Positions 1-64,000 of a DNA stretch of 64,000 bases are shown here, in pieces. How positions within the stretch are numbered: the stretch's first letter is position 1; every line of letters starts with the position of its first letter. The position numbers and the translations under genes are program-made. Below the pieces are notes generated by a model. It was not told the origin of the DNA, searched no databases, and worked only from the letters and a program-made list of their open reading frames with translations. Origin of the DNA: Bacteroidota bacterium (lineage in GTDB: Bacteria; Bacteroidota; Bacteroidia; Chitinophagales; Chitinophagaceae); assembly GCA_013288285.1 (NCBI GenBank), contig JABDCE010000003.1:1-64000 (forward strand), in the 5' to 3' direction.

Positions 1-150
1 CCGATCCCGCATTGCTCTTGAAAAGTTTCTTCACCGCGCCGCTACCCAGTATGCACACGTATGCGCCTGACTGTATCTCCGAGGTAGAGAAGTTACGGCC
101 CTGGTCCAGCTTGGTATCGGTAACGGTCGTGAACTCATTAGGTGTAGCAG
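1..150 (-). pseudogene. MacB-type ABC permease periplasmic-core fragment in reverse orientation relative to its C-terminal half
   Basis: Reverse complement of nt 1-147 reads [49 protein letters not shown], matching the MacB_PCD pattern (...l..GR.fs..E...a..V.ilG..v...LF...). Frame is open to the window edge. Confidence 0.7.
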
Positions 151-653
151 CAGAGGAAGCAGAAGGACTGTTCCGCGTGATCAGGAAGCTGCCGCTGGGC
201 ACGGCAAACAACTTCACCGTGACGCAGAACAACGACCTCGTGAATGTGGTGCTGGACAGCATTAAGTATATACAGTGGGCAGCGGTGATCATTGGTATCA
301 TTACGCTGCTGGGATCGGTGATCGGGTTAATGAATATCATGCTGGTATCGGTAGCTGAACGGACCAGGGAGATAGGTGTGAGCAAGGCACTAGGGGCACG
401 CTCATCGGCAATAAAGAGGCAATTTCTAACAGAGTCTATCATGATCAGTGTGATGGGTGGCGTGGTGGGCGTAATATGCGGTATGTGCGTGGGTAATGTA
501 GTAGGTATATTCTTCAAGATAGGGTTTGTGGTGCCCTGGCTATGGATAATGGTAGGGGTGAGCCTATGCGCTTTAGTAGGCATCATATCCGGCATATACC
601 CGGCCATTAAGGCATCGAAACTGGACCCGATAGACGCGCTGAGATACGAGTAA
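141..653 (+). CDS. MacB/FtsX-type ABC transporter permease, C-terminal part (ORF track 12..653)
   Basis: [51 protein letters not shown]...[18 protein letters not shown] is a typical MacB/FtsX C-terminus. The N-terminal part of the ORF (before ~nt 141) is antisense of the periplasmic domain. Confidence 0.85.
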
Positions 654-721
654 TATTATAGTGACACCTTAACTATAAACGTGGACGAAGCGTCCTGTAA
701 TCCAACCTAAAAAGCGGATAA

Positions 722-934
722 TCAATAAAGCACGCAGTTCCAAACCTCGCCGGTAACTACCGTATCATATCCCGTGCATGTATTCTTAGCGTTAGTCTTG
801 TATTGATAACCTAAATCCTTAGTGTAAACAACTGAACCATTGAACGTACAACCACAGTGATACTCCTTCTCGCAAGAGACGAAAGAGAACGAACAGAAAA
901 GGATAATAATAACAGTAAGAGTTACCTTTCTCAT
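722..934 (-). CDS. small putative lipoprotein
   Basis: 70 aa with signal peptide and lipobox-like SFVSC followed by a Cys-rich short domain. Confidence 0.5.
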   Translation of the reverse strand: MRKVTLTVIIILFCSFSFVSCEKEYHCGCTFNGSVVYTKDLGYQYKTNAKNTCTGYDTVVTGEVWNCVLY

Positions 935-1058
935 CTTTGGGCGGTTGTTAGATAAAGAGCGAATTTAGTTTAATTATCTTTGAAGGAAGAAACATTAGAT
1001 ATTTTTTTATTCAGCAATGAATCGTTCCTTTAAAAATAGAGTGACAAGATAATAAAAA

Positions 1059-1559
1059 ATGGAAAAACTACTCATAAAACAAGCCACAATTACTGACATA
1101 CCCCTGATAAAAAAACTGGCGATGCAGGTGTGGCCGCAAACTTACACCCCAATAGTAGGCGCCGAACAAGTGGCCTATATGCTGGACAAATTTTACTCCC
1201 AGGCCTCACTGGAACAACAAATGGGTGAAAAAAACCACTGGTTCCTGATCTGCTACTCTGATGGCCTACCCATAGCTTTTGCATCATGGGCGGAGCTGGA
1301 GACGGGCATCTACAAACTACACAAGCTCTATATAATACCTGACCAGCAAGGCAAGGGGGCAGGGCGAGCGATCATTGACTATATAACCGGGCAGATAAAA
1401 CAACTACACGCAACAGCATTGCACCTGAATGTGAATCGCTATAATGATGCAGCTATGGCCTTCTATGAAAAAACCGGATTCGCCAGTTTTAAAGAAGAGG
1501 ATATAGACATAGGCAACGGCTACTACATGAATGACTATGTGCTGCGATTGCCACTATAA
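1059..1559 (+). CDS. GNAT family N-acetyltransferase
   Basis: Contains LHKLYIIPDQQGKGAGRAIIDYI and LNVNRYNDAAMAFYEKTGF, typical acetyl-CoA binding and GNAT motifs. Confidence 0.9.
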   Translation: MEKLLIKQATITDIPLIKKLAMQVWPQTYTPIVGAEQVAYMLDKFYSQASLEQQMGEKNHWFLICYSDGLPIAFASWAELETGIYKLHKLYIIPDQQGKGAGRAIIDYITGQIKQLHATALHLNVNRYNDAAMAFYEKTGFASFKEEDIDIGNGYYMNDYVLRLPL

Positions 1560-1562
1560 GCC

Positions 1563-3002
1563 TTAGTGCGGGAGTATCACCACCTGCGCACGGTATGTAG
1601 CATCACCTGCATCAACCCTGACGATATAGTTACCAGCCGCGAGCGCGCTTAATGCAAACGTAACATTCTGCGCACTTGTGCCAACTACATTACGAGTGGC
1701 CACTACATTGCCTACCATGTCTACCACTGCTATGGATGCACCATTGCGGGTCCCAGGTACTGATACTGTGAAGGAGCCGGCAGAAGGATCCGGGAATACT
1801 TTAAGCGCAGCAGCACCTGCAACCTGTGGTACTGCATTGACAATAGTGGACGGACCTACCAGGCGGATGACATTGTTGCTCATATCTGCGATATAGACAA
1901 GGCCGTTGCCATCGACTGCTACTGACGCGGGTGAATTCAACTGCGCATTTACAGCCAGGTGACCATCGCCAAAATAGCCTGACGAATGAATACCTGCAAT
2001 AGTATTGATGATGCCTGAAGTGTTGACCTCACGTACATTGTTATTGCCCTGATCTGCGATGTACACATTGCCCGGACCATCAACTGCAACACCTGTTGGG
2101 TAATCGAGCATTGCGGACACAGCCGCACCACCATCACCACCAAAACTTGCCACACCATTCCCTGCGTAAGTGCTTATGGTATCTTTTGTATTGACCATGC
2201 GAATGACATTGTTGGCTACATCTGCTATGAATATATCGCCCGCAACATCTACAGCAACACCAGAAGGATAGTTGAGCTTTGCAGCGGAGGCAGGGCCTTT
2301 ATCGCCGGTATAACCACCATGGCCGAAGCTGAGACCAGCGCCGTAACCGGTACCAACAATAGTGCTGATAGCGCCACCAGGCGTTACTTTCCTGATCACA
2401 TTATTGAGCGCATCAGCGATAAATAAATTTCCGGCAGCATCGAGCGCGATGCCGAGCGGATGGTTCAGACGTGCATGAATGGCTGCGCCGCCATCGCCGC
2501 TGTAGCCTGCGGAGTCTGAACCTGCAACAACAGTGATGATGCCAGTAACCGCAGACACTTTGTACACTACATTATTATCCTGATCTGAAAAATACACATT
2601 GTTGACACCATCTACTGCAAGGCCATGCGGAGAAGTGAGCTTAACATTTGTAGCAGCAGAAGTGTCGCTCTTCGTGTAGCCTGCAACGCCAGTGCCAGCC
2701 AGGGTAGAGATAATACCGATATTATTGACTTTACGTACTACGTGGTTGCCCATATCAGCGATATAGACATTGGTATAGCCGTAAGTAGCGACGCCTATTG
2801 GCATATTAAACTCTGCAAGATAGTCGGGACCGCCATCGCCGGTATAACCACCCGTGCCGGAGGAGCCAGCACCATAGCCATTACCGGCATAGGTGACGAT
2901 ATACTGCGCCTGAATGTGTAATGAACTCAATACTAATGCAAACAGCAAAAAGGTATACTTTGGCTTCATAATATCTATTGAATATGTAAATAAACACGGC
3001 AT
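1563..3002 (-). CDS. NHL-repeat beta-propeller protein with T9SS C-terminal sorting domain
   Basis: Repeated GGYTGDGGPA..A.L..P.GVAVD..GNVYIAD..NNVIR units; C-terminus KVFPDPSAGSFTVSV...GNYIVRVDAGDATYRAQVVILPH. Likely start is the internal M at KPKYTFLLF. Confidence 0.88.
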   Translation of the reverse strand: MPCLFTYSIDIMKPKYTFLLFALVLSSLHIQAQYIVTYAGNGYGAGSSGTGGYTGDGGPDYLAEFNMPIGVATYGYTNVYIADMGNHVVRKVNNIGIISTLAGTGVAGYTKSDTSAATNVKLTSPHGLAVDGVNNVYFSDQDNNVVYKVSAVTGIITVVAGSDSAGYSGDGGAAIHARLNHPLGIALDAAGNLFIADALNNVIRKVTPGGAISTIVGTGYGAGLSFGHGGYTGDKGPASAAKLNYPSGVAVDVAGDIFIADVANNVIRMVNTKDTISTYAGNGVASFGGDGGAAVSAMLDYPTGVAVDGPGNVYIADQGNNNVREVNTSGIINTIAGIHSSGYFGDGHLAVNAQLNSPASVAVDGNGLVYIADMSNNVIRLVGPSTIVNAVPQVAGAAALKVFPDPSAGSFTVSVPGTRNGASIAVVDMVGNVVATRNVVGTSAQNVTFALSALAAGNYIVRVDAGDATYRAQVVILPH

Positions 3003-3352
3003 TAGAAATGCGGTGAACGCAAATCTAAAAAAAATACCGTGAACCTAACCGGTACAAGATAAGCGTTTCTTTCACATTTATCTATATACAGGAGAGATTT
3101 TCAGGGTTGTACAGCAGTTGATCCCCGCGAGTAGGTGCGAGAACTTTTGTACATATTCTTTGTTTTATCATCTAATTTAATTAATTGATAATCAATAACT
3201 TGTTTTAAAAATTGTAGATAAACAGGGCGTAAAAGTGAACAAAAAGTGTACACTTTCTTGACAGATACAGGATTCCATTTTCACCCGTGGCAATACATGT
3301 AAACAATCCGGTGCTTCAAAACACTACATTCAACCCCGCCGGGGTTGTACAC

Positions 3353-3418
3353 CTTACTTTCGTTTTTACCCCGGATTTCATCCGGGGCTATTCATAGTCA
3401 ACCCCTATCGGGGTTGTA
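3353..3418. repeat. palindromic intergenic repeat, family A copy 1
   Basis: cttactttcgtttttaccccggatttcatccggggctattcatagtcaacccctatcggggttgta; near-identical copy at 3681-3745; contains ccccgga/tccgggg hairpin. Confidence 0.8.
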
Positions 3419-3460
3419 TATTAAGTTAAGTAATATTGCGTTTCATAAGACTACATTCAA

Positions 3461-3519
3461 CCCTTTCAGGGCGTATCGGCGTTGTTTCGAATTCGATAGG
3501 TGGTATCCATCCTTGTGAT
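3461..3519. repeat. intergenic repeat, family B copy 1
   Basis: ccctttcagggcgtatcggcgttgtttcgaattcgataggtggtatccatccttgtgat, repeated at 3583-3641. Confidence 0.8.
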
Positions 3520-3549
3520 TCCGATGGGCGATGCCCACCCCGCGTTATA

Positions 3550-3570
3550 GCGATGGGCGATGCCCATCGC
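3550..3570. repeat. perfect hairpin palindrome
   Basis: gcgatgggc-gat-gcccatcgc, 9-bp perfect stem; a second cgatgggcgatgccca copy lies just upstream (~3522). Confidence 0.75.
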
Positions 3571-3582
3571 TGTGAGATTTTG

Positions 3583-3641
3583 CCCTTTCAGGGCGTATCG
3601 GCGTTGTTTCGAATTCAATAGGTGGTACCCATCCTTGTGAT
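3583..3641. repeat. intergenic repeat, family B copy 2
   Basis: ccctttcagggcgtatcggcgttgtttcgaattcaataggtggtacccatccttgtgat; few differences from 3461-3519. Confidence 0.8.
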
Positions 3642-3680
3642 CATAATGGCTGTGGGATTTTGCCCTTACAGATTGTCCCC

Positions 3681-3745
3681 CTTACTTTCGTTTTTACCCC
3701 GGATTTCATCCGGGGCCATTCATAGTCAACCTCTATCGGGCTGTA
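3681..3745. repeat. palindromic intergenic repeat, family A copy 2
   Basis: cttactttcgtttttaccccggatttcatccggggccattcatagtcaacctctatcgggctgta; near copy of 3353-3418. Confidence 0.8.
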
Positions 3746-3765
3746 ACTTAATTCCGTTAAATCTG

Positions 3766-4599
3766 TTATGCCGCGCGGTTTTGTGAATCGGGGTTGCGGG
3801 GAGCGAGCAGGCCCATATCGATGGCGTTCTGTATCTGCTCTGGAGTGCCATAGTAACGGAAGATAGCTTCGATGTCTATCACGTCCTTAGGGTTGGACTG
3901 CTCGTTCTGATCCTGCTGCCGGAAGTATGCTTTTATGGCTGCTTCTTTTTCTTCGTCGGTCATTTCGGCTTGTCCGTTGGCTGCGTCTTCGGCATCTGCT
4001 GCCTGCGCTTGTTCTTCGGTGTAGGGTGGGTACATGGCATCCATCTCTTCCTGTTCCATGCGGAAACGTTCCTGCAAGTCGAGTTTGGCATCGTCCTGGT
4101 TTACTGATGGGACGGGAGTGAAGCCCATGCTGTTGAAATTTGCGGGTGCATGGGTATAGCTATAAATGGACGACTGCCTTGTGAAATACTCAGACATGTG
4201 CGGCGCCATTTGCTCTGCTAGTTTTGGATCGGTATGTTTTACCTGGTCGAGCAGGGACTGGAAGGATTCCATGCTTTCATTGAGTGTGGCGCGATTCTTC
4301 AGCTTATTGATGGAGAGCGTGAGTTTGTAAATAGTCTCTGCTTCGCTGCGGGTACATGGCTTCATGACGCGATGCTCTGATAATAAGCTGTCTGCTACAT
4401 GGCCGAGGACGTAGTACAACTTCTCTGAAATGATGGCTGGCATGTGCTGTGCGCTTTTGCGCAGGCGTTCCCAGTTGCCCTGGTTGGCCCAGTTGTAGAT
4501 GGTGGTGCGGCTGACGCCAAGCAGCTCTGCAATCTGTGTTTTGCTGAGGCTTGTCTGGAGATAGAGATTGCGTGCGTTCTCGTGCTGTGTTGTTTTCAT
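3766..4599 (-). CDS. HTH protein resembling a phage terminase small subunit
   Basis: N-terminal NARNLYLQTSLSKTQIAELLGVSRTTIYNWANQGNWERLR is an HTH typical of small-terminase/DNA-packaging proteins; the acidic C-terminal region is unassigned. Confidence 0.55.
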   Translation of the reverse strand: MKTTQHENARNLYLQTSLSKTQIAELLGVSRTTIYNWANQGNWERLRKSAQHMPAIISEKLYYVLGHVADSLLSEHRVMKPCTRSEAETIYKLTLSINKLKNRATLNESMESFQSLLDQVKHTDPKLAEQMAPHMSEYFTRQSSIYSYTHAPANFNSMGFTPVPSVNQDDAKLDLQERFRMEQEEMDAMYPPYTEEQAQAADAEDAANGQAEMTDEEKEAAIKAYFRQQDQNEQSNPKDVIDIEAIFRYYGTPEQIQNAIDMGLLAPRNPDSQNRAA

Positions 4600-4944
4600 A
4601 AACTTTAGTTTTTGTCAGTTAAAAATTATCAGTTAAAAAATTTTTGGGCAACAAAAGTAGATGAGAAAAACAAAACGCGCAAACGAAAGATACCCACAAA
4701 AAACGGGCTTTAATTTGCTGAAAGATGCGGTGGTGGCTGGCTACGGAGCAAAAACAAATTGTGGATATCTGCTTTGGGGGCTAAAAAAATATTTTGGCAA
4801 CTCTTATTTTTTCGTATTAAAATGGGTGAAGTTTTGGTAGTTAGATTGGAATTTCGGCAGCGGTTTCAGTTTTTAAGTGAAAAGTGATAAGTTAAAACCT
4901 AAAAGTAGAAAGCCGTCGTAAAGGAATAGGACAAAACGAAAAAC

Positions 4945-5020
4945 GCGTTCGGAAACGCTGTGCCGGAGCATCCGCGAAACATTCGCGGACGGGTACGGCC
5001 TTTCGGAACTATCGCGCCAG
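4945..5020. repeat. GC-rich hairpin cluster, candidate dispersed intergenic repeat
   Basis: Contains gcgttcggaaacgc and a perfect 8-bp stem tccgcgaa-aca-ttcgcgga (4971-4989) in otherwise AT-rich intergenic DNA. Confidence 0.4.
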
Positions 5021-5094
5021 ACGGCATCCTGCTCATTGATATTTTTTTTCGTATTTTTACAGTAGATTAAGTTCGTCAATCGAATCAGGCGCGT

Positions 5095-5322
5095 ATGGAC
5101 TATAAAGAATATATAGAATCGAAATCAGAGATCATGCTTGGTAAACCTGTAATAAAGGGCACCAGGATAACTGTGGAACTGATCTTAAGAATGCTGTCAG
5201 AAGGATCTTCTACAGAAGACATACTTGTTGCCTACCCGAATTTGCAAGCAATTCATATCAACGCAGTATTGGCATACGCGACCGATGTAGTTGCTAATGA
5301 AATGCTGATACCGGCGGCATGA
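5095..5322 (+). CDS. DUF433 domain protein, putative antitoxin
   Basis: MLGKPVIKGTRITVELILRMLSEGSSTEDILVAYPNL is characteristic of DUF433 (VapB45-like). Confidence 0.88.
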   Translation: MDYKEYIESKSEIMLGKPVIKGTRITVELILRMLSEGSSTEDILVAYPNLQAIHINAVLAYATDVVANEMLIPAA

Positions 5323-5663
5323 TCCTGGCCGATGAAAATATCCACAGCTTTATCATAACGACTTTACGGGATGCCGGTTTTAAGGTTATTTCTGTGCGGG
5401 AAGGTGCCAGCGGTATTAAAGACGACGAAGTTATCCGGATGGCCTTGCAGAACAACTGGCTGTTACTGACACAAGATAAAGACTTTGGCGAATGGGTATT
5501 TGCTCATCATATTGAGAACCTGACCGTTTTATTCCTTCGTTATTCCTCCAGCGATTTCAAGGACATTGCACAGACACTTGTTCATTTGCTGAGCAAACAA
5601 GTAATAGACCGTCCTTATTTTGCTACAATTACAACAAAGAAAATCAGGATAAGAAAATTGTAA
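5319..5663 (+). CDS. DUF5615 PIN-like protein, putative toxin
   Basis: MILADENIHSFIITTLRDAGFKV...DDEVIRMALQNNWLLLTQDKDFGE; acidic PIN-like residues; start overlaps the DUF433 stop by 4 nt. Confidence 0.88.
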   Translation: MILADENIHSFIITTLRDAGFKVISVREGASGIKDDEVIRMALQNNWLLLTQDKDFGEWVFAHHIENLTVLFLRYSSSDFKDIAQTLVHLLSKQVIDRPYFATITTKKIRIRKL

Positions 5664-5712
5664 CCCGTCTGACACCCTAAAAATGTTGTACTGACGGGTA
5701 GCCACCGATATT

Positions 5713-5741
5713 CATACCACGGAAAATCTTTCCGTGGTATG
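5713..5741. terminator. hairpin downstream of the TA pair
   Basis: cataccacggaaa-atc-tttccgtggtatg: perfect 13-bp stem, 3-nt loop. No long T-tract, so terminator function is uncertain. Confidence 0.5.
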
Positions 5742-5841
5742 GAAATATTGCGATTTTATATTTTGTGCAACTTGCTGAACCTTAGCTACTTAAAGTATGG
5801 CACGACAGTTGCAATTTCCATTGCGAACATAAAAACAATTC

Positions 5842-7749
5842 ATGAAACGAATCAGACTCGCACTATTCGCCATGGCTGCTTTATTAAGCACCCATGCCCA
5901 ACGATCATTTGCCCAGGCATTGAACTTCGGCGCCTACAGCTACATTACTTTAGGGGACATTGTAACCGACAACCAGTCGTATACCAAGGAAGCGTGGATA
6001 CGCATATCGTCATATTCCACGAACCAGGGGAACAACATCTTCAGCACATGGGACAGCCCGTTCTGGCTACAGAACGGAGTGCTCTCTGCCGCGAACAGCT
6101 ACGGCAGCGATCCTACATCGACTGTACAGGACACCGGCATACTGGCAATGAACCAATGGGTGCATGTGGCAGTAACTTATGACGCAGCGTCAACGACGAT
6201 GAAGCTCTATAAGAACGGCGTGCTGATAGCTACCAATACCAAGGCTCCCACTTACATTGCCACCCCGTTACAGATAGGCGCACAGAATTTTGGCGACTTT
6301 TTTGATGGCGGCGATATAGATGAAGTGAGATTGTGGAACGTGGCGCGCACACAGGCGCAGATACAGGCCAATATGAACTGTGATGTGCCCCAGCAAACCA
6401 ACCTGGTAGCGTACTATCGTTTTGACCAAGGCACTGCGGGCGCAGACAACACTGCACTGCTTAGTGCGTATGACTATAGCGGTAATGCCAATTGCGGTGA
6501 GATGGTGAACTTCAACCTCACCGGTAACACATCTAACTATATCACAGGCGCCATCAAATCGTGCAACAGCATTACGGTTGTTACATCGGCCCCAGGCACT
6601 ATAACCGGCTCATCGAGTGTTTGCGCGGGTTCTACCCTGACTTTGAGCAACTCTGTGAGCGGAGGCCTATGGAGCAGCGATGATCTGGACACAGCCATTG
6701 TATCTGCCAACGGCATAGTGAGCGGCTACTACGCTGGCACTGTGAACATCAGTTACAAAACATGTGGCGGCGCAGTAACAAAGGCGATAACAGTGAACCC
6801 AACTCCTGTAGTGACTGCAGCTGCCGGACTTGGCGCCATAGCTACTACTATTACCGGCGGCACTTCTCCGTACACTTATAGCTGGAGCAACGGATCGACA
6901 GCTGCGAACCTCAGCAGCCTGCTTACCGGAACTTATAATGTAATAGTTACTGACGCCAAAGGCTGCGTGGCTACAACATCGTCGTATGTAACCGGCACAG
7001 CAGTGACGCTGACCAATGCCATTACCACAGCACCATGCAGCAATACATATACAGGCGGCGACTGCCATAAGATATACCTGGGATATGGTGCGCAGTGTAA
7101 TGTACTGACCGCTAACCCTACAGGCGCATCTTCGTTTACCTATTCGTGGGCACCATCTACGCATCTGAGCAGCACCAACAGCAAGAGCGTGACGTTCTCT
7201 ACCACTACTGCGGGCGTGTATACCTATACCTGCACGGCCACTAACAACGGCCACAGTGTATCTGCTACAGTGACCATCTGCGTGAGCGATGCAGTAGACC
7301 ATAACCACTCTGGTAAGGTATATGTGTGTCATTACAACAGCAACCACACAAGCTGCCATACACTGTCAATGAACAGCGGCGATGTGGCCCACTTCCTTAA
7401 CTGCAACCACGGCGACTGTATAGGACAGGCAAGCGGAAGCTGCTCCGGAAGCTGGAGATCGGCAAACGGTGGTGATCAAGACGGCATGATACTGGTGAGC
7501 CAGGAACCAGGGGTGAATGTATTCCCTAATCCGTCAAATTCATCCTTCACACTGCAGGTGATGAGCGACAATACTACTGATGCTATAACTGCTACTGTAT
7601 ACGACCTTACAGGCCGCGTAATCAGTACAACGCAAAACCCAGACACAAGCGATGAGATAGTGATTGGCAGTGAGCTTGCTAACGGCATCTATATTGTGGA
7701 AGTGAAGAAGGGAACAATAAGCAAAATGGTGAAAGTGGTGAAGAACTAG
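5842..7749 (+). CDS. LamG/concanavalin-like secreted protein with T9SS C-terminal sorting domain
   Basis: SYTKEAWIRISSY...WVHVAVTYDAASTTMKLYKNGVLIA...FFDGGDIDEVRLWNVARTQAQI (LamG-like); C-terminus VFPNPSNSSFTLQV...GIYIVEVKKGTISKMVKVVKN. Confidence 0.9.
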   Translation: MKRIRLALFAMAALLSTHAQRSFAQALNFGAYSYITLGDIVTDNQSYTKEAWIRISSYSTNQGNNIFSTWDSPFWLQNGVLSAANSYGSDPTSTVQDTGILAMNQWVHVAVTYDAASTTMKLYKNGVLIATNTKAPTYIATPLQIGAQNFGDFFDGGDIDEVRLWNVARTQAQIQANMNCDVPQQTNLVAYYRFDQGTAGADNTALLSAYDYSGNANCGEMVNFNLTGNTSNYITGAIKSCNSITVVTSAPGTITGSSSVCAGSTLTLSNSVSGGLWSSDDLDTAIVSANGIVSGYYAGTVNISYKTCGGAVTKAITVNPTPVVTAAAGLGAIATTITGGTSPYTYSWSNGSTAANLSSLLTGTYNVIVTDAKGCVATTSSYVTGTAVTLTNAITTAPCSNTYTGGDCHKIYLGYGAQCNVLTANPTGASSFTYSWAPSTHLSSTNSKSVTFSTTTAGVYTYTCTATNNGHSVSATVTICVSDAVDHNHSGKVYVCHYNSNHTSCHTLSMNSGDVAHFLNCNHGDCIGQASGSCSGSWRSANGGDQDGMILVSQEPGVNVFPNPSNSSFTLQVMSDNTTDAITATVYDLTGRVISTTQNPDTSDEIVIGSELANGIYIVEVKKGTISKMVKVVKN

Positions 7750-7770
7750 AAGAAGTAAAATAGTTTTTCT

Positions 7771-7806
7771 AAAAGGGAGGGAATGCATCAGCATTCTCTC
7801 CCTTTT
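7771..7806. terminator. bidirectional intrinsic terminator between convergent genes
   Basis: aaaagggagggaatgc-atca-gcattctctccctttt: 16-bp stem with one G-T wobble, with A/T tracts on both sides. Confidence 0.85.
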
Positions 7807-7843
7807 CAATTTAAGGAATCAATGCGGCAATTGTATTTCTACC

Positions 7844-9196
7844 TTACTCCTTCACAAACCTGCCCGCATAGACACCATTCACCTTTACAAAATAAATACC
7901 ATTGGGTAGAAAGGATACATCCAATGATTGCTCTGTTTGGGATAGTGTTTTAGCAGATGCAGTGCCGGGGATGGACGCGCCTATTATGTTTATCACTTCT
8001 ACACTTTCTATTTTCTCGTTGGTTTTTATTGTGATTTCTGTGTGTGCAGGGTTGGGGTAGAGGGTGATGGCTTGTGTGTTATTATATACATTGTTTACTG
8101 CAGTGTTGTTGTATGTAATTCTCCGTATCCGGTTATTATTTGGGTCTGCTATATACAGATTGCCTGCATCGTCCACGGCAGAGCAGTATACGTCTACATT
8201 AAATTCGGCCGCAGTAGCAGGGCCATTATCGCCCCCATAACCTTCTGTGCCTATACCCGCTATCGTAGAAATAATACCTGAAGTATTAACTTTACGAATT
8301 ACAGAGTTTACCCTATCGGAAATATACATATTCCCGGCTGGGTCAAATAAAATGGTAAACATACTACCTATTGTTGCCGCTATGGCGGGGTTTCCGTCCC
8401 CGCTATTTACATTTGTTCCATCACCCAAAACCGTAGAAATAATTCCTGTAGTATTTATTTTTCTGATTCTGTAGTTACCATAGTCAGCAATAAAAAGCTC
8501 TCCTGAAGGCCCAAATGCAAGATACCCTCCATACCGTATTTGTGCATTAGTTGCGGGAAACCCATCTCCGCTAAAGCCAATTGTTCCGTTGCCTGCCACA
8601 GTCGTTATAATCCCCTCCGTATTTATCTTCCTTATCCTTTGATTGCCATTATCAGAAAAATAAAGATTTCCTAACCCATCAAACACTAAGCCCAAGGGGT
8701 CGTATAACTGGGCTATCGTTGCTGGTCCGTTGTCTCCACTATCTCCGGGTGATCCGATTCCGGCAATTGTGGAAATAATACCCGATGTTGATATTCTACG
8801 AATGGCACTATTACCAAGCTCTGCAATATACATATTACCACTTGCATCGAAAGCTAAGTCAAGTGGTCTAGATAGTTCAGCATTAGTTGCAGGCCCATTA
8901 TCTCCCGTATAGCCTCCGCTTAATGTGCCAGCTCCGTACCCTGTGCCAGCTATAGTTGTGATGATACCTGAAGTGTTTATTTTACGTATCACGTGGTTGT
9001 GCTCATCGGCAATATACATATTGCCTGCTTTGTCAAATTTTGCTACATCTGGGTGGTCAAATTTTGCCAATATTGCTGGCCCATTATCTCCTGCATAACC
9101 CGGTGCGCCTGTACCGGCTATTGTTTCAATGTTTTGTGCATTTACCCGTAAGGCAAGAAATACAAGAAAGGCTATAGGCAATAACACCTTTTTCAT
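7844..9196 (-). CDS. NHL-repeat beta-propeller protein with T9SS C-terminal sorting domain
   Basis: Repeated TIAGTG.PG..GDNGPAT.A.L..P..LAFD..GNMYIAD..N..IRKI; C-terminus ITLYPNPAHTEITIKT...GIYFVKVNGVYAGRFVKE. Confidence 0.9.
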   Translation of the reverse strand: MKKVLLPIAFLVFLALRVNAQNIETIAGTGAPGYAGDNGPAILAKFDHPDVAKFDKAGNMYIADEHNHVIRKINTSGIITTIAGTGYGAGTLSGGYTGDNGPATNAELSRPLDLAFDASGNMYIAELGNSAIRRISTSGIISTIAGIGSPGDSGDNGPATIAQLYDPLGLVFDGLGNLYFSDNGNQRIRKINTEGIITTVAGNGTIGFSGDGFPATNAQIRYGGYLAFGPSGELFIADYGNYRIRKINTTGIISTVLGDGTNVNSGDGNPAIAATIGSMFTILFDPAGNMYISDRVNSVIRKVNTSGIISTIAGIGTEGYGGDNGPATAAEFNVDVYCSAVDDAGNLYIADPNNNRIRRITYNNTAVNNVYNNTQAITLYPNPAHTEITIKTNEKIESVEVINIIGASIPGTASAKTLSQTEQSLDVSFLPNGIYFVKVNGVYAGRFVKE

Positions 9197-9445
9197 AGGA
9201 ACATGAATAACGTTGACTTTATAAGCTTAACGAATATACTTAAAAAACGGGTAACCACCTTTGTGGGTATAAATCAAATATTCGCGAGTCGGGTAGCCCG
9301 CGATGGGGCAAAAAACCGTTTCAGATCGTTATTTGCTACAAAGCGGTAGCTCCGCTGGAGCATACTGGGAATTCATGCGAAATAAAGCGAAGGTTTGAAA
9401 TGCACCTGTTCCCCAGCGCCTTTTTCAGAATACGGACAATCTCAC

Positions 9446-9453
9446 TAACTTTG
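9446..9453 (+). promoter_or_regulatory. Bacteroidetes -7 box (TAACTTTG), only 4 nt before the ATG
   Basis: Matches TAnnTTTG; ATG at 9458. Confidence 0.4.
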
Positions 9454-9457
9454 GAGT

Positions 9458-10234
9458 ATGAGCAGTGTGCTATTCACGAAAGAAAACGGGGTGGGCTATA
9501 TAACGCTGAACCGGCCCGATAAATACAACAGCTATAACCGGGAGATGGCACTGGCGGTACAGGGATACCTGGACGAGTGCGCACAGGATGATGCGGTGCG
9601 GTGTGTGTACCTGACGGGCGCAGGCAAGGGCTTCTGCTCCGGGCAGGACCTGAGTGAGGCGATGGACCCCACGCCAGAGGAATTTGAACGGATGGTAGAG
9701 GAGCACTATAACGCTACGATACTGCGGCTGCGGCGGATAGAGAAGCCTGTGATAGCGGCGGTAAATGGCGTAGCGGCCGGCGCGGGCGCGAACCTGGCCC
9801 TGGCGTGCGATATAGTGGTGGCAGCAGAAAGCGCGTCGTTCATACAGGCATTTAGCAAGATAGGGCTGATACCGGATAGCGGTGGTACCTACTTTCTGCC
9901 GAGGCTGGTGGGCATGCAGCAGGCCGCGGCGCTGATGATGACGGGAGATAAAGTACCCGCCACAGATGCAGCGGCGATGGGCATGATCTACAAATGCTAC
10001 CCGGACGATGCATTTGAAAGCGAGAGCAAAAAAATGGCTGTGGCGCTGGCGCAAATGCCTACCAAGGGCATAGGGCTGACCAAGCGACTGCTGAACGAGA
10101 CGTACAACCATACGCTGCAGGAACAACTGCAAATGGAAAAACAGGTGCAGGCACAGGCAGGCAGCAGCGAGGATTTCAGAGAGGGGGTGATGGCGTTCTT
10201 AGAGAAAAGGAAGCCAGTGTTTAAAGGAAAGTAA
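9458..10234 (+). CDS. enoyl-CoA hydratase/isomerase family protein (PaaG-like)
   Basis: GVGYITLNRPDKYNSYNREM...GAGKGFCSGQDL...AGAGANLALACDIVVAAESASFIQAFSKIGLIPDSGGTYFLPRLVG. Confidence 0.92.
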   Translation: MSSVLFTKENGVGYITLNRPDKYNSYNREMALAVQGYLDECAQDDAVRCVYLTGAGKGFCSGQDLSEAMDPTPEEFERMVEEHYNATILRLRRIEKPVIAAVNGVAAGAGANLALACDIVVAAESASFIQAFSKIGLIPDSGGTYFLPRLVGMQQAAALMMTGDKVPATDAAAMGMIYKCYPDDAFESESKKMAVALAQMPTKGIGLTKRLLNETYNHTLQEQLQMEKQVQAQAGSSEDFREGVMAFLEKRKPVFKGK

Positions 10235-10277
10235 GTAACTAACTGACCGCCCAGCAGGGTGGCATAACTACCGAGGT

Positions 10278-11051
10278 ATGTTTTCAAAGTTATTTAACAG
10301 AAAGAAGAAGGAAGCCGTATATGATGAACTGCCGCGCACGGCCAACGCCAACTGGGCGTTCCTGGGCGCGGATATGCATTCTCACTTCATACCCGGCATA
10401 GATGATGGCGCAAAGACGATAGCAGACAGCCTGGCGCTGCTGCGCGCCATGGCGGCCATGGGTTATAAAACGATAATAACAACACCACATGTGATGGTGG
10501 ATTACTACCCCAATAACACACGGACGATACAGGAAGGACTGGCCGCAGTACAGGCAGCAGCTAAGGAAAACAATATAGACTTAACTATAAGGGCGGCGGC
10601 AGAATACTACATAGACGAATCGTTTATGAAGCTACTGGAAACAGAGCCACTACTGACGATATACCAGAAAGAGGTGCTGGTGGAGTTCTCGATGATGTAT
10701 GAACCGCCGATGCTCTTTGACGTGATCTTCAAAATGCAGAGCGCAGGGTATAAGCCAATCATAGCACACCCGGAACGATACCTGTTTTTTCATAAAGACT
10801 TTAAGCGCTACCGCGACCTGAAGGACAAGGGTTGTATGCTGCAACTGAATATGCTATCGCTGACGGGCTACTACGGCAAGAATGTAAAAATGATAGCCGA
10901 CGAGCTACTGGCCAAGGGGCTCTATGACTACTGCGGCAGCGATATGCACCATGAGAAGCACGCAGCAGCGCTGGCGGGCATGACCAACACTAAGGAATAT
11001 GACCGCTTCATAGGTTATCCTTTCCTGAACCCGAGATTAGTGAACGGGTAA
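10278..11051 (+). CDS. CpsB/YwqE-type tyrosine-protein phosphatase (PHP family)
   Basis: DMHSHFIPGIDDGAKTIADSLALLRAM...TPHVM...AEYYID...IAHPERY...CGSDMHHEKH, metal-binding motifs of the CpsB/CapC family. Confidence 0.92.
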   Translation: MFSKLFNRKKKEAVYDELPRTANANWAFLGADMHSHFIPGIDDGAKTIADSLALLRAMAAMGYKTIITTPHVMVDYYPNNTRTIQEGLAAVQAAAKENNIDLTIRAAAEYYIDESFMKLLETEPLLTIYQKEVLVEFSMMYEPPMLFDVIFKMQSAGYKPIIAHPERYLFFHKDFKRYRDLKDKGCMLQLNMLSLTGYYGKNVKMIADELLAKGLYDYCGSDMHHEKHAAALAGMTNTKEYDRFIGYPFLNPRLVNG

Positions 11052-11052
11052 T

Positions 11053-13458
11053 TTAGCCTTTGCGCTTTATACCGAAATCGAGGCGGTAATAGAATATGGG
11101 CAGGAAGCCAAGCTGGTACTGCGTATAAAACGGATAAGCAGCACTTTTATCGGCGAGGTATGAGCTGTAGGTGACGGACAAAGCATTCTTTGTGTTGAAT
11201 ACATTGATGAGGTCGAGCGCTATTTCGTGCGTGACTTTTTTCGAGTTGAACCGTACGCCCAGCTTGATATCTGTGCGGAAGTATGGCGCAAAATGCAGGG
11301 TATTGCGCAAGCTGTCGACCACGACTACATCACCTACGACATTAGATTGGGCCACATCGACCGGAGAATATAGCCTGCCGCCAATAAATGTTGCCTTGAC
11401 GCCGGTGATGAGTGTGCTGTAGGCGCCTAATTTCTTTTCGTAGCCGCCCAACAGATTTGTGGCATAATGGCTGTTGTAGTCGGTATTGCGATACACGCCG
11501 TCGTTGCCTTTGGCTTTGGAATCGAACACAGAACCAGTGAATAAAATGTAGAAGCCGTGGCTGAATGATTTCTCGAGTGTGAGCTCGATGCCTGTATTAT
11601 AACCGGTACCAGTGTTCTTCAGGGTATCTGGGAAATCGCGGGAATAGCCGGTGCCCTGATCGAGCGCGGAATAAGAAGAGCCGATACGTGTCTCGATAGG
11701 GACATCGAACAAATACTGATAGTAGGCTTCGAGCTTCATGTGCAGGTGCTGAGAGAGTGACTTGTCATAGCCCAGAACGAAATGATGGCTACGCGTAAAG
11801 CTCATGTTGTAGTTCTGCATATCAGAGGGTGGGTTGATGGCTTCGTGCGCAAAGTACTGGTATAGCTGCTGCATCTGGCTGTGAAGGCCATAGCCGGCAG
11901 TGATGACATCGTTGTTGCTGATAGCCCAACGTGCGCCTACGCGTGGCTCTAATGACCTAGAACCATTGTGTGTGAGGTATTGCGCATGGAGACCACCGGT
12001 AAACGTAAGGTTATCTGTGGGGCGGTATTTGTATTGCGCATAGGCCTGTACGAGATCTGTATTGCCTACAAAATCTTCGCGGTGCTGCCACTGCTGTAAT
12101 GAGATGGGATACTGCCGGCTGCTATCGATGAGGTTGAGGTGGTAGAAATTATTGATGATGCCGTAACGTATAGTTTGTTTGGCAGACAACTTTTTGTTGA
12201 TGAGCCAATGGGCTACAGTGGTGGTAGTGACAAACCTATAACCGAGGATATTCTTCAAAGAATCGACGGTGCCGGTGCCTGTATCGCGGAAGACGTAGTT
12301 ATGGTTTGCGTAAACATCGTTTGCGGTTTCGGCAATGGTGAATTTGGTATAGGCTGAGCTGTTGATGGTATGGCTGTATGTGGCCCCTACTACGCCAGTA
12401 TTAGAAGTAAAGTACTGGTCGCGATCAGACTCACCATAGAGCTCGCTGGGCTGCTGGGCGAGGTTACTGACAATGAGGTTGATGTTGCTGAGGCCACCGA
12501 TGCCGAAGAAAGCAATATCGGACTTCTTGCCGATGGGGATATTTACCTTGAAGGTGGCATCCTGGTAGTTGGGTATGGATGTGGTGCCGATCTTGATATT
12601 CAAACCCTGGAAGAGCTGCAAGGTTGAATACCGGTATGTAAACAGAAATGATGAACCACCAGAACGGGACAATGGGCCCTCTGCTGCCAGTTCTGTACCC
12701 AGCAGACCCACTTGTCCGGTAAATTCGTATTTGTCGTTATTGCCATTTCGCAAATTGAGATCGAAGACACCTGCAACAGCATCGCCATACTGTGCTGGAA
12801 ATGCGCCCATAAAGAAATCGCTGTTTGCGAGTGTCTTGCTATTGAGCATGCTTACGGGGCCGCCAGTGGTGCCTGGGATAGAGAAATGGTTAGGGTTCGG
12901 GATATCTATGCCTTCCATGCGCCAAAGGACACCCTGGGGACTATTGCCACGGATGATGATGTCGTTGCGGGAATCATCGCCACCTTGGGTGCCCGCGAAG
13001 TTAGAAGCCATACGGGCGGGATCTGAGCGGCTACCGGCATAACGCTCTGTTTCCTGCACATCGAATGTTTTGGTGCTCACGAGGGCCATATCGTTGATGT
13101 GCTCTCGTTTGCGGCTAATGACCACCTCATTCATTTTCACTGCCTGCTCTTCCATCTCTACGGGCAGCACTACCTCTTTTGCAGAGGTGACTAAGACATC
13201 ATTCAGCACCCTACCCTGATAGCCAATATATGCCACTGACACTACATGCTTACCAACCGGTACCTGCGCGATAACAAAGCTGCCATTTGTGTCCGTTACC
13301 GTACCCAAGGCTGGTGAAACATCGGTGATGCTTACAGAGACACCCACGAGCGGCGTCCTGGACTCTTTATCTACGACGATGCCCCTAACAACCTGTACCC
13401 TTTGCGCCAGGCAAAAAAGCGGCAAGAAAAGAACAAAAAAGAGAATGAATCTGCTCAT
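11053..13458 (-). CDS. TonB-dependent receptor with carboxypeptidase-regulatory-like domain
   Basis: VVRGIVVDKESRTPLVGVSVSIT...; plug-like IIIRGNSPQGVLWRMEGIDIPNPNHF; beta-barrel C-terminus. Confidence 0.93.
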   Translation of the reverse strand: MSRFILFFVLFLPLFCLAQRVQVVRGIVVDKESRTPLVGVSVSITDVSPALGTVTDTNGSFVIAQVPVGKHVVSVAYIGYQGRVLNDVLVTSAKEVVLPVEMEEQAVKMNEVVISRKREHINDMALVSTKTFDVQETERYAGSRSDPARMASNFAGTQGGDDSRNDIIIRGNSPQGVLWRMEGIDIPNPNHFSIPGTTGGPVSMLNSKTLANSDFFMGAFPAQYGDAVAGVFDLNLRNGNNDKYEFTGQVGLLGTELAAEGPLSRSGGSSFLFTYRYSTLQLFQGLNIKIGTTSIPNYQDATFKVNIPIGKKSDIAFFGIGGLSNINLIVSNLAQQPSELYGESDRDQYFTSNTGVVGATYSHTINSSAYTKFTIAETANDVYANHNYVFRDTGTGTVDSLKNILGYRFVTTTTVAHWLINKKLSAKQTIRYGIINNFYHLNLIDSSRQYPISLQQWQHREDFVGNTDLVQAYAQYKYRPTDNLTFTGGLHAQYLTHNGSRSLEPRVGARWAISNNDVITAGYGLHSQMQQLYQYFAHEAINPPSDMQNYNMSFTRSHHFVLGYDKSLSQHLHMKLEAYYQYLFDVPIETRIGSSYSALDQGTGYSRDFPDTLKNTGTGYNTGIELTLEKSFSHGFYILFTGSVFDSKAKGNDGVYRNTDYNSHYATNLLGGYEKKLGAYSTLITGVKATFIGGRLYSPVDVAQSNVVGDVVVVDSLRNTLHFAPYFRTDIKLGVRFNSKKVTHEIALDLINVFNTKNALSVTYSSYLADKSAAYPFYTQYQLGFLPIFYYRLDFGIKRKG

Positions 13459-13508
13459 ATATATGGCTTGTGGTGAGTAAGATAAGCAAAGACTGAAACA
13501 TCCAATAA

Positions 13509-13540
13509 CGAAAGGGCCGGGAAAAATCCCGGCCCTTTCG
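13509..13540. terminator. strong hairpin downstream of the giant gene
   Basis: cgaaagggccggga-aaaa-tcccggccctttcg: perfect 14-bp stem. Confidence 0.75.
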
Positions 13541-13561
13541 CTGTTATATTTTACTAAAAGA

Positions 13562-16500
13562 TTACTGCTCTATTACCAGGTGGAATATCTGGTTTGCATT
13601 ATCGGAATGGATGCTTAATATGTACATACCGTTGGCCAATTTCTTGCTCAGCGTTACGTTCAGATTAATGTTACCACCGTGTGCAACGACATTATTCCTG
13701 TAAACTACCTGACCGAGGAGGTCTGTCATTTCAAGTGATACGTCCTGATCGTTGGTAGTACCAAGTGAACCCTTCACCGTAAACTCACCCTTGCTTGGGT
13801 TAGGTAATACGCTGATGTCGCTGCTGCCATTGTTGACCTGGTTTACACCGAGGTTGTGCATAGACATGTACACCCACTGGTGTGATGTCATTGTACACAT
13901 ACCCGTGCTTGTTACGGTAACGCTTACAGAATCCTCGTGCGAAGTATAAGCGCTAGGAGCGAGGTAAGGATATGTGCTGTTTGTAGCGCCTACTATCAAC
14001 TTACCATCTACGAACCACTGGTATGAAGGAGTACCAGGACCACCGCTTGTAACATTAGCAGTCAAAGTAATGGTCTGACCAGGAGCAGCACTTGTGCTAC
14101 CACCGATAGATACATGCGGTATCTGTGCAGAATCTACCGTCATCTGTACCTTATTACTTGGTACTGTCTTCGTAACGAGGCAAGGATAGTTGCTGACCAT
14201 GCTGGTATACACTATGTCCTTGTTATTCGGTACGAAAGTAAAGGTAGAACCAAAACCAACGCTTGCGCCATTGACAAACCAAGTGTATGAAGGCGAAGTA
14301 CCACCGAATGACGGATTAGCCTTCAATGTTACCGGCAGACCCTGACAAACTGTATCGCCCGGATCAGCAGTCAAAGTAGCTGTTGGCGTCATCGGATCAA
14401 GCACCTTCATAGTCACTGAACTGCTTACAGTAGAAGGAATAGCACAAACTGTATCGCTCACCAATGTAACCACTACCACATCACCATCATGCGGCGTCAT
14501 GTAAGCATAACCAGTTGTGTGCGCAACTACTGTACCGTTAATAGCCCAGGTGTATGCAGGACTAACACCGCCATGAGTAATAGACGAACTAAACGTGGTG
14601 GATGAACCCGCACAAACCGTATCGCCAGGAGCAGCTATCAGATTGATAGTTGGTACAACTGTTGGTATTACGATTATATTAACGCTGCCAGTCATAGTCG
14701 AACTGCAACCAGTAAGTGTGTTTGTACCTATTACAGTGTACGTACCGACTACTTTTTGCAGACCAAAGTCAATGGGGCCACCTGTACCCGGTATAGGACC
14801 TGTAGCTATTTTAGTACCTACGTACAGGAGATAATTAACACCTGTAGATGAACCATTAAGGCCAACATGAACACCCGCATCAGTAGAACACATAGTACCA
14901 CCGCCTGTGACAACAAATGTATTTGTTGGCAACGGCTGTACTGTGATGTTAATGAACGTATCGCAACCAGAGCTCATTGAGTAATAGATGGTAGCTGCAC
15001 CCAAACTAACTCCGGTTACTGTACCAGTAGAGCTAACCGATGCAATACCAGGCGCTGAACTTGACCAAGAACCACCCGGAACCATATCTGTGAATGCATA
15101 AGAAGAACCGTAACATACGTTGATATTTCCTATGATCGCCGCAGGTGTTGGAGTAACCGTAAGCGGGCTAGTAACAGAGCAACCGAATGAAGAAGTATAA
15201 GATATAATTGCGGTACCCAGTGCGACACCTGTTACATTACCAGAAGCATCGACTGTAGCGATACTTGTAGGGCTACTGCTCCATGAACCCGGAGTAGTAC
15301 CATCAAAGAACGTAGTAGTATGCGCGGCACCTAAACATATACTTGGCTGGCCAATAATAGCCGATGGAGCCGGATCGATCGTAAGCATAGATGAGATGCT
15401 GCAACCTGTTGTTTTGAATGTATAGCTTATAAATGTAGAACCCGGAGCTATGCCTGTGGCACGGCCAGAGGTTACACCAATGGTTGCAACCGCCGGAACA
15501 CTGCTGCTCCATGTACCACCCGGATCAGTATCAGTGAATACATATGATGTACCCTGACAAATATCAGCTGGTGAAGTACCTGCGAAACTTGCAGGCAACG
15601 GATCCACGGTTACTGTAGTTTGAGAGAAGCAGCCTGTAGGTATAGTATACTGTATCACTGCTGTACCTGCTATATTACCTTGTACGATACCTGGCGAACT
15701 AGTGCTCGGCGGTATTATAGATGCTATAGAAGGACTAACGCTGCTCCAACTACCACCCGGAGTAGCGCTAAACAGTGCAGTGGACGCATTAACACAAACC
15801 GTGTTGACACCTGTAACCACTGACGGATTAGGAAGCACAGTTATGTTTGTAGGAACTGAACAGCCAGCAGCAGACAGGAACACTATTGTTGCCACACCTG
15901 GCCTTACCCCGGTAACAATACCTGAAGTAGCGCCCACGGTAGCTATAGTAGGTGCTGAACTGCTCCATGAACCCGTACCTGAACCTACCAAAGCTAACGG
16001 TTGGCCCACACAGACATTAGTAGTTGGGTAAGTAACCGTAGGCATAGGATTAACTGTTACCTGTTTAGTAGCGGAGCATCCACCGACAGTATAGCTGATG
16101 GTAGTGCTGCCGAGTGTATTACCGGTAGCCGCCGCCGCAGGTACTGAACCTGAAATACTCGCGATCAATGGGACAGCAGAACTCCAAGTACCACCGGTAA
16201 CCCCGTCATTGTAATTCTGGGTAAGACCGAGGCATATCTGAGGATTACCCACGATAGCAGAAGGAACAGGATTAACAGCTACAGGAAGCGTTGCAATACA
16301 ACCCTTAGGCGTAGTATAAGCAATAACGGCCGAACCTGCAGCTACACCTGTAACATAACCAGTACCGATACCCACAGAAGCTTTTGAAGGTGAACTGCTG
16401 CTCCATGTACCACCCAATGTAGTATCAACAAAGACAGTTGTCTGACCAACGCATACTATGTTGCTGCCGATGATCGGAGAAATCGGGTTAATGATAATCA

Positions 16501-19500
16501 CAGTATCCTTAATGCAACCTGAGCCTGCTGAATAAGATATCAGGAGCGTACCTGAGGTGAGTATATTCATTGCGCCGGAAGAAGGATTAATAGTAGCGAG
16601 TGTAGTATCTCCACTCGTCCATACACCGCCGGAAACTGCATCGCTCAATATAACACCAGGCTGCGCTACGCAGACTGCACCAGGAGCAATGATGGAACTT
16701 GGCGGAGGCACGACTACGAGCGGCGCATTTATCTGGCACCCTGTAGTAGCAGCTGTAAATATAATGTTGGTACCGCCTGCGCTAACCCCCGTAGCTACAC
16801 CACCAGAAGTGATGGTAGCAATAGCAGGGAAAGAACTGCTCCATGTACCAGTACCAGGATTGGTAAATGTGGCAGGGTTGCCCACACACACACTTGCCGG
16901 GCCAGTTATAGCAGCCGGAAGCGGATTGATGGTCAACACCTTTGTTGAAGAACATCCGGTAGGCAATGTATAAGTAACTGTAGCAGCGCCAGATACCGCA
17001 CCGGCTGTAACTACACCTGATGTGGCACCGATAGTAACCAAACTACCCGGAGCAACACTCCATGTACCACCAGGACTTGAGCAAGACACTGTTACCGTAG
17101 ACAACGCACACAAATTAGCAGAAGATGATGTTATTGCATTTGGCAATGGTTCGACAGTTACTGGAGTTGTACTAATACAGCCTGCGCTGAGATTATATGT
17201 AACTGTAGCCGAACCTGCATTGATACCTGTGTATACCCCTGACACCGGATCAATAGCACCTACGAACGCAGAAGAACTGGTCCAAGTACCACCACCGGCA
17301 TCGCTGAATGTAGTTGTCTGGCCTTTGCAGACCTGTGGCGTACCTGTTATAGGATTTGGAGACGAACTCACATTTACGGTGTAGTTACTTACGCAACCCG
17401 AAGGCAATGTATAAGTAATAGGCGCAGATCCGGGAGTAACACCTGTAACCGAGCCACCTGTCAGTGTGATGGTAGCTACTGACGTACTACCGCTTATCCA
17501 GGTACCGAAAGGCACTGTACTTGTCAGCGGAATGCTATGGCCAGTACAAACGTCAGGACCTCCGGAAATAACACCTACCGGATAAACTGTAACTGTCTGT
17601 GCTGCCTGGCATGTGCCGCCCAGCGTATAAGAGATAGTAGCTGTGCCCGCGGCGTTACCATAAATAGTACCAACAGAACCTCCCGACGGAACCGTAGCTA
17701 CGGCAGAATTACTTGTATACCATGTACCACCCCCCACTACATCATTAAGGGTAGTAGTAAGGCCCTGGCAAACCGTGGCTGTACCAAATATTGGGCCCGG
17801 AGACGGTGTAACTGTAACTGTAGTAGTCACATAACAACCCACCGAGTACGTAATCACCGCAGTGCCTATTGTGCCGCCCGGAGTAACGAGCGCTGTTGTA
17901 AGACCTGAAGGAACGACTGTAGCTACAGTTGGATCGCTGCTCACCCATGTACCGACTACTGTTGACGCATCGGACAAGGTCAATGTCTGGGTGAGACAAA
18001 GCGGGCCACCTCCTGTGATAGCGGGTGGTAGCGGGTTAACGGTCATGATGGTACTCACCGCACAAGACCCACCTAAAGAATAGCTAACAGTAGATGTACC
18101 TGTAGTGATACCATAGAATGAACCTGTTGTACCATCAATAGTACCTACAGAAGGAGACATACTTGTCCAGGTGCCGCCAGAGATAGCGTCACTCAGACTT
18201 ACCGCAGTGTTAACGCAAAGCGTTATAGGCCCGGTAATCGCCTTAGGCGTAGGGCTTACTGTAACCGAAGTATTACGTGAGCAACCAGTGGAAGTGAGCG
18301 TGAACACGATAGGCGCTGTGCCTAAAGCCACACCTGTAACGACACCTGTACCCGGAGTAACTGTAGCCGTAGCCGGAGCAAGGCTTGCCCATGTACCAGG
18401 ACCACCAGCATCGCTTAATAATATACTAGCTCCGATACATACAGCGGAAGGCCCTGTAACTACCGGAGGTAAACCATTGATTGTTATTACGGCGCTGGCT
18501 GTGCAACCAGTAGGTAATGTATACACTACTGTTGCGGTACCTGGCGTAGCGCCTGCGGTAACCGAGCCACCGGGTGTAATAGCAATAGTAGTGCTCGGAG
18601 AACTCCAAGTACCACCTGTAGTGAAGTCGCTCAACAGAATTGATGATCCGATACAAACCTGTGTAGGGCCAGCAACGGGAGCCGGTAAAGGATTAACAGT
18701 AACCGGCGTACTGATGTAGCAGCCAGTTGACGTTAATTTATAAGTAACTGTAGTGGTACCTACCGTGTTGCCGGAGAGAATACCGGTGGTAGACCCAATG
18801 CCCGCGATAGCGCCGCTGGTTGTACTCCAGGTACCACCTGCCATTGCATCGCTCAGCGTAGATGTACCTCCGACACACACATTGGTTTTACCAATTATCG
18901 TTGTTGGTATCGGATTGACCGTTACTACGGTCGTTGCGGCACAACTGTTAGCAATAGTATAACTTACGGTAGCTGTGCCGACCCCTGCGCCTGTAACTGT
19001 GGCCCCTGACATAGTGGCAACAGATGTAGGAAGACTACTCCATGTACCAACAGGTGTTGTAATATCACTTAAGAGGCTTGAGGCACCTACGCATATATTA
19101 GTATTGCCGGTGATAGGCTTTGGCATGGTAAGAACAGTAACTGTTTTAGAAACTTTGCAACTACCGCCCAATGAATAAGTAATAGATGCTGTACCTGAAC
19201 TTACACCGGTAACTACACCCGTTGAAGGATCGATGGAACCTATGCCGGGGCCAGCGCTCACCCATCCGCCACCAGTAATAGCATCGCTCAATGTGATTTT
19301 AGCACCAGGACACACAGTGAATAAACTGCCGCCTATAGGACCAGGAGCAGGCCCAACGGTAACTACGGTTGTTGTAAAGCAACCCGTAGTAAATGATGTA
19401 TAAGTTACTGTAGCGGTACCAGCAGACAAGCCGGTAACCACGTACACCCCACTCGTTGTGGTTGCAGAAATAGTAGACCCTGTGAATGACCACGAACCTC

Positions 19501-22300
19501 CTAATGTGGCATCGGTAAGGCCAGTAGTAGCCGAAACGCATACTGTGGTAGCCCCTAATATAGGGGTAGGCGCTGCATTGACACTAGCAACCACGGTAGC
19601 ATAACAACCGGTTGTGAGCGTATAAGATATTGTAGCTGTGCCGCCTGTAATACCGGTAACTATACCAGTTGATGAGCCTACAGTTGCATTAGCACTGGAA
19701 CTTGACCACGTACCGCCGGAAGTTATATCCGTAAGGGCATCTGTTAACCCAACACATACCTTAACCGGAGCAGGACTAATAGCCCCTGGCAAAGGATTAA
19801 CTGTAAGTGTAGTCAGCGCATAACAGCCTGAAGGCATAGTATAGGTTAACGTTGCTGTACCTGGACCATTACCAAATACACAGCCCGAGGTAGGGACACC
19901 TACAGTTGCAACTGAGAAAGGAGTACAACTCCATGTACCACCTAATGTAGCATCACTGAGGCAAGAGGTAGTGCCGGCACAGAAAACCTTGGTACCAATG
20001 ATATTTGTAGGATTGGCATTGACCGTCACAGCCCCAGTGACACTACAACCCGCACCTGAAGTATAGGTAATAGTAGACGAACCCAGTGCATTACCAAAGA
20101 CTAAGCCGGAAGTGGATCCGATGATGGCGTTCGTATTGCTACTCACCCATGTACCACCTGTCAATGCGTCAGATAAGCCTGTTGTCTGACCGAGACACAC
20201 CTGATTAACACCCGCAATTGCTGTAGGGAGTGGACTAACGGTAATTGTCATTGCCGCCTGACATCCCGTAGGCAAAACATACGCAATTATTGAGGTTCCG
20301 GGACCAACGCCTGATACTGTAGTACCTGCAACGGTAGCTACTGTATGATCTGAACTGGTCCAGGTACCACCAGAAGTACCATCACTAACTGTTTCCGTTG
20401 ACCCCTGACATAAATTCGGCGTTCCTATGACGGCAGTTGGCGTTAACCAGATCGTCATTGGGAAAGTAACAAAACAACCGGAGCCAATAGTGTAAGATAT
20501 CGTAGCTGTGCCAGGCAATTTACCTGTTATTAATTCGTTACTACCACCGCCGCCGCCGCCGCCGGGAGCTATGGCCGCAATACCTGTATTGCTTGAGGTC
20601 CACACACCACCGGTAGTGAGATCATTGAGAATTGTGCCCGGAGGGCCTTCGCATATTGGCGATAACCCTGTTATAGGGTTTGGTAATGCAATAACCGTGA
20701 CCGGAATAGAAGTGAAGCAACCGGTAGTAGAGAGCGCGAATGTAATCATAGCCGTGCTGGCGGACATACCAGTAATAGTATCATGAGAACTGATGCCGCC
20801 GCTCGTTATAGCAATAGTAGTGTTTCCGCTCGTCCATGTACCTGTACCAGATGCATCGCTCAAAATAGTTGTATAGGAGACGCACGTTTGTGTGACACCT
20901 GTAATAGGAAGCGGCAGCGGCTGGACTGTGATGGTAGTAACCGCAGGACACAAGCCATGGAAAGAATAAGTGATAGAAGAAGTGCCGAGGGCTTTAGCAG
21001 TGACTATGCCGGTAGAGGATCCGATAGTAGCTACGGTCAAATTGCTGCTGGACCATGTACCACCAGTAACGGTATCGCTGAGACCAGTGGTATATCCGAG
21101 ACAGGCATTTAAATTACCGCTGATAGCTTTGGGGATAGGGTAAACGGTGACAGTAATGGTATCGACCTGAAGACACCCCCCGGTATTGGTTGTTGTGAGC
21201 ATGTACTGATTGACCCCAACAGGAGGCGTAACAAAAGTGGTATCGCAACTAGAACAAGATAACCCAGTAGATGGCGTCCAGCTATAAGTAAGTGGGAGGA
21301 TATCCGTTGCACCACCCCACATCTTTATCCTACCGCCAACACATAATGAAGTATCATGCGACTGGTGTGTAACCATGTTAGAAGGCACAAGGCGTGCATA
21401 AAGTGTATCTGTGCAGCCGTAGCCCGTGTAAGGTGTAAGTATTACTGCATATGTAGTGGTGATGGTGGGCACACCGACAACAACTGTTTGCGTGCTACCA
21501 TAAGATTTAGAATATGTAAGCGAGTCGGTCCAGTTATATGCACTGTAGCCAGGAGGTGCGGTGAGGGTAGCCAAGCCACCTGAACAGCCTACCGTCTGAA
21601 TTTTGAATATACCGCAGTTAAGATCTATATACGCATAACCGAAGTGTCCGCCGAGTGAACAAGCACCAGCTTTAAAAGAAACAATAACTGTATGACCGCC
21701 TAAACCGGTAAGGTCAAGGCTGGCCGCAGTCCATGGTTTATAATAAATGCCAGAAGCAACGGTAGATGCACTAAATCCGGGTAATGAAGAAGAAGATACG
21801 AAGCTGAAAGAGTTACAAGGAACGGCAGTACCTGTTGCAGAGTCCGTAACGTCTATCTGAAACCTTGGCTGCTGAGAAGGACTATGTGGCGGATTCTGCA
21901 GAACGATAGCATACCTATAGATGAGCGAAAATGCTACACCCGAAGGGACATGCACATGGTAGTCAGCAGCATCTGCATTTTGGTCTGTAGTGTCTTTGTT
22001 AATCCTAAGGGAATAAAAGCCATCACCTACGCAAGGAAAACCGCCATAATAGTCGGTACAACTTGATCCGCTGGTGATCATGTGATAGGTAGGATCCGGC
22101 GCACAAGTTACGAGGTTCCAAATAGGCCCCGTAAGTATCTGGCCGCGCCAATAATTCCAGTAAGAGTTGTTGCCTAATTCAAAATCAATGTTAGGCGGGC
22201 AGTTGAGCTGCGCATTGGTTGTAGCAAAGGATCCCAGAAAGATAAGGGCTAACAGAAGTAGATTTTTGCGGTTCATAATATGAGATTTATCTGGTTTCAA
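13562..22300 (-). CDS. giant 2912-aa secreted protein with 28 tandem Cys-paired Ig/BIG2-like repeats and T9SS C-terminal domain
   Basis: Signal peptide MNRKNLLLLALIFLGSFATTNAQ; 28 hand-counted units of consensus ITG...VCxGxxTxLSDAxxGGTWSSSxxxVATIxxxTGxVTGxxxGTATITYTLxTGCxxTxxVTVNPLP; C-terminus VLPNPSKGEFTVKGS...GMYILSIHSDNANQIFHLVIEQ. Confidence 0.93.
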   Translation of the reverse strand: MKPDKSHIMNRKNLLLLALIFLGSFATTNAQLNCPPNIDFELGNNSYWNYWRGQILTGPIWNLVTCAPDPTYHMITSGSSCTDYYGGFPCVGDGFYSLRINKDTTDQNADAADYHVHVPSGVAFSLIYRYAIVLQNPPHSPSQQPRFQIDVTDSATGTAVPCNSFSFVSSSSLPGFSASTVASGIYYKPWTAASLDLTGLGGHTVIVSFKAGACSLGGHFGYAYIDLNCGIFKIQTVGCSGGLATLTAPPGYSAYNWTDSLTYSKSYGSTQTVVVGVPTITTTYAVILTPYTGYGCTDTLYARLVPSNMVTHQSHDTSLCVGGRIKMWGGATDILPLTYSWTPSTGLSCSSCDTTFVTPPVGVNQYMLTTTNTGGCLQVDTITVTVYPIPKAISGNLNACLGYTTGLSDTVTGGTWSSSNLTVATIGSSTGIVTAKALGTSSITYSFHGLCPAVTTITVQPLPLPITGVTQTCVSYTTILSDASGTGTWTSGNTTIAITSGGISSHDTITGMSASTAMITFALSTTGCFTSIPVTVIALPNPITGLSPICEGPPGTILNDLTTGGVWTSSNTGIAAIAPGGGGGGGSNELITGKLPGTATISYTIGSGCFVTFPMTIWLTPTAVIGTPNLCQGSTETVSDGTSGGTWTSSDHTVATVAGTTVSGVGPGTSIIAYVLPTGCQAAMTITVSPLPTAIAGVNQVCLGQTTGLSDALTGGTWVSSNTNAIIGSTSGLVFGNALGSSTITYTSGAGCSVTGAVTVNANPTNIIGTKVFCAGTTSCLSDATLGGTWSCTPFSVATVGVPTSGCVFGNGPGTATLTYTMPSGCYALTTLTVNPLPGAISPAPVKVCVGLTDALTDITSGGTWSSSSANATVGSSTGIVTGITGGTATISYTLTTGCYATVVASVNAAPTPILGATTVCVSATTGLTDATLGGSWSFTGSTISATTTSGVYVVTGLSAGTATVTYTSFTTGCFTTTVVTVGPAPGPIGGSLFTVCPGAKITLSDAITGGGWVSAGPGIGSIDPSTGVVTGVSSGTASITYSLGGSCKVSKTVTVLTMPKPITGNTNICVGASSLLSDITTPVGTWSSLPTSVATMSGATVTGAGVGTATVSYTIANSCAATTVVTVNPIPTTIIGKTNVCVGGTSTLSDAMAGGTWSTTSGAIAGIGSTTGILSGNTVGTTTVTYKLTSTGCYISTPVTVNPLPAPVAGPTQVCIGSSILLSDFTTGGTWSSPSTTIAITPGGSVTAGATPGTATVVYTLPTGCTASAVITINGLPPVVTGPSAVCIGASILLSDAGGPGTWASLAPATATVTPGTGVVTGVALGTAPIVFTLTSTGCSRNTSVTVSPTPKAITGPITLCVNTAVSLSDAISGGTWTSMSPSVGTIDGTTGSFYGITTGTSTVSYSLGGSCAVSTIMTVNPLPPAITGGGPLCLTQTLTLSDASTVVGTWVSSDPTVATVVPSGLTTALVTPGGTIGTAVITYSVGCYVTTTVTVTPSPGPIFGTATVCQGLTTTLNDVVGGGTWYTSNSAVATVPSGGSVGTIYGNAAGTATISYTLGGTCQAAQTVTVYPVGVISGGPDVCTGHSIPLTSTVPFGTWISGSTSVATITLTGGSVTGVTPGSAPITYTLPSGCVSNYTVNVSSSPNPITGTPQVCKGQTTTFSDAGGGTWTSSSAFVGAIDPVSGVYTGINAGSATVTYNLSAGCISTTPVTVEPLPNAITSSSANLCALSTVTVSCSSPGGTWSVAPGSLVTIGATSGVVTAGAVSGAATVTYTLPTGCSSTKVLTINPLPAAITGPASVCVGNPATFTNPGTGTWSSSFPAIATITSGGVATGVSAGGTNIIFTAATTGCQINAPLVVVPPPSSIIAPGAVCVAQPGVILSDAVSGGVWTSGDTTLATINPSSGAMNILTSGTLLISYSAGSGCIKDTVIIINPISPIIGSNIVCVGQTTVFVDTTLGGTWSSSSPSKASVGIGTGYVTGVAAGSAVIAYTTPKGCIATLPVAVNPVPSAIVGNPQICLGLTQNYNDGVTGGTWSSAVPLIASISGSVPAAAATGNTLGSTTISYTVGGCSATKQVTVNPMPTVTYPTTNVCVGQPLALVGSGTGSWSSSAPTIATVGATSGIVTGVRPGVATIVFLSAAGCSVPTNITVLPNPSVVTGVNTVCVNASTALFSATPGGSWSSVSPSIASIIPPSTSSPGIVQGNIAGTAVIQYTIPTGCFSQTTVTVDPLPASFAGTSPADICQGTSYVFTDTDPGGTWSSSVPAVATIGVTSGRATGIAPGSTFISYTFKTTGCSISSMLTIDPAPSAIIGQPSICLGAAHTTTFFDGTTPGSWSSSPTSIATVDASGNVTGVALGTAIISYTSSFGCSVTSPLTVTPTPAAIIGNINVCYGSSYAFTDMVPGGSWSSSAPGIASVSSTGTVTGVSLGAATIYYSMSSGCDTFINITVQPLPTNTFVVTGGGTMCSTDAGVHVGLNGSSTGVNYLLYVGTKIATGPIPGTGGPIDFGLQKVVGTYTVIGTNTLTGCSSTMTGSVNIIVIPTVVPTINLIAAPGDTVCAGSSTTFSSSITHGGVSPAYTWAINGTVVAHTTGYAYMTPHDGDVVVVTLVSDTVCAIPSTVSSSVTMKVLDPMTPTATLTADPGDTVCQGLPVTLKANPSFGGTSPSYTWFVNGASVGFGSTFTFVPNNKDIVYTSMVSNYPCLVTKTVPSNKVQMTVDSAQIPHVSIGGSTSAAPGQTITLTANVTSGGPGTPSYQWFVDGKLIVGATNSTYPYLAPSAYTSHEDSVSVTVTSTGMCTMTSHQWVYMSMHNLGVNQVNNGSSDISVLPNPSKGEFTVKGSLGTTNDQDVSLEMTDLLGQVVYRNNVVAHGGNINLNVTLSKKLANGMYILSIHSDNANQIFHLVIEQ

Positions 22301-22607
22301 ATAGATTCTTTAGCGTTTATAATTTGTAAGTTTACGATGCGATAATTTATTGTTAAAGATTTAAACGTTTTGCAAGTTATTCATTTTTATTCATTTTTTC
22401 TAAAAAAATTCGGATAATATTTTTAATTATGCGTATCGTTTTTGAGGGAGAAATAAATATTCCCGATAGTTAATATTTTGGGCTTTTTTATGGGTATTTT
22501 GTTGACATATTTTTATTATTAAGAACAATGAGGGGCAAATACGCTTTAATAAATTTTTCATTCGTGTTGGATTTTGTAGAAAATATTTTAGCTATGAGTT
22601 TGCCGTT

Positions 22608-24566
22608 TCACTCAACAGAAGATGGGACATGAAAGCCCTGATAATATTTCTGAGCAATCTGCTCATACTTTTTTGTGGAATCCGCGTTACCTATGATCTG
22701 ATACAATAAGGCCAGGTTGCAGAACGACCTATAGCCTGCGAACTGCGGCGCAGCAGCGATCACTTTTTTGCTGCATCGTATCGCAGTATCGAATTGCCGC
22801 AAGCGGGTATAACAAATGCCCATATTGTACCACGCAGCCACATCAACCGCTGAATCGATCCGGACAGCTTTTTCATAATAAAAAACAGCTTCCGGAAATC
22901 GCTGTTCCTTAAAAAAAATTGTTGCTAAATTAAATGCTGCATTGTAATGCAGCGGGTTCAATTCGAGGACTTTTTTGAAATGAAATTCTGCTGAATCGAA
23001 ATTATTTTCTCTGAAATAAGCTACCCCGAGATCTGAATGGGCTTCTGTGTATCCGGGGTTGATCTGCAAGGAACGCAGGAAGTATTTTATGCTCAGATCG
23101 TTGATACGCCTTTTGGCAGCGGTATCGGGTTCGCTGTCATATTTTACCTGCAATTCGAGACCTACTTTATACTGTGAGATGTAGTCGCCAGACGATTTCG
23201 AAAGATCTGCGTTAACCAACGTTAAATTATCTTTCCAGTCTGTGTTGCGGGCTATTGTCATTGCCGAAAAGACCAATAAAACTGGCACAAGAACAGCTAT
23301 TGGTCTCCAATTTTTAAGAGCGGCAATATCGCCTGCCTGTTCGGTCGAAATCCATCTTTCGAATGCCAGTGCACACGCAAGACAAAACCCCACGGAAGGG
23401 AAAAAAGCGTACCTGTTGGCAAGGGGCTGCCCCAAGGTAAAAATAAGGTTAGAAAAGAGGGATAAAGTGATGAGATAAAATAAAATTGCGAATGCCCACG
23501 GGTCTTTTTTATTTTTGAAAAGTTTCATTAAACCCATGTACACCAGGAAGAGGTATGCTGCTATGGAAAGCAGCACCCCTATGTTAGTAAAACTCACGTG
23601 GGCAACGTCGCTGAAGCTGTAGTGAGAGTTGAGCGGATACGGCACGAACAATAATCTTAGCTGGTAGCCCAGTATCAGTAGTTTGGGGGCTACCCGAGCT
23701 GTGCTTCCTCCTGCACCAATAGATGAACTATGAATAAGATTGGCTGCGAGTGACGGCTGCTCTGTGTCGCGTGTCTGCACATAATTCCAGATAAACAGGA
23801 AGAATATCACCACGGCCACCATGCCCAAAGTGATGAGCAGGCTGCGTTTTTTATTTTGATTCTCGTAAAAGAAAAAGATCAATGGTATGACGCCCAAAAA
23901 AGTAAGCACCGTTTCTTTTGACAAGACCGCGAGCACCAGCAAAATAATACCGCATGGCAACTGGTACCACCTGCCTTGTCTTGCGTAATTAATGAGGACA
24001 TTGAGGGCCGCGAAAGCGAAGAAAAAACACATCAGTTCATCCCTGCTTTTGATGTTAGCGACAACCTCTGTGTGGACAGGGTGGACAGCGAACAATAAGG
24101 CTGCGACAAAGGCAACAACTATTTTTTCTCCATTAAACAGCTTATTTAAAAACAGGAACAAGAAAACGACAGCTGCTGCGAAAAAAACAATGTTGAAAAA
24201 ATGCCCCATTGCCGGATCGAGCCCGAAAAACTGATATTCAATAGCGAACATGACAAGGGAAAGCGGCCTATAATCGGACATCCTGTTAGCGCTGAACCCT
24301 TCCATATGGTGCGTGGTGAGCAGCAGCGGGATGCCGGAAAAACCCTGCTGTACGTAATGATTTTCCGTGATCATTGTCACATCATCGAGCACGTAGTCGT
24401 TTCTTAATGTGTTGGCATAGAGCAGGCAGGATAAAATGGTCAGGATGATAGACAGTTTTGTGACCCATGTGAAAGTATACCCCTGCAGGCCCGGATCACC
24501 GGATGCTTCATTCACCGATTTTTCGTGTATGGATTCTTCCTGATACTGCCCCGGCTCTAAATCCAT
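22608..24566 (-). CDS. multi-pass membrane protein with C-terminal TPRs (TMTC/DUF1736-like)
   Basis: NDYVLDDVTMITENHYVQQGFSGIP, AVHPVHTEVVANIKSRDELMCFFFAF, then TPR units (AHSDLGVAYFRENNFDSAEFHFKKVLELNP). Confidence 0.82.
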   Translation of the reverse strand: MDLEPGQYQEESIHEKSVNEASGDPGLQGYTFTWVTKLSIILTILSCLLYANTLRNDYVLDDVTMITENHYVQQGFSGIPLLLTTHHMEGFSANRMSDYRPLSLVMFAIEYQFFGLDPAMGHFFNIVFFAAAVVFLFLFLNKLFNGEKIVVAFVAALLFAVHPVHTEVVANIKSRDELMCFFFAFAALNVLINYARQGRWYQLPCGIILLVLAVLSKETVLTFLGVIPLIFFFYENQNKKRSLLITLGMVAVVIFFLFIWNYVQTRDTEQPSLAANLIHSSSIGAGGSTARVAPKLLILGYQLRLLFVPYPLNSHYSFSDVAHVSFTNIGVLLSIAAYLFLVYMGLMKLFKNKKDPWAFAILFYLITLSLFSNLIFTLGQPLANRYAFFPSVGFCLACALAFERWISTEQAGDIAALKNWRPIAVLVPVLLVFSAMTIARNTDWKDNLTLVNADLSKSSGDYISQYKVGLELQVKYDSEPDTAAKRRINDLSIKYFLRSLQINPGYTEAHSDLGVAYFRENNFDSAEFHFKKVLELNPLHYNAAFNLATIFFKEQRFPEAVFYYEKAVRIDSAVDVAAWYNMGICYTRLRQFDTAIRCSKKVIAAAPQFAGYRSFCNLALLYQIIGNADSTKKYEQIAQKYYQGFHVPSSVE

Positions 24567-24975
24567 ATAAAGTATGTCACATTTAATAAACCCATAAAGA
24601 AAAGCATTACCGGGAACGACCAGTGAAACAAAGGTAAGAAATTGTATGTGGCTGGGTAATTGAGATTCAGGAGGGACAAAAGGAACGAAGATAATTTTTA
24701 AAATTTTGTAAGAAATTAATTATAAGCAATTTTTGAAATAATATTAAATTATTACATTCACATAAAGATAACTTAGTATCTCTCCTGATGCACAAACAAA
24801 AACATAATGCATAGTGAGTCAGCGCCATCCCCGGTAAAGGTTTGGAAAGTATGGCGAATGATGTAACAACATAGAATAAAGCAGGAGACAGCACGTTAAG
24901 AAATTGTATTCGCCGACGGGCAAATGTGGCAATGAAAGAAATGCGCTACCTTCGCGCCTCATTTTTAAATGTTTC

Positions 24976-26832
24976 ATGGATCGTAATCAAGTTACCGGTT
25001 TCGCACTGCTGGCCCTGCTGCTCATAGGATACCTATTTTATAACCAGCATGAACAGAAATTATATCAGGCGAATCAGGCGAAGAAAACGGCTGACTCTAT
25101 CAGCTATGCGAAAGTTCACCCTCGCCCAGCGGTGGACAGCAGCAAAGCAGCTACGTCAACAGGGGCAACTACTATTGCTGACTCTGCTACTGAAGCGCTG
25201 AGGAGAACACAGCCGGCATCATACTACGGTGAAGAAAAGACGATCACTGTTGAAAATAAAAAGCTATCGCTGCAGTTTACCAGCAAGGGCGCATTCCCAA
25301 TCGCAGCACAGATAAAGGGTTACAAAACCTATGACCAGAAGCCATTGTACCTGTTTAACGGCAAGGGAAACTATCTGAGCGCGATACTGCCTTTTGACAA
25401 TGGTAAATCTACAGCAGACCTATACTTTACATCTGTAACCAAGGACGAACCTAACGGAGATAAAGTCATCGATTTTTCGGCAGACCTGGGGGCAGGAAAG
25501 AAGGTGGACATAGTGTATACCCTGCCTGCAGATGACTATATGATGCGGTGCAAAATTGTGATGACCGGGATGCCTGCGAGCAGCGTAAAGCTGGACTGGC
25601 AGACACTGGGGCTGCATACGGAGAAGGATGTAAAAACAGAGCGTACAGGTAGCAGGGGATCGACACAGGTATATTACCGGAACAAAAACGGTGAGGGCGA
25701 TTACTTCACTATGCATGATGAAGAAAAGCAAATACATGATGACGCATCGCCTGTATGGCTGGGATTCAGGAAGCAGTATTTCAGTACGGTGCTGGTGGAT
25801 GATGATGGCTTTGCCAAGATGGATGTGAAATACAAAACAAGGACAGACGATACAAACCTTGTGGCCCAAAACGAAGCTACCTTTGAATTACCGTTGAAGG
25901 TGAATGGCCAGGAAGAGTCGGCCTCACTGAGATGGTATATAGGCCCTAACGACTACAATACATTGCTCAGCTATAAGATAGGGCTGGATGACATGGTGCC
26001 GCTGGGCTACGGGGTGATGGCATTTGTAAAATACATCAATAAGTTTGCGCTGATCCCGATCTTCTATTTCCTGGCACGCTTTACTACCAACTACGCGCTC
26101 ATCATCATCATCATGACGCTATTCATACGTCTTATACTATCGTTCTTCACATACAAAAGCTACCTCTCATCGGCAAAGATGCGCGTGATGAAACCGGAAC
26201 TGGATGCGCTGCGTGAGAAGATAGGAGACGACCAGCAGAAGTTCAGTATGGAGCAGATGAAGCTATACCGGTCGGCGGGCGTGAACCCATTGGGCGGTTG
26301 TCTGCCTATGGTGTTCCAGTTGCCGATACTGCTCTCGATGTATTATATGTTCCCTTCGTTTATAGAGTTCCGGCAACAGAGTTTCCTGTGGTGTAAGGAC
26401 CTTTCGAGCTATGACAGTATATTTAATTTAGGGTTTTCTATACCGTGGTATGGCGACCATGTGAGCCTGTTTACTTTGCTGATGACTGCATCGAGTTTGT
26501 TCCTTGCGGTGTATAACAGGAATATGACCCCACAAGACCCGAATAACCCTATGATGAAATATATGCCATACGTATTCCCAATCATGCTGATGGGGATGTT
26601 TAATAATATGGCAGCAGCCCTTACTTTTTATTACACTTGCTCTAACTTATTGAGCATTGCGCAGCAGTTCATTATACAGAAATATTTCATAGACGAAAAA
26701 ACGATCCACGCACAACTGCAAGAGAATAAAAGTAAACCTGCGGCGCCATCGAAATGGTCGCAGCGGCTGGAGGAAATGCAAAAATTGCAGCAAGAGCGGG
26801 GTAAGACGCCGCCAAGGCAAAATAAAAAGTAG
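24976..26832 (+). CDS. yidC: membrane protein insertase YidC
   Basis: MDRNQVTGFALLALLLIGYLFYNQ...; KMRVMKPELDALREKIGDDQQKFSMEQMKLYRSAGVNPLGGCLPMVFQLPILLSMYYMFP. ORF track opens at 24904, but the conserved start is 24976. Confidence 0.97.
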   Translation: MDRNQVTGFALLALLLIGYLFYNQHEQKLYQANQAKKTADSISYAKVHPRPAVDSSKAATSTGATTIADSATEALRRTQPASYYGEEKTITVENKKLSLQFTSKGAFPIAAQIKGYKTYDQKPLYLFNGKGNYLSAILPFDNGKSTADLYFTSVTKDEPNGDKVIDFSADLGAGKKVDIVYTLPADDYMMRCKIVMTGMPASSVKLDWQTLGLHTEKDVKTERTGSRGSTQVYYRNKNGEGDYFTMHDEEKQIHDDASPVWLGFRKQYFSTVLVDDDGFAKMDVKYKTRTDDTNLVAQNEATFELPLKVNGQEESASLRWYIGPNDYNTLLSYKIGLDDMVPLGYGVMAFVKYINKFALIPIFYFLARFTTNYALIIIIMTLFIRLILSFFTYKSYLSSAKMRVMKPELDALREKIGDDQQKFSMEQMKLYRSAGVNPLGGCLPMVFQLPILLSMYYMFPSFIEFRQQSFLWCKDLSSYDSIFNLGFSIPWYGDHVSLFTLLMTASSLFLAVYNRNMTPQDPNNPMMKYMPYVFPIMLMGMFNNMAAALTFYYTCSNLLSIAQQFIIQKYFIDEKTIHAQLQENKSKPAAPSKWSQRLEEMQKLQQERGKTPPRQNKK

Positions 26833-26908
26833 AGACAGTAGCCAGCAACTTGTAGCGCGGGTGATTTGCCGCGAACACAATATAGGAGGGCATGATACGT
26901 TATTTACT

Positions 26909-26916
26909 TATATTTG
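26909..26916 (+). promoter_or_regulatory. Bacteroidetes -7 box (TATATTTG) upstream of the first porZ-like gene
   Basis: Matches TAnnTTTG, 15 nt upstream of the ATG at 26932. Confidence 0.45.
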
Positions 26917-26931
26917 GAGGCAGATGACATC

Positions 26932-29253
26932 ATGATCTTTCCTAAACGAATCTACACCCTTACGGCGGTATTTATATTTTTATTCGCAACAACCGGCCTA
27001 TCGCAGAATACACCGATAGGTTACTGGGAGTCTCATTTGCCATATAATACGGCTATAGGCCTGGCCACAAATGGTACAACGTTGTACACCATTGGCAACG
27101 AGGCGATGTTCAAAGTCAATATTGCGAATAGCGACCAAACGGAACCCTTCAGTAAGGTGGAAGGCATGTCGGACATAGGTATGCAGGCCATAGGCTATGA
27201 CATGGCCACCTCAACTGCCGTGCTGGTGTACGGAGATGGCAATATAGACCTCTATAAAGACAATACATTCTATAACATACCTGACCTGAAAATGAGTGGC
27301 CTTGCCGGGCTAAAAACTATATACCAGGCATATACCGAAAACGGAATGGCTTACCTCTGTTCGCAATCGGGCATATATGTTGTGGACCTAAGCGGCCACA
27401 AGATCGTTACCAACCTGCCTCTTACTGCCCGTTATGGCCCTGTGAGAAAAGTGGCGTCGACAGTAACCAGTTTCATTGATTATAGCGGATACTTCTATGC
27501 TGCAACTAATGTTGGGCTTTACCGGATAGACAACACCAGTCCACAGATGCAGGAGATTACAGACTGGCAGCGAATAGACAGCACTGATGGGATAGCCGAT
27601 ATAGCGAACTTAAATAATCAGTTGTATTTCTCATCTGCGAGTTGTGTTTATAAGTACGTGCATGACAGTGTGAAGAAAGTGTTTACCGGAAATCCGAATA
27701 TTGGTACGCAAATTGAACATATTGACGCGGGGATTAACAGCTTACTTATCAGCCAGTTCAGGGATTCGACCAATGACGGGCAAGTGTGTATATTAGACAC
27801 AGCGGCCAACATAATTGATTCGATCTACATAGCCGGCAAACCACTCCAGGCGCTGACCACTCCAGATAATACAATATGGGTAGCCGACTCGCTATACGGA
27901 TTGAGGAAAAGGACCGGGCCAAATACCAACATCTTTGTGTTCCCGGCAGGACCCAACAGTCCTTTTTCTTTTGACATTTACGCGAATAACAAAAGTTTTT
28001 ACGTGGCCCATGGCGGCTATAACCAAACCCTTTTTGCCTACTCCAGCACAGCGGGATTTTCTTACTATAACGGCGACAAATGGACATTGTACCAGCCTTC
28101 TCAATACTCCCAAATGAATGGGGCGAAGGATTTTGTAGCAATAACTAAAAACGAGTCGGACGGCACAGTATATGCCGGTTCTTTTCTTAATGGCCTGATC
28201 GTCTTGAAGCCAGACGGGAGTATGCAGACCGTTAACCAGAATTCTATTTTTGACGGCAGCTTTTCGTATGGGCCATCATCCCACCAGGTGATAGGCCTGA
28301 CAATTGACAATACGAACAACTTATGGGTATCGTTAATGAGCGCGACTAACGAGTTATATGCAAAAACACCTGATAATAACTGGTATAAATATTCTGTGCC
28401 TGGGCTGAACCTGGCGGGGCCGATGGTAGTTGATAATAACGGACAAGCGTATTTTGTAAGCGACCTTAACAATGGTATAGGTGTGTATAATACCAACGGC
28501 ACACTGGCAGATGTAAGCGATGATGCTGCCTACCATATGCAAATGGGCGCAGGCTTTGGCAACCTGCCCAGCAACCAGACCATCTGCGTAGCAAAAGATA
28601 ACAATAATGAGATTTGGATAGGAACAGATAATGGCATCTGTATCGTCACGGATTGCAAAGCGCCGTTTACCAAAACGGCTCCATGTGAAGCTATAATTCC
28701 GTTTATAAAATCGGGACAGGACTCCGGGTATCTTTTTTCCGGAATGAATGTGAACAGCATAGCCGTGGACGCGGCTAACCAGAAGTGGATAGGGACAAAC
28801 TTCGGGGTATGGCTATTGTCTCCTGACGGTACTCAGGTGATCAGTAAATTTACGGTTGATAACAGCCCGCTTCCGTCAAATTTCGTAGAGAAAATAACCA
28901 TAGATAAGGTAACGGGAGATGTGTACATAGGTACTTTCCTTGGGCTTGTATGCTATCACGGCGCTGTGACGGAAAGCGGCGTCTCGAATCAGAATGCGTT
29001 TGTGTTTCCCGATCCGGTTGCGAGCGGTTATACCGGGCCGATAGCTATAAAAGGACTGATTGACGGATCAGATGTACGAATCACGGATATAAACGGGCAA
29101 TTGGTATACCGTACAAACGTGATGGGTGGGCAGGTAATATGGGATGGCAAGGACTATACCGGGCGAAGGCCGCAAAGCGGAGTATACCTTATTTTTATTT
29201 CGGGGAAGGATGGTAAACAAACGTATTGCGGCAAGGTAGTGTTCCTGCAATAG
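26932..29253 (+). CDS. PorZ-like beta-propeller protein, T9SS (copy 1)
   Basis: IGYWESHLPYNTAIGLATNG...KVEGMSDIGMQAIGYD...VLVYGDGNIDLYKDNTF.NIPDLK; propeller units KWIGTNFGVWLLSPDG; CTD FVFPDPVASGYTGPIAIKGL. The TTG start at 26914 lies inside the -7 box, so ATG 26932 is preferred. Confidence 0.82.
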   Translation: MIFPKRIYTLTAVFIFLFATTGLSQNTPIGYWESHLPYNTAIGLATNGTTLYTIGNEAMFKVNIANSDQTEPFSKVEGMSDIGMQAIGYDMATSTAVLVYGDGNIDLYKDNTFYNIPDLKMSGLAGLKTIYQAYTENGMAYLCSQSGIYVVDLSGHKIVTNLPLTARYGPVRKVASTVTSFIDYSGYFYAATNVGLYRIDNTSPQMQEITDWQRIDSTDGIADIANLNNQLYFSSASCVYKYVHDSVKKVFTGNPNIGTQIEHIDAGINSLLISQFRDSTNDGQVCILDTAANIIDSIYIAGKPLQALTTPDNTIWVADSLYGLRKRTGPNTNIFVFPAGPNSPFSFDIYANNKSFYVAHGGYNQTLFAYSSTAGFSYYNGDKWTLYQPSQYSQMNGAKDFVAITKNESDGTVYAGSFLNGLIVLKPDGSMQTVNQNSIFDGSFSYGPSSHQVIGLTIDNTNNLWVSLMSATNELYAKTPDNNWYKYSVPGLNLAGPMVVDNNGQAYFVSDLNNGIGVYNTNGTLADVSDDAAYHMQMGAGFGNLPSNQTICVAKDNNNEIWIGTDNGICIVTDCKAPFTKTAPCEAIIPFIKSGQDSGYLFSGMNVNSIAVDAANQKWIGTNFGVWLLSPDGTQVISKFTVDNSPLPSNFVEKITIDKVTGDVYIGTFLGLVCYHGAVTESGVSNQNAFVFPDPVASGYTGPIAIKGLIDGSDVRITDINGQLVYRTNVMGGQVIWDGKDYTGRRPQSGVYLIFISGKDGKQTYCGKVVFLQ

Positions 29254-29396
29254 CAACCATAACAAGCATTGAACAGGAACTTGAAGTGGCAAATGAAATA
29301 AATAGTTAGTATTGCATACAAAAAACGATTGCAGTAACGAGATTGAACTGTGGTGAAGTTTTCCAGACAATATCTACTGCTGTGATGCGTTATCTT

Positions 29397-29404
29397 TACA
29401 TTTG
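29397..29404 (+). promoter_or_regulatory. Bacteroidetes -7 box (TACATTTG) upstream of the second porZ-like gene
   Basis: Matches TAnnTTTG, 14 nt upstream of ATG 29419; context resembles the copy-1 promoter. Confidence 0.45.
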
Positions 29405-29418
29405 AATTGCGGATTATC

Positions 29419-31728
29419 ATGACTTTTTTCAGACGGTTAGGGACGCTTGTATTTGTTTTTGTTTTGTGTGTGTATTCAGCTGGCGCACAAGATAGCTCCA
29501 TTGGGTACTGGGAGTCGCACCTGCCATATAACAGCGGTGTGGGCGTGGCCACAAATGGCAATATTGTTTACGTAGCCGGCAGCCAGGGGTTTTTTACCCA
29601 TGATCCTTCTAATGCGGGAAAGGTACCTGTAAGCTATAGTAAAGTGGAAGGTATGTCTGATATAGGGATGCAGTGTATAGGTTATGACCAGGCAACCGGT
29701 ACGGCGATACTGATCTACACCAACGGTAATATTGATCTATTTAAGAACAACACTTTCATTAATATTGCTGACCTTAAGATAACGAATATCTCCGGCACAA
29801 AACAAGTGTACCAGGTGTATACCGAAAACGGGTTTGCCTATCTCAGCACATCGCTTGGTGTTATAGTGGTAGACATGGCCAATCAAAAGATCACGCAAAC
29901 CTACAAATTCGATACTTCCAGTGCAGTAGTGCCTGTCTATACCTTTGTTAGCGACGCGACCTATTTTTATGCATCGACGAACCAGGGCTTATACCGGATA
30001 GATAAATACAACCCTAAAATAGTAGATGTATATGCGTGGCAGCAAATAGACCCTTCGACTAACATAGTGTACAGCGCTGATGTGGATAATACGGTATTCT
30101 TCTCCACCACGCAATCTGTTTCCCGGCTGACCAACGGATCGCTAACCCAGGTCTACCAGGCGACTACGGGCAACCTGACGCATATAGACGCGGGATACCG
30201 AAATCTGTATATCAGTGATTATAACGACACGACTTTCCTGGGCAGAGTGCGGACAATGGACCTGAATAATAACATGACCGATTCGATGAGATGGCCCGGC
30301 AAACCTATGCAGGTGGTGCAGCGTATGGACAGCACGGTATGGATAGCAGATTTTTTTGCGGGACTGGAAAAAGAAACAGACAGTACACCCGCGAGGTATG
30401 TACCTGTAGGGCCTGGCGATCCGAGCTCATTTAACATGTACGTGAACAATAAAAACCTGTGGATAGCTCATGGCGGATATGATGATGCCGACCGTGCGGT
30501 GACCGATAATAATAACATCAGCAATCTGAATAATGGAAAATGGAAAGGCTATACATCAGGCAATGTACCGGCGTTTGATAGCATGAACGATTTTGTATGT
30601 GTACTGAAAGATGAAACAACAGGTATATTGTATGCGGGATCATACCTGGGTGGTTTATTTATACTTAAGCCAGACGGATCGTACAGCGTGGTGAAACGAG
30701 ATGTATTTGACAGTAGTGCCAGCTACTTTGACCAACATGACCGGCAGATTGTGAGCCTGGGCCTTGATAATTCGGACAATCTGTGGGTAACCACATTCGG
30801 ATCACAGCATTTATTGTATGCGAGAAGCGCAACAGACAGCACCTGGCATAGTTTTGCAACCCCGAACTCGAGTAATGGCGGACCTATAGCAATTGACGAT
30901 AACAACCAGGTTTGGTTTGGCTGTTACCTGAACAGCAACCATGGCGGGGGCGTTACCGTTTATAATGCAGGCGGCACGCTCAATGACCCATCGGATGACT
31001 TCACGTATCACCTAACTACCGGGGTAGGCTCTGGCAATCTTCCGAGCAATAATATTTTCAGTATAGCCAAGGACAAGAACAACAATATATGGGTAGGCAC
31101 CGATAATGGAATAGCTATCATCAGCAATTGCAATGCACCATTTACCAATTCACCTCCATGCGATGCAGAGATACCGATAGTGCAGTATGACCAATATGCG
31201 GGTTACCTGTTTGCGGGCAGTGTAGTGCGTACAATAGCCGTTGACGGCGGAAACAGGAAGTGGATAGGAACAGATGAGGGGGTATGGTTATTATCGCCAG
31301 ACGCAGCAAAAATAGTATACAGATTTACGGTGGACAACAGCCCGCTGCCATCAAACAACATACAGAGTATAGCGGTAGACAACGTAACAGGAGATGTATA
31401 CATAGGCACACAAATGGGTCTGGTAACATTTCACGGCACGGCTACAAATGGCGGCACCTCTAACCAGAACGTACTGGTGTTCCCTAACCCTGTAAAAAGC
31501 GGTTATACAGGCACTATAGCTATAAAGGGCCTGGTGGCCAATGCCGATGTGCGCATCACGGACATAAACGGGCAACTGGTGTACCGGACAACAGCCAATG
31601 GGGGAATGGCTGTGTGGAATGGTGTTGACTACCAAGGCCACAGGCCACAATCGGGCGTGTATCTTGTCTTCGCATCGAGCAGCGATGGCAGCCAGACGTA
31701 CTCCGGCAAAATCGTTTTCATGCAGTAA
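29419..31728 (+). CDS. PorZ-like beta-propeller protein, T9SS (copy 2)
   Basis: IGYWESHLPYNSGVGVATNG...KVEGMSDIGMQCIGYDQATGTAILIYTNGNIDLFKNNTF; collinear with copy 1 over full length; CTD VFPNPVKSGYTGTIAIKGL. Confidence 0.82.
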   Translation: MTFFRRLGTLVFVFVLCVYSAGAQDSSIGYWESHLPYNSGVGVATNGNIVYVAGSQGFFTHDPSNAGKVPVSYSKVEGMSDIGMQCIGYDQATGTAILIYTNGNIDLFKNNTFINIADLKITNISGTKQVYQVYTENGFAYLSTSLGVIVVDMANQKITQTYKFDTSSAVVPVYTFVSDATYFYASTNQGLYRIDKYNPKIVDVYAWQQIDPSTNIVYSADVDNTVFFSTTQSVSRLTNGSLTQVYQATTGNLTHIDAGYRNLYISDYNDTTFLGRVRTMDLNNNMTDSMRWPGKPMQVVQRMDSTVWIADFFAGLEKETDSTPARYVPVGPGDPSSFNMYVNNKNLWIAHGGYDDADRAVTDNNNISNLNNGKWKGYTSGNVPAFDSMNDFVCVLKDETTGILYAGSYLGGLFILKPDGSYSVVKRDVFDSSASYFDQHDRQIVSLGLDNSDNLWVTTFGSQHLLYARSATDSTWHSFATPNSSNGGPIAIDDNNQVWFGCYLNSNHGGGVTVYNAGGTLNDPSDDFTYHLTTGVGSGNLPSNNIFSIAKDKNNNIWVGTDNGIAIISNCNAPFTNSPPCDAEIPIVQYDQYAGYLFAGSVVRTIAVDGGNRKWIGTDEGVWLLSPDAAKIVYRFTVDNSPLPSNNIQSIAVDNVTGDVYIGTQMGLVTFHGTATNGGTSNQNVLVFPNPVKSGYTGTIAIKGLVANADVRITDINGQLVYRTTANGGMAVWNGVDYQGHRPQSGVYLVFASSSDGSQTYSGKIVFMQ

Positions 31729-31730
31729 GT

Positions 31731-32465
31731 ATGCTAAACAAAACGAATGGTATTGTACTCCGGTCCATCAAGTATGGCGATAGCAGCCTGATCACCAATA
31801 TATTTACGGCTCAGTATGGCGTGCAGACCTATATGATACAGGGTGTAAGAAGCAGTAAAGTGAAGCAGAACCGGGCAGGATCGTTTCAGCCAGGTATGCT
31901 GCTGGAACTTGTTGTATACCAGCAGCAGCAAAAGAATATGCAGCGCATCAAGGAATTTCAGCCGGCATATATCTACAGCACTATGCAGGAAAGTGTGGTG
32001 AAAAACTGCATCGTTCTTTTCTCGGTAGAACTGCTGTTGCGCGTACTGCCGGAGCATGCACCATTGACCTCTTTGTTTGATTTCGCAACTGACTATTTTA
32101 TTACACTGGACAAAACGCCGGCGGAGCAGGCCGGCAACTTCCCACTGTTCTTTATTATACATTGCAGCCAGGCGCTTGGGTATGAACTAAAAGGTAGCTA
32201 TGGCACCGATACCCCCTACCTGGATCTTCGTGAGGGTGGATTTACCCCAAATCCGCCGGCTGCCACGCATGGTATAACCGAAGATGACTCACGGGCCCTG
32301 ACACAGATGCTGCTAGTGAACGACTATGGCACACTACAGGAAGTGGCGCTCAACGCTGCCATGCGAATGAGGTTGATAGAATGGTATGTAGCGTTCCTGA
32401 ATGAGCATACACAATACAGTGGCCATCTAAAATCTCTCGCTGTGTTGAGAACGATACTACATTGA
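31731..32465 (+). CDS. recO: DNA repair protein RecO
   Basis: MLNKTNGIVLRSIKYGDSSLITNIFTAQYGVQTYMIQGVRSSKVKQNRAGSFQPGMLLELVVY. Confidence 0.93.
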   Translation: MLNKTNGIVLRSIKYGDSSLITNIFTAQYGVQTYMIQGVRSSKVKQNRAGSFQPGMLLELVVYQQQQKNMQRIKEFQPAYIYSTMQESVVKNCIVLFSVELLLRVLPEHAPLTSLFDFATDYFITLDKTPAEQAGNFPLFFIIHCSQALGYELKGSYGTDTPYLDLREGGFTPNPPAATHGITEDDSRALTQMLLVNDYGTLQEVALNAAMRMRLIEWYVAFLNEHTQYSGHLKSLAVLRTILH

Positions 32466-32519
32466 TCGCAGCTGTTTGTGTCGCAAAAACATTATTTTTG
32501 AAAGATACTGACTTACATA

Positions 32520-34976
32520 GTGGACGAGAAACACTTACAGGAGAAAGACCTTAAAACAACATACCGGCAACGTTTCCTGAAAAACGTCCTTAAGCTACAG
32601 GGCAATGGGGCCTTTGTGGTGCTACTGCTTTCACTCTTATTCTTGTGTGCTGTGGTTTTCAAAGATTTTCTGCTGCTACGGAAAATCTATTTTTTTAATG
32701 GCGTGGGGAGTGACTCTATGAACCTCTATTTTCCATACCTGCATCACCTTGCTGACTACATACACCGATACGGGCTTCCGAAATGGTCATTCAACATGGG
32801 AATGGGGCAAAATCTTATGCCTTTCTGTTTACGCGACCCTTTCGACCTGATCCTTTTCGCTGCGGACAAAGACAACCTTATCTGTAGCATGGTGTACAAG
32901 GAAATAATAAAAATTGTGGTCAGCGGGATTGTTTTTTTCTTCTACCTGCGGACGACCAGGTTGTCTGAATATACCTCGATCATGGGCAGCCTGTTTTTCT
33001 CATTCTGCGGATTCATGATCGTAGGCAGCTGCTGGTCTATATTTTCTTTTGAGGCGTTCAATATGGCGTTACTGCTGCTCGCTTTTGAACTACTATTCAT
33101 GAAACGGAACTGGTATTTATTTCCGATTCCTGTTTTTCTCCTGGGTGTATCTCAGCCATTCAATCTATATGTTTACGGACTGCTACTGGCGTTTTATGCA
33201 GTGTTCCGGATGTTGCAGACAAATACCTTTACCTTAAAAAATGCAGGTTCGTTATTTCTTAAAATGGCGGGGCTGTCTGTAGTTGGCCTGTTGCTGAGCG
33301 CTCCTTTTTTACTGGAGAACATCAACCAACTATTACACAGCCCACGAGGCAGCGGTGAAAATTCTTATGCACATGTGCTGTCCTCAACACCGGTATTCAG
33401 CCTGTCAAACGTTCTTGAACTTGGCGCCGGCATTCTACGTTCCTTTTCAAGCGACATGATGGGAGATGCCCAACATTTCGGTTCCTGGCACAATTATCTT
33501 GAGGCTCCACTGTTCTATTGCGGCCTGCCGTGTTTATTATTTATGTCGCAGGTATTCCAGTTCCAGGACCGTCGCAGAAAATTACTGTTCGCAACGTTCA
33601 TCATCTTGTGGCTGCTACCATTTTTCTTTCCTTATCTGCGTTATGCGTTTTGGCTATTTACAGGGAATTACTACCGGGCTTACTCATTTTTCGTTGCGTT
33701 CCTCCTGATCTATTATTCCATGAATGCGCTTGAACAGATCATTCTGCAACGAAAAGTAAACCTGGTAATATTAGGCATCACAGTGGCAGTTCTTTTTGCC
33801 CTTATGTACCTACCTTACAAAGTACCTGACCCAGTTTTTCATATCATGGCCGTAAATAAGCCAATACGTACATTCTTAAGTGTCTTGATGCCGGTATATT
33901 GTCTATTGATCTGCTTTATGGCATTTGGAAATGGCAGAGCGCTGCCAAAGTACCTTTTCCTGATAGCTGTAATTATAGAACTCACTTATCTATCGGGAAT
34001 CTCAGTTAACAATATGGAAGCGGGAGCGAGAAAAGACTGGCAAGGAAAAGGCGGTTATAACGACTATACTGTTGAGGCCATTCACTACCTGAAGCAAGCA
34101 GACTCTTCTTTTTACCGGACCGATAAAAATTATTATTCCGCCCCAACCTACTTCTTCTCGTATAACGACGGAATGGCGCAGGATTATTATGGGACCAGTT
34201 CTTACAACCCTTTTAACCAGGGTTATTACATCCATTACCTGCAGCTAATGGGCATAGCAGACAGAACCGATGAATCTGAATCTAGATGGGCGATAGGCCT
34301 GCGTAATCGCCCTGTTTTAGAAGCAGAGAACCGTATTAAATATTTTCTGAGCAAGGGAGATTTGTCCCCCGCCGCGCATAACTTTTATGATTCTGTAACC
34401 ACCCTCGGAGACGTGAGGATATACCGGAACAGACACGTGCTGCCAATTGGTTATACCTACCGTTATTACGTAAAGGAAAGCGCGTTCAGCAACCTATCAG
34501 ATGAACTAAAGGATATTGTGAGCCTGAAAGCCGTGGTGCTCAAAGATGATGATATACAGAGCGCCTCACTGCCCAGGGAATTTTCTTTGCCTGATACCGC
34601 CTCTCTGAAAACATGGAATGAAGACTCTTGTGTCAGCACTTTAAACGAGCTCAGTAAAGATACACTGGCAACTACGCAATTCGACGTGGCGCGTATTGCC
34701 GGTACTATTTCTGTTAGTGAAAACCGAGTGATGTATATAACAGTTCCTTATGACGATGGATGGCAACTGTATATGGATGGTGCACACTGCAACAAAATAA
34801 TAGCAGACGGAGGCATGACCGGCATTTTGCTAAAAAAAGGCGTGCATCACATAGCAATGGTATATGAGCTTCGCCTTTTCAGAACAGGATCATTCATTAG
34901 TCTGCTGGGATTGCTGGCCTACATGAGCCTGTGGCTTTATGATAGAAAGAAACGGAGTAATCAGGCAGTTCACTGA
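32520..34976 (+). CDS. YfhO-family membrane protein
   Basis: Large multi-pass protein: GVGSDSMNLYFPYLHHLADYIHRYGLPKWSFNMGMGQN and C-terminal PYDDGWQLYMDGAHCNKIIADGGMTGILLKKGVHHIAMVYE; GTG start. Confidence 0.83.
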   Translation: MDEKHLQEKDLKTTYRQRFLKNVLKLQGNGAFVVLLLSLLFLCAVVFKDFLLLRKIYFFNGVGSDSMNLYFPYLHHLADYIHRYGLPKWSFNMGMGQNLMPFCLRDPFDLILFAADKDNLICSMVYKEIIKIVVSGIVFFFYLRTTRLSEYTSIMGSLFFSFCGFMIVGSCWSIFSFEAFNMALLLLAFELLFMKRNWYLFPIPVFLLGVSQPFNLYVYGLLLAFYAVFRMLQTNTFTLKNAGSLFLKMAGLSVVGLLLSAPFLLENINQLLHSPRGSGENSYAHVLSSTPVFSLSNVLELGAGILRSFSSDMMGDAQHFGSWHNYLEAPLFYCGLPCLLFMSQVFQFQDRRRKLLFATFIILWLLPFFFPYLRYAFWLFTGNYYRAYSFFVAFLLIYYSMNALEQIILQRKVNLVILGITVAVLFALMYLPYKVPDPVFHIMAVNKPIRTFLSVLMPVYCLLICFMAFGNGRALPKYLFLIAVIIELTYLSGISVNNMEAGARKDWQGKGGYNDYTVEAIHYLKQADSSFYRTDKNYYSAPTYFFSYNDGMAQDYYGTSSYNPFNQGYYIHYLQLMGIADRTDESESRWAIGLRNRPVLEAENRIKYFLSKGDLSPAAHNFYDSVTTLGDVRIYRNRHVLPIGYTYRYYVKESAFSNLSDELKDIVSLKAVVLKDDDIQSASLPREFSLPDTASLKTWNEDSCVSTLNELSKDTLATTQFDVARIAGTISVSENRVMYITVPYDDGWQLYMDGAHCNKIIADGGMTGILLKKGVHHIAMVYELRLFRTGSFISLLGLLAYMSLWLYDRKKRSNQAVH

Positions 34977-35686
34977 AAAAGATATTCCGCCTTTTCAATA
35001 CTTTCAGGCTTGCCGACATCGATAAACAAATTGCCGGTATGGTCATACCCTTTGAGGATGTTTTTTTCTGCAAGGCGCAGGTAAAGGTCGACCAACGAGA
35101 ATTTCCCTTCGAAAGGAATATCCTGTAGTACGCTTTGAGATAAGACCTGTATGCCGCTGAATGCAAAGGGTGTGAGCGGCTCTTCGTGCCGGGCGATGCG
35201 CTGTTCATTTGTTTTGTTGTTCATCCACCCGCAAAGGTGCATGCTGCTGTTGAACAAAAAATGGCGTGATGAATCTCTTTTCATTACTGCAAGCGTGCCC
35301 ATAACATTACCTTCATTATGCTCGACGATCATTTTACCCAAGTCGAGATTGGTAAGTATGTCTACATTCATGACCACGAAATCCCCGGAACCGTCAAAAA
35401 AATAAGCTGCTTTTTTGAGGCCGCCGCCCGTCTCCAATACTTCGCTGCGCTCGTCGGATATGGTTACTTCGCTGCCGAAACCGTCGTTCTCGAAAATGGT
35501 ATCTTCGATCATTGATGCGAAGTGATGTACATTAACAATGACCTCGTATATGCCAAAACGCTGCAGGTACCGGATGTTGTGCTCCAACAGCGTTTTGTCG
35601 TTCACCGTCACCAGCGCCTTGGGACAATGATCTGTAAATGGTTTGAGCCGGGTACCTAAACCAGCTGCGAAAAGCATTGCTTTCAT
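34970..35686 (-). CDS. nucleotidyltransferase family protein (sugar-1-phosphate nucleotidyltransferase)
   Basis: MKAMLFAAGLGTRLKPFTDHCPKALVTVNDKTLLEHNIRYLQRFGI. Confidence 0.92.
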   Translation of the reverse strand: MKAMLFAAGLGTRLKPFTDHCPKALVTVNDKTLLEHNIRYLQRFGIYEVIVNVHHFASMIEDTIFENDGFGSEVTISDERSEVLETGGGLKKAAYFFDGSGDFVVMNVDILTNLDLGKMIVEHNEGNVMGTLAVMKRDSSRHFLFNSSMHLCGWMNNKTNEQRIARHEEPLTPFAFSGIQVLSQSVLQDIPFEGKFSLVDLYLRLAEKNILKGYDHTGNLFIDVGKPESIEKAEYLFQ

Positions 35687-35765
35687 AAGGTAAATTTATA
35701 GGCAATGGGCCACATTCCGTAAGGGATAATGATAAATTTGATAATTTAGCAGCAATTCTCCCTCC

Positions 35766-36233
35766 ATGGACAAAAGGAAACAACAAAGACGTAACAAACT
35801 GCAGAGAAGTAAAAACGTGCCGCTTTTTAAACTGGCCGACCCTATTATCCAGAGTTTACTTTTCATCTTGTTCATCTACACCATAGATATTCCGGATATT
35901 GTCTCCTACCAGACCGCATTCTATCTTTTATTTTCTGTGCAAGTAGCCAGCCTTGCCATTAACTTCCTGCTTCGGTTCCTGGACCTGCTGACTACAGAGC
36001 GCATGATATACGCCGTAGTTGTGGTTGTATATATGGTCATTTATTTTTACATGGGAGGGCATGTGACTGAGAAATTAATGCGGGTGAACGCCAACACTGA
36101 TGACAATGCAATGCCGGTCTATGAAATTATCACTCGCGGGGTGGGTATATTGATCGCTTTCTGGTACTTCACTATTTGTTTCCGAGAGGTACGGGTGCTA
36201 TTTAAAAACGAGCATGGCGGCGACTTTGAATAA
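35766..36233 (+). CDS. hypothetical membrane protein
   Basis: 155 aa with several hydrophobic segments; no family recognised. Confidence 0.6.
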   Translation: MDKRKQQRRNKLQRSKNVPLFKLADPIIQSLLFILFIYTIDIPDIVSYQTAFYLLFSVQVASLAINFLLRFLDLLTTERMIYAVVVVVYMVIYFYMGGHVTEKLMRVNANTDDNAMPVYEIITRGVGILIAFWYFTICFREVRVLFKNEHGGDFE

Positions 36234-36288
36234 TCTGCCTCACCATCTACACCTGCTTCATTAATTACCTTTTGTCGTTCTGTACCAT

Positions 36289-36296
36289 TATATTTG
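36289..36296 (+). promoter_or_regulatory. Bacteroidetes -7 box (TATATTTG)
   Basis: TAnnTTTG 20 nt upstream of the preferred ATG 36317. Confidence 0.4.
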
Positions 36297-36316
36297 CCAA
36301 AAATTTCAATCATATT

Positions 36317-37237
36317 ATGTCATTACTGGTAGTAGGCACAATGGCCTTTGACGCACTTGAAACTCCGTTTGGTAAGGTAGACCGCATCATAGGCGGCTCA
36401 GCTACATACGCTGCATGGGCAGCATCTAATTTTACGAAGCCCATAAAACAGGTTTCGATAATAGGCGGCGATTTCCCGCAGGAAGAAATGACCTTGCTTG
36501 GAGCGCGTGGTGTGGAATTTGAGGGTGTGGAAGTAGTGCCTGACGGTAAAAGCTTTTTCTGGAGCGGCCGCTACCACCTGGATATGAACACGAGGGATAC
36601 GCTTGTAACCGACCTGAATGTATTGGCGCAATTTGATCCGAAGATACCGGACAGCTACCAGGATTGTGACTATGTGATGCTGGGCAACCTGGCACCGGCA
36701 GTGCAGATAAGCGTACTGAAACAACTGAAGACACGCCCGAAACTGACCATACTGGATACGATGAACTTCTGGATGGATATAGCCCTGGACGAACTGAAAC
36801 AAGTGCTGGGCATGGTAGATCTGCTGATGGTGAATGACAGCGAAGCACGCCAACTGGGTGGTGAACACTCTATAGTAAAGGCAGCGAAGAAGATACAAGC
36901 TATGGGCCCGAAATACCTAATCATAAAGAAAGGGGAACACGGCGCATTGCTGTTTTATGAAGGTAAGATATTCTCTGCCCCGGCGCTGCCACTTGAAGAC
37001 GTTTTTGACCCAACGGGCGCAGGCGATACCTTTGCCGGTGGCTTTATAGGCTACCTTGCTCGCATCAACGATACATCGTTTGAAAGTATGAAGGCAGCGG
37101 TGATCATAGGCTCTGCCATGGCGTCGTTCTGCGTAGAGAAATTCGGGCCTAACCGGATGAAAGAGATAACAGCAGCGGATATAGACGGCAGGGTGAAGGA
37201 GTTTGTGTCGCTGTCGAATTTTGAGATCAGGAATTAA
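36317..37237 (+). CDS. PfkB-family sugar kinase
   Basis: GGSATYAAWAASNF and FDPTGAGDTFAGGFIGYLA are PfkB signatures. ORF opens at 36272, but the conserved start is MSLLVVGTMAFD. Confidence 0.93.
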   Translation: MSLLVVGTMAFDALETPFGKVDRIIGGSATYAAWAASNFTKPIKQVSIIGGDFPQEEMTLLGARGVEFEGVEVVPDGKSFFWSGRYHLDMNTRDTLVTDLNVLAQFDPKIPDSYQDCDYVMLGNLAPAVQISVLKQLKTRPKLTILDTMNFWMDIALDELKQVLGMVDLLMVNDSEARQLGGEHSIVKAAKKIQAMGPKYLIIKKGEHGALLFYEGKIFSAPALPLEDVFDPTGAGDTFAGGFIGYLARINDTSFESMKAAVIIGSAMASFCVEKFGPNRMKEITAADIDGRVKEFVSLSNFEIRN

Positions 37238-37246
37238 TAACCGCCA

Positions 37247-38125
37247 ATGACCATAATACCAGGAGAGATAAAGACGGCGCAGCTACACGCTTATTTACTG
37301 GGTGCTGTAGCGCCCCGGCCTATCTGCTTTGCCAGCACTATAGACAGCAATGGCAACGCCAACCTTTCCCCGTTCAGCTTCTTCAACGTATTCGGGAGTA
37401 AGCCACCGGTGCTCATCTTCTCCCCTGCCCGCAGGGTGCGGGACAATACAATAAAGCATACACTGGAAAATGTGTATGAAACAAAAGAAGTGGTGATAAA
37501 CGTAGTCAACTACGACATGGTGCACCAGGCCAGCCTGAGCAGTTGTGAATACCCCAAGGGCACTGACGAGTTTGTGAAAGCAGGGTTTACGGCTGTAAAG
37601 TCTGATATAGTGAAGCCGTACCGCGTAAAGGAATCGCCGGTGCAACTTGAGTGCAAGCTACTGCAGGTAATAGAGACTGGTAAGGAAGGTGGTGCAGGCA
37701 ACCTCATCATCTGCGAGGTGGTGTGTATGCACATAGATGACAACATACTGGATGCCGCAGGTAAAATAGACCCACATAAAATAGACCTGGTAGCGCGCAT
37801 GGGTGCAGATTATTATTGCCGCGCTTCAGGCAATGCGGTTTTCGAAGTGCATAAACCGAATATAGAACTGGGAATAGGCGTAGATGCGCTACCGGCCCAC
37901 ATTCGCCATAGCAGTGTGCTTACGGGTAATAACCTGGGTATGCTGGGTAATTGCACATCGATACCTGTAATCAGTGAGCTGATGTATGACGAAAGGCTTT
38001 CGGGCATTCTGAAAGAATACACCCATGATGAGGATGCAAAAAAACAGGCGATACACCAATATGCAAAAGAGCTGCTGGACTCCGGGCATGTAACTGAAGC
38101 CTGGCATGTGCTGCTGGCAGAGTAG
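37247..38125 (+). CDS. flavin reductase family protein
   Basis: YLLGAVAPRPICFASTIDSNGNANLSPFSFFNVFGSKPPVLIFSP. Confidence 0.92.
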   Translation: MTIIPGEIKTAQLHAYLLGAVAPRPICFASTIDSNGNANLSPFSFFNVFGSKPPVLIFSPARRVRDNTIKHTLENVYETKEVVINVVNYDMVHQASLSSCEYPKGTDEFVKAGFTAVKSDIVKPYRVKESPVQLECKLLQVIETGKEGGAGNLIICEVVCMHIDDNILDAAGKIDPHKIDLVARMGADYYCRASGNAVFEVHKPNIELGIGVDALPAHIRHSSVLTGNNLGMLGNCTSIPVISELMYDERLSGILKEYTHDEDAKKQAIHQYAKELLDSGHVTEAWHVLLAE

Positions 38126-38234
38126 CGTATGCGCACATTGTTAATATCTTGTGCATATCATATAGCCCTAATATTCAAATAATATTTTGGTAACATAATA
38201 GTCGGTAACTTTAGTAGAACTAAACTTTACTAAC

Positions 38235-38708
38235 ATGTTATGGCGACGATTCAGCGGAGAACCACTGCGGACACCGATCAAAAAAGCAGTAGAAGAGGCT
38301 ATCATCAGGGAAACAAATGCAGGATTCAAGCTTAAGGTGTGCATAGGCACCGACTCGCAGGTGCGGGCTACTGAAACCGAGTTTGCCACTGTTATTGTAT
38401 TTCTTCGCGAAAAACACGGCGGGTTTATGTTTATCAGCAACGATAAAACAAAACAGCCGTATAGTATCAAGGAGCGGATGCTGGTGGAAGTAGCCAAGAG
38501 CATTGAGATCGCTTATGAGCTCTGCGACCTGTTCAACAAGTATGATGTAGACATGGAAGTTCACGCCGACATCAACACGAATCCGCAGTTTAAGAGCAAT
38601 GAGGCACTGCGTGAAGCCATGGGCTACATATTGGGCATGGGGTATGCCTTCAAAGCCAAGCCAGACGCGTTTGCGAGCAGTTGCTGCGCCGATAAAATGG
38701 TGAACTGA
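38235..38708 (+). CDS. YkuK-like (DUF458) RNase H-fold protein
   Basis: CIGTDSQVRATETEFATVIVFLREKHGG...DVDMEVHADINTNPQFKSNEALREAMGYILGMGYAFKAKPDAFASS. Confidence 0.8.
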   Translation: MLWRRFSGEPLRTPIKKAVEEAIIRETNAGFKLKVCIGTDSQVRATETEFATVIVFLREKHGGFMFISNDKTKQPYSIKERMLVEVAKSIEIAYELCDLFNKYDVDMEVHADINTNPQFKSNEALREAMGYILGMGYAFKAKPDAFASSCCADKMVN

Positions 38709-38852
38709 CCCACACCATTTCCTACCGTTTACAGGGGCTTTACCTCCCCTGGTTGGAAACATCTCCCCTAAATTTTAAATATTTCCAACATTTTTTCTGT
38801 TATTATAAAGAAAAAGCTTAAATTTACTATTACTTAATAGTGCTTTATTCTG

Positions 38853-41800
38853 ATGAAAACCCGCTATCTCATTTTGTTATATGCCTTAGTGCTATATGCA
38901 GGGCACACCTACGCACAGTCTCCGGTAGAGTTTATTAAAAATGAAGGGCAGTGGGCAAGCTGGTTTAAGTATAAAGCACAAGTGCAAGGACAGGGAGGAG
39001 AGATTTTCCTGGAGAATGATGGATTGCGGTATCTTCTCTGCGACCCTGCGAACGCATACAAGATGGATTCTTTTCATCACGGGCAGATCACTAAAAAGCC
39101 CACGATGAAATTTCATGTTTACAAAATGACCTTCGAAGGCGCCTCTCAACAGCCTGAAATGCAAGGCCAGAGGCCAGAGCCGAGTTACTACAACTATTTT
39201 ATTGGCAATGACCCGACACATTGGAAATCAGGTATACACCCCTACCAGGGCCTGAACTATAATAATCTGTACAAGGGTATTAACATGCAGCTCTCTTCAG
39301 AAGGGAGTTCACTGGTTTATGAGTTTTTCGTACAGCCGGGCGCAGACGCTTCGCAAATACTGCTGAAATTTGAAGGGGCGGAGAAAATGTCCATCAATGA
39401 TGATAACCTGATCATCAACACCTCAGTGGGTAAGGTGATGGAGGTGAAACCCAACGCCTATCAATACATCAATGACAACAAAGTACCAGTTGCCTGCAAC
39501 TATCATTTAAAGAACAATAAAGTTTCTTTTGATTTCCCGGATGGCTACGACCATACGCAACAACTGATCATTGATCCTACTATTGTTTTCTGCTCGTTTA
39601 CCGGCTCATCTGCTGATAACTGGGGCTTTACAGCCACATACGACAATGCAGGCAACTTCTACATGGGCGGCTTAGTCAATGCACTGTCGGTTGGAGCGGG
39701 TGGAATGGGTGGATCTTACCCGGTAACACCCGGAGCTTATCAAAGCACTTTTGCCGGTGGTGAAGGTAACAATGCCTTTGAGTATGGCGCTGATATAGGT
39801 ATCATGAAACTGGCCCCCGATGGCAAGACCCGTATATATGCCACTTACCTGGGCGGCACGGGCAACGAGCGACCACATAGTATGATAGTAGATGGCGCCG
39901 GTAACCTGATAGTAGCAGGACGCACACACTCTATAGATTTCCCGGTTACGACAGGTGCGTTCCAAACAACCAACCACGGGGGGTGGGATATAATAGTTTC
40001 CAAGTTCAACCCAACAGCAACTGCGTTGATAGGATCCACGTACATGGGCGGCAGCGCCGATGACGGTGTGAATTTCGACTCAACAGAGGTGGGATATGGC
40101 CAACTGAAATATAACTATGGCGATGATGCACGCAGTGAGGTGCAGATAGACAACAGCGGGAATATTTATGTGGCTGGCTGCACAGAATCTACCGACTTCC
40201 CTACCAAATCTGCAATAGCCACTACACTTTCCGGGCTGCAGGATGGCGTAGTATTTAAACTGAACAGTACCCTTACCTCTATGCAATGGGGCACCTACCT
40301 GAGCGGCATAGGCTATGACGCCGGCTATGTACTGGCGTTCAATACTTCCCAAACGTCGGTGTATGTGGGAGGTGGCACTAACAGCAGCAACTTCCCTGTG
40401 ACGACAGGTTCGTGGCAGCCTACATTCGGAGGTGGCCTGGCAGATGGATATATACTGAAATTCCAGAACAGCCCTCCATACAATATACAGAAAGGCACGT
40501 TCATCGGCACATCAAACTACGACCAGGTATATGGCCTGCAGGTGGACATGGATGACAATGTATATGCAATGGGGCAATCACTTGGCGGTACTTTCCCGGT
40601 AACTGGTGGCGTGTATACCAACCCCGCTTCCAGCCAGTTCATCATTAAGATGGACAGCAATCTTTCGAAAGACCTCATCTCCACAATATATGGATCGGGA
40701 GATCCGGCACATACCAACATCTCCCCTGTTGCTTTTCTTGTAGATACCTGCCAGAACGTATATGTATCGGGGTGGGGTGGCGATCTTGCTTCCTCTATTG
40801 GATCTAAAACCGTACCACCAAGTATCGGTACTACTACCGGCATGCCGCTAACTTCTGACGCCTACCAAAGCACCACGGATGGATTTGATTTCTATTTTAT
40901 TGTGTTGGGTCCAGGAATGACGTCATTGCGCTATGCAACATTCTATGGAAGAAATGCCCCTGGCCAGTTCGGGGAGCATGTGGACGGAGGTACGAGCAGG
41001 TTTGACAAACATGGTATTATATACCAGGCCATCTGCGCCAATTGCGGCGGCACCGCCATAGGAGTACCTCCCTTCCCTACTACCACAGGCGCATGGTCTA
41101 CTGTAGATGGCTGCTCAGGTAACTGTAATGAGGCGGGGCTGAAAATAGCGTTTAACATTGGCCCGGTATCGGCGATCGTGAGTGCGGGGCCGAGTACGAG
41201 CGGATGTGCTCCATTAGTGGTGAACTTCACGAACGGTTCTAATAATGCCTTGTCTTATGTTTGGAACTTCGGGGATGGCACTACCACTACTGCTTTCTCT
41301 CCATCACACACATTTACGGGATCAGGCACTTATACAGTGACACTATCCGCGGCCAATTCCAATGCATGTTTCAAAACAAACGATACGGCCTATCTCTACA
41401 TTCATGTGGACACCAATATCATCTCGCCGTCATTTACCTATATACTCAAAGACAGTTGCAACCCATATACCGCCTCATACACTAACACATCAATCGATAA
41501 AGCGGGCGGCACGCCTACGTACCAATGGTACCTTGGCGATGGAACATCTTTTTCCGGGGTAACGCCTCCTGACCATAATTACCCGGACACAGGAAATTAT
41601 ATGGTAACGCTGGTAATGAGTGATGCGCTTGCCTGTAAATCGCCGGATACGGTGATACAGAAACTATCCATACATAATTTCAGGGTCTCTGCCAGCTTTG
41701 TGGCGCCAGATACGCTGTGTGCAGGGACGGCATTTACACCATCAATTAAAGTTTCGAATGGGGGAACCAGCCTTTGGACATTTGGCGACGGACATAGCTC

Positions 41801-42440
41801 AAACGGCGCTGACCCGAGCTATACTTATGACAGCACCGGTACTTATACCTTAAAGTTTGTAGAGAAGAACAGCGCAGCATGTAACGGTGCGGACAGCTTT
41901 ACTAAGACCATAACCGTGGTGACCGGGCCGATAGCGAATTTCTCTTTCGATCCGGTGCCTCCTGTACCTAATACGCCTGTCTCTTATACCAATGAGTCCA
42001 TAAGGGCTACGCGCTACCTCTGGAACTTTGGCGACGACACAACCTCTACCGACACCAACCCTGTACACCAGTTTGACAGGAGTGGCACCTACAAGACCTG
42101 CCTTAACGCTTACAACGAAACCACCTGCCCGTCTGTGATCTGCAAACAGGTGCCTACAGAGGTAGACCCGCTTATAGGCCTGCCGACAGCATTCAGCCCC
42201 AATGGCGACGGAAGTAATGACATACTCTACGTGCGTGGTGCGGCAATAAAAACACTTGACCTGAAAATATTTAACCGGTGGGGGCAGCTTGTATTTGAAA
42301 CCACCAGTAAAGAAAGAGGATGGGATGGCACATTCAACGGACAACCACAGCCCATAGAGGCTTATGCTTATGTGCTGAACGCTACCTTTATTGACGGCTC
42401 TGCCAAGGTGCTGAAAGGAAATATAACTTTATTGCGATGA
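38853..42440 (+). CDS. SBBP-repeat/PKD protein with gliding-motility-type (type B) C-terminal domain
   Basis: FIKNEGQW N-terminal region; SBBP units (YATYLGGTGNERPHSMIVDGAGNLIVAG); PKD units (YVWNFGDGTTTTAFSPSHTF); C-terminus LPTAFSPNGDGSNDILYVRGAAIKTLDLKIFNRWGQLVFETT. Confidence 0.93.
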   Translation: MKTRYLILLYALVLYAGHTYAQSPVEFIKNEGQWASWFKYKAQVQGQGGEIFLENDGLRYLLCDPANAYKMDSFHHGQITKKPTMKFHVYKMTFEGASQQPEMQGQRPEPSYYNYFIGNDPTHWKSGIHPYQGLNYNNLYKGINMQLSSEGSSLVYEFFVQPGADASQILLKFEGAEKMSINDDNLIINTSVGKVMEVKPNAYQYINDNKVPVACNYHLKNNKVSFDFPDGYDHTQQLIIDPTIVFCSFTGSSADNWGFTATYDNAGNFYMGGLVNALSVGAGGMGGSYPVTPGAYQSTFAGGEGNNAFEYGADIGIMKLAPDGKTRIYATYLGGTGNERPHSMIVDGAGNLIVAGRTHSIDFPVTTGAFQTTNHGGWDIIVSKFNPTATALIGSTYMGGSADDGVNFDSTEVGYGQLKYNYGDDARSEVQIDNSGNIYVAGCTESTDFPTKSAIATTLSGLQDGVVFKLNSTLTSMQWGTYLSGIGYDAGYVLAFNTSQTSVYVGGGTNSSNFPVTTGSWQPTFGGGLADGYILKFQNSPPYNIQKGTFIGTSNYDQVYGLQVDMDDNVYAMGQSLGGTFPVTGGVYTNPASSQFIIKMDSNLSKDLISTIYGSGDPAHTNISPVAFLVDTCQNVYVSGWGGDLASSIGSKTVPPSIGTTTGMPLTSDAYQSTTDGFDFYFIVLGPGMTSLRYATFYGRNAPGQFGEHVDGGTSRFDKHGIIYQAICANCGGTAIGVPPFPTTTGAWSTVDGCSGNCNEAGLKIAFNIGPVSAIVSAGPSTSGCAPLVVNFTNGSNNALSYVWNFGDGTTTTAFSPSHTFTGSGTYTVTLSAANSNACFKTNDTAYLYIHVDTNIISPSFTYILKDSCNPYTASYTNTSIDKAGGTPTYQWYLGDGTSFSGVTPPDHNYPDTGNYMVTLVMSDALACKSPDTVIQKLSIHNFRVSASFVAPDTLCAGTAFTPSIKVSNGGTSLWTFGDGHSSNGADPSYTYDSTGTYTLKFVEKNSAACNGADSFTKTITVVTGPIANFSFDPVPPVPNTPVSYTNESIRATRYLWNFGDDTTSTDTNPVHQFDRSGTYKTCLNAYNETTCPSVICKQVPTEVDPLIGLPTAFSPNGDGSNDILYVRGAAIKTLDLKIFNRWGQLVFETTSKERGWDGTFNGQPQPIEAYAYVLNATFIDGSAKVLKGNITLLR

Positions 42441-43468
42441 GAAAAAATGTGCTGCTGGCTTTTGTGTTGTTTGCGCTCATGTATCAAGGGGCCAATGGCC
42501 AGAGTATGCACTTTTCGCAATATTATAATGCCCCGCTGTTACTGAACCCGGCTAACACAGCGCTGATGCCCGACAACGATTTCAGGATAGGGCTTAATTA
42601 CCGCAATCAATGGTCTGTGGTGCCTGTGCCTTACAATACATTCTCGGCATATGGCGATTTCAAAGTGGGGGGCAATAAGGATAATGAGAATCACAATAAC
42701 TGGCTGGGCATTGGTTTTGCGTTCTTTAATGACAAGGCCGGCGACGGCAACCTGGCATTGACTGAGGTGCAGGGCGATGTTGCCTACCACCTGCAGATGA
42801 GCCAGCATACTATGTTTTCCTTAGGTGTTTCGGGAGCCAGTATACAGCGTAGCGTAAACTTTGACAATCTGCTGTTTGACGCGCAATGGGATGGGTTCAC
42901 CTTCAACGGCAATATCCCCAACAATGAGAAGGTGGGCATACTCAAAGACAACTACTATACGGTGGGTGCAGGCGCTAACCTGGCGTGGTTCCCGAATGAG
43001 AGCGTGTATGCAAAACTGGGCGGCAGCCTTGAAAACATAAACCAACCCGCCGAAAGCTTCTACGGCAGCACTAAAAATGTAATTGCTTACCGCCCGGTTG
43101 TGGACCTGGATATCGTGTATCAAATCAGCCCTGTACTCATTATCAATCCATCTGCGTACTATACTACCCAAAGCGGGGCGGCAGAACTGGTGGTAGGGTC
43201 CTTGTTCCGCACGGTACTGAGCAGCAAGAACCAGGCAACCTCGCAACTGATACTGGGATTATATACCCGCATGGGCGATGCTGTAATAGGCGTGGCCGGT
43301 TACCAGATGGGCAACATACAATTCATGGCTAATTACGACTTTACAATATCTGCATTAGCACCTTATAACGCCAGTTATGGTGCGCTTGAATTCTCCCTGG
43401 TGTATACAAGAGCCTACCACCCGAATGACGGAATTAAGAAAATGTATAGCTGTCCGCGCTTCTTTTAA
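42437..43468 (+). CDS. PorP/SprF family type IX secretion system membrane protein
   Basis: MHFSQYYNAPLLLNPANTALMPDNDFRIGLNYRNQWSVVPVPYNTFSAYGDF; ATGA overlap with the upstream type-B cargo gene. Confidence 0.95.
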   Translation: MRKNVLLAFVLFALMYQGANGQSMHFSQYYNAPLLLNPANTALMPDNDFRIGLNYRNQWSVVPVPYNTFSAYGDFKVGGNKDNENHNNWLGIGFAFFNDKAGDGNLALTEVQGDVAYHLQMSQHTMFSLGVSGASIQRSVNFDNLLFDAQWDGFTFNGNIPNNEKVGILKDNYYTVGAGANLAWFPNESVYAKLGGSLENINQPAESFYGSTKNVIAYRPVVDLDIVYQISPVLIINPSAYYTTQSGAAELVVGSLFRTVLSSKNQATSQLILGLYTRMGDAVIGVAGYQMGNIQFMANYDFTISALAPYNASYGALEFSLVYTRAYHPNDGIKKMYSCPRFF

Positions 43469-43502
43469 CAATTATTTTCATGCTTAATGGAAATCGTGGT
43501 AT

Positions 43503-43510
43503 TATATTTG
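43503..43510 (+). promoter_or_regulatory. Bacteroidetes -7 box (TATATTTG)
   Basis: TAnnTTTG 27 nt upstream of ATG 43538. Confidence 0.4.
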
Positions 43511-43537
43511 AGATACAATTAGCATAACGCACACTAT

Positions 43538-44239
43538 ATGGAAAAAGAGAAAAATAAAATACTGTTAGTAGAAGACGATACGAACTTTGGACAGGTATTG
43601 AAGAATTACCTGGAACTTCATGATTTTGTAGTAGAACTCGCCCGTGATGGTATACTGGGGCTGGCTGCGTTCCGCCGCGAGAAATATGACATTTGCCTGC
43701 TGGACGTGATGATGCCGAATATGGATGGCTTCACGCTGGCTGAAGAGATCAGGAATGTAGACCCTGACGTGCCTTTGTTCTTCCTTTCTGCCAAAAGCAT
43801 GAAAGATGACATATTGACAGGCTACAAGCTGGGCGCTGACGATTATATCACCAAGCCATTTGACAGTGATGTATTGCTGTCAAAAATAAAAGCCGTGCTG
43901 AAGCGTAACCAGGAGTTGCATGAAAAACAACATTCGCAGATAGAGTTCATTATTGGCGCATACCACTTTAACAGCAAGCTGCGTACGCTGAAACACGGCA
44001 CGGAATCAAGCACACTGTCTCCGAAAGAGAATGAACTGCTGCTGATGCTTTGTGAATATAAGAACGACCTGTTGCCTCGTGAAACCGCCCTGAAGCGGAT
44101 ATGCGGCAGCGATACTTACTTCAATGGTCGCAGTATGGACGTATACATAGCCAAGCTACGCAAATACCTGAAAGAAGATAGCAGCGTAGAAATAGTGAAT
44201 ATACACGGCAACGGGTTCAGGCTGGTGGTACCGGATTAA
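43538..44239 (+). CDS. OmpR-family response regulator
   Basis: ILLVEDDTNFGQVLKNYLELHDF...DICLLDVMMPNMDGF...GADDYITKPFD plus a winged-helix output domain. Confidence 0.95.
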   Translation: MEKEKNKILLVEDDTNFGQVLKNYLELHDFVVELARDGILGLAAFRREKYDICLLDVMMPNMDGFTLAEEIRNVDPDVPLFFLSAKSMKDDILTGYKLGADDYITKPFDSDVLLSKIKAVLKRNQELHEKQHSQIEFIIGAYHFNSKLRTLKHGTESSTLSPKENELLLMLCEYKNDLLPRETALKRICGSDTYFNGRSMDVYIAKLRKYLKEDSSVEIVNIHGNGFRLVVPD

Positions 44240-44249
44240 TACTGAAAAC

Positions 44250-44390
44250 ATGTTTAAAAAAACAAAGGTTAAATATACATTGCCCAGTGATAAGGACAAA
44301 GAAAGCTATGGACTTGTATGGGCGATGCTGGCGGTAAAAAACAGCAAGGTAGTTTCAGAAGAAAGCATTCTAAAGAAATTAAGGCGCTGA
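44250..44390 (+). CDS. 46-aa small ORF (not in supplied ORF track)
   Basis: ATG..TGA encodes MFKKTKVKYTLPSDKDKESYGLVWAMLAVKNSKVVSEESILKKLRR; starts 10 nt after the response regulator stop and ends before a strong terminator. Confidence 0.45.
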   Translation: MFKKTKVKYTLPSDKDKESYGLVWAMLAVKNSKVVSEESILKKLRR

Positions 44391-44426
44391 TGAAACTTGA
44401 GTCCCCGGAAATTAAGTAAATACTTT

Positions 44427-44460
44427 AAACAGGATGCGAATGACCGCATCCTGTTTTTAT
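44427..44460 (+). terminator. intrinsic terminator
   Basis: aaacaggatgcg-aatgac-cgcatcctgttt perfect 12-bp stem followed by ttat. Confidence 0.9.
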
Positions 44461-44501
44461 TTCACTTGCTTGCGGGCAAAGCAATTCAGCCATTATTTTA
44501 C

Positions 44502-44509
44502 TACTTTTG
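44502..44509 (+). promoter_or_regulatory. Bacteroidetes -7 box (TACTTTTG)
   Basis: TAnnTTTG with 7 nt to ATG 44517. Confidence 0.4.
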
Positions 44510-44516
44510 AGCCACA

Positions 44517-45320
44517 ATGAAGCATTTGCCAAACCTGCTGACGCTGGGTAATTTATTTTGCGGCTGTATAGCCATCGCATATATACTCAGCGCCCAGCCT
44601 TATATGACCATGAGTCTCCAAAACGGGGGGCTGCCTACCTGGCAGTGGGTGTATGGCGCAGAACAGATGTATTACGGCAGTCTATTCATTTTCATAGCGG
44701 CGATCTGTGATTTGCTGGATGGAATGGCCGCCCGGGCGCTGAGGGTATTCTCCCCTATTGGCAAAGACCTGGACTCGCTTGCAGACCTCGTATCGTTTGG
44801 GGTAGCGCCATCTGTGATCATTTTTAAATTCCTTTGGGATGCGCTGATGCAGGAAAAGAATGCCTTTGATGTAAATATGCTGGCCATGGCCCCTGCATTT
44901 CTCATTGCCTGTTTTGCGGCGCTGCGGCTGGCAAAATTCAATATTACCTCTGACCAGCAAAAAAGTCACTTTATAGGTATGCCTGTGCCTGCAGTAGGTA
45001 TTATTGTAGCGTCATTCCCGCTGGTGATGTGGTTTTGCAGCGGAAAGATACATCACTACTTTGCTATGGGTATGCAAAACAAATGGGTACTGTACTTAGT
45101 CATTGCGATCTTGTGCTGGTTGATGGTGTCCGGCGTGAAATTTATAAAAATGGCGCCTGCCAAATGGACGCTGGCTGCTGCATGGCCGCAACTGGTATTG
45201 CTCGTTTTTACCGGTATCTCCCTGTTTTTTTTATGGGTAGCGGCTATACCATTAGCATTTATACTGTATGTGCTGTTATCAATGATATATAAACAGCCGG
45301 AAGCAATAGAAAACAAATAA
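44517..45320 (+). CDS. pssA: CDP-diacylglycerol--serine O-phosphatidyltransferase
   Basis: LPNLLTLGNLFCGCIAI...DLLDGMAARALRVFSPIGKDLDSLADLVSFGVAPS, a CDP-alcohol phosphatidyltransferase motif. Confidence 0.93.
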   Translation: MKHLPNLLTLGNLFCGCIAIAYILSAQPYMTMSLQNGGLPTWQWVYGAEQMYYGSLFIFIAAICDLLDGMAARALRVFSPIGKDLDSLADLVSFGVAPSVIIFKFLWDALMQEKNAFDVNMLAMAPAFLIACFAALRLAKFNITSDQQKSHFIGMPVPAVGIIVASFPLVMWFCSGKIHHYFAMGMQNKWVLYLVIAILCWLMVSGVKFIKMAPAKWTLAAAWPQLVLLVFTGISLFFLWVAAIPLAFILYVLLSMIYKQPEAIENK

Positions 45321-45337
45321 CTGAAAATTTTTAGCTT

Positions 45338-45589
45338 ATGAAATACACTGCGCAAATCAATGTAATGCCACTAAAAGAACTGCTGGACCCACAAGGTAAG
45401 GCAGTAAACACAAGCCTGCACAACCTGGGGCTGACCCATGTACAGGACGTGCGCATAGGCAAGCGCATATCTCTGAACATAGACGCTGCAACGAAAGAAG
45501 AAGCGGAAAAAATGACGCATGAAGCCTGTAAGAAATTGCTGGCCAACCCGGTGATGGAAGCATTTGATTTTACATTGACGGAAGGATAA
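45338..45589 (+). CDS. purS: phosphoribosylformylglycinamidine synthase subunit PurS
   Basis: 83 aa: INVMPLKELLDPQGKAVNTSLHNLGLTHVQDVRIGKRISLNIDA...ACKKLLANPVMEAFDFTL. Confidence 0.93.
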   Translation: MKYTAQINVMPLKELLDPQGKAVNTSLHNLGLTHVQDVRIGKRISLNIDAATKEEAEKMTHEACKKLLANPVMEAFDFTLTEG

Positions 45590-45745
45590 GGAACGATGAC
45601 AAAATAAAGTACACCATCTTGCTCGTTCTTTCCATTTTTGCTTCGTTGTAAACATCTTTAAATAGTGCACTATTCGCAGATTTTACGCCTCGCAAAAAAG
45701 AAAAATAACTTCGCAATATAATGTACTTTATTTTGTCAACGTTCC
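45590..45745. mobile_element. MITE-like element, ~156 bp, 24-bp TIRs, flanked by TAA
   Basis: Left end GGAACGATGACAAAATAAAGTACA (45590-45613) and the reverse complement of right end 45722-45745, GGAACGTTGACAAAATAAAGTACA, differ at one position; TAA on both sides (45587-45589, 45746-45748); no internal ORF; central palindrome aatagtgcactatt. Confidence 0.7.
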
Positions 45746-45801
45746 TAAGACCCGTTCATTCTATTCTTAGTTACTAAATTCCCATTGAGGGATATGCGTT
45801 T

Positions 45802-46513
45802 ATGCGGCTTTACCTGGTACCATCGCCAATAGGCAACCTGGGAGACATCACCTACCGTGCAGTGGACATACTGCAGAAGGCAGATGTGATACTGTGCGAA
45901 GATACCCGCAGCAGCCTGGTATTGCTGAAGCATTACCAGATACAGGGCCCGGTAAGCCCTTATCACCAGCACAATGAGCACAAAGTGCTGCCCCACCTGA
46001 TAGACCAGCTCCGCGACGGCAAAACATTTGCCCTGCTTACTGATGCCGGTACTCCCGGTATCTCTGACCCCGGTTTTTTGCTGGTGCGTGAATGTATACG
46101 CCATAACATACCGGTAGAATGCCTACCCGGCGCTACCGCTTTTGTGCCGGCGCTGGTACAAAGCGGCATCCCGTCCAACAGGTTTGTATTCGAGGGCTTT
46201 CTGCCGATAAAGAAAGGCAGGCAGACCATGCTGAAGCTGCTAGCAACCGAAGAGCGGACGATCATTCTGTATGAATCTCCGCACCGGCTGGTAAAGACAC
46301 TCCATGAGCTGGTCACCTTCTTTGGCGCAGACCGGCAGGCAGCTGTATGCCGGGAGCTGACAAAAATATTTGAGGAGACGAATAAAAATACTGTTGCCTT
46401 ACTGGCTGCCCACTATGAAAAAAAACCCACCCAAGGGTGAAATAGTGCTGGTAATAGAAGGCAATCCATTCAGGAAATCAGAAAGGGACACCTCTACAGA
46501 AGACGAAGAATAA
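45802..46513 (+). CDS. rsmI: 16S rRNA (cytidine-2'-O)-methyltransferase RsmI, apparent frameshift at A8 tract near 46418-46425
   Basis: MRLYLVPSPIGNLGDITYRAVDILQKADVILCEDTRSSLVLLKHY... is RsmI. Frame 0 stops at 46440 (EKKPTQG*), while the adjacent frame encodes PPKGEIVLVIEGNPFRKSERDTSTEDEE* to 46513. Confidence 0.9.
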
Positions 46514-46581
46514 CCAGCGGCATAGCACATCAGGCTGTTGGCACTATTTATTAGCGTTTACCCGCAAACACCACCTTAACT

Positions 46582-46977
46582 ATGCCCATTTACCTGCAAA
46601 TAACCTGGCTCTTCATTCTGGCTATACCCATAGCCTGCGTTGCCTGGACGGTAACCCATGAAGAAGTATTCCGCGAGCCGCGTGACTATTGTGTCAAATG
46701 CAGCAAGGAAGGAAAGACAATACTACAAAGGAAATTCTTCTATCTTTTTACATGCGAATACTGCTTCAGCCACTACGTTACCGCATTCTTTCTTATCCTT
46801 ACCGGTTTTAAGTTGCTGCTACCCGATTGGCGCGGGTATGTGATCTCCGGCTTTTCGTTAGTATGGATCGCCAATGTATACATAAGTCTCTATAGCCTCA
46901 TAAAAATAGATATCAAAGAGGAAAAGACGAAGGAGCAACTGGAAGAGAAAAAGCTCAAAGAAAATGAACCTAAATAA
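46582..46977 (+). CDS. hypothetical small membrane protein with CxxC-type motifs
   Basis: 131 aa: hydrophobic N-terminus, CVKCSKEGKT and CEYCFSHY, then transmembrane segments. Confidence 0.6.
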   Translation: MPIYLQITWLFILAIPIACVAWTVTHEEVFREPRDYCVKCSKEGKTILQRKFFYLFTCEYCFSHYVTAFFLILTGFKLLLPDWRGYVISGFSLVWIANVYISLYSLIKIDIKEEKTKEQLEEKKLKENEPK

Positions 46978-47005
46978 AAAAGCGCTGGTAGCACAGCGCT
47001 TTTTT
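46976..47005. terminator. bidirectional intrinsic terminator between convergent genes
   Basis: aaaaaagcgctg-gtagca-cagcgctttttt perfect 12-bp stem with A/T tails. Confidence 0.92.
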
Positions 47006-47022
47006 ACATTGACTTGAATACC

Positions 47023-49062
47023 TTACCATAAATGCACCCGCAGACTATCTGGCAGGTACATCTTATCTCCCGGTTTTATGCCGAATGCCTCATAAAACTC
47101 AGGGACATTAGGGAAAGGCCCGTTAACACGGTACTTAGCCGGAGCGTGCACATCCGTGAGTAATTGTGTTGCTACTTTTTCAGGGCGCTCTGCCAATAAC
47201 CAACCTAAGGAATAACCCAGGAAGAAACGCTGCAATGGCGTCATGCCGTTGATCTTTTCTCCTTTTTTGTAAGTCTCTGTCTGCTTAAAGGCGTCTAATC
47301 CTATCAGGATACCGCCAAGATCCGCAAGGTTCTCACCGAGTGTTGCTTTGCCATTTATATGCAGCGTATCTATAGGTACCATTTTATTGAACTGGCCGGA
47401 TAATATTTCCGCACGTTTCATAAACTGCGCGGTATCTGTTGACGACCACCAGCTTGCCAGGTTTCCCTGTTCATCAAACTTGCGCCCTTCATCATCAAAG
47501 CCGTGTGTGATCTCGTGCCCTACGGTAGATGCGGCTGTGTAGCCATATACAAGGGCGTCATCAAGGTCGGCATCTTTAAAGCCCGGCACCGTCATCATAG
47601 CTGCCGGCAGAACTATTTCATTGTTCGACTCGTTGTAGTATGCGTTATAGGTCTGCGGCGTCATGCTCCATTCATCGCGGTTAACAGGTTTGCCCAATTT
47701 GCTCATTTCATAATTGTTCCACCATTCGTTGGCACGCATCATATTCAAGGCATAAGGCCCTCTATCTATCTTCAGCGCAGAGAAATCCTTCCACTTATCC
47801 GGGTAGCCCACCTTTTTCTTTATAGCCATCAGCTTGTGGATCGCCTTTTGCTTGGTAGTGTCCGTCATCCAGTCCAGCTTTTCTATACGCGCTTTATACG
47901 CGTTGCGCACATTCTCTACGATCTGCTCATAACGCGCCTTTGCAGTAGCATTAAAATATTCTTTTACAAATAGCTGCCCCAGCTCCTCACCAATAGCTCC
48001 CTCTTCAGCATCGAGGGCCCTGCGCCAGCGAGGATGCTCTACTTCTGCACCCCTGATGGCTTTTGAATAAAAGTTGAAATTAGCCTGCTCAAACGGTGTG
48101 CTTAGATAATTGGCAAATGTGGCCACCAGGTGGAAAGCCATGTAGTCTTTCAGCGTTTGCATGTCTGTGCCGGCTATTACCTTATCCAGCGCTTTGTAAA
48201 ACTCCGGTTGACCTACGATCACGCTGTCTACATGCTTTACGCCCATTTGTTCCAGGTATTTGGGCCATTCTATTCCTGGCGAAAGGGCGCTGCGCAACTT
48301 TGCAATGGAGAACTTGTTATAGTTGCTGTATGGGTCGCGCAGGTCTTCGAGTTTACGTGACGACTTCGCCAGCGCAGTTTCCAACGCTACTATGTTAGCG
48401 GCCTTTTTATTAGCCTCTATACTGTCGGAACCCAGCAAGCGGAACAAAGTGGCAATATAGCCGGGATAAAGGCTTCTTATCTTTGCAGTGCGCGCGTCGG
48501 TATTGAAGTAGTAATCACGATTGGGCATGCCCAGACCACCCTGTGTCATGGTGTATGCTTCCACATCACTGTGTTTTGGATCTTGTGTTACGCCCTCATC
48601 AAAAAACACATTTGCCCCGTAACTGTGCATGTGGGCAGCCTGCGCCATTACGTCTTCTTTGGTGTTCATGCCTGCTATCTTGCTCAACTCCTCGCGTAGC
48701 GGCTGTGCGCCCTCTTTTTCAATAGCGTTCGTGTCCATAGCGCTGTACCAGAAATCTCCTATCCGCTGTCCCGCGCCGGTCTTATCCCCTTTTTTGAGGG
48801 CTTCTTCGTTTATTGTTTTCAGCTTGACATACAGTTCTTTCTGTACCAGCTCGCCTATACCATAAGCAATTTCGTCTCCGGGTATGGGATGGTTCTTTAT
48901 CCAGCCACCATTAGCATATTGGAAGAAATCCTCCCCCGGTTTTACGGTCGTGTCCAGGTCGGCAAGCAGCATATCCTGCTTTGGTGTTTCCTTTGGAGTT
49001 TGTTGGTTGCATGCCGAAAAAAATGAAGCGGCAGCGATCATACCAATGAACGTTTTGTTCAT
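47023..49062 (-). CDS. M13 family metallopeptidase (PepO-like), lipoprotein
   Basis: VGHEITHGFDDEGRKFDEQGN contains HExxH; ENLADLGGI; lipobox-like FFSAC. Confidence 0.96.
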   Translation of the reverse strand: MNKTFIGMIAAASFFSACNQQTPKETPKQDMLLADLDTTVKPGEDFFQYANGGWIKNHPIPGDEIAYGIGELVQKELYVKLKTINEEALKKGDKTGAGQRIGDFWYSAMDTNAIEKEGAQPLREELSKIAGMNTKEDVMAQAAHMHSYGANVFFDEGVTQDPKHSDVEAYTMTQGGLGMPNRDYYFNTDARTAKIRSLYPGYIATLFRLLGSDSIEANKKAANIVALETALAKSSRKLEDLRDPYSNYNKFSIAKLRSALSPGIEWPKYLEQMGVKHVDSVIVGQPEFYKALDKVIAGTDMQTLKDYMAFHLVATFANYLSTPFEQANFNFYSKAIRGAEVEHPRWRRALDAEEGAIGEELGQLFVKEYFNATAKARYEQIVENVRNAYKARIEKLDWMTDTTKQKAIHKLMAIKKKVGYPDKWKDFSALKIDRGPYALNMMRANEWWNNYEMSKLGKPVNRDEWSMTPQTYNAYYNESNNEIVLPAAMMTVPGFKDADLDDALVYGYTAASTVGHEITHGFDDEGRKFDEQGNLASWWSSTDTAQFMKRAEILSGQFNKMVPIDTLHINGKATLGENLADLGGILIGLDAFKQTETYKKGEKINGMTPLQRFFLGYSLGWLLAERPEKVATQLLTDVHAPAKYRVNGPFPNVPEFYEAFGIKPGDKMYLPDSLRVHLW

Positions 49063-49202
49063 AAGATCGGTTTGTTGAGCGATAAAGGTACAATTTTTGC
49101 ATGGCTTCGCTACCCCGCATATTGGGGGGATTTCCTCATACTATACGTAGAAACGATTTCCCGGTATCAGCACTTGAAGCTGAGTATCTACCAGTTGGTT
49201 GA

Positions 49203-49892
49203 TTATTGGTTGGTGATGAGTGTAAGCGTAAGTCCAGATGTCCCTAAACCTGTCAACGTACCGGTGAGCATAACAGTATATATCTTACCTGCAACCAATT
49301 GCTGCGCCCCGGTGCCAAGGATGACCACAGAACCAATATTAGCAGGGTCGCCGGCTTTTATAGTGTAGGAACCTGCGGCAATTTCCATAAATGAAGATAC
49401 CTGCCCTGAATTGACACCCGTAGCAAATGCGGTGCTCTGTGCGTCAGCATTTATATGCAGCGTATCAGTTGAAAGGTTTACGAGACGGATCTTTACATTG
49501 CCGGAAGACGGCGCAGTCAGGTCATCAGAAGTAAAAATAAAAGTAGGAGCCAGTATGGTACCACCCGCAAAGGCCGAATAGTGGCCCCCCACAGTAAGGT
49601 TTTCTGTGCCACTTGAAAGCTGTGACAACCCGGTTACACTAAACGACATGGGCACTGCGCTGCCGGCGGTTATAGCCTGGTACCCGCTGTTCTGTAAAAA
49701 AGCTTTGTTCGAGCCATTTATAACGGCAGTATTATTTGCTTTTGCGTCTACGTTGATAGGTGTAGACCCGGCTGCACAGCCATGCACAAACATGACACTA
49801 GCCGTAGTGGCTGGTGCGGGATTATTTTTTTTGCACGCTGCAAATACAGTAATAAGTGCCAGAACCGAGAAAGACAATAACGCTTTTTTCAT
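49203..49892 (-). CDS. DUF4397-like lipoprotein
   Basis: Lipobox FAAC; SVMFVHGCAAGSTPINVDAKANN...VKIRLVNLSTDTLHINADAQ resembles DUF4397. Confidence 0.75.
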   Translation of the reverse strand: MKKALLSFSVLALITVFAACKKNNPAPATTASVMFVHGCAAGSTPINVDAKANNTAVINGSNKAFLQNSGYQAITAGSAVPMSFSVTGLSQLSSGTENLTVGGHYSAFAGGTILAPTFIFTSDDLTAPSSGNVKIRLVNLSTDTLHINADAQSTAFATGVNSGQVSSFMEIAAGSYTIKAGDPANIGSVVILGTGAQQLVAGKIYTVMLTGTLTGLGTSGLTLTLITNQ

Positions 49893-49935
49893 AATTGGTA
49901 TTCGTTGTTTTTTTACTATTCAAATGTACGTAAAA

Positions 49936-51930
49936 TCAAAAATCAAAGGCCATAAGACCCATTAAACAGCTTTTTTTTAATGAAAAATAGAATGTTGTCC
50001 CTTCCCCCTCTTCACTCTCCAGCCATATATCTCCTCCATTCTGCAGGGCGAATTCTTTACAAAGCATCAACCCTATCCCATTCCCTATCTCGTTTGCGGT
50101 ACCTGGTGCACTGTTCAACGAACTAAATATCCGTGCTTTCGCTTCTTTGGCGATACCTACTCCATTGTCCTTAACGGCAAACACAATAAAACCGGGCCGC
50201 GAAACACTTTCTGCGTTTATTTCTATTTTTCCGTTATTGAAGGTATACTTTATAGCGTTCGCGAGCAGGTTGCGGATAATAAAATCGAAATGGGTTACAT
50301 CTGCATGTGCAGAGAGGTGTTCGGGGGTCTTATCGGTAACGGTTATCTGCTTTTCAGCAGCCGCCATTTTTTTAAATTCTATGGCCTCAGTTATATAGCC
50401 TTTAGCATGGAAATTTACCTGGTCTATCCTGGTTCCTTTTACCAGCGACCGTCCCCAGAACAATAACTTATCCAGTGTTTCCAGTGAGCCTTTGGAGTGC
50501 TCCTTCAGCGTAGAAAGCAGGAACTCTTTATCTTCTGCGGTCGTGCTTTCATCGTTGTACATGTCCAGGACATTGGGTATCCTGGCTATATGCCCGCGCA
50601 GGTCGTGCCCGATGATGGAGAACAATTTGTCTTTCATACTGTTCAGCTCCCTTAGCTGCTCTTTACTGGCAGTGAGTTGTTTGTTAAGCAGCACAGACCT
50701 CCGGAAAAAGAACAGCAATATGATGAGGAGCAGTACAATGCTAATTGCAATAGCCCCGGTAATGTTTCTTTCCCAGGCATTTCTTGTGCTCACCACTTCC
50801 AGCTCGCTCACCCGCGCCCTTGACTGATCCAACTCATAATCATGGCTGAGGCTGGCAATTTCCCTGGCTTTGTCGATACTGAATATACTATCCGCGAGAC
50901 GGTCTTTTTCCTCAAAGGCTGCGAGGGCTTCTTTGTATTCTCCCTTCTGTTTATCCAGTGTAATTATTTCCTGGTACACATAAATAAGGAACCTCCGGTT
51001 ATGCATCTGCTCGCATATTTCTTTGGCTTTTGTGAGATAGCTCATTGATGACACAGGGTCAGACTGCTCCAGTATCTGCCCGATCTCCAACAATAGGTTC
51101 GACTGCATTTCCGGCATGTTCTTCTCTGTCACTATTCTCAGCCCTTCGCGCAGATATTCCAGTGCCTTTGCCGGTTCTCCCCTATCTAAGTAAAATTGGC
51201 CGAGGTACGACAGGCATTCCACATGCGAACTCGTAAACTGTGGTTTATCGCTCAGTTTCAGATCGCTAAGAAAGGTTTCCAATCCTTTTGCCGAATCACG
51301 TTTGGCTATTGCGTAAACACCCAGGGTGTTGTACAGAGAGATGGTGGCATCTGTGAGCGGCATGCTTTTACTTACCTTTTCTGCGCGTGAAAGATATTTC
51401 CATGCGTTCGCTGTGTCATCGTGCTGCATATACAGGCTGCCCAGGTTCAGATACGTGAGAAGCAGTCCTTCGTTGTCTGACAGGCTGTCGTGTAACTTCA
51501 ACGCCTCTATAAAGCACTTTATGGCTACGTCGTAGTTGCCTTTAGAGCCTTCAACCGCGCCAAGACTATTGGTCATCTGCGCCATACCCTTCAAATAATG
51601 CAGCTCCCTAAATATATCTAAAGCATTGGTAATGCGCTTCTTGGCTATATCTACCCGTCCCTGTTCTTTGTCAATGATACCCAAATGCTCGATTGCCAAT
51701 CCTTCACCTAACCGGTATTTCCGGTCTACCGCAAATTGTATTGCCTGCAATCCATAATATTCGGCAGAGTCGGGGTAAGTGTTACTGTAGAAGGTGACCA
51801 GGTTATTGTAGGCGGTGATTTTCTGTGAATCGCTGGTGGCATGCTCCATAGCGCTTTTCAGTTCCATGGGTGATTGCGCCCATAAACAAAGCGGTAGCAG
51901 CAGGTAACAAATTATAATAAATGGTTTCAT
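49936..51930 (-). CDS. TPR-containing sensor histidine kinase
   Basis: TPRs in the N-terminal half; MKDKLFSIIGHDLRGHIARIPNVLDMY (H-box), NLLANAIKYTFN, VKDNGVGIAKEAKARIF, GNGIGLMLCKEFALQNGG. Confidence 0.93.
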   Translation of the reverse strand: MKPFIIICYLLLPLCLWAQSPMELKSAMEHATSDSQKITAYNNLVTFYSNTYPDSAEYYGLQAIQFAVDRKYRLGEGLAIEHLGIIDKEQGRVDIAKKRITNALDIFRELHYLKGMAQMTNSLGAVEGSKGNYDVAIKCFIEALKLHDSLSDNEGLLLTYLNLGSLYMQHDDTANAWKYLSRAEKVSKSMPLTDATISLYNTLGVYAIAKRDSAKGLETFLSDLKLSDKPQFTSSHVECLSYLGQFYLDRGEPAKALEYLREGLRIVTEKNMPEMQSNLLLEIGQILEQSDPVSSMSYLTKAKEICEQMHNRRFLIYVYQEIITLDKQKGEYKEALAAFEEKDRLADSIFSIDKAREIASLSHDYELDQSRARVSELEVVSTRNAWERNITGAIAISIVLLLIILLFFFRRSVLLNKQLTASKEQLRELNSMKDKLFSIIGHDLRGHIARIPNVLDMYNDESTTAEDKEFLLSTLKEHSKGSLETLDKLLFWGRSLVKGTRIDQVNFHAKGYITEAIEFKKMAAAEKQITVTDKTPEHLSAHADVTHFDFIIRNLLANAIKYTFNNGKIEINAESVSRPGFIVFAVKDNGVGIAKEAKARIFSSLNSAPGTANEIGNGIGLMLCKEFALQNGGDIWLESEEGEGTTFYFSLKKSCLMGLMAFDF

Positions 51931-52135
51931 GCAATCACGGCGTTTACAAAATCGACCTCAAGATACTGGATTTATTCCTGTTGTTTTATTAACCAATTAT
52001 CACAAAAAGTTGCTTTATAACCCTTTAACTAAATGTTTACATACCTGAACGGCATTTTGAATAATGCTGCGAATCATCTAAAATTTTAAATCCTGCCCAA
52101 AATCGAATAGTTTCGCACTGGGTAAAACACTATAT

Positions 52136-53143
52136 ATGGCTGACATTCGTCATAACTGGACAAAAGAGCAGATACGGGAGATATATGACCGTCCATTATT
52201 ATCATTGGTATTGGACGCAGCAATTGTTCACCGGCAGCACCATGTGTATGGAGAAGTGCAGATCAGCAGCTTGCTGTCTATAAAAACAGGTGGTTGTTCC
52301 GAAGACTGTGCGTATTGTCCGCAGGCGGCAAGATTCCATACCGATGTGAAGGTACATGCCCTGATGAAAGTAGATGAAGTGATCAAATCTGCGGAGAATG
52401 CAAAAGCAGGTGGGGCATCACGTTTCTGTATGGGTGCCGCATGGCGCGAAGTACGTGACAACCGGGATTTTGATCGCGTAATAGATATGGTGAAAGCGGT
52501 AAATGAACTGGATATGGAAGTTTGCTGCACGCTGGGCATGCTGACCCCACACCAGGCCGACCGGTTGGCTGAGGCCGGCCTCTATGCGTACAATCATAAC
52601 ATAGATACTTCTGAAGAACATTATGGTGAAGTGATCACCACACGTACATACGACGACCGCCTGAACACACTATCCAATGTGCGCAAGGCCGGTATCTCGG
52701 TATGCAGCGGTGGTATCATAGGATTGGGTGAAAAAGATGACGACCGCGTAGGCATGCTGTTTACGCTGGCCAACCTGCCACAACACCCTGAGTCAGTACC
52801 GATAAATGTGCTGGTACCGGTAGCAGGCACTCCACTGGCCGATAACAACCGCGTGCCATTTGATGAACTGGTGAGGATGATAGCTACCGCGCGTATAGTA
52901 ATGCCGGATTCTGCTGTGCGCTTATCGGCAGGGCGACTGGAGCTTTCTATTGCAGAGCAGGCCATGTGCTTTATGGCTGGTGCCAATTCTATTTTTGCCG
53001 GCGATAAATTACTGACAACACCAAACCCGGAATACAATGCCGACATGGATATGTTCCAAACCCTGGGACTGAAACCAAAGGCTGCGTTTGCAGATGGACA
53101 ACCAAAGGGCAGGTTGAAGAAAGTGGAAGAAGCGGCTTCGTAA
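52136..53143 (+). CDS. bioB: biotin synthase
   Basis: [25 protein letters not shown] (radical SAM CxxxCxxC) ...VCCTLGML...[12 protein letters not shown]. Confidence 0.98.
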
Positions 53144-53153
53144 ACGACACTAT

Positions 53154-54281
53154 ATGAACCGCATTGATAACTACCTGGCCGAAAAAATAGAAGAAAGAAC
53201 ACAGGCGGGAAATCTGCGGCAGCTAAAAACAAAGAGAGCCCCGGTTGATTTTTTTTCCAATGATTACCTGGGACTGTCGACTACGGGTATATTGGCAGAA
53301 CTAATGCCTTGTGTCATTGACCATACTATGGGCTCTACGGGTTCACGGTTATTATCGGGCAACAGCAACGAGGCGGAAGAACTGGAACAAACTATAGCTT
53401 CTTTTCACCAGGCCGAAGCAGCGCTTTTATTCAATTCGGGTTATGACGCCAATGTAGGACTGATATCCAGTATCACCTCGCGCAACACCACTATCTTATA
53501 TGATGAGCTATGCCATGCCAGCCTTATCGATGGCATCAGGCTAAGCCAGTGCAGCCGTAAGTATAAGTTTGGCCATAATGATACCAGCCAACTCACGGAG
53601 CATTTAGAAAAGTATACTGCTGATGACCCGGTATTGGTCATTACCGAATCTGTCTTTTCCATGGATGGCGATACCGCACCTTTAATGGAGATGACCCAGT
53701 TATGTGAACAATACAATGCACAGTTAGTTGTAGACGAAGCGCATGCTACAGGCGTTATAGGAACAAATGGAGAAGGCCTGGTTTGTGCGCTGGGTTTGCA
53801 GCACAGTGTATTTGCGCGGGTGCATACTTTCGGTAAAGCATTAGGCTGTCATGGCGCTGCAGTTGTGGGCAGCTCTCTGCTGAAACAATACCTCGTCAAC
53901 TTCGCCCGGACGTTTATTTACACTACCGCGCTACCCGGCCATTCGATCGCCGCCGCAACATCAGCTTATAGCTACCTGGGCAGTCCATCTTTTACTAATG
54001 CGCCGCTGCATGAGCTCATCTCCTATTTCAGGGAGCGGATAAACGGTTCGGGAAGCGAGGGCTGGAAGGACAGCAGCAGTGCCATACAGGCGCTGGTGGT
54101 GGGCGATAATGAACGATGTAAATCGCTGGCAGCTAAACTGCAAAGCGCCGGCTTGCAGGTAAATCCTATACTGCACCCTACAGTGCCGCTGGGCATGGAG
54201 CGGCTCAGAGTGTGCCTGCATACCTTTAATACAAAAGAACAAATAGATCTGCTTGTGACGACCTGCGCAAGTGAAAATTGA
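53154..54281 (+). CDS. bioF: 8-amino-7-oxononanoate synthase-like (BioF)
   Basis: DFFSNDYLGLST...GSTGSRLLSGNS...VVDEAHATGVIGTNGEGL...HTFGKALGCHGAAVVGS; located between bioB and bioD. Confidence 0.94.
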   Translation: MNRIDNYLAEKIEERTQAGNLRQLKTKRAPVDFFSNDYLGLSTTGILAELMPCVIDHTMGSTGSRLLSGNSNEAEELEQTIASFHQAEAALLFNSGYDANVGLISSITSRNTTILYDELCHASLIDGIRLSQCSRKYKFGHNDTSQLTEHLEKYTADDPVLVITESVFSMDGDTAPLMEMTQLCEQYNAQLVVDEAHATGVIGTNGEGLVCALGLQHSVFARVHTFGKALGCHGAAVVGSSLLKQYLVNFARTFIYTTALPGHSIAAATSAYSYLGSPSFTNAPLHELISYFRERINGSGSEGWKDSSSAIQALVVGDNERCKSLAAKLQSAGLQVNPILHPTVPLGMERLRVCLHTFNTKEQIDLLVTTCASEN

Positions 54282-54335
54282 GTATGATAGTGAATGGCCT
54301 GTTATGCTGCTATTCCGTACTTTTGCAACCACGCA

Positions 54336-54983
54336 ATGAAAAACCGCATCGCTATTCTGGGCATACACACGGGCATCGGCAAAACCATTGCCTCAGCTGT
54401 AATAGCGGAAGCAACAGGCGCCGACTACTGGAAACCGGTACAGGCAGGAATAGAAGAGCGTGACGCTGATACAGTACGACAATTGATCAGCAACGGAACA
54501 GGCAGGGTACACAAGGAGGCCATATTACTTTCAGCGCCCATGTCGCCACATGCTGCTGCGGCTATTGATAATGTAGAGGTAGACTATACAACATTCCAAT
54601 GGCCACAGACCGACAAAGTATTGCTGGTAGAAACAGCAGGTGGTATATTATCGCCCATGTCTGCCACTACCACCATGGCGGATTTTGTGACGCACTATCA
54701 ATTGCCGGCGATATTAGTGGTGCAGAATTACTTAGGCAGTATCAATCATTCATTACTAAGCATAGAAGTGTTGAAGAATAGGGACATTAACCTGCTGGGC
54801 ATAGTAATCAGCGGCGCAGCAAACGATGCATCTGAAACATTTATTGAACAGTACAGCAACACACGAATAATAGCGCGCATACCTGCATTAGACAAGCCTG
54901 ACCAAGCATCAATCAGTATATGCGCTGGCGTAATAAGGTCTGCACTGATAAAGGAACTAACGCTTGCGGGTTTTAAAATCTGA
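54336..54983 (+). CDS. bioD: dethiobiotin synthetase
   Basis: MKNRIAILGIHTGIGKTIASAVIAEATGADYWKPVQAG...VETAGGILSPMS. ORF track opens at 54294, but the conserved start is 54336. Confidence 0.94.
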   Translation: MKNRIAILGIHTGIGKTIASAVIAEATGADYWKPVQAGIEERDADTVRQLISNGTGRVHKEAILLSAPMSPHAAAAIDNVEVDYTTFQWPQTDKVLLVETAGGILSPMSATTTMADFVTHYQLPAILVVQNYLGSINHSLLSIEVLKNRDINLLGIVISGAANDASETFIEQYSNTRIIARIPALDKPDQASISICAGVIRSALIKELTLAGFKI

Positions 54984-54991
54984 CAGAACAA

Positions 54992-56290
54992 ATGGCAACG
55001 ATACGGCAACGCGACAGTAAAGTGATCTGGCACCCTTACACGCCCATGAAAATATGGCCGGAAGCGATAGCCATAGTAAAAGGGGAGGGCGTATATCTTA
55101 TTGATGAAGACGGCAACCGTTATATTGACGCCATCTCGTCGTGGTGGGTAACCCTGCATGGCCACTCACATCCATACATCGCAGAAAAAGTAAGTAAGCA
55201 GCTAACTGTACTGGAACATTGCATCTTCGCCGGATTCACCCATGAGCCGGCAGTAACGCTTGCTGAGCGCCTGCTGGACATACTGCCACAGGGGATGAGC
55301 AAAATATTTTATTCCGACAATGGCTCTACGGCTGTGGAAGTGGCCATCAAGATGTCGCTGCAATACTGGAACAACAAAGGGATAAAAAAGAAAAAACTTG
55401 TAGCCCTCGAGAACGCTTACCACGGTGACACATTCGGGGCGATGGCTGTAAGCGGGCGGAGTGTGTTTACAGAAGCGTTCACTGATCTCTTGTTTGACGT
55501 TAGCTTTGTACCGTTCCCGTCTAAAGGAAATGAGCAGCAGAGCATAGACGCCTTAGAGACACTCTTAAAAACCGGGAAGGTCGCGGCGTTCATTGTAGAG
55601 CCACTGGTACAAGGCTCTGCCGGGATGATGATGTACAGCCCGGATACACTGGAACAATATTTTCAGCTGTGCAAAAAGTATGATGCACTGATCATAGATG
55701 ATGAAGTGATGACGGGGTTTGGTCGAACCGGGCCGCTCTTTGCCTGTGACCACATCAGCACCCAGCCCGATATTGTTTGCCTGTCGAAAGGGCTTACCGG
55801 GGGATCAATGCCGCTGGGTATTACCGCCTGCGCCCAGCATATCTTCGATGCATTCTATGACGATGACCGCATGAAAACATTGTATCACGGCCACTCATTT
55901 ACTGCCAACCCAATAATGTGCACAGCCGCACTGGCCAGCCTCGACCTTGTGCTTGATGACGCGTGTACAAAAAGCAGGGACCAGATAGCGGAAGCACACA
56001 AAACATTTGCAGCCGGCATTCACGATCACCCCCTTATTGGAGATATACGCCAAACAGGAACCATCATAGCCATTGAATTGAAAACGGGGATTACTTCTTA
56101 CCACAACAACCTGCGTGACGAGCTGTACCGTTTTTTCCTGGGCAAACGCATTGTGATGCGCCCGCTGGGAAACATTATTTATATACTGCCGCCATACTGC
56201 ATCACCATTGCCGAGCTGGAATATATATATGGCTGCATAAAAGAGCTGCTATACGAGCTGCAAGCAAAGCAAGCCTCACCTACTCATTAA
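54992..56290 (+). CDS. bioA: adenosylmethionine--8-amino-7-oxononanoate transaminase
   Basis: DSKVIWHPYTPMKIWPEAIAIVKGEGVYLIDEDGNRYIDAISSWWVTLHGHSHP...FYSDNGSTAVEVAIKM. Confidence 0.97.
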   Translation: MATIRQRDSKVIWHPYTPMKIWPEAIAIVKGEGVYLIDEDGNRYIDAISSWWVTLHGHSHPYIAEKVSKQLTVLEHCIFAGFTHEPAVTLAERLLDILPQGMSKIFYSDNGSTAVEVAIKMSLQYWNNKGIKKKKLVALENAYHGDTFGAMAVSGRSVFTEAFTDLLFDVSFVPFPSKGNEQQSIDALETLLKTGKVAAFIVEPLVQGSAGMMMYSPDTLEQYFQLCKKYDALIIDDEVMTGFGRTGPLFACDHISTQPDIVCLSKGLTGGSMPLGITACAQHIFDAFYDDDRMKTLYHGHSFTANPIMCTAALASLDLVLDDACTKSRDQIAEAHKTFAAGIHDHPLIGDIRQTGTIIAIELKTGITSYHNNLRDELYRFFLGKRIVMRPLGNIIYILPPYCITIAELEYIYGCIKELLYELQAKQASPTH

Positions 56291-58115
56291 ACCCATAGGC
56301 CCGGATGTCATCCACTGTCACTTCTTTATTGCTCAGCACATTCTTGAACCATATCTGCAGGGTATCATAGTGTTCCTTTGGCAGCTTCATGTCCAGCGAG
56401 ATATCCTTGGTCTCACCGGCATTCAACAACCGCTGCACCCGCAACATATTGTACCGCGCGCTTTTGTTAGTATCTGTTTCACCTGCCACTTTCAGCTTTA
56501 CAATAAACTGGGCCATGTTCCATCCTTCGCCCTCCCGGTCATCACAGTGAAACGTTCCTGTTACCCGTATCCACTGCATATCTTTCCCGGTAAATGGTAT
56601 GCTTAATACCGGCGTTAATTGTCCGCCCTTAATCAATAGTGATCGATTGCCATTGATGGCCTTGGTGGTATAGAATGTACCAGTGTCCTTTTCAAAATCG
56701 TTCTGATAGATCAACCTCATATTCTTTGGTGTCCCTTCAAACAGGTCAGTATTGTCGCGCAGCACTACTGTACCATCCGGTGCGCTCCACTTGCCAGCCA
56801 CCCGCCAGAAATAACGGTTGGTCATAAAGTCGGGATCATACAATTTGCCTTTATGGTAATGGTAGGTGATCCACACATTCATGTAAAGGAACACCAGGAC
56901 AAAAGGCATGAGTATCCACCCCAGCCATTTACGACTAACGGATGCCTGCGCAAGGGCCGCTAATGGGAATGCCAATACCGGGTAGCTTTGTATCATAGCA
57001 CGACCGCCATATATCCATACATCCCACGAGCATACGATGTAATAATTGAGAAAAAAGAACGCCAGGATCGCTACTTTGTTCTTACCATTCCTGAGAAAGG
57101 GAATAATACCTATGAATGCAAAGATGAGCATGGGTGCATAGATGAGCCAGCCACTCCGGAAGCTGAAGGTATATGGCCTGAAATTAGGGTGGCGGAAAGA
57201 GAAACCCTGATCACCGTAGCTGTATACCAGCCAGTGCCCCGACACATATTTCCAGTAGAGGAGTTGTATACTTACTACCAGGAATGCGCATAAAACTGCG
57301 ATACCTAAAGATCTGAAATGCCTAGCGTACAATGCCAGTTGCTTGCGCATCTGCGCTGGCCCGATGCTCTCCATTCCCCACAGCATGGGAATAAGCAGGG
57401 ATATGATGTCGGTAAAACGGGTAAGAGTAGCCAGGCCTACCAATAAACCGATCCTTATGGCATACTTTGTTTTGAACGACTGATAGAAGTAGTGAGTATT
57501 GAGCAGCAGGAACACATACACCGTAAATAACCAGCTATGAGACATGCCATTGTCTATGGCGGCGTACTCGAGGTAATTACTTCCCGCTGCCAGCAAAAAC
57601 AACGTTATCGCTACCGCTGCATCGCTATAATAATAAAGCAGCAGCTTTCTTAAATACCAAAGGCCGAGTATAGCTACCAGGAAACCACCCAATTGCACGG
57701 CCAGCTGATACGGCAGAGAAAAACCATCCTGCGGATATCCCATCATACCTGCTGCCAGGTGTGCCACCGCAAAGAACGGGAGATACATTACCGCCATGCC
57801 GGACGAGTATTTCATCACATAATTACCGTTATCCACTTTTATTGCCTGCTGGAAATCAGCATTGGTAGGGTGGTATTTAGCGATTATGCTATCCTTAAAG
57901 CCTTGCTGCTTAATATCTTTATAGATGAACAAAGACGGTAAGTACCAGTAGTAGCCCGATACATCCCATGAGATAGCAGCTTCGGAGTCGGGCTGCTTCC
58001 AGCGGGGATAAAAAACGAAACTGGTATAGCACATGACTGCTACACATAAAAACCAAGCATACCGGGAAAGGTTATTGTTCATAGCCACATGGGGTCTGTG
58101 GCTAAGGTAGTTCAA
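56280..58115 (-). CDS. GT-C-like multi-pass membrane protein
   Basis: 611 aa: ISWDVSGYYWYLPSLFIYKDIKQ; many transmembrane segments; WIYGGRAMIQSYPVLAFPLAALAQ; C-terminal soluble beta domain. Confidence 0.7.
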   Translation of the reverse strand: MNYLSHRPHVAMNNNLSRYAWFLCVAVMCYTSFVFYPRWKQPDSEAAISWDVSGYYWYLPSLFIYKDIKQQGFKDSIIAKYHPTNADFQQAIKVDNGNYVMKYSSGMAVMYLPFFAVAHLAAGMMGYPQDGFSLPYQLAVQLGGFLVAILGLWYLRKLLLYYYSDAAVAITLFLLAAGSNYLEYAAIDNGMSHSWLFTVYVFLLLNTHYFYQSFKTKYAIRIGLLVGLATLTRFTDIISLLIPMLWGMESIGPAQMRKQLALYARHFRSLGIAVLCAFLVVSIQLLYWKYVSGHWLVYSYGDQGFSFRHPNFRPYTFSFRSGWLIYAPMLIFAFIGIIPFLRNGKNKVAILAFFFLNYYIVCSWDVWIYGGRAMIQSYPVLAFPLAALAQASVSRKWLGWILMPFVLVFLYMNVWITYHYHKGKLYDPDFMTNRYFWRVAGKWSAPDGTVVLRDNTDLFEGTPKNMRLIYQNDFEKDTGTFYTTKAINGNRSLLIKGGQLTPVLSIPFTGKDMQWIRVTGTFHCDDREGEGWNMAQFIVKLKVAGETDTNKSARYNMLRVQRLLNAGETKDISLDMKLPKEHYDTLQIWFKNVLSNKEVTVDDIRAYGFNE

Positions 58116-58246
58116 TTTAGATAAATAGTATAAGAGTATCTTTTATGCAACTTATTGTTAAACTCTGCCAATAACATTTGGTCAAACCAATGCGTTACCT
58201 AATTTTACATCAATACGATTTTGAACCATTTTTTTAATTCTCTACA

Positions 58247-58774
58247 TTGAAGGCTACTCGTCAGATCCTGATAACAACCATCCTCACATTATTCGCGTTT
58301 GGAAGCGTGGTATATACCAGTTGCAAAAACAAATGTGGTAGCACCACCTGTCAGAACGGGGGTACGTGTACAGACAACATCTGTGTATGCCCTACCGGCT
58401 ATTCCGGTAATGCCTGCCAGACCGGATGGTCTGACGCCAGTATCGGCACTTACAATTGTACACGGTCGAACTGCATTCCTGCCGTAATCGGCGCTACGAC
58501 ATGGATAAGTGCAGTGACCAAGGATGCTACCAATGGCGGATATACTATTGACATCTCGAACTTCGATAATTCCAACACTACGATCGTAGGCACCATAGAT
58601 AGCGCTATCAGTGGCACCAACCGCATCACCATTAGCCCTGCTGTTGGCTCTTATGGTATAAATGCTACCGGTACATTTACAGCTACCAGCAACACCATCA
58701 ACCTGCACTTTACCACGGCCTCTGCCACGGGTGGCGTGGGCTATACGTGCTATATGACACTGGTGAAGCAATAA
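58247..58774 (+). CDS. putative lipoprotein with EGF-like domain
   Basis: Lipobox-like VYTSC; CGSTTCQNGGTCTDNICVCPTGYSGNACQTG matches an EGF-like six-Cys motif; TTG start. Confidence 0.75.
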   Translation: MKATRQILITTILTLFAFGSVVYTSCKNKCGSTTCQNGGTCTDNICVCPTGYSGNACQTGWSDASIGTYNCTRSNCIPAVIGATTWISAVTKDATNGGYTIDISNFDNSNTTIVGTIDSAISGTNRITISPAVGSYGINATGTFTATSNTINLHFTTASATGGVGYTCYMTLVKQ

Positions 58775-58844
58775 CAGACAACAGTTGTCGCCATTCGTAC
58801 CAATCAATAAATTTTCAGGAAAATAAAACGGATTTGTTGTCCGA

Positions 58845-59171
58845 TTACACAGCGAAGCTTTCGCCGCAACCGCAGCTACGGCTTGCATTGGGATTACTGA
58901 AGTGGAAACCTTTTCCATTCAGCCCATCAGAAAAATCAAGGGTAGTATCGCAGAGATAAAGAAAGCTTTTCAGGTCGGTAACCACCTTTACACCCTGATC
59001 TTCAAACACCTGGTCCCTTGGCTGCGCTTCGTTATCGAAATCGAGCTTGTAAGACAGGCCGGAGCAACCGCCCCCCACTACACTTACACGAAGGAAATAG
59101 TCATCGCCCAGGCCGGAATCCTGCTTCAGCTTTGTTACTTTTTCCTTCGCTTTATCACTTACGTAAATCAT
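58845..59171 (-). CDS. iron-sulfur cluster assembly accessory protein (HesB/IscA family)
   Basis: MIYVSDKAKEKVTKL...RVSVVGGGCSGLSYKLDFD...FSNPNASRSCGCGESF. Confidence 0.95.
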   Translation of the reverse strand: MIYVSDKAKEKVTKLKQDSGLGDDYFLRVSVVGGGCSGLSYKLDFDNEAQPRDQVFEDQGVKVVTDLKSFLYLCDTTLDFSDGLNGKGFHFSNPNASRSCGCGESFAV

Positions 59172-59266
59172 TGTTGTTCTTTTTAGTACTTAGTAGATAG
59201 TAGTTAGTATATAGTCGGACGACAATGTACTAATTACTATGTACTACTTACCATCTACCAATCTTA

Positions 59267-59683
59267 TTAATGTGCTTTCTTCTCAGCTACCAGTTCAGGT
59301 AATCCGTTCTTAACCCGGTAGTCATTTATCGCCGCTTTAATGGCGTCTTCTGCCAGTACAGAGCAATGGATCTTCACCGGAGGCAGGTTCAGCTCTTCCA
59401 CTATGTCCATATTGTCTATAGCAAGCGCCTGGTCTACCGTTTTGCCTTTCAGCCATTCTGTAGCCAGTGACGATGAGGCTATGGCAGAACCGCAACCAAA
59501 CGTCTTGAACTTTGCATCACTGATCAGCCCGCTTGCTTCATCCACTTCTATCTGCAGGCGCATTACATCGCCACATTCCGGCGCACCCACCAGGCCTGTA
59601 CCTACATTGGTCTTTGATTTGTCCAGTGTCCCTACGTTCTTAGGGTTGGAGTAGTGATCTATTACTTTATCTGAGTATGCCAT
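59267..59683 (-). CDS. iscU: Fe-S cluster assembly scaffold IscU
   Basis: MAYSDKVIDHYSNPKNVGTLDKSKTNVGTGLVGAPECGDVMRLQI...KTFGCGSAIASSSLATEWLKGK...LPPVKIHCSVLAEDAIKAAINDY. ORF track opens at 59734, but the conserved start is 59683. Confidence 0.96.
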   Translation of the reverse strand: MAYSDKVIDHYSNPKNVGTLDKSKTNVGTGLVGAPECGDVMRLQIEVDEASGLISDAKFKTFGCGSAIASSSLATEWLKGKTVDQALAIDNMDIVEELNLPPVKIHCSVLAEDAIKAAINDYRVKNGLPELVAEKKAH

Positions 59684-59723
59684 GATTTTTTCAATTTGGT
59701 AATTTGACGATTCGGCAATGAGA

Positions 59724-59821
59724 CAATTTGGCAATTAGCAAATGTATCAGCCCTTTTATTTAGTTATTCTATTTTAAATTCTTTTTACAACATTAAAAAC
59801 AATTGGCTAATTGCCGAATTG
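59724..59821. repeat. imperfect inverted repeat in the iscS-iscU spacer
   Basis: caatttggcaattagcaaatg (59724-59744) versus the reverse complement of 59800-59821, caattcggcaattagccaattg; additional caatttggtaatttg-like units just upstream. Confidence 0.55.
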
Positions 59822-59838
59822 CTTCATTATCTAATTCA

Positions 59839-61059
59839 TTAATGGTGCGCCCACTCAATAGCATTGATGTCTACACCTTCTTTGAACATTTCCCACAGCG
59901 GGCTCATCTCGCGCAGCTTGATCACCGTTTCCTTTATTGCCTTTATGGTAAAGTCTATTTGTTCATCAGTGGTAAAACGTCCCAGCCCGAAACGCAGCGA
60001 ACTGTGAGCCAGGTCGTCTCCCAATCCCAAAGCCTTCAATACATAAGATGGTTCCAGCGAAGCCGATGTGCAGGCCGAGCCACTTGACAAAGCGATATTC
60101 TTGTTAAAGCCCATCATCAGCCCTTCGCCCTCTACATATTTGAAAGAGATATTGGCTGTATGCGGCAGGCGGTGTTCCCTGTTGCCGTTCACATAAGTCT
60201 CTTCCAACTCCATGAGTGAATTTTCAAGACGGTCACGCATTTTGCTCAGGCGCTTTGATTCGCTTTCCATTTCGTTCATGCACAATTCACACGCCTTACC
60301 GAAACCTACGATAGAAGGAACGTTGAGCGTACCGCTGCGCATGCCGCGCTCGTGCCCTCCGCCGTCCATCTGGCTGGTCACTTTCACACGCGGGTTCTTA
60401 CGACGAACATACAATGCGCCCACGCCTTTGGGGCCATACATTTTATGTGCGCTGAACGCCATCAGGTCTATACCGTCGGCATTTACATCCACCGGTATCT
60501 TGCCCACAACCTGTGTACCGTCTGTAAAGAACAATACTCCGTGCTTACGGGCAATTTTGCTGATCGCTTTTACATCCTGTATCACACCGGTCTCGTTATT
60601 GCCGTACATTATGGCAATAAGTATTGTTTTATCAGTTACGGCCTTCTCCAGTTCGGCCATATCTATGAGGCCATCTTCCTTCACATCCAGGTAGGTAACC
60701 TGCCCGCCCAGTTTTTCAATGTGCTTACAGGTATCCAGCACGGCTTTATGCTCGGTAGTGCAGGTGATGATGTGATCGCCTTTAGACGCATACATCTCAT
60801 ACACACCCTTTATCGCCAGGTTGTCGGCTTCTGTAGCCCCTGATGTTAAGATTATTTCTTTTGGATCAGCATTGATCAGCTTCGCGATCTGCTCACGGGA
60901 ATAGTCCACAGCTTCTTCTGCCACCCAGCCAAACGAGTGGTTACGGCTGGCGGCATTGCCAAATTTTTCAATGAAATACGGCAACATTGCTTCCAGCACA
61001 CGCGGATCCATCGGGGTCGTCGCGTTATTATCCAGGTATATCGGCAAATTCAATTCCAT
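59839..61059 (-). CDS. iscS: cysteine desulfurase IscS
   Basis: [24 protein letters not shown]...[17 protein letters not shown]...[21 protein letters not shown]. Confidence 0.97.
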
Positions 61060-61170
61060 ACAATTATCCTTGAGACACAGTTTTGCACAAAATTACGTCA
61101 AAACTCGTTACTTTCGGGCCCTTCCTGATTGCAGGTTTATATGTAGCCATCGTTAAAAACTATATGTTAA

Positions 61171-61572
61171 ATGCTAAAAATTGAACATCTGGGTATCGCA
61201 GTAAAGGAACTGGCCGTTTCGGTGCCGTTATTTGAGCAACTGCTGAATACACCTTGCTATAAAACAGAAACTGTTGCATCTGAAGGGGTAAACACAGCCT
61301 TCTTCCTCACCGGCGACGCCAAGGTAGAACTGCTGGAAGCTACAAAAGAAGACAGCCCCATCTCTAAATTCATTGGTAAAAAAGGAGAAGGCATCCACCA
61401 CATTGCTTTTGAGGTAGAAAATATTGAAGCAGAAATGAAACGGCTAAGCGCGCTGGGGTTTGAGCTGCTCAACGAAACGCCTAAAAACGGGGCCGACAAC
61501 AAACTTGTCTGCTTTCTGCATCCTAAAACCACCAATGGCGTGCTTATAGAGCTGTGCCAGGAAAGAAAGTAA
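61171..61572 (+). CDS. mce: methylmalonyl-CoA epimerase
   Basis: LKIEHLGIAVKELAVSVPLFEQLL...GEGIHHIAFEVENIEAEMKRL...KTTNGVLIELCQ. Confidence 0.95.
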   Translation: MLKIEHLGIAVKELAVSVPLFEQLLNTPCYKTETVASEGVNTAFFLTGDAKVELLEATKEDSPISKFIGKKGEGIHHIAFEVENIEAEMKRLSALGFELLNETPKNGADNKLVCFLHPKTTNGVLIELCQERK

Positions 61573-61633
61573 CCGGTCAATTCGCTGGGATTGGCCTATA
61601 TTTTACTATTATTGTTCTGTTAATTGATCTTAC

Positions 61634-62299
61634 ATGAAAAAAACACTGCTTACACTAACTATACTTGCCACCTGTGCCATTACATCATTTGGTCAGAAAT
61701 ACAGAGTGAAACTGGAAACCGAATACGGCACCATATCCATGATACTGTATGACAATACCCCGCTCAACACCGCCAATATGGTGAAGCAGGCCAAAGACCA
61801 TACTTACGACAGTACGTTGTTTCACCGCATCATACCCCAATTCATGATACAGGGCGGCGACCCCGATTCAAAGAACGCAAAGCCAGGCCAGATGCTGGGT
61901 AATGGCGGATTGAAGTACACGGTACCCGCAGAGATAAATGATGAGGATTACCACAAACGCGGTGCCCTGGGCGTGGCACGTGATGGTAACCCGGAAAAGG
62001 CGGGCTCAGCAAGCCAGTTCTACATAGTAGTAGGCAAAAAATTCACAGATGCAGAACTGGACAATATCTCTTCGCGCACCGGACGTAAGTATACTAAAGA
62101 ACAACGTGATGTGCTAAAAACGCAGGGTGGGGCGCCACATCTTGATGGCAACTATACTGTTTTTGGTGAAGTGACGGACGGCATGGACGTAGTTGATAAA
62201 ATAGCCGCAGAGCCACGTGATGGGCATGACCGTCCGAATAAGGACGTACGCATACTGAGCCTGAAAGTGAAGAAGAAAAAGAAGTTCCTGATCTTTTAA
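61634..62299 (+). CDS. secreted cyclophilin-type peptidylprolyl isomerase
   Basis: Signal peptide; YGTISMILYDNTPLNTANMVKQAKDHTYDSTLFHRIIPQFMIQGGDP...SQFYIVVG...FGEVTDGMDVVDKIA. Confidence 0.96.
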   Translation: MKKTLLTLTILATCAITSFGQKYRVKLETEYGTISMILYDNTPLNTANMVKQAKDHTYDSTLFHRIIPQFMIQGGDPDSKNAKPGQMLGNGGLKYTVPAEINDEDYHKRGALGVARDGNPEKAGSASQFYIVVGKKFTDAELDNISSRTGRKYTKEQRDVLKTQGGAPHLDGNYTVFGEVTDGMDVVDKIAAEPRDGHDRPNKDVRILSLKVKKKKKFLIF

Positions 62300-62303
62300 G
62301 AGA

Positions 62304-63029
62304 TTACTTCTTGTGCAGTATGTAGTGAAACGCGATATAGAATCCAGGGCTGATCGCATTTCCTGTTAGCGCAGCCGAATAATGGTTGATACCATTTTGC
62401 GGATCGTTGACGCTTATATAGTATGTATTGCGCTCCTGCAGCAGGAGTATATACTGGAAATTCACGCCAATGCCGAGGTACATATCCTTTCCTGCTACAT
62501 CGCCGTAGATGTATTCAAACCCCAGGTTCATTGCGGGAAATATCTTACTGGGGTATTTCACTGAATCAATGGAAGCTTCCATCGTTCCGGCACGGTCACC
62601 TGCTAATGCCAGCCCTTTGCGATTAAAATCTGAAAACCCGATACCACCATATATCAGCAACTGGCTCTGCGAAAAATTGATCACATAGTTCTCATTGAGC
62701 ATCACATTTATATAATTGAAAGTAAGCGCCGCCACATCATTTTTTTCATAGTCCAGTAATGGTAACCTTGTCCTTCCGAAACCGGCAGTAAGTATGGGAA
62801 AGAACTGCACATCTTCCGGTTTGTAAGCTATTCCTATCCGCGGCCCGAAACTGATCTGTCCGTAATTCGCTTGGTGGTTGCTCGTGTTGATCAACTGCGG
62901 GTAACTCACATCTATTGCCGCATACAATTCTATCTGCGCTTGGCAAACCGGCGCAATAAATAAGCAAAACAGTATGGCCACTACTCGCCCAGAACACAAA
63001 CCCCATCTTACTGATACTCGTTCCCTCAT
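62304..63029 (-). CDS. hypothetical outer-membrane beta-barrel-like protein
   Basis: Signal peptide; alternating beta-type pattern; FGPRIGIAYKPEDVQFFPILTAGFG. Confidence 0.6.
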   Translation of the reverse strand: MRERVSVRWGLCSGRVVAILFCLFIAPVCQAQIELYAAIDVSYPQLINTSNHQANYGQISFGPRIGIAYKPEDVQFFPILTAGFGRTRLPLLDYEKNDVAALTFNYINVMLNENYVINFSQSQLLIYGGIGFSDFNRKGLALAGDRAGTMEASIDSVKYPSKIFPAMNLGFEYIYGDVAGKDMYLGIGVNFQYILLLQERNTYYISVNDPQNGINHYSAALTGNAISPGFYIAFHYILHKK

Positions 63030-63084
63030 TATCTATTAAACGATTTACTCCTCAAAAAAATATTTGATGTCATTACCAAAATCG

Positions 63085-64000
63085 CTACTCACTATAAAAA
63101 AACCATTTCGCCAGTTCTTTGTAGGTAGCTTTCTTTCCATACATCAGTATGCCTACCCTGTATATGCGGCCTGCCACCCACGTGGTGAACAGGAAACCAA
63201 GCACCAGCAACAACATAGACAGCCCCAACTGCCATGCAGGTACACCACCAAAAGGAATGCGTATCATCATGGCTATAGGCGATGTAAAAGGTATCATGGA
63301 CAGCCATACAGAGAACGTACTATCCGGGTTGTTCACGATCACGGATTGCGATAACGCAAAGGTAAATATCAGCGGCAACGTAATGGGCAACATAAATTGT
63401 TGCGTCTCCGTTTCGCTGTCTACCGCCGAACCTACTGCAGCAAACAATGCACTATAAATAAGATAACCAAACAGGAAGTAAAACAAAAAACAGCTTACGG
63501 TATAGACAACCGGTATGCTCTCTACTTCTTCCATTATACTGCCCATCATGTTATCGGGGTGCACATCGGCTTTAGGTGTCTGCTGCCCCATAGCTTTCTG
63601 CATCTGCGTGGCCTGCTCAGTACGCACCTTTACACCCTTTTGCACCAGGGAGCCTACTACTGTGGACAAAGTGAGCGTGAGCGCGATCCACATAATGAAT
63701 TGCGTAAGACCTACCAGCCCTACGCCTATTATCTTGCCCAGCATCAGCTGGAAAGGCTTTACAGACGATATGATCACCTCTATGATACGGCTTACCTTCT
63801 CTTCTATGACGCCACGCATCACCTGTGTGCCATACAAGAACAACGAAAAATAAATAAGGAAAGCACAAACCAGCCCCACGCCATATGAAGCATATACATG
63901 CGCGTTCTTTATGCCGCTCTCTGTCATCTGCAAGCCTTGTACGTCAATACCTTTCTGCGCGCTGGCCAGCACTGCCGAGTCTATATGCGCGTCGGCAAGC
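63085..64000 (-). CDS. ABC-2 type transporter permease (partial at window edge)
   Basis: FLYGTQVMRGVIEEKVSRIIEVIISSVKPFQLMLGKIIGVGLVGLTQFIMW matches ABC-2 permease/NatB; the reading frame continues upstream past 63972. Confidence 0.85.
   Translation of the reverse strand, partial: LADAHIDSAVLASAQKGIDVQGLQMTESGIKNAHVYASYGVGLVCAFLIYFSLFLYGTQVMRGVIEEKVSRIIEVIISSVKPFQLMLGKIIGVGLVGLTQFIMWIALTLTLSTVVGSLVQKGVKVRTEQATQMQKAMGQQTPKADVHPDNMMGSIMEEVESIPVVYTVSCFLFYFLFGYLIYSALFAAVGSAVDSETETQQFMLPITLPLIFTFALSQSVIVNNPDSTFSVWLSMIPFTSPIAMMIRIPFGGVPAWQLGLSMLLLVLGFLFTTWVAGRIYRVGILMYGKKATYKELAKWFFYSE

Follow-up and report, generated by a model that had tools for sequence, protein, structure and literature searches.

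The window, i.e. the whole stretch of 64,000 nucleotides that was analysed, contains an inverted-repeat segment in the spacer between purS and a gene for an RsmI-like methyltransferase, and the locus raises the question whether this segment is a mobile element or a conserved structured RNA of the purS-rsmI region. Very probably it belongs to a family of bacterial MITEs, i.e. non-autonomous mobile elements, of ~157 bp that is spread through the genus; sequence comparison shows for this family further copies, precise empty sites, duplications of a 3-bp TWA target, apparently recent amplification in some genomes, and covariation along the entire hairpin.

An original prediction had read the segment as MITE-like, with 24-bp terminal inverted repeats (TIRs) that differ by one mismatch around 156 bp of non-coding DNA, an imperfect inward continuation of the repeats, a core palindrome, and TAA on both sides as a 3-bp target duplication. 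Direct reading of the sequence bears out this anatomy (Table 1); the inverted repeat runs on imperfectly to 34 nt with 88% identity, and the window copy and its reverse complement align from end to end (158 bp) with 75% identity. The span 45587-45748 includes both TAA copies, and the element proper lies between them. The left TAA closes the purS ORF, as had been claimed; the further statement that the insertion site supplies this stop holds insofar as the stop codon served as the target triplet, but in relatives the gene ended there before the insertion. For the inner 17-mer of the TIR, with up to 3 mismatches allowed, 0.27 occurrences are expected in the window and the TIR pair alone was seen, and chance is excluded for the element by its recurrence in the same genome with E-values down to 6.6e-50. 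The rsmI-like gene starts 53 bp past the right TAA. Near its 3' end (window 46410-46440) this ORF shifts frame in an A-run and ends at 46440, whereas the open frames of congeners continue further; the early end may reflect either a sequencing slip or a genuine frameshift.

Table 1. Features of the purS-rsmI region in the window (TSD, target duplication).
Feature	Position	Strand	Remarks
Probable mobile element, 156 bp	45590..45745	+	Bounds from TIR and TSD; A at position 7 defines the left end
Left TIR, 24 bp, GGAACGATGACAAAATAAAGTACA	45590..45613	+	
Right TIR, 24 bp, TGTACTTTATTTTGTCAACGTTCC	45722..45745	-	One mismatch (7th base)
Left TAA, copy of the 3-bp target duplication	45587..45589	.	purS stop codon
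Right TAA, second copy of the 3-bp target duplication	45746..45748	.	
Inner stem-loop core	45625..45710	+	Limits approximate; conserved in the family, with compensatory changes
Apical palindrome aatagtgcactatt	45661..45674	.	Closing pair covaries (GC/AT/TA/CG) among copies
purS, 83 aa	45338..45589	+	PF02700 (Pfam PurS), E 1.1e-27; TAA stop is the target triplet
RsmI-like methyltransferase (tetrapyrrole methylase fold), downstream gene	45802..46440	+	PF00590, E 2.3e-31

Further copies, for which a search had been proposed, were found in the same genome and in its relatives. The genome itself (a freshwater Flavipsychrobacter-like MAG; 2.57-Mb assembly, 128 contigs, 58% complete) has about a dozen, with 72-87% identity, in both orientations, on different contigs, and flanked by TAA/TAA or TTA/TTA. 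A search of 100 relatives detected the family in 26 of the 34 genomes of the same genus, while one genome of another family matches weakly; several congeners have 10-16 copies, and those of genome G015 are ~92% identical to the window copy. In a pattern scan of named genomes, the MAGs with the family were those labelled Flavipsychrobacter, Chitinophagaceae and Bacteroidetes. Genome G028 contains 234 end-motif sites (up to 2 mismatches), many of them close to contig ends, which suggests a recent burst together with assembly breaks. The sample used for the family comprises 162 distinct copies with refined ends; at ~157 bp its members are AT-rich and, like the non-coding window element, have no conserved ORF. 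Plasmids gave no family match, and viral contigs gave no match to the core pattern and four solitary matches to the end motif, each lacking a TWA flank or partner, which are taken as chance. Solitary end motifs that lack a TWA flank were also seen near the starts or ends of ordinary genes (L327, L328, L333, L334, L336); these are either truncated remnants or an unrelated regulatory motif.

Among the 162 distinct copies, the flanking triplets are TAA/TAA in 62, TTA/TTA in 44 and mixed TAA/TTA in nine, i.e. a perfect 3-bp duplication in 106; a second count, based on end-motif pairs, gave 101 TWA duplications and one TCA duplication among 145. TAA and TTA represent a single target seen from opposite strands, and the duplication therefore follows a 3-bp TWA rule, which may perhaps extend to TNA.

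Empty sites were sought by a joined-flank search followed by alignment, and sites with a single TAA or TTA, as anticipated in the original prediction, were found for other copies. The site of copy L008 is empty in G017, which reads GTATTAACTAAGGAATATG with a single target triplet versus GTATTAA[element]TAACGAAGG in the filled locus; in wider context, G017 has ...TATTGTATTAACTAAGGAATATG... and the filled locus ...ATTGTATTAA[element]TAACGAAGGAATATG.... The site of copy L003 is empty in G025, where the locus reads through unbroken. At purS-rsmI itself, where most relatives have an empty spacer, no element is present in 26 congeners with readable purS, and a profile search of the congeners' loci returned a copy in G028 as the sole match (L069:2190-2347). 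The latter is an independent insertion of the family, with ends GGCATTGTTAA... and a TAA duplication of its own; it is placed ~20 bp further downstream than the window copy, and its ends differ.

The TWA target naturally hits TAA stop codons, and such insertions are the least harmful. With simple ORF calling, 93 gene stops face a copy within 400 bp; eight of these are the target duplication itself, and ten lie inside the copy, in which case the element contributes the final residues along with the stop. At L003, for instance, the gene ends with ...KENKER and a stop inside the element, and in G025 the frame stays open beyond that point; a PadR-type gene at L011 ends with ...NDDEISLAT and a new stop, which the element provides. 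The family illustrates how a TWA target allows landing on stop codons without harm to the gene.

As a mechanism we propose that a transposase encoded elsewhere, putatively of the DDE type and acting in trans, would recognise the paired ends (GGAACGnTGAynAAATAA...) and insert the element at a TWA triplet, with duplication of the triplet. At this locus the purS TAA stop would have been chosen as the target, and the gene would therefore have been left intact and the copy tolerated. In any transcript that runs across it, the element would fold as a single long hairpin between the purS and rsmI genes, possibly with RNase III processing or effects on mRNA ends, by analogy with the Correia/NEMIS and ERIC elements.

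The family fold is a single long hairpin with three parts: an outer stem formed by the TIRs and ~4 bp, then an inner stem, and at the tip a stem that the palindrome closes. In an alignment of 49 copies, 35 of 58 pairs have changed on both sides with pairing kept; the 58 pairs hold 238 double-changed cells, versus a mean of 60.7 after shuffling (0 of 500 shuffles as high) and 31-54 in controls with slid partners. RNAalifold agrees with the covariation of the arms, a set of 126 unique copies gives the same picture, and the signal is strong in the core and the ends alike; the covariation of the apical closing pair is that of pair 81-86 in the 49 aligned copies and of pair 77-82 in the 126 unique copies. 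The ends vary between copies (GGAACG, GTGACG, GTGATG, GGAAGA, GTGTAG, GGCATT) and are matched within each copy, with the core still recognisable.

This covariation, together with a predicted fold of -49 kcal/mol for the window copy, would also suit a conserved structured RNA of the purS-rsmI region (attenuator, terminator or sRNA) that is not mobile, and the original prediction had named covariation as an observation that would speak for such an RNA. It is indeed present and strong, and to that extent the RNA reading is partly right, but it is a property of the whole mobile family and not of the purS-rsmI locus; being family-wide, it complements the MITE reading instead of displacing it. A locus-specific purS-rsmI attenuator is ruled out by the empty spacers of the 26 congeners and by the single-triplet empty sites elsewhere, and the same structure is found at >160 unrelated positions, which show target duplications and precise empty sites. 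Moreover, nothing in Rfam reached the gathering score (best 46 bits versus a gathering score of 100), and the sub-threshold matches were miRNA hairpins, as expected of any long hairpin. A non-mobile RNA is hence extremely improbable.

Two further explanations accept mobility and concern the upkeep of the hairpin, and with >160 diverged copies it becomes testable whether the transposase, selection on RNA or palindrome repair keeps bacterial hairpin MITEs as hairpins. Selection on a single-stranded hairpin (RNA or ssDNA, minus strand) might act because a folded strand is required by the transposition intermediate or transposase, or because transcripts that fold do no harm to the host or benefit it. 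We hold this, tentatively, as a real possibility: compensatory changes are found in the inner stem and apical loop, far from the ends, and an A.A mismatch at position 7 is retained in 97 of 126 copies while several internal loops are fixed, which argues that the arms were not simply copied onto each other. In addition, RNA folding favours the minus strand in 121 of 126 copies (mean -57.9 versus -44.1 kcal/mol), and among shared mismatches G.U on that strand is the more frequent (27 versus 15 types) while private ones are even (37:37); this is suggestive only, the copies being related and thus non-independent and the 27:15 contrast weak. A transposase that binds both ends would, however, also keep the ends alike, and orientation relative to tandem genes shows no clear preference (39 versus 26), contrary to a cis-acting minus-strand RNA. 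The alternative that the arms are kept complementary by palindrome-templated repair or template switching in replication, with no selection on structure, is somewhat unlikely; at many pairs, changes on both sides are far more frequent than changes on one side (e.g. UA 21 and GC 20, with almost no intermediates), and derivatives of 24-55 bp between TWA triplets show deletions across the palindrome, yet unrestricted correction between arms would erase the non-complementary positions that are conserved. That the element propagates via a folded single-stranded minus-strand hairpin, with a mobilising machinery that reads the fold more than the end sequence, such that ends drift while arms co-vary and insertion still yields the 3-bp TWA duplication, appears a distinctly remote prospect.

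For the preferred reading of a non-autonomous mobile family, a transposase partner sharing the ends is supporting and not required, as many accepted MITE families are without one. The full-length transposon with the same TIR that the original prediction envisaged was not found: searches of draft MAGs with four Pfam families and TIR scans gave no autonomous element with these ends, which is weak evidence of absence because draft MAGs lose multi-copy IS elements. The loci fetched for PF01609 and PF13586 (the latter in three genomes) included none with a TIR pair, and PF13340 (IS5-type) was present in none of 35 genomes and in none of the genus. Among the sites listed or fetched, the spacing of paired end motifs ranges over 25-470 bp and peaks at 157 bp, and no pair is IS-sized. 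Derivation from IS5/ISL2/IS1031 finds no support, as these searches gave no IS5-type transposase with a shared TIR, and neither does derivation from IS30, as the flanks of the IS30 transposases at three IS30-like loci (L340-L342) are free of the family TIR. An IS4-like gene beside an end motif (L132) was dismissed as a partner, this being a truncated copy that adjoins an unrelated transposase; single end motifs next to housekeeping genes (L162, L180, L190, L218, L225, L235 and others) were, upon a check for transposases, apparent truncated copies beside ordinary genes. The variation of the ends with a kept core is the opposite of what a simple internal-deletion MITE would have, and counts against the preferred reading.

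The family displays the attributes of MITEs, i.e. short (within 50-1000 bp), non-coding, AT-rich and multi-copy, with TIRs (pairs in 145 places) and target duplications, and is by its anatomy a hairpin-type bacterial MITE like ERIC, Correia/NEMIS and RUP. ERIC (IRU/RU-1) of enterobacteria is short, intergenic, high-copy and non-autonomous, with a whole-element hairpin, a target duplication and some copies at gene 3' ends (PMC2229807, PMC10969869); the Flavipsychrobacter family shares these features, a likeness of anatomy and not a claim of sequence relation, whereas ERIC belongs to another phylum and has TA-type termini and a 7-bp TIR in place of a 3-bp TWA target and a ~24-bp TIR. Correia/NEMIS of Neisseria (~107-155 bp, ~24-bp TIR, intergenic, transcript hairpins cut by RNase III; PMC2229807, PMC10969869) resembles the family in anatomy, i.e. 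size, TIR length, intergenic place and hairpin, but has TA termini, as opposed to TWA, and a known IHF site and promoters. RUP of Streptococcus pneumoniae is a small MITE for which IS630-Spn1 has been proposed as the partner, through a shared TIR and TA target (PMC2229807), in contrast to the triplet target and the lack of a detected partner in the present family. Both the TA dinucleotide target of ERIC, Correia and RUP and an IS630-type TA duplication are ruled out here, as the third base is also duplicated. A 3-bp 5'-TWA-3' duplication is the hallmark of eukaryotic PIF/Harbinger elements, with ANT in bacterial IS5 (PMC4482050); the TWA duplication is common to these and the family, and membership in PIF/Harbinger or IS5 is not supported, the genus having no PF13340 gene. 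Within the same phylum, BrickBuilt is an intergenic MITE with internal tandem units, IS5-like 12-bp TIRs and variable target duplications, and MITECca01 has been compared with ISCca4 of the IS982 family (PMC4596501, PMC9769881). The published BrickBuilt ends differ from those of the family. The segment had not been recognised as a named family, and the literature searched holds no earlier description; the family is apparently new as a family and ordinary as a kind, with the unusually clear co-variation of its arms as its most interesting feature, and adds a large, recently active group of hairpin MITEs to a genus of freshwater Bacteroidota.

Several copies carry internal modules or are reduced. 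In L007, L008, L011, L258 and L291, the region near the tip is replaced or extended by a second palindrome (TCCCGATAGCTATCGGGA and variants), so that the family carries nested palindromic modules; in L007, L221, L245, L251 and L275, a TCATTTGTCTCAGTGAGGGCTACGCCGTTCC-like module breaks the left arm at roughly one place; and in L279, L282 and L288 (G028), tandem ATTAACTGCCATAGCTTTAGCGAAGGCATGTT units are found in the right arm, numbering four or more in L279. Minimal derivatives, 24-55 bp in size, are hardly more than two ends (L325:2662-2686, L162, L211, G031:C71:51039-51093 and G015:C2:34943-34997), as though an internal deletion had taken out the hairpin, and those with flanks read (L325, L162, L211) sit between TAA or TTA triplets. 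Genome G101 (JAUIGE record; L217, L227, L253, L287, L290) harbors another kind of short element, whose end reads GGAACGATGACGAAATAA and which shows TWA duplications. These elements are 195-465 bp long and have a nearly identical left end and an unrelated interior, often with GACAAGCTCAGG-type palindromes, which points to a mobilising system shared with the family.
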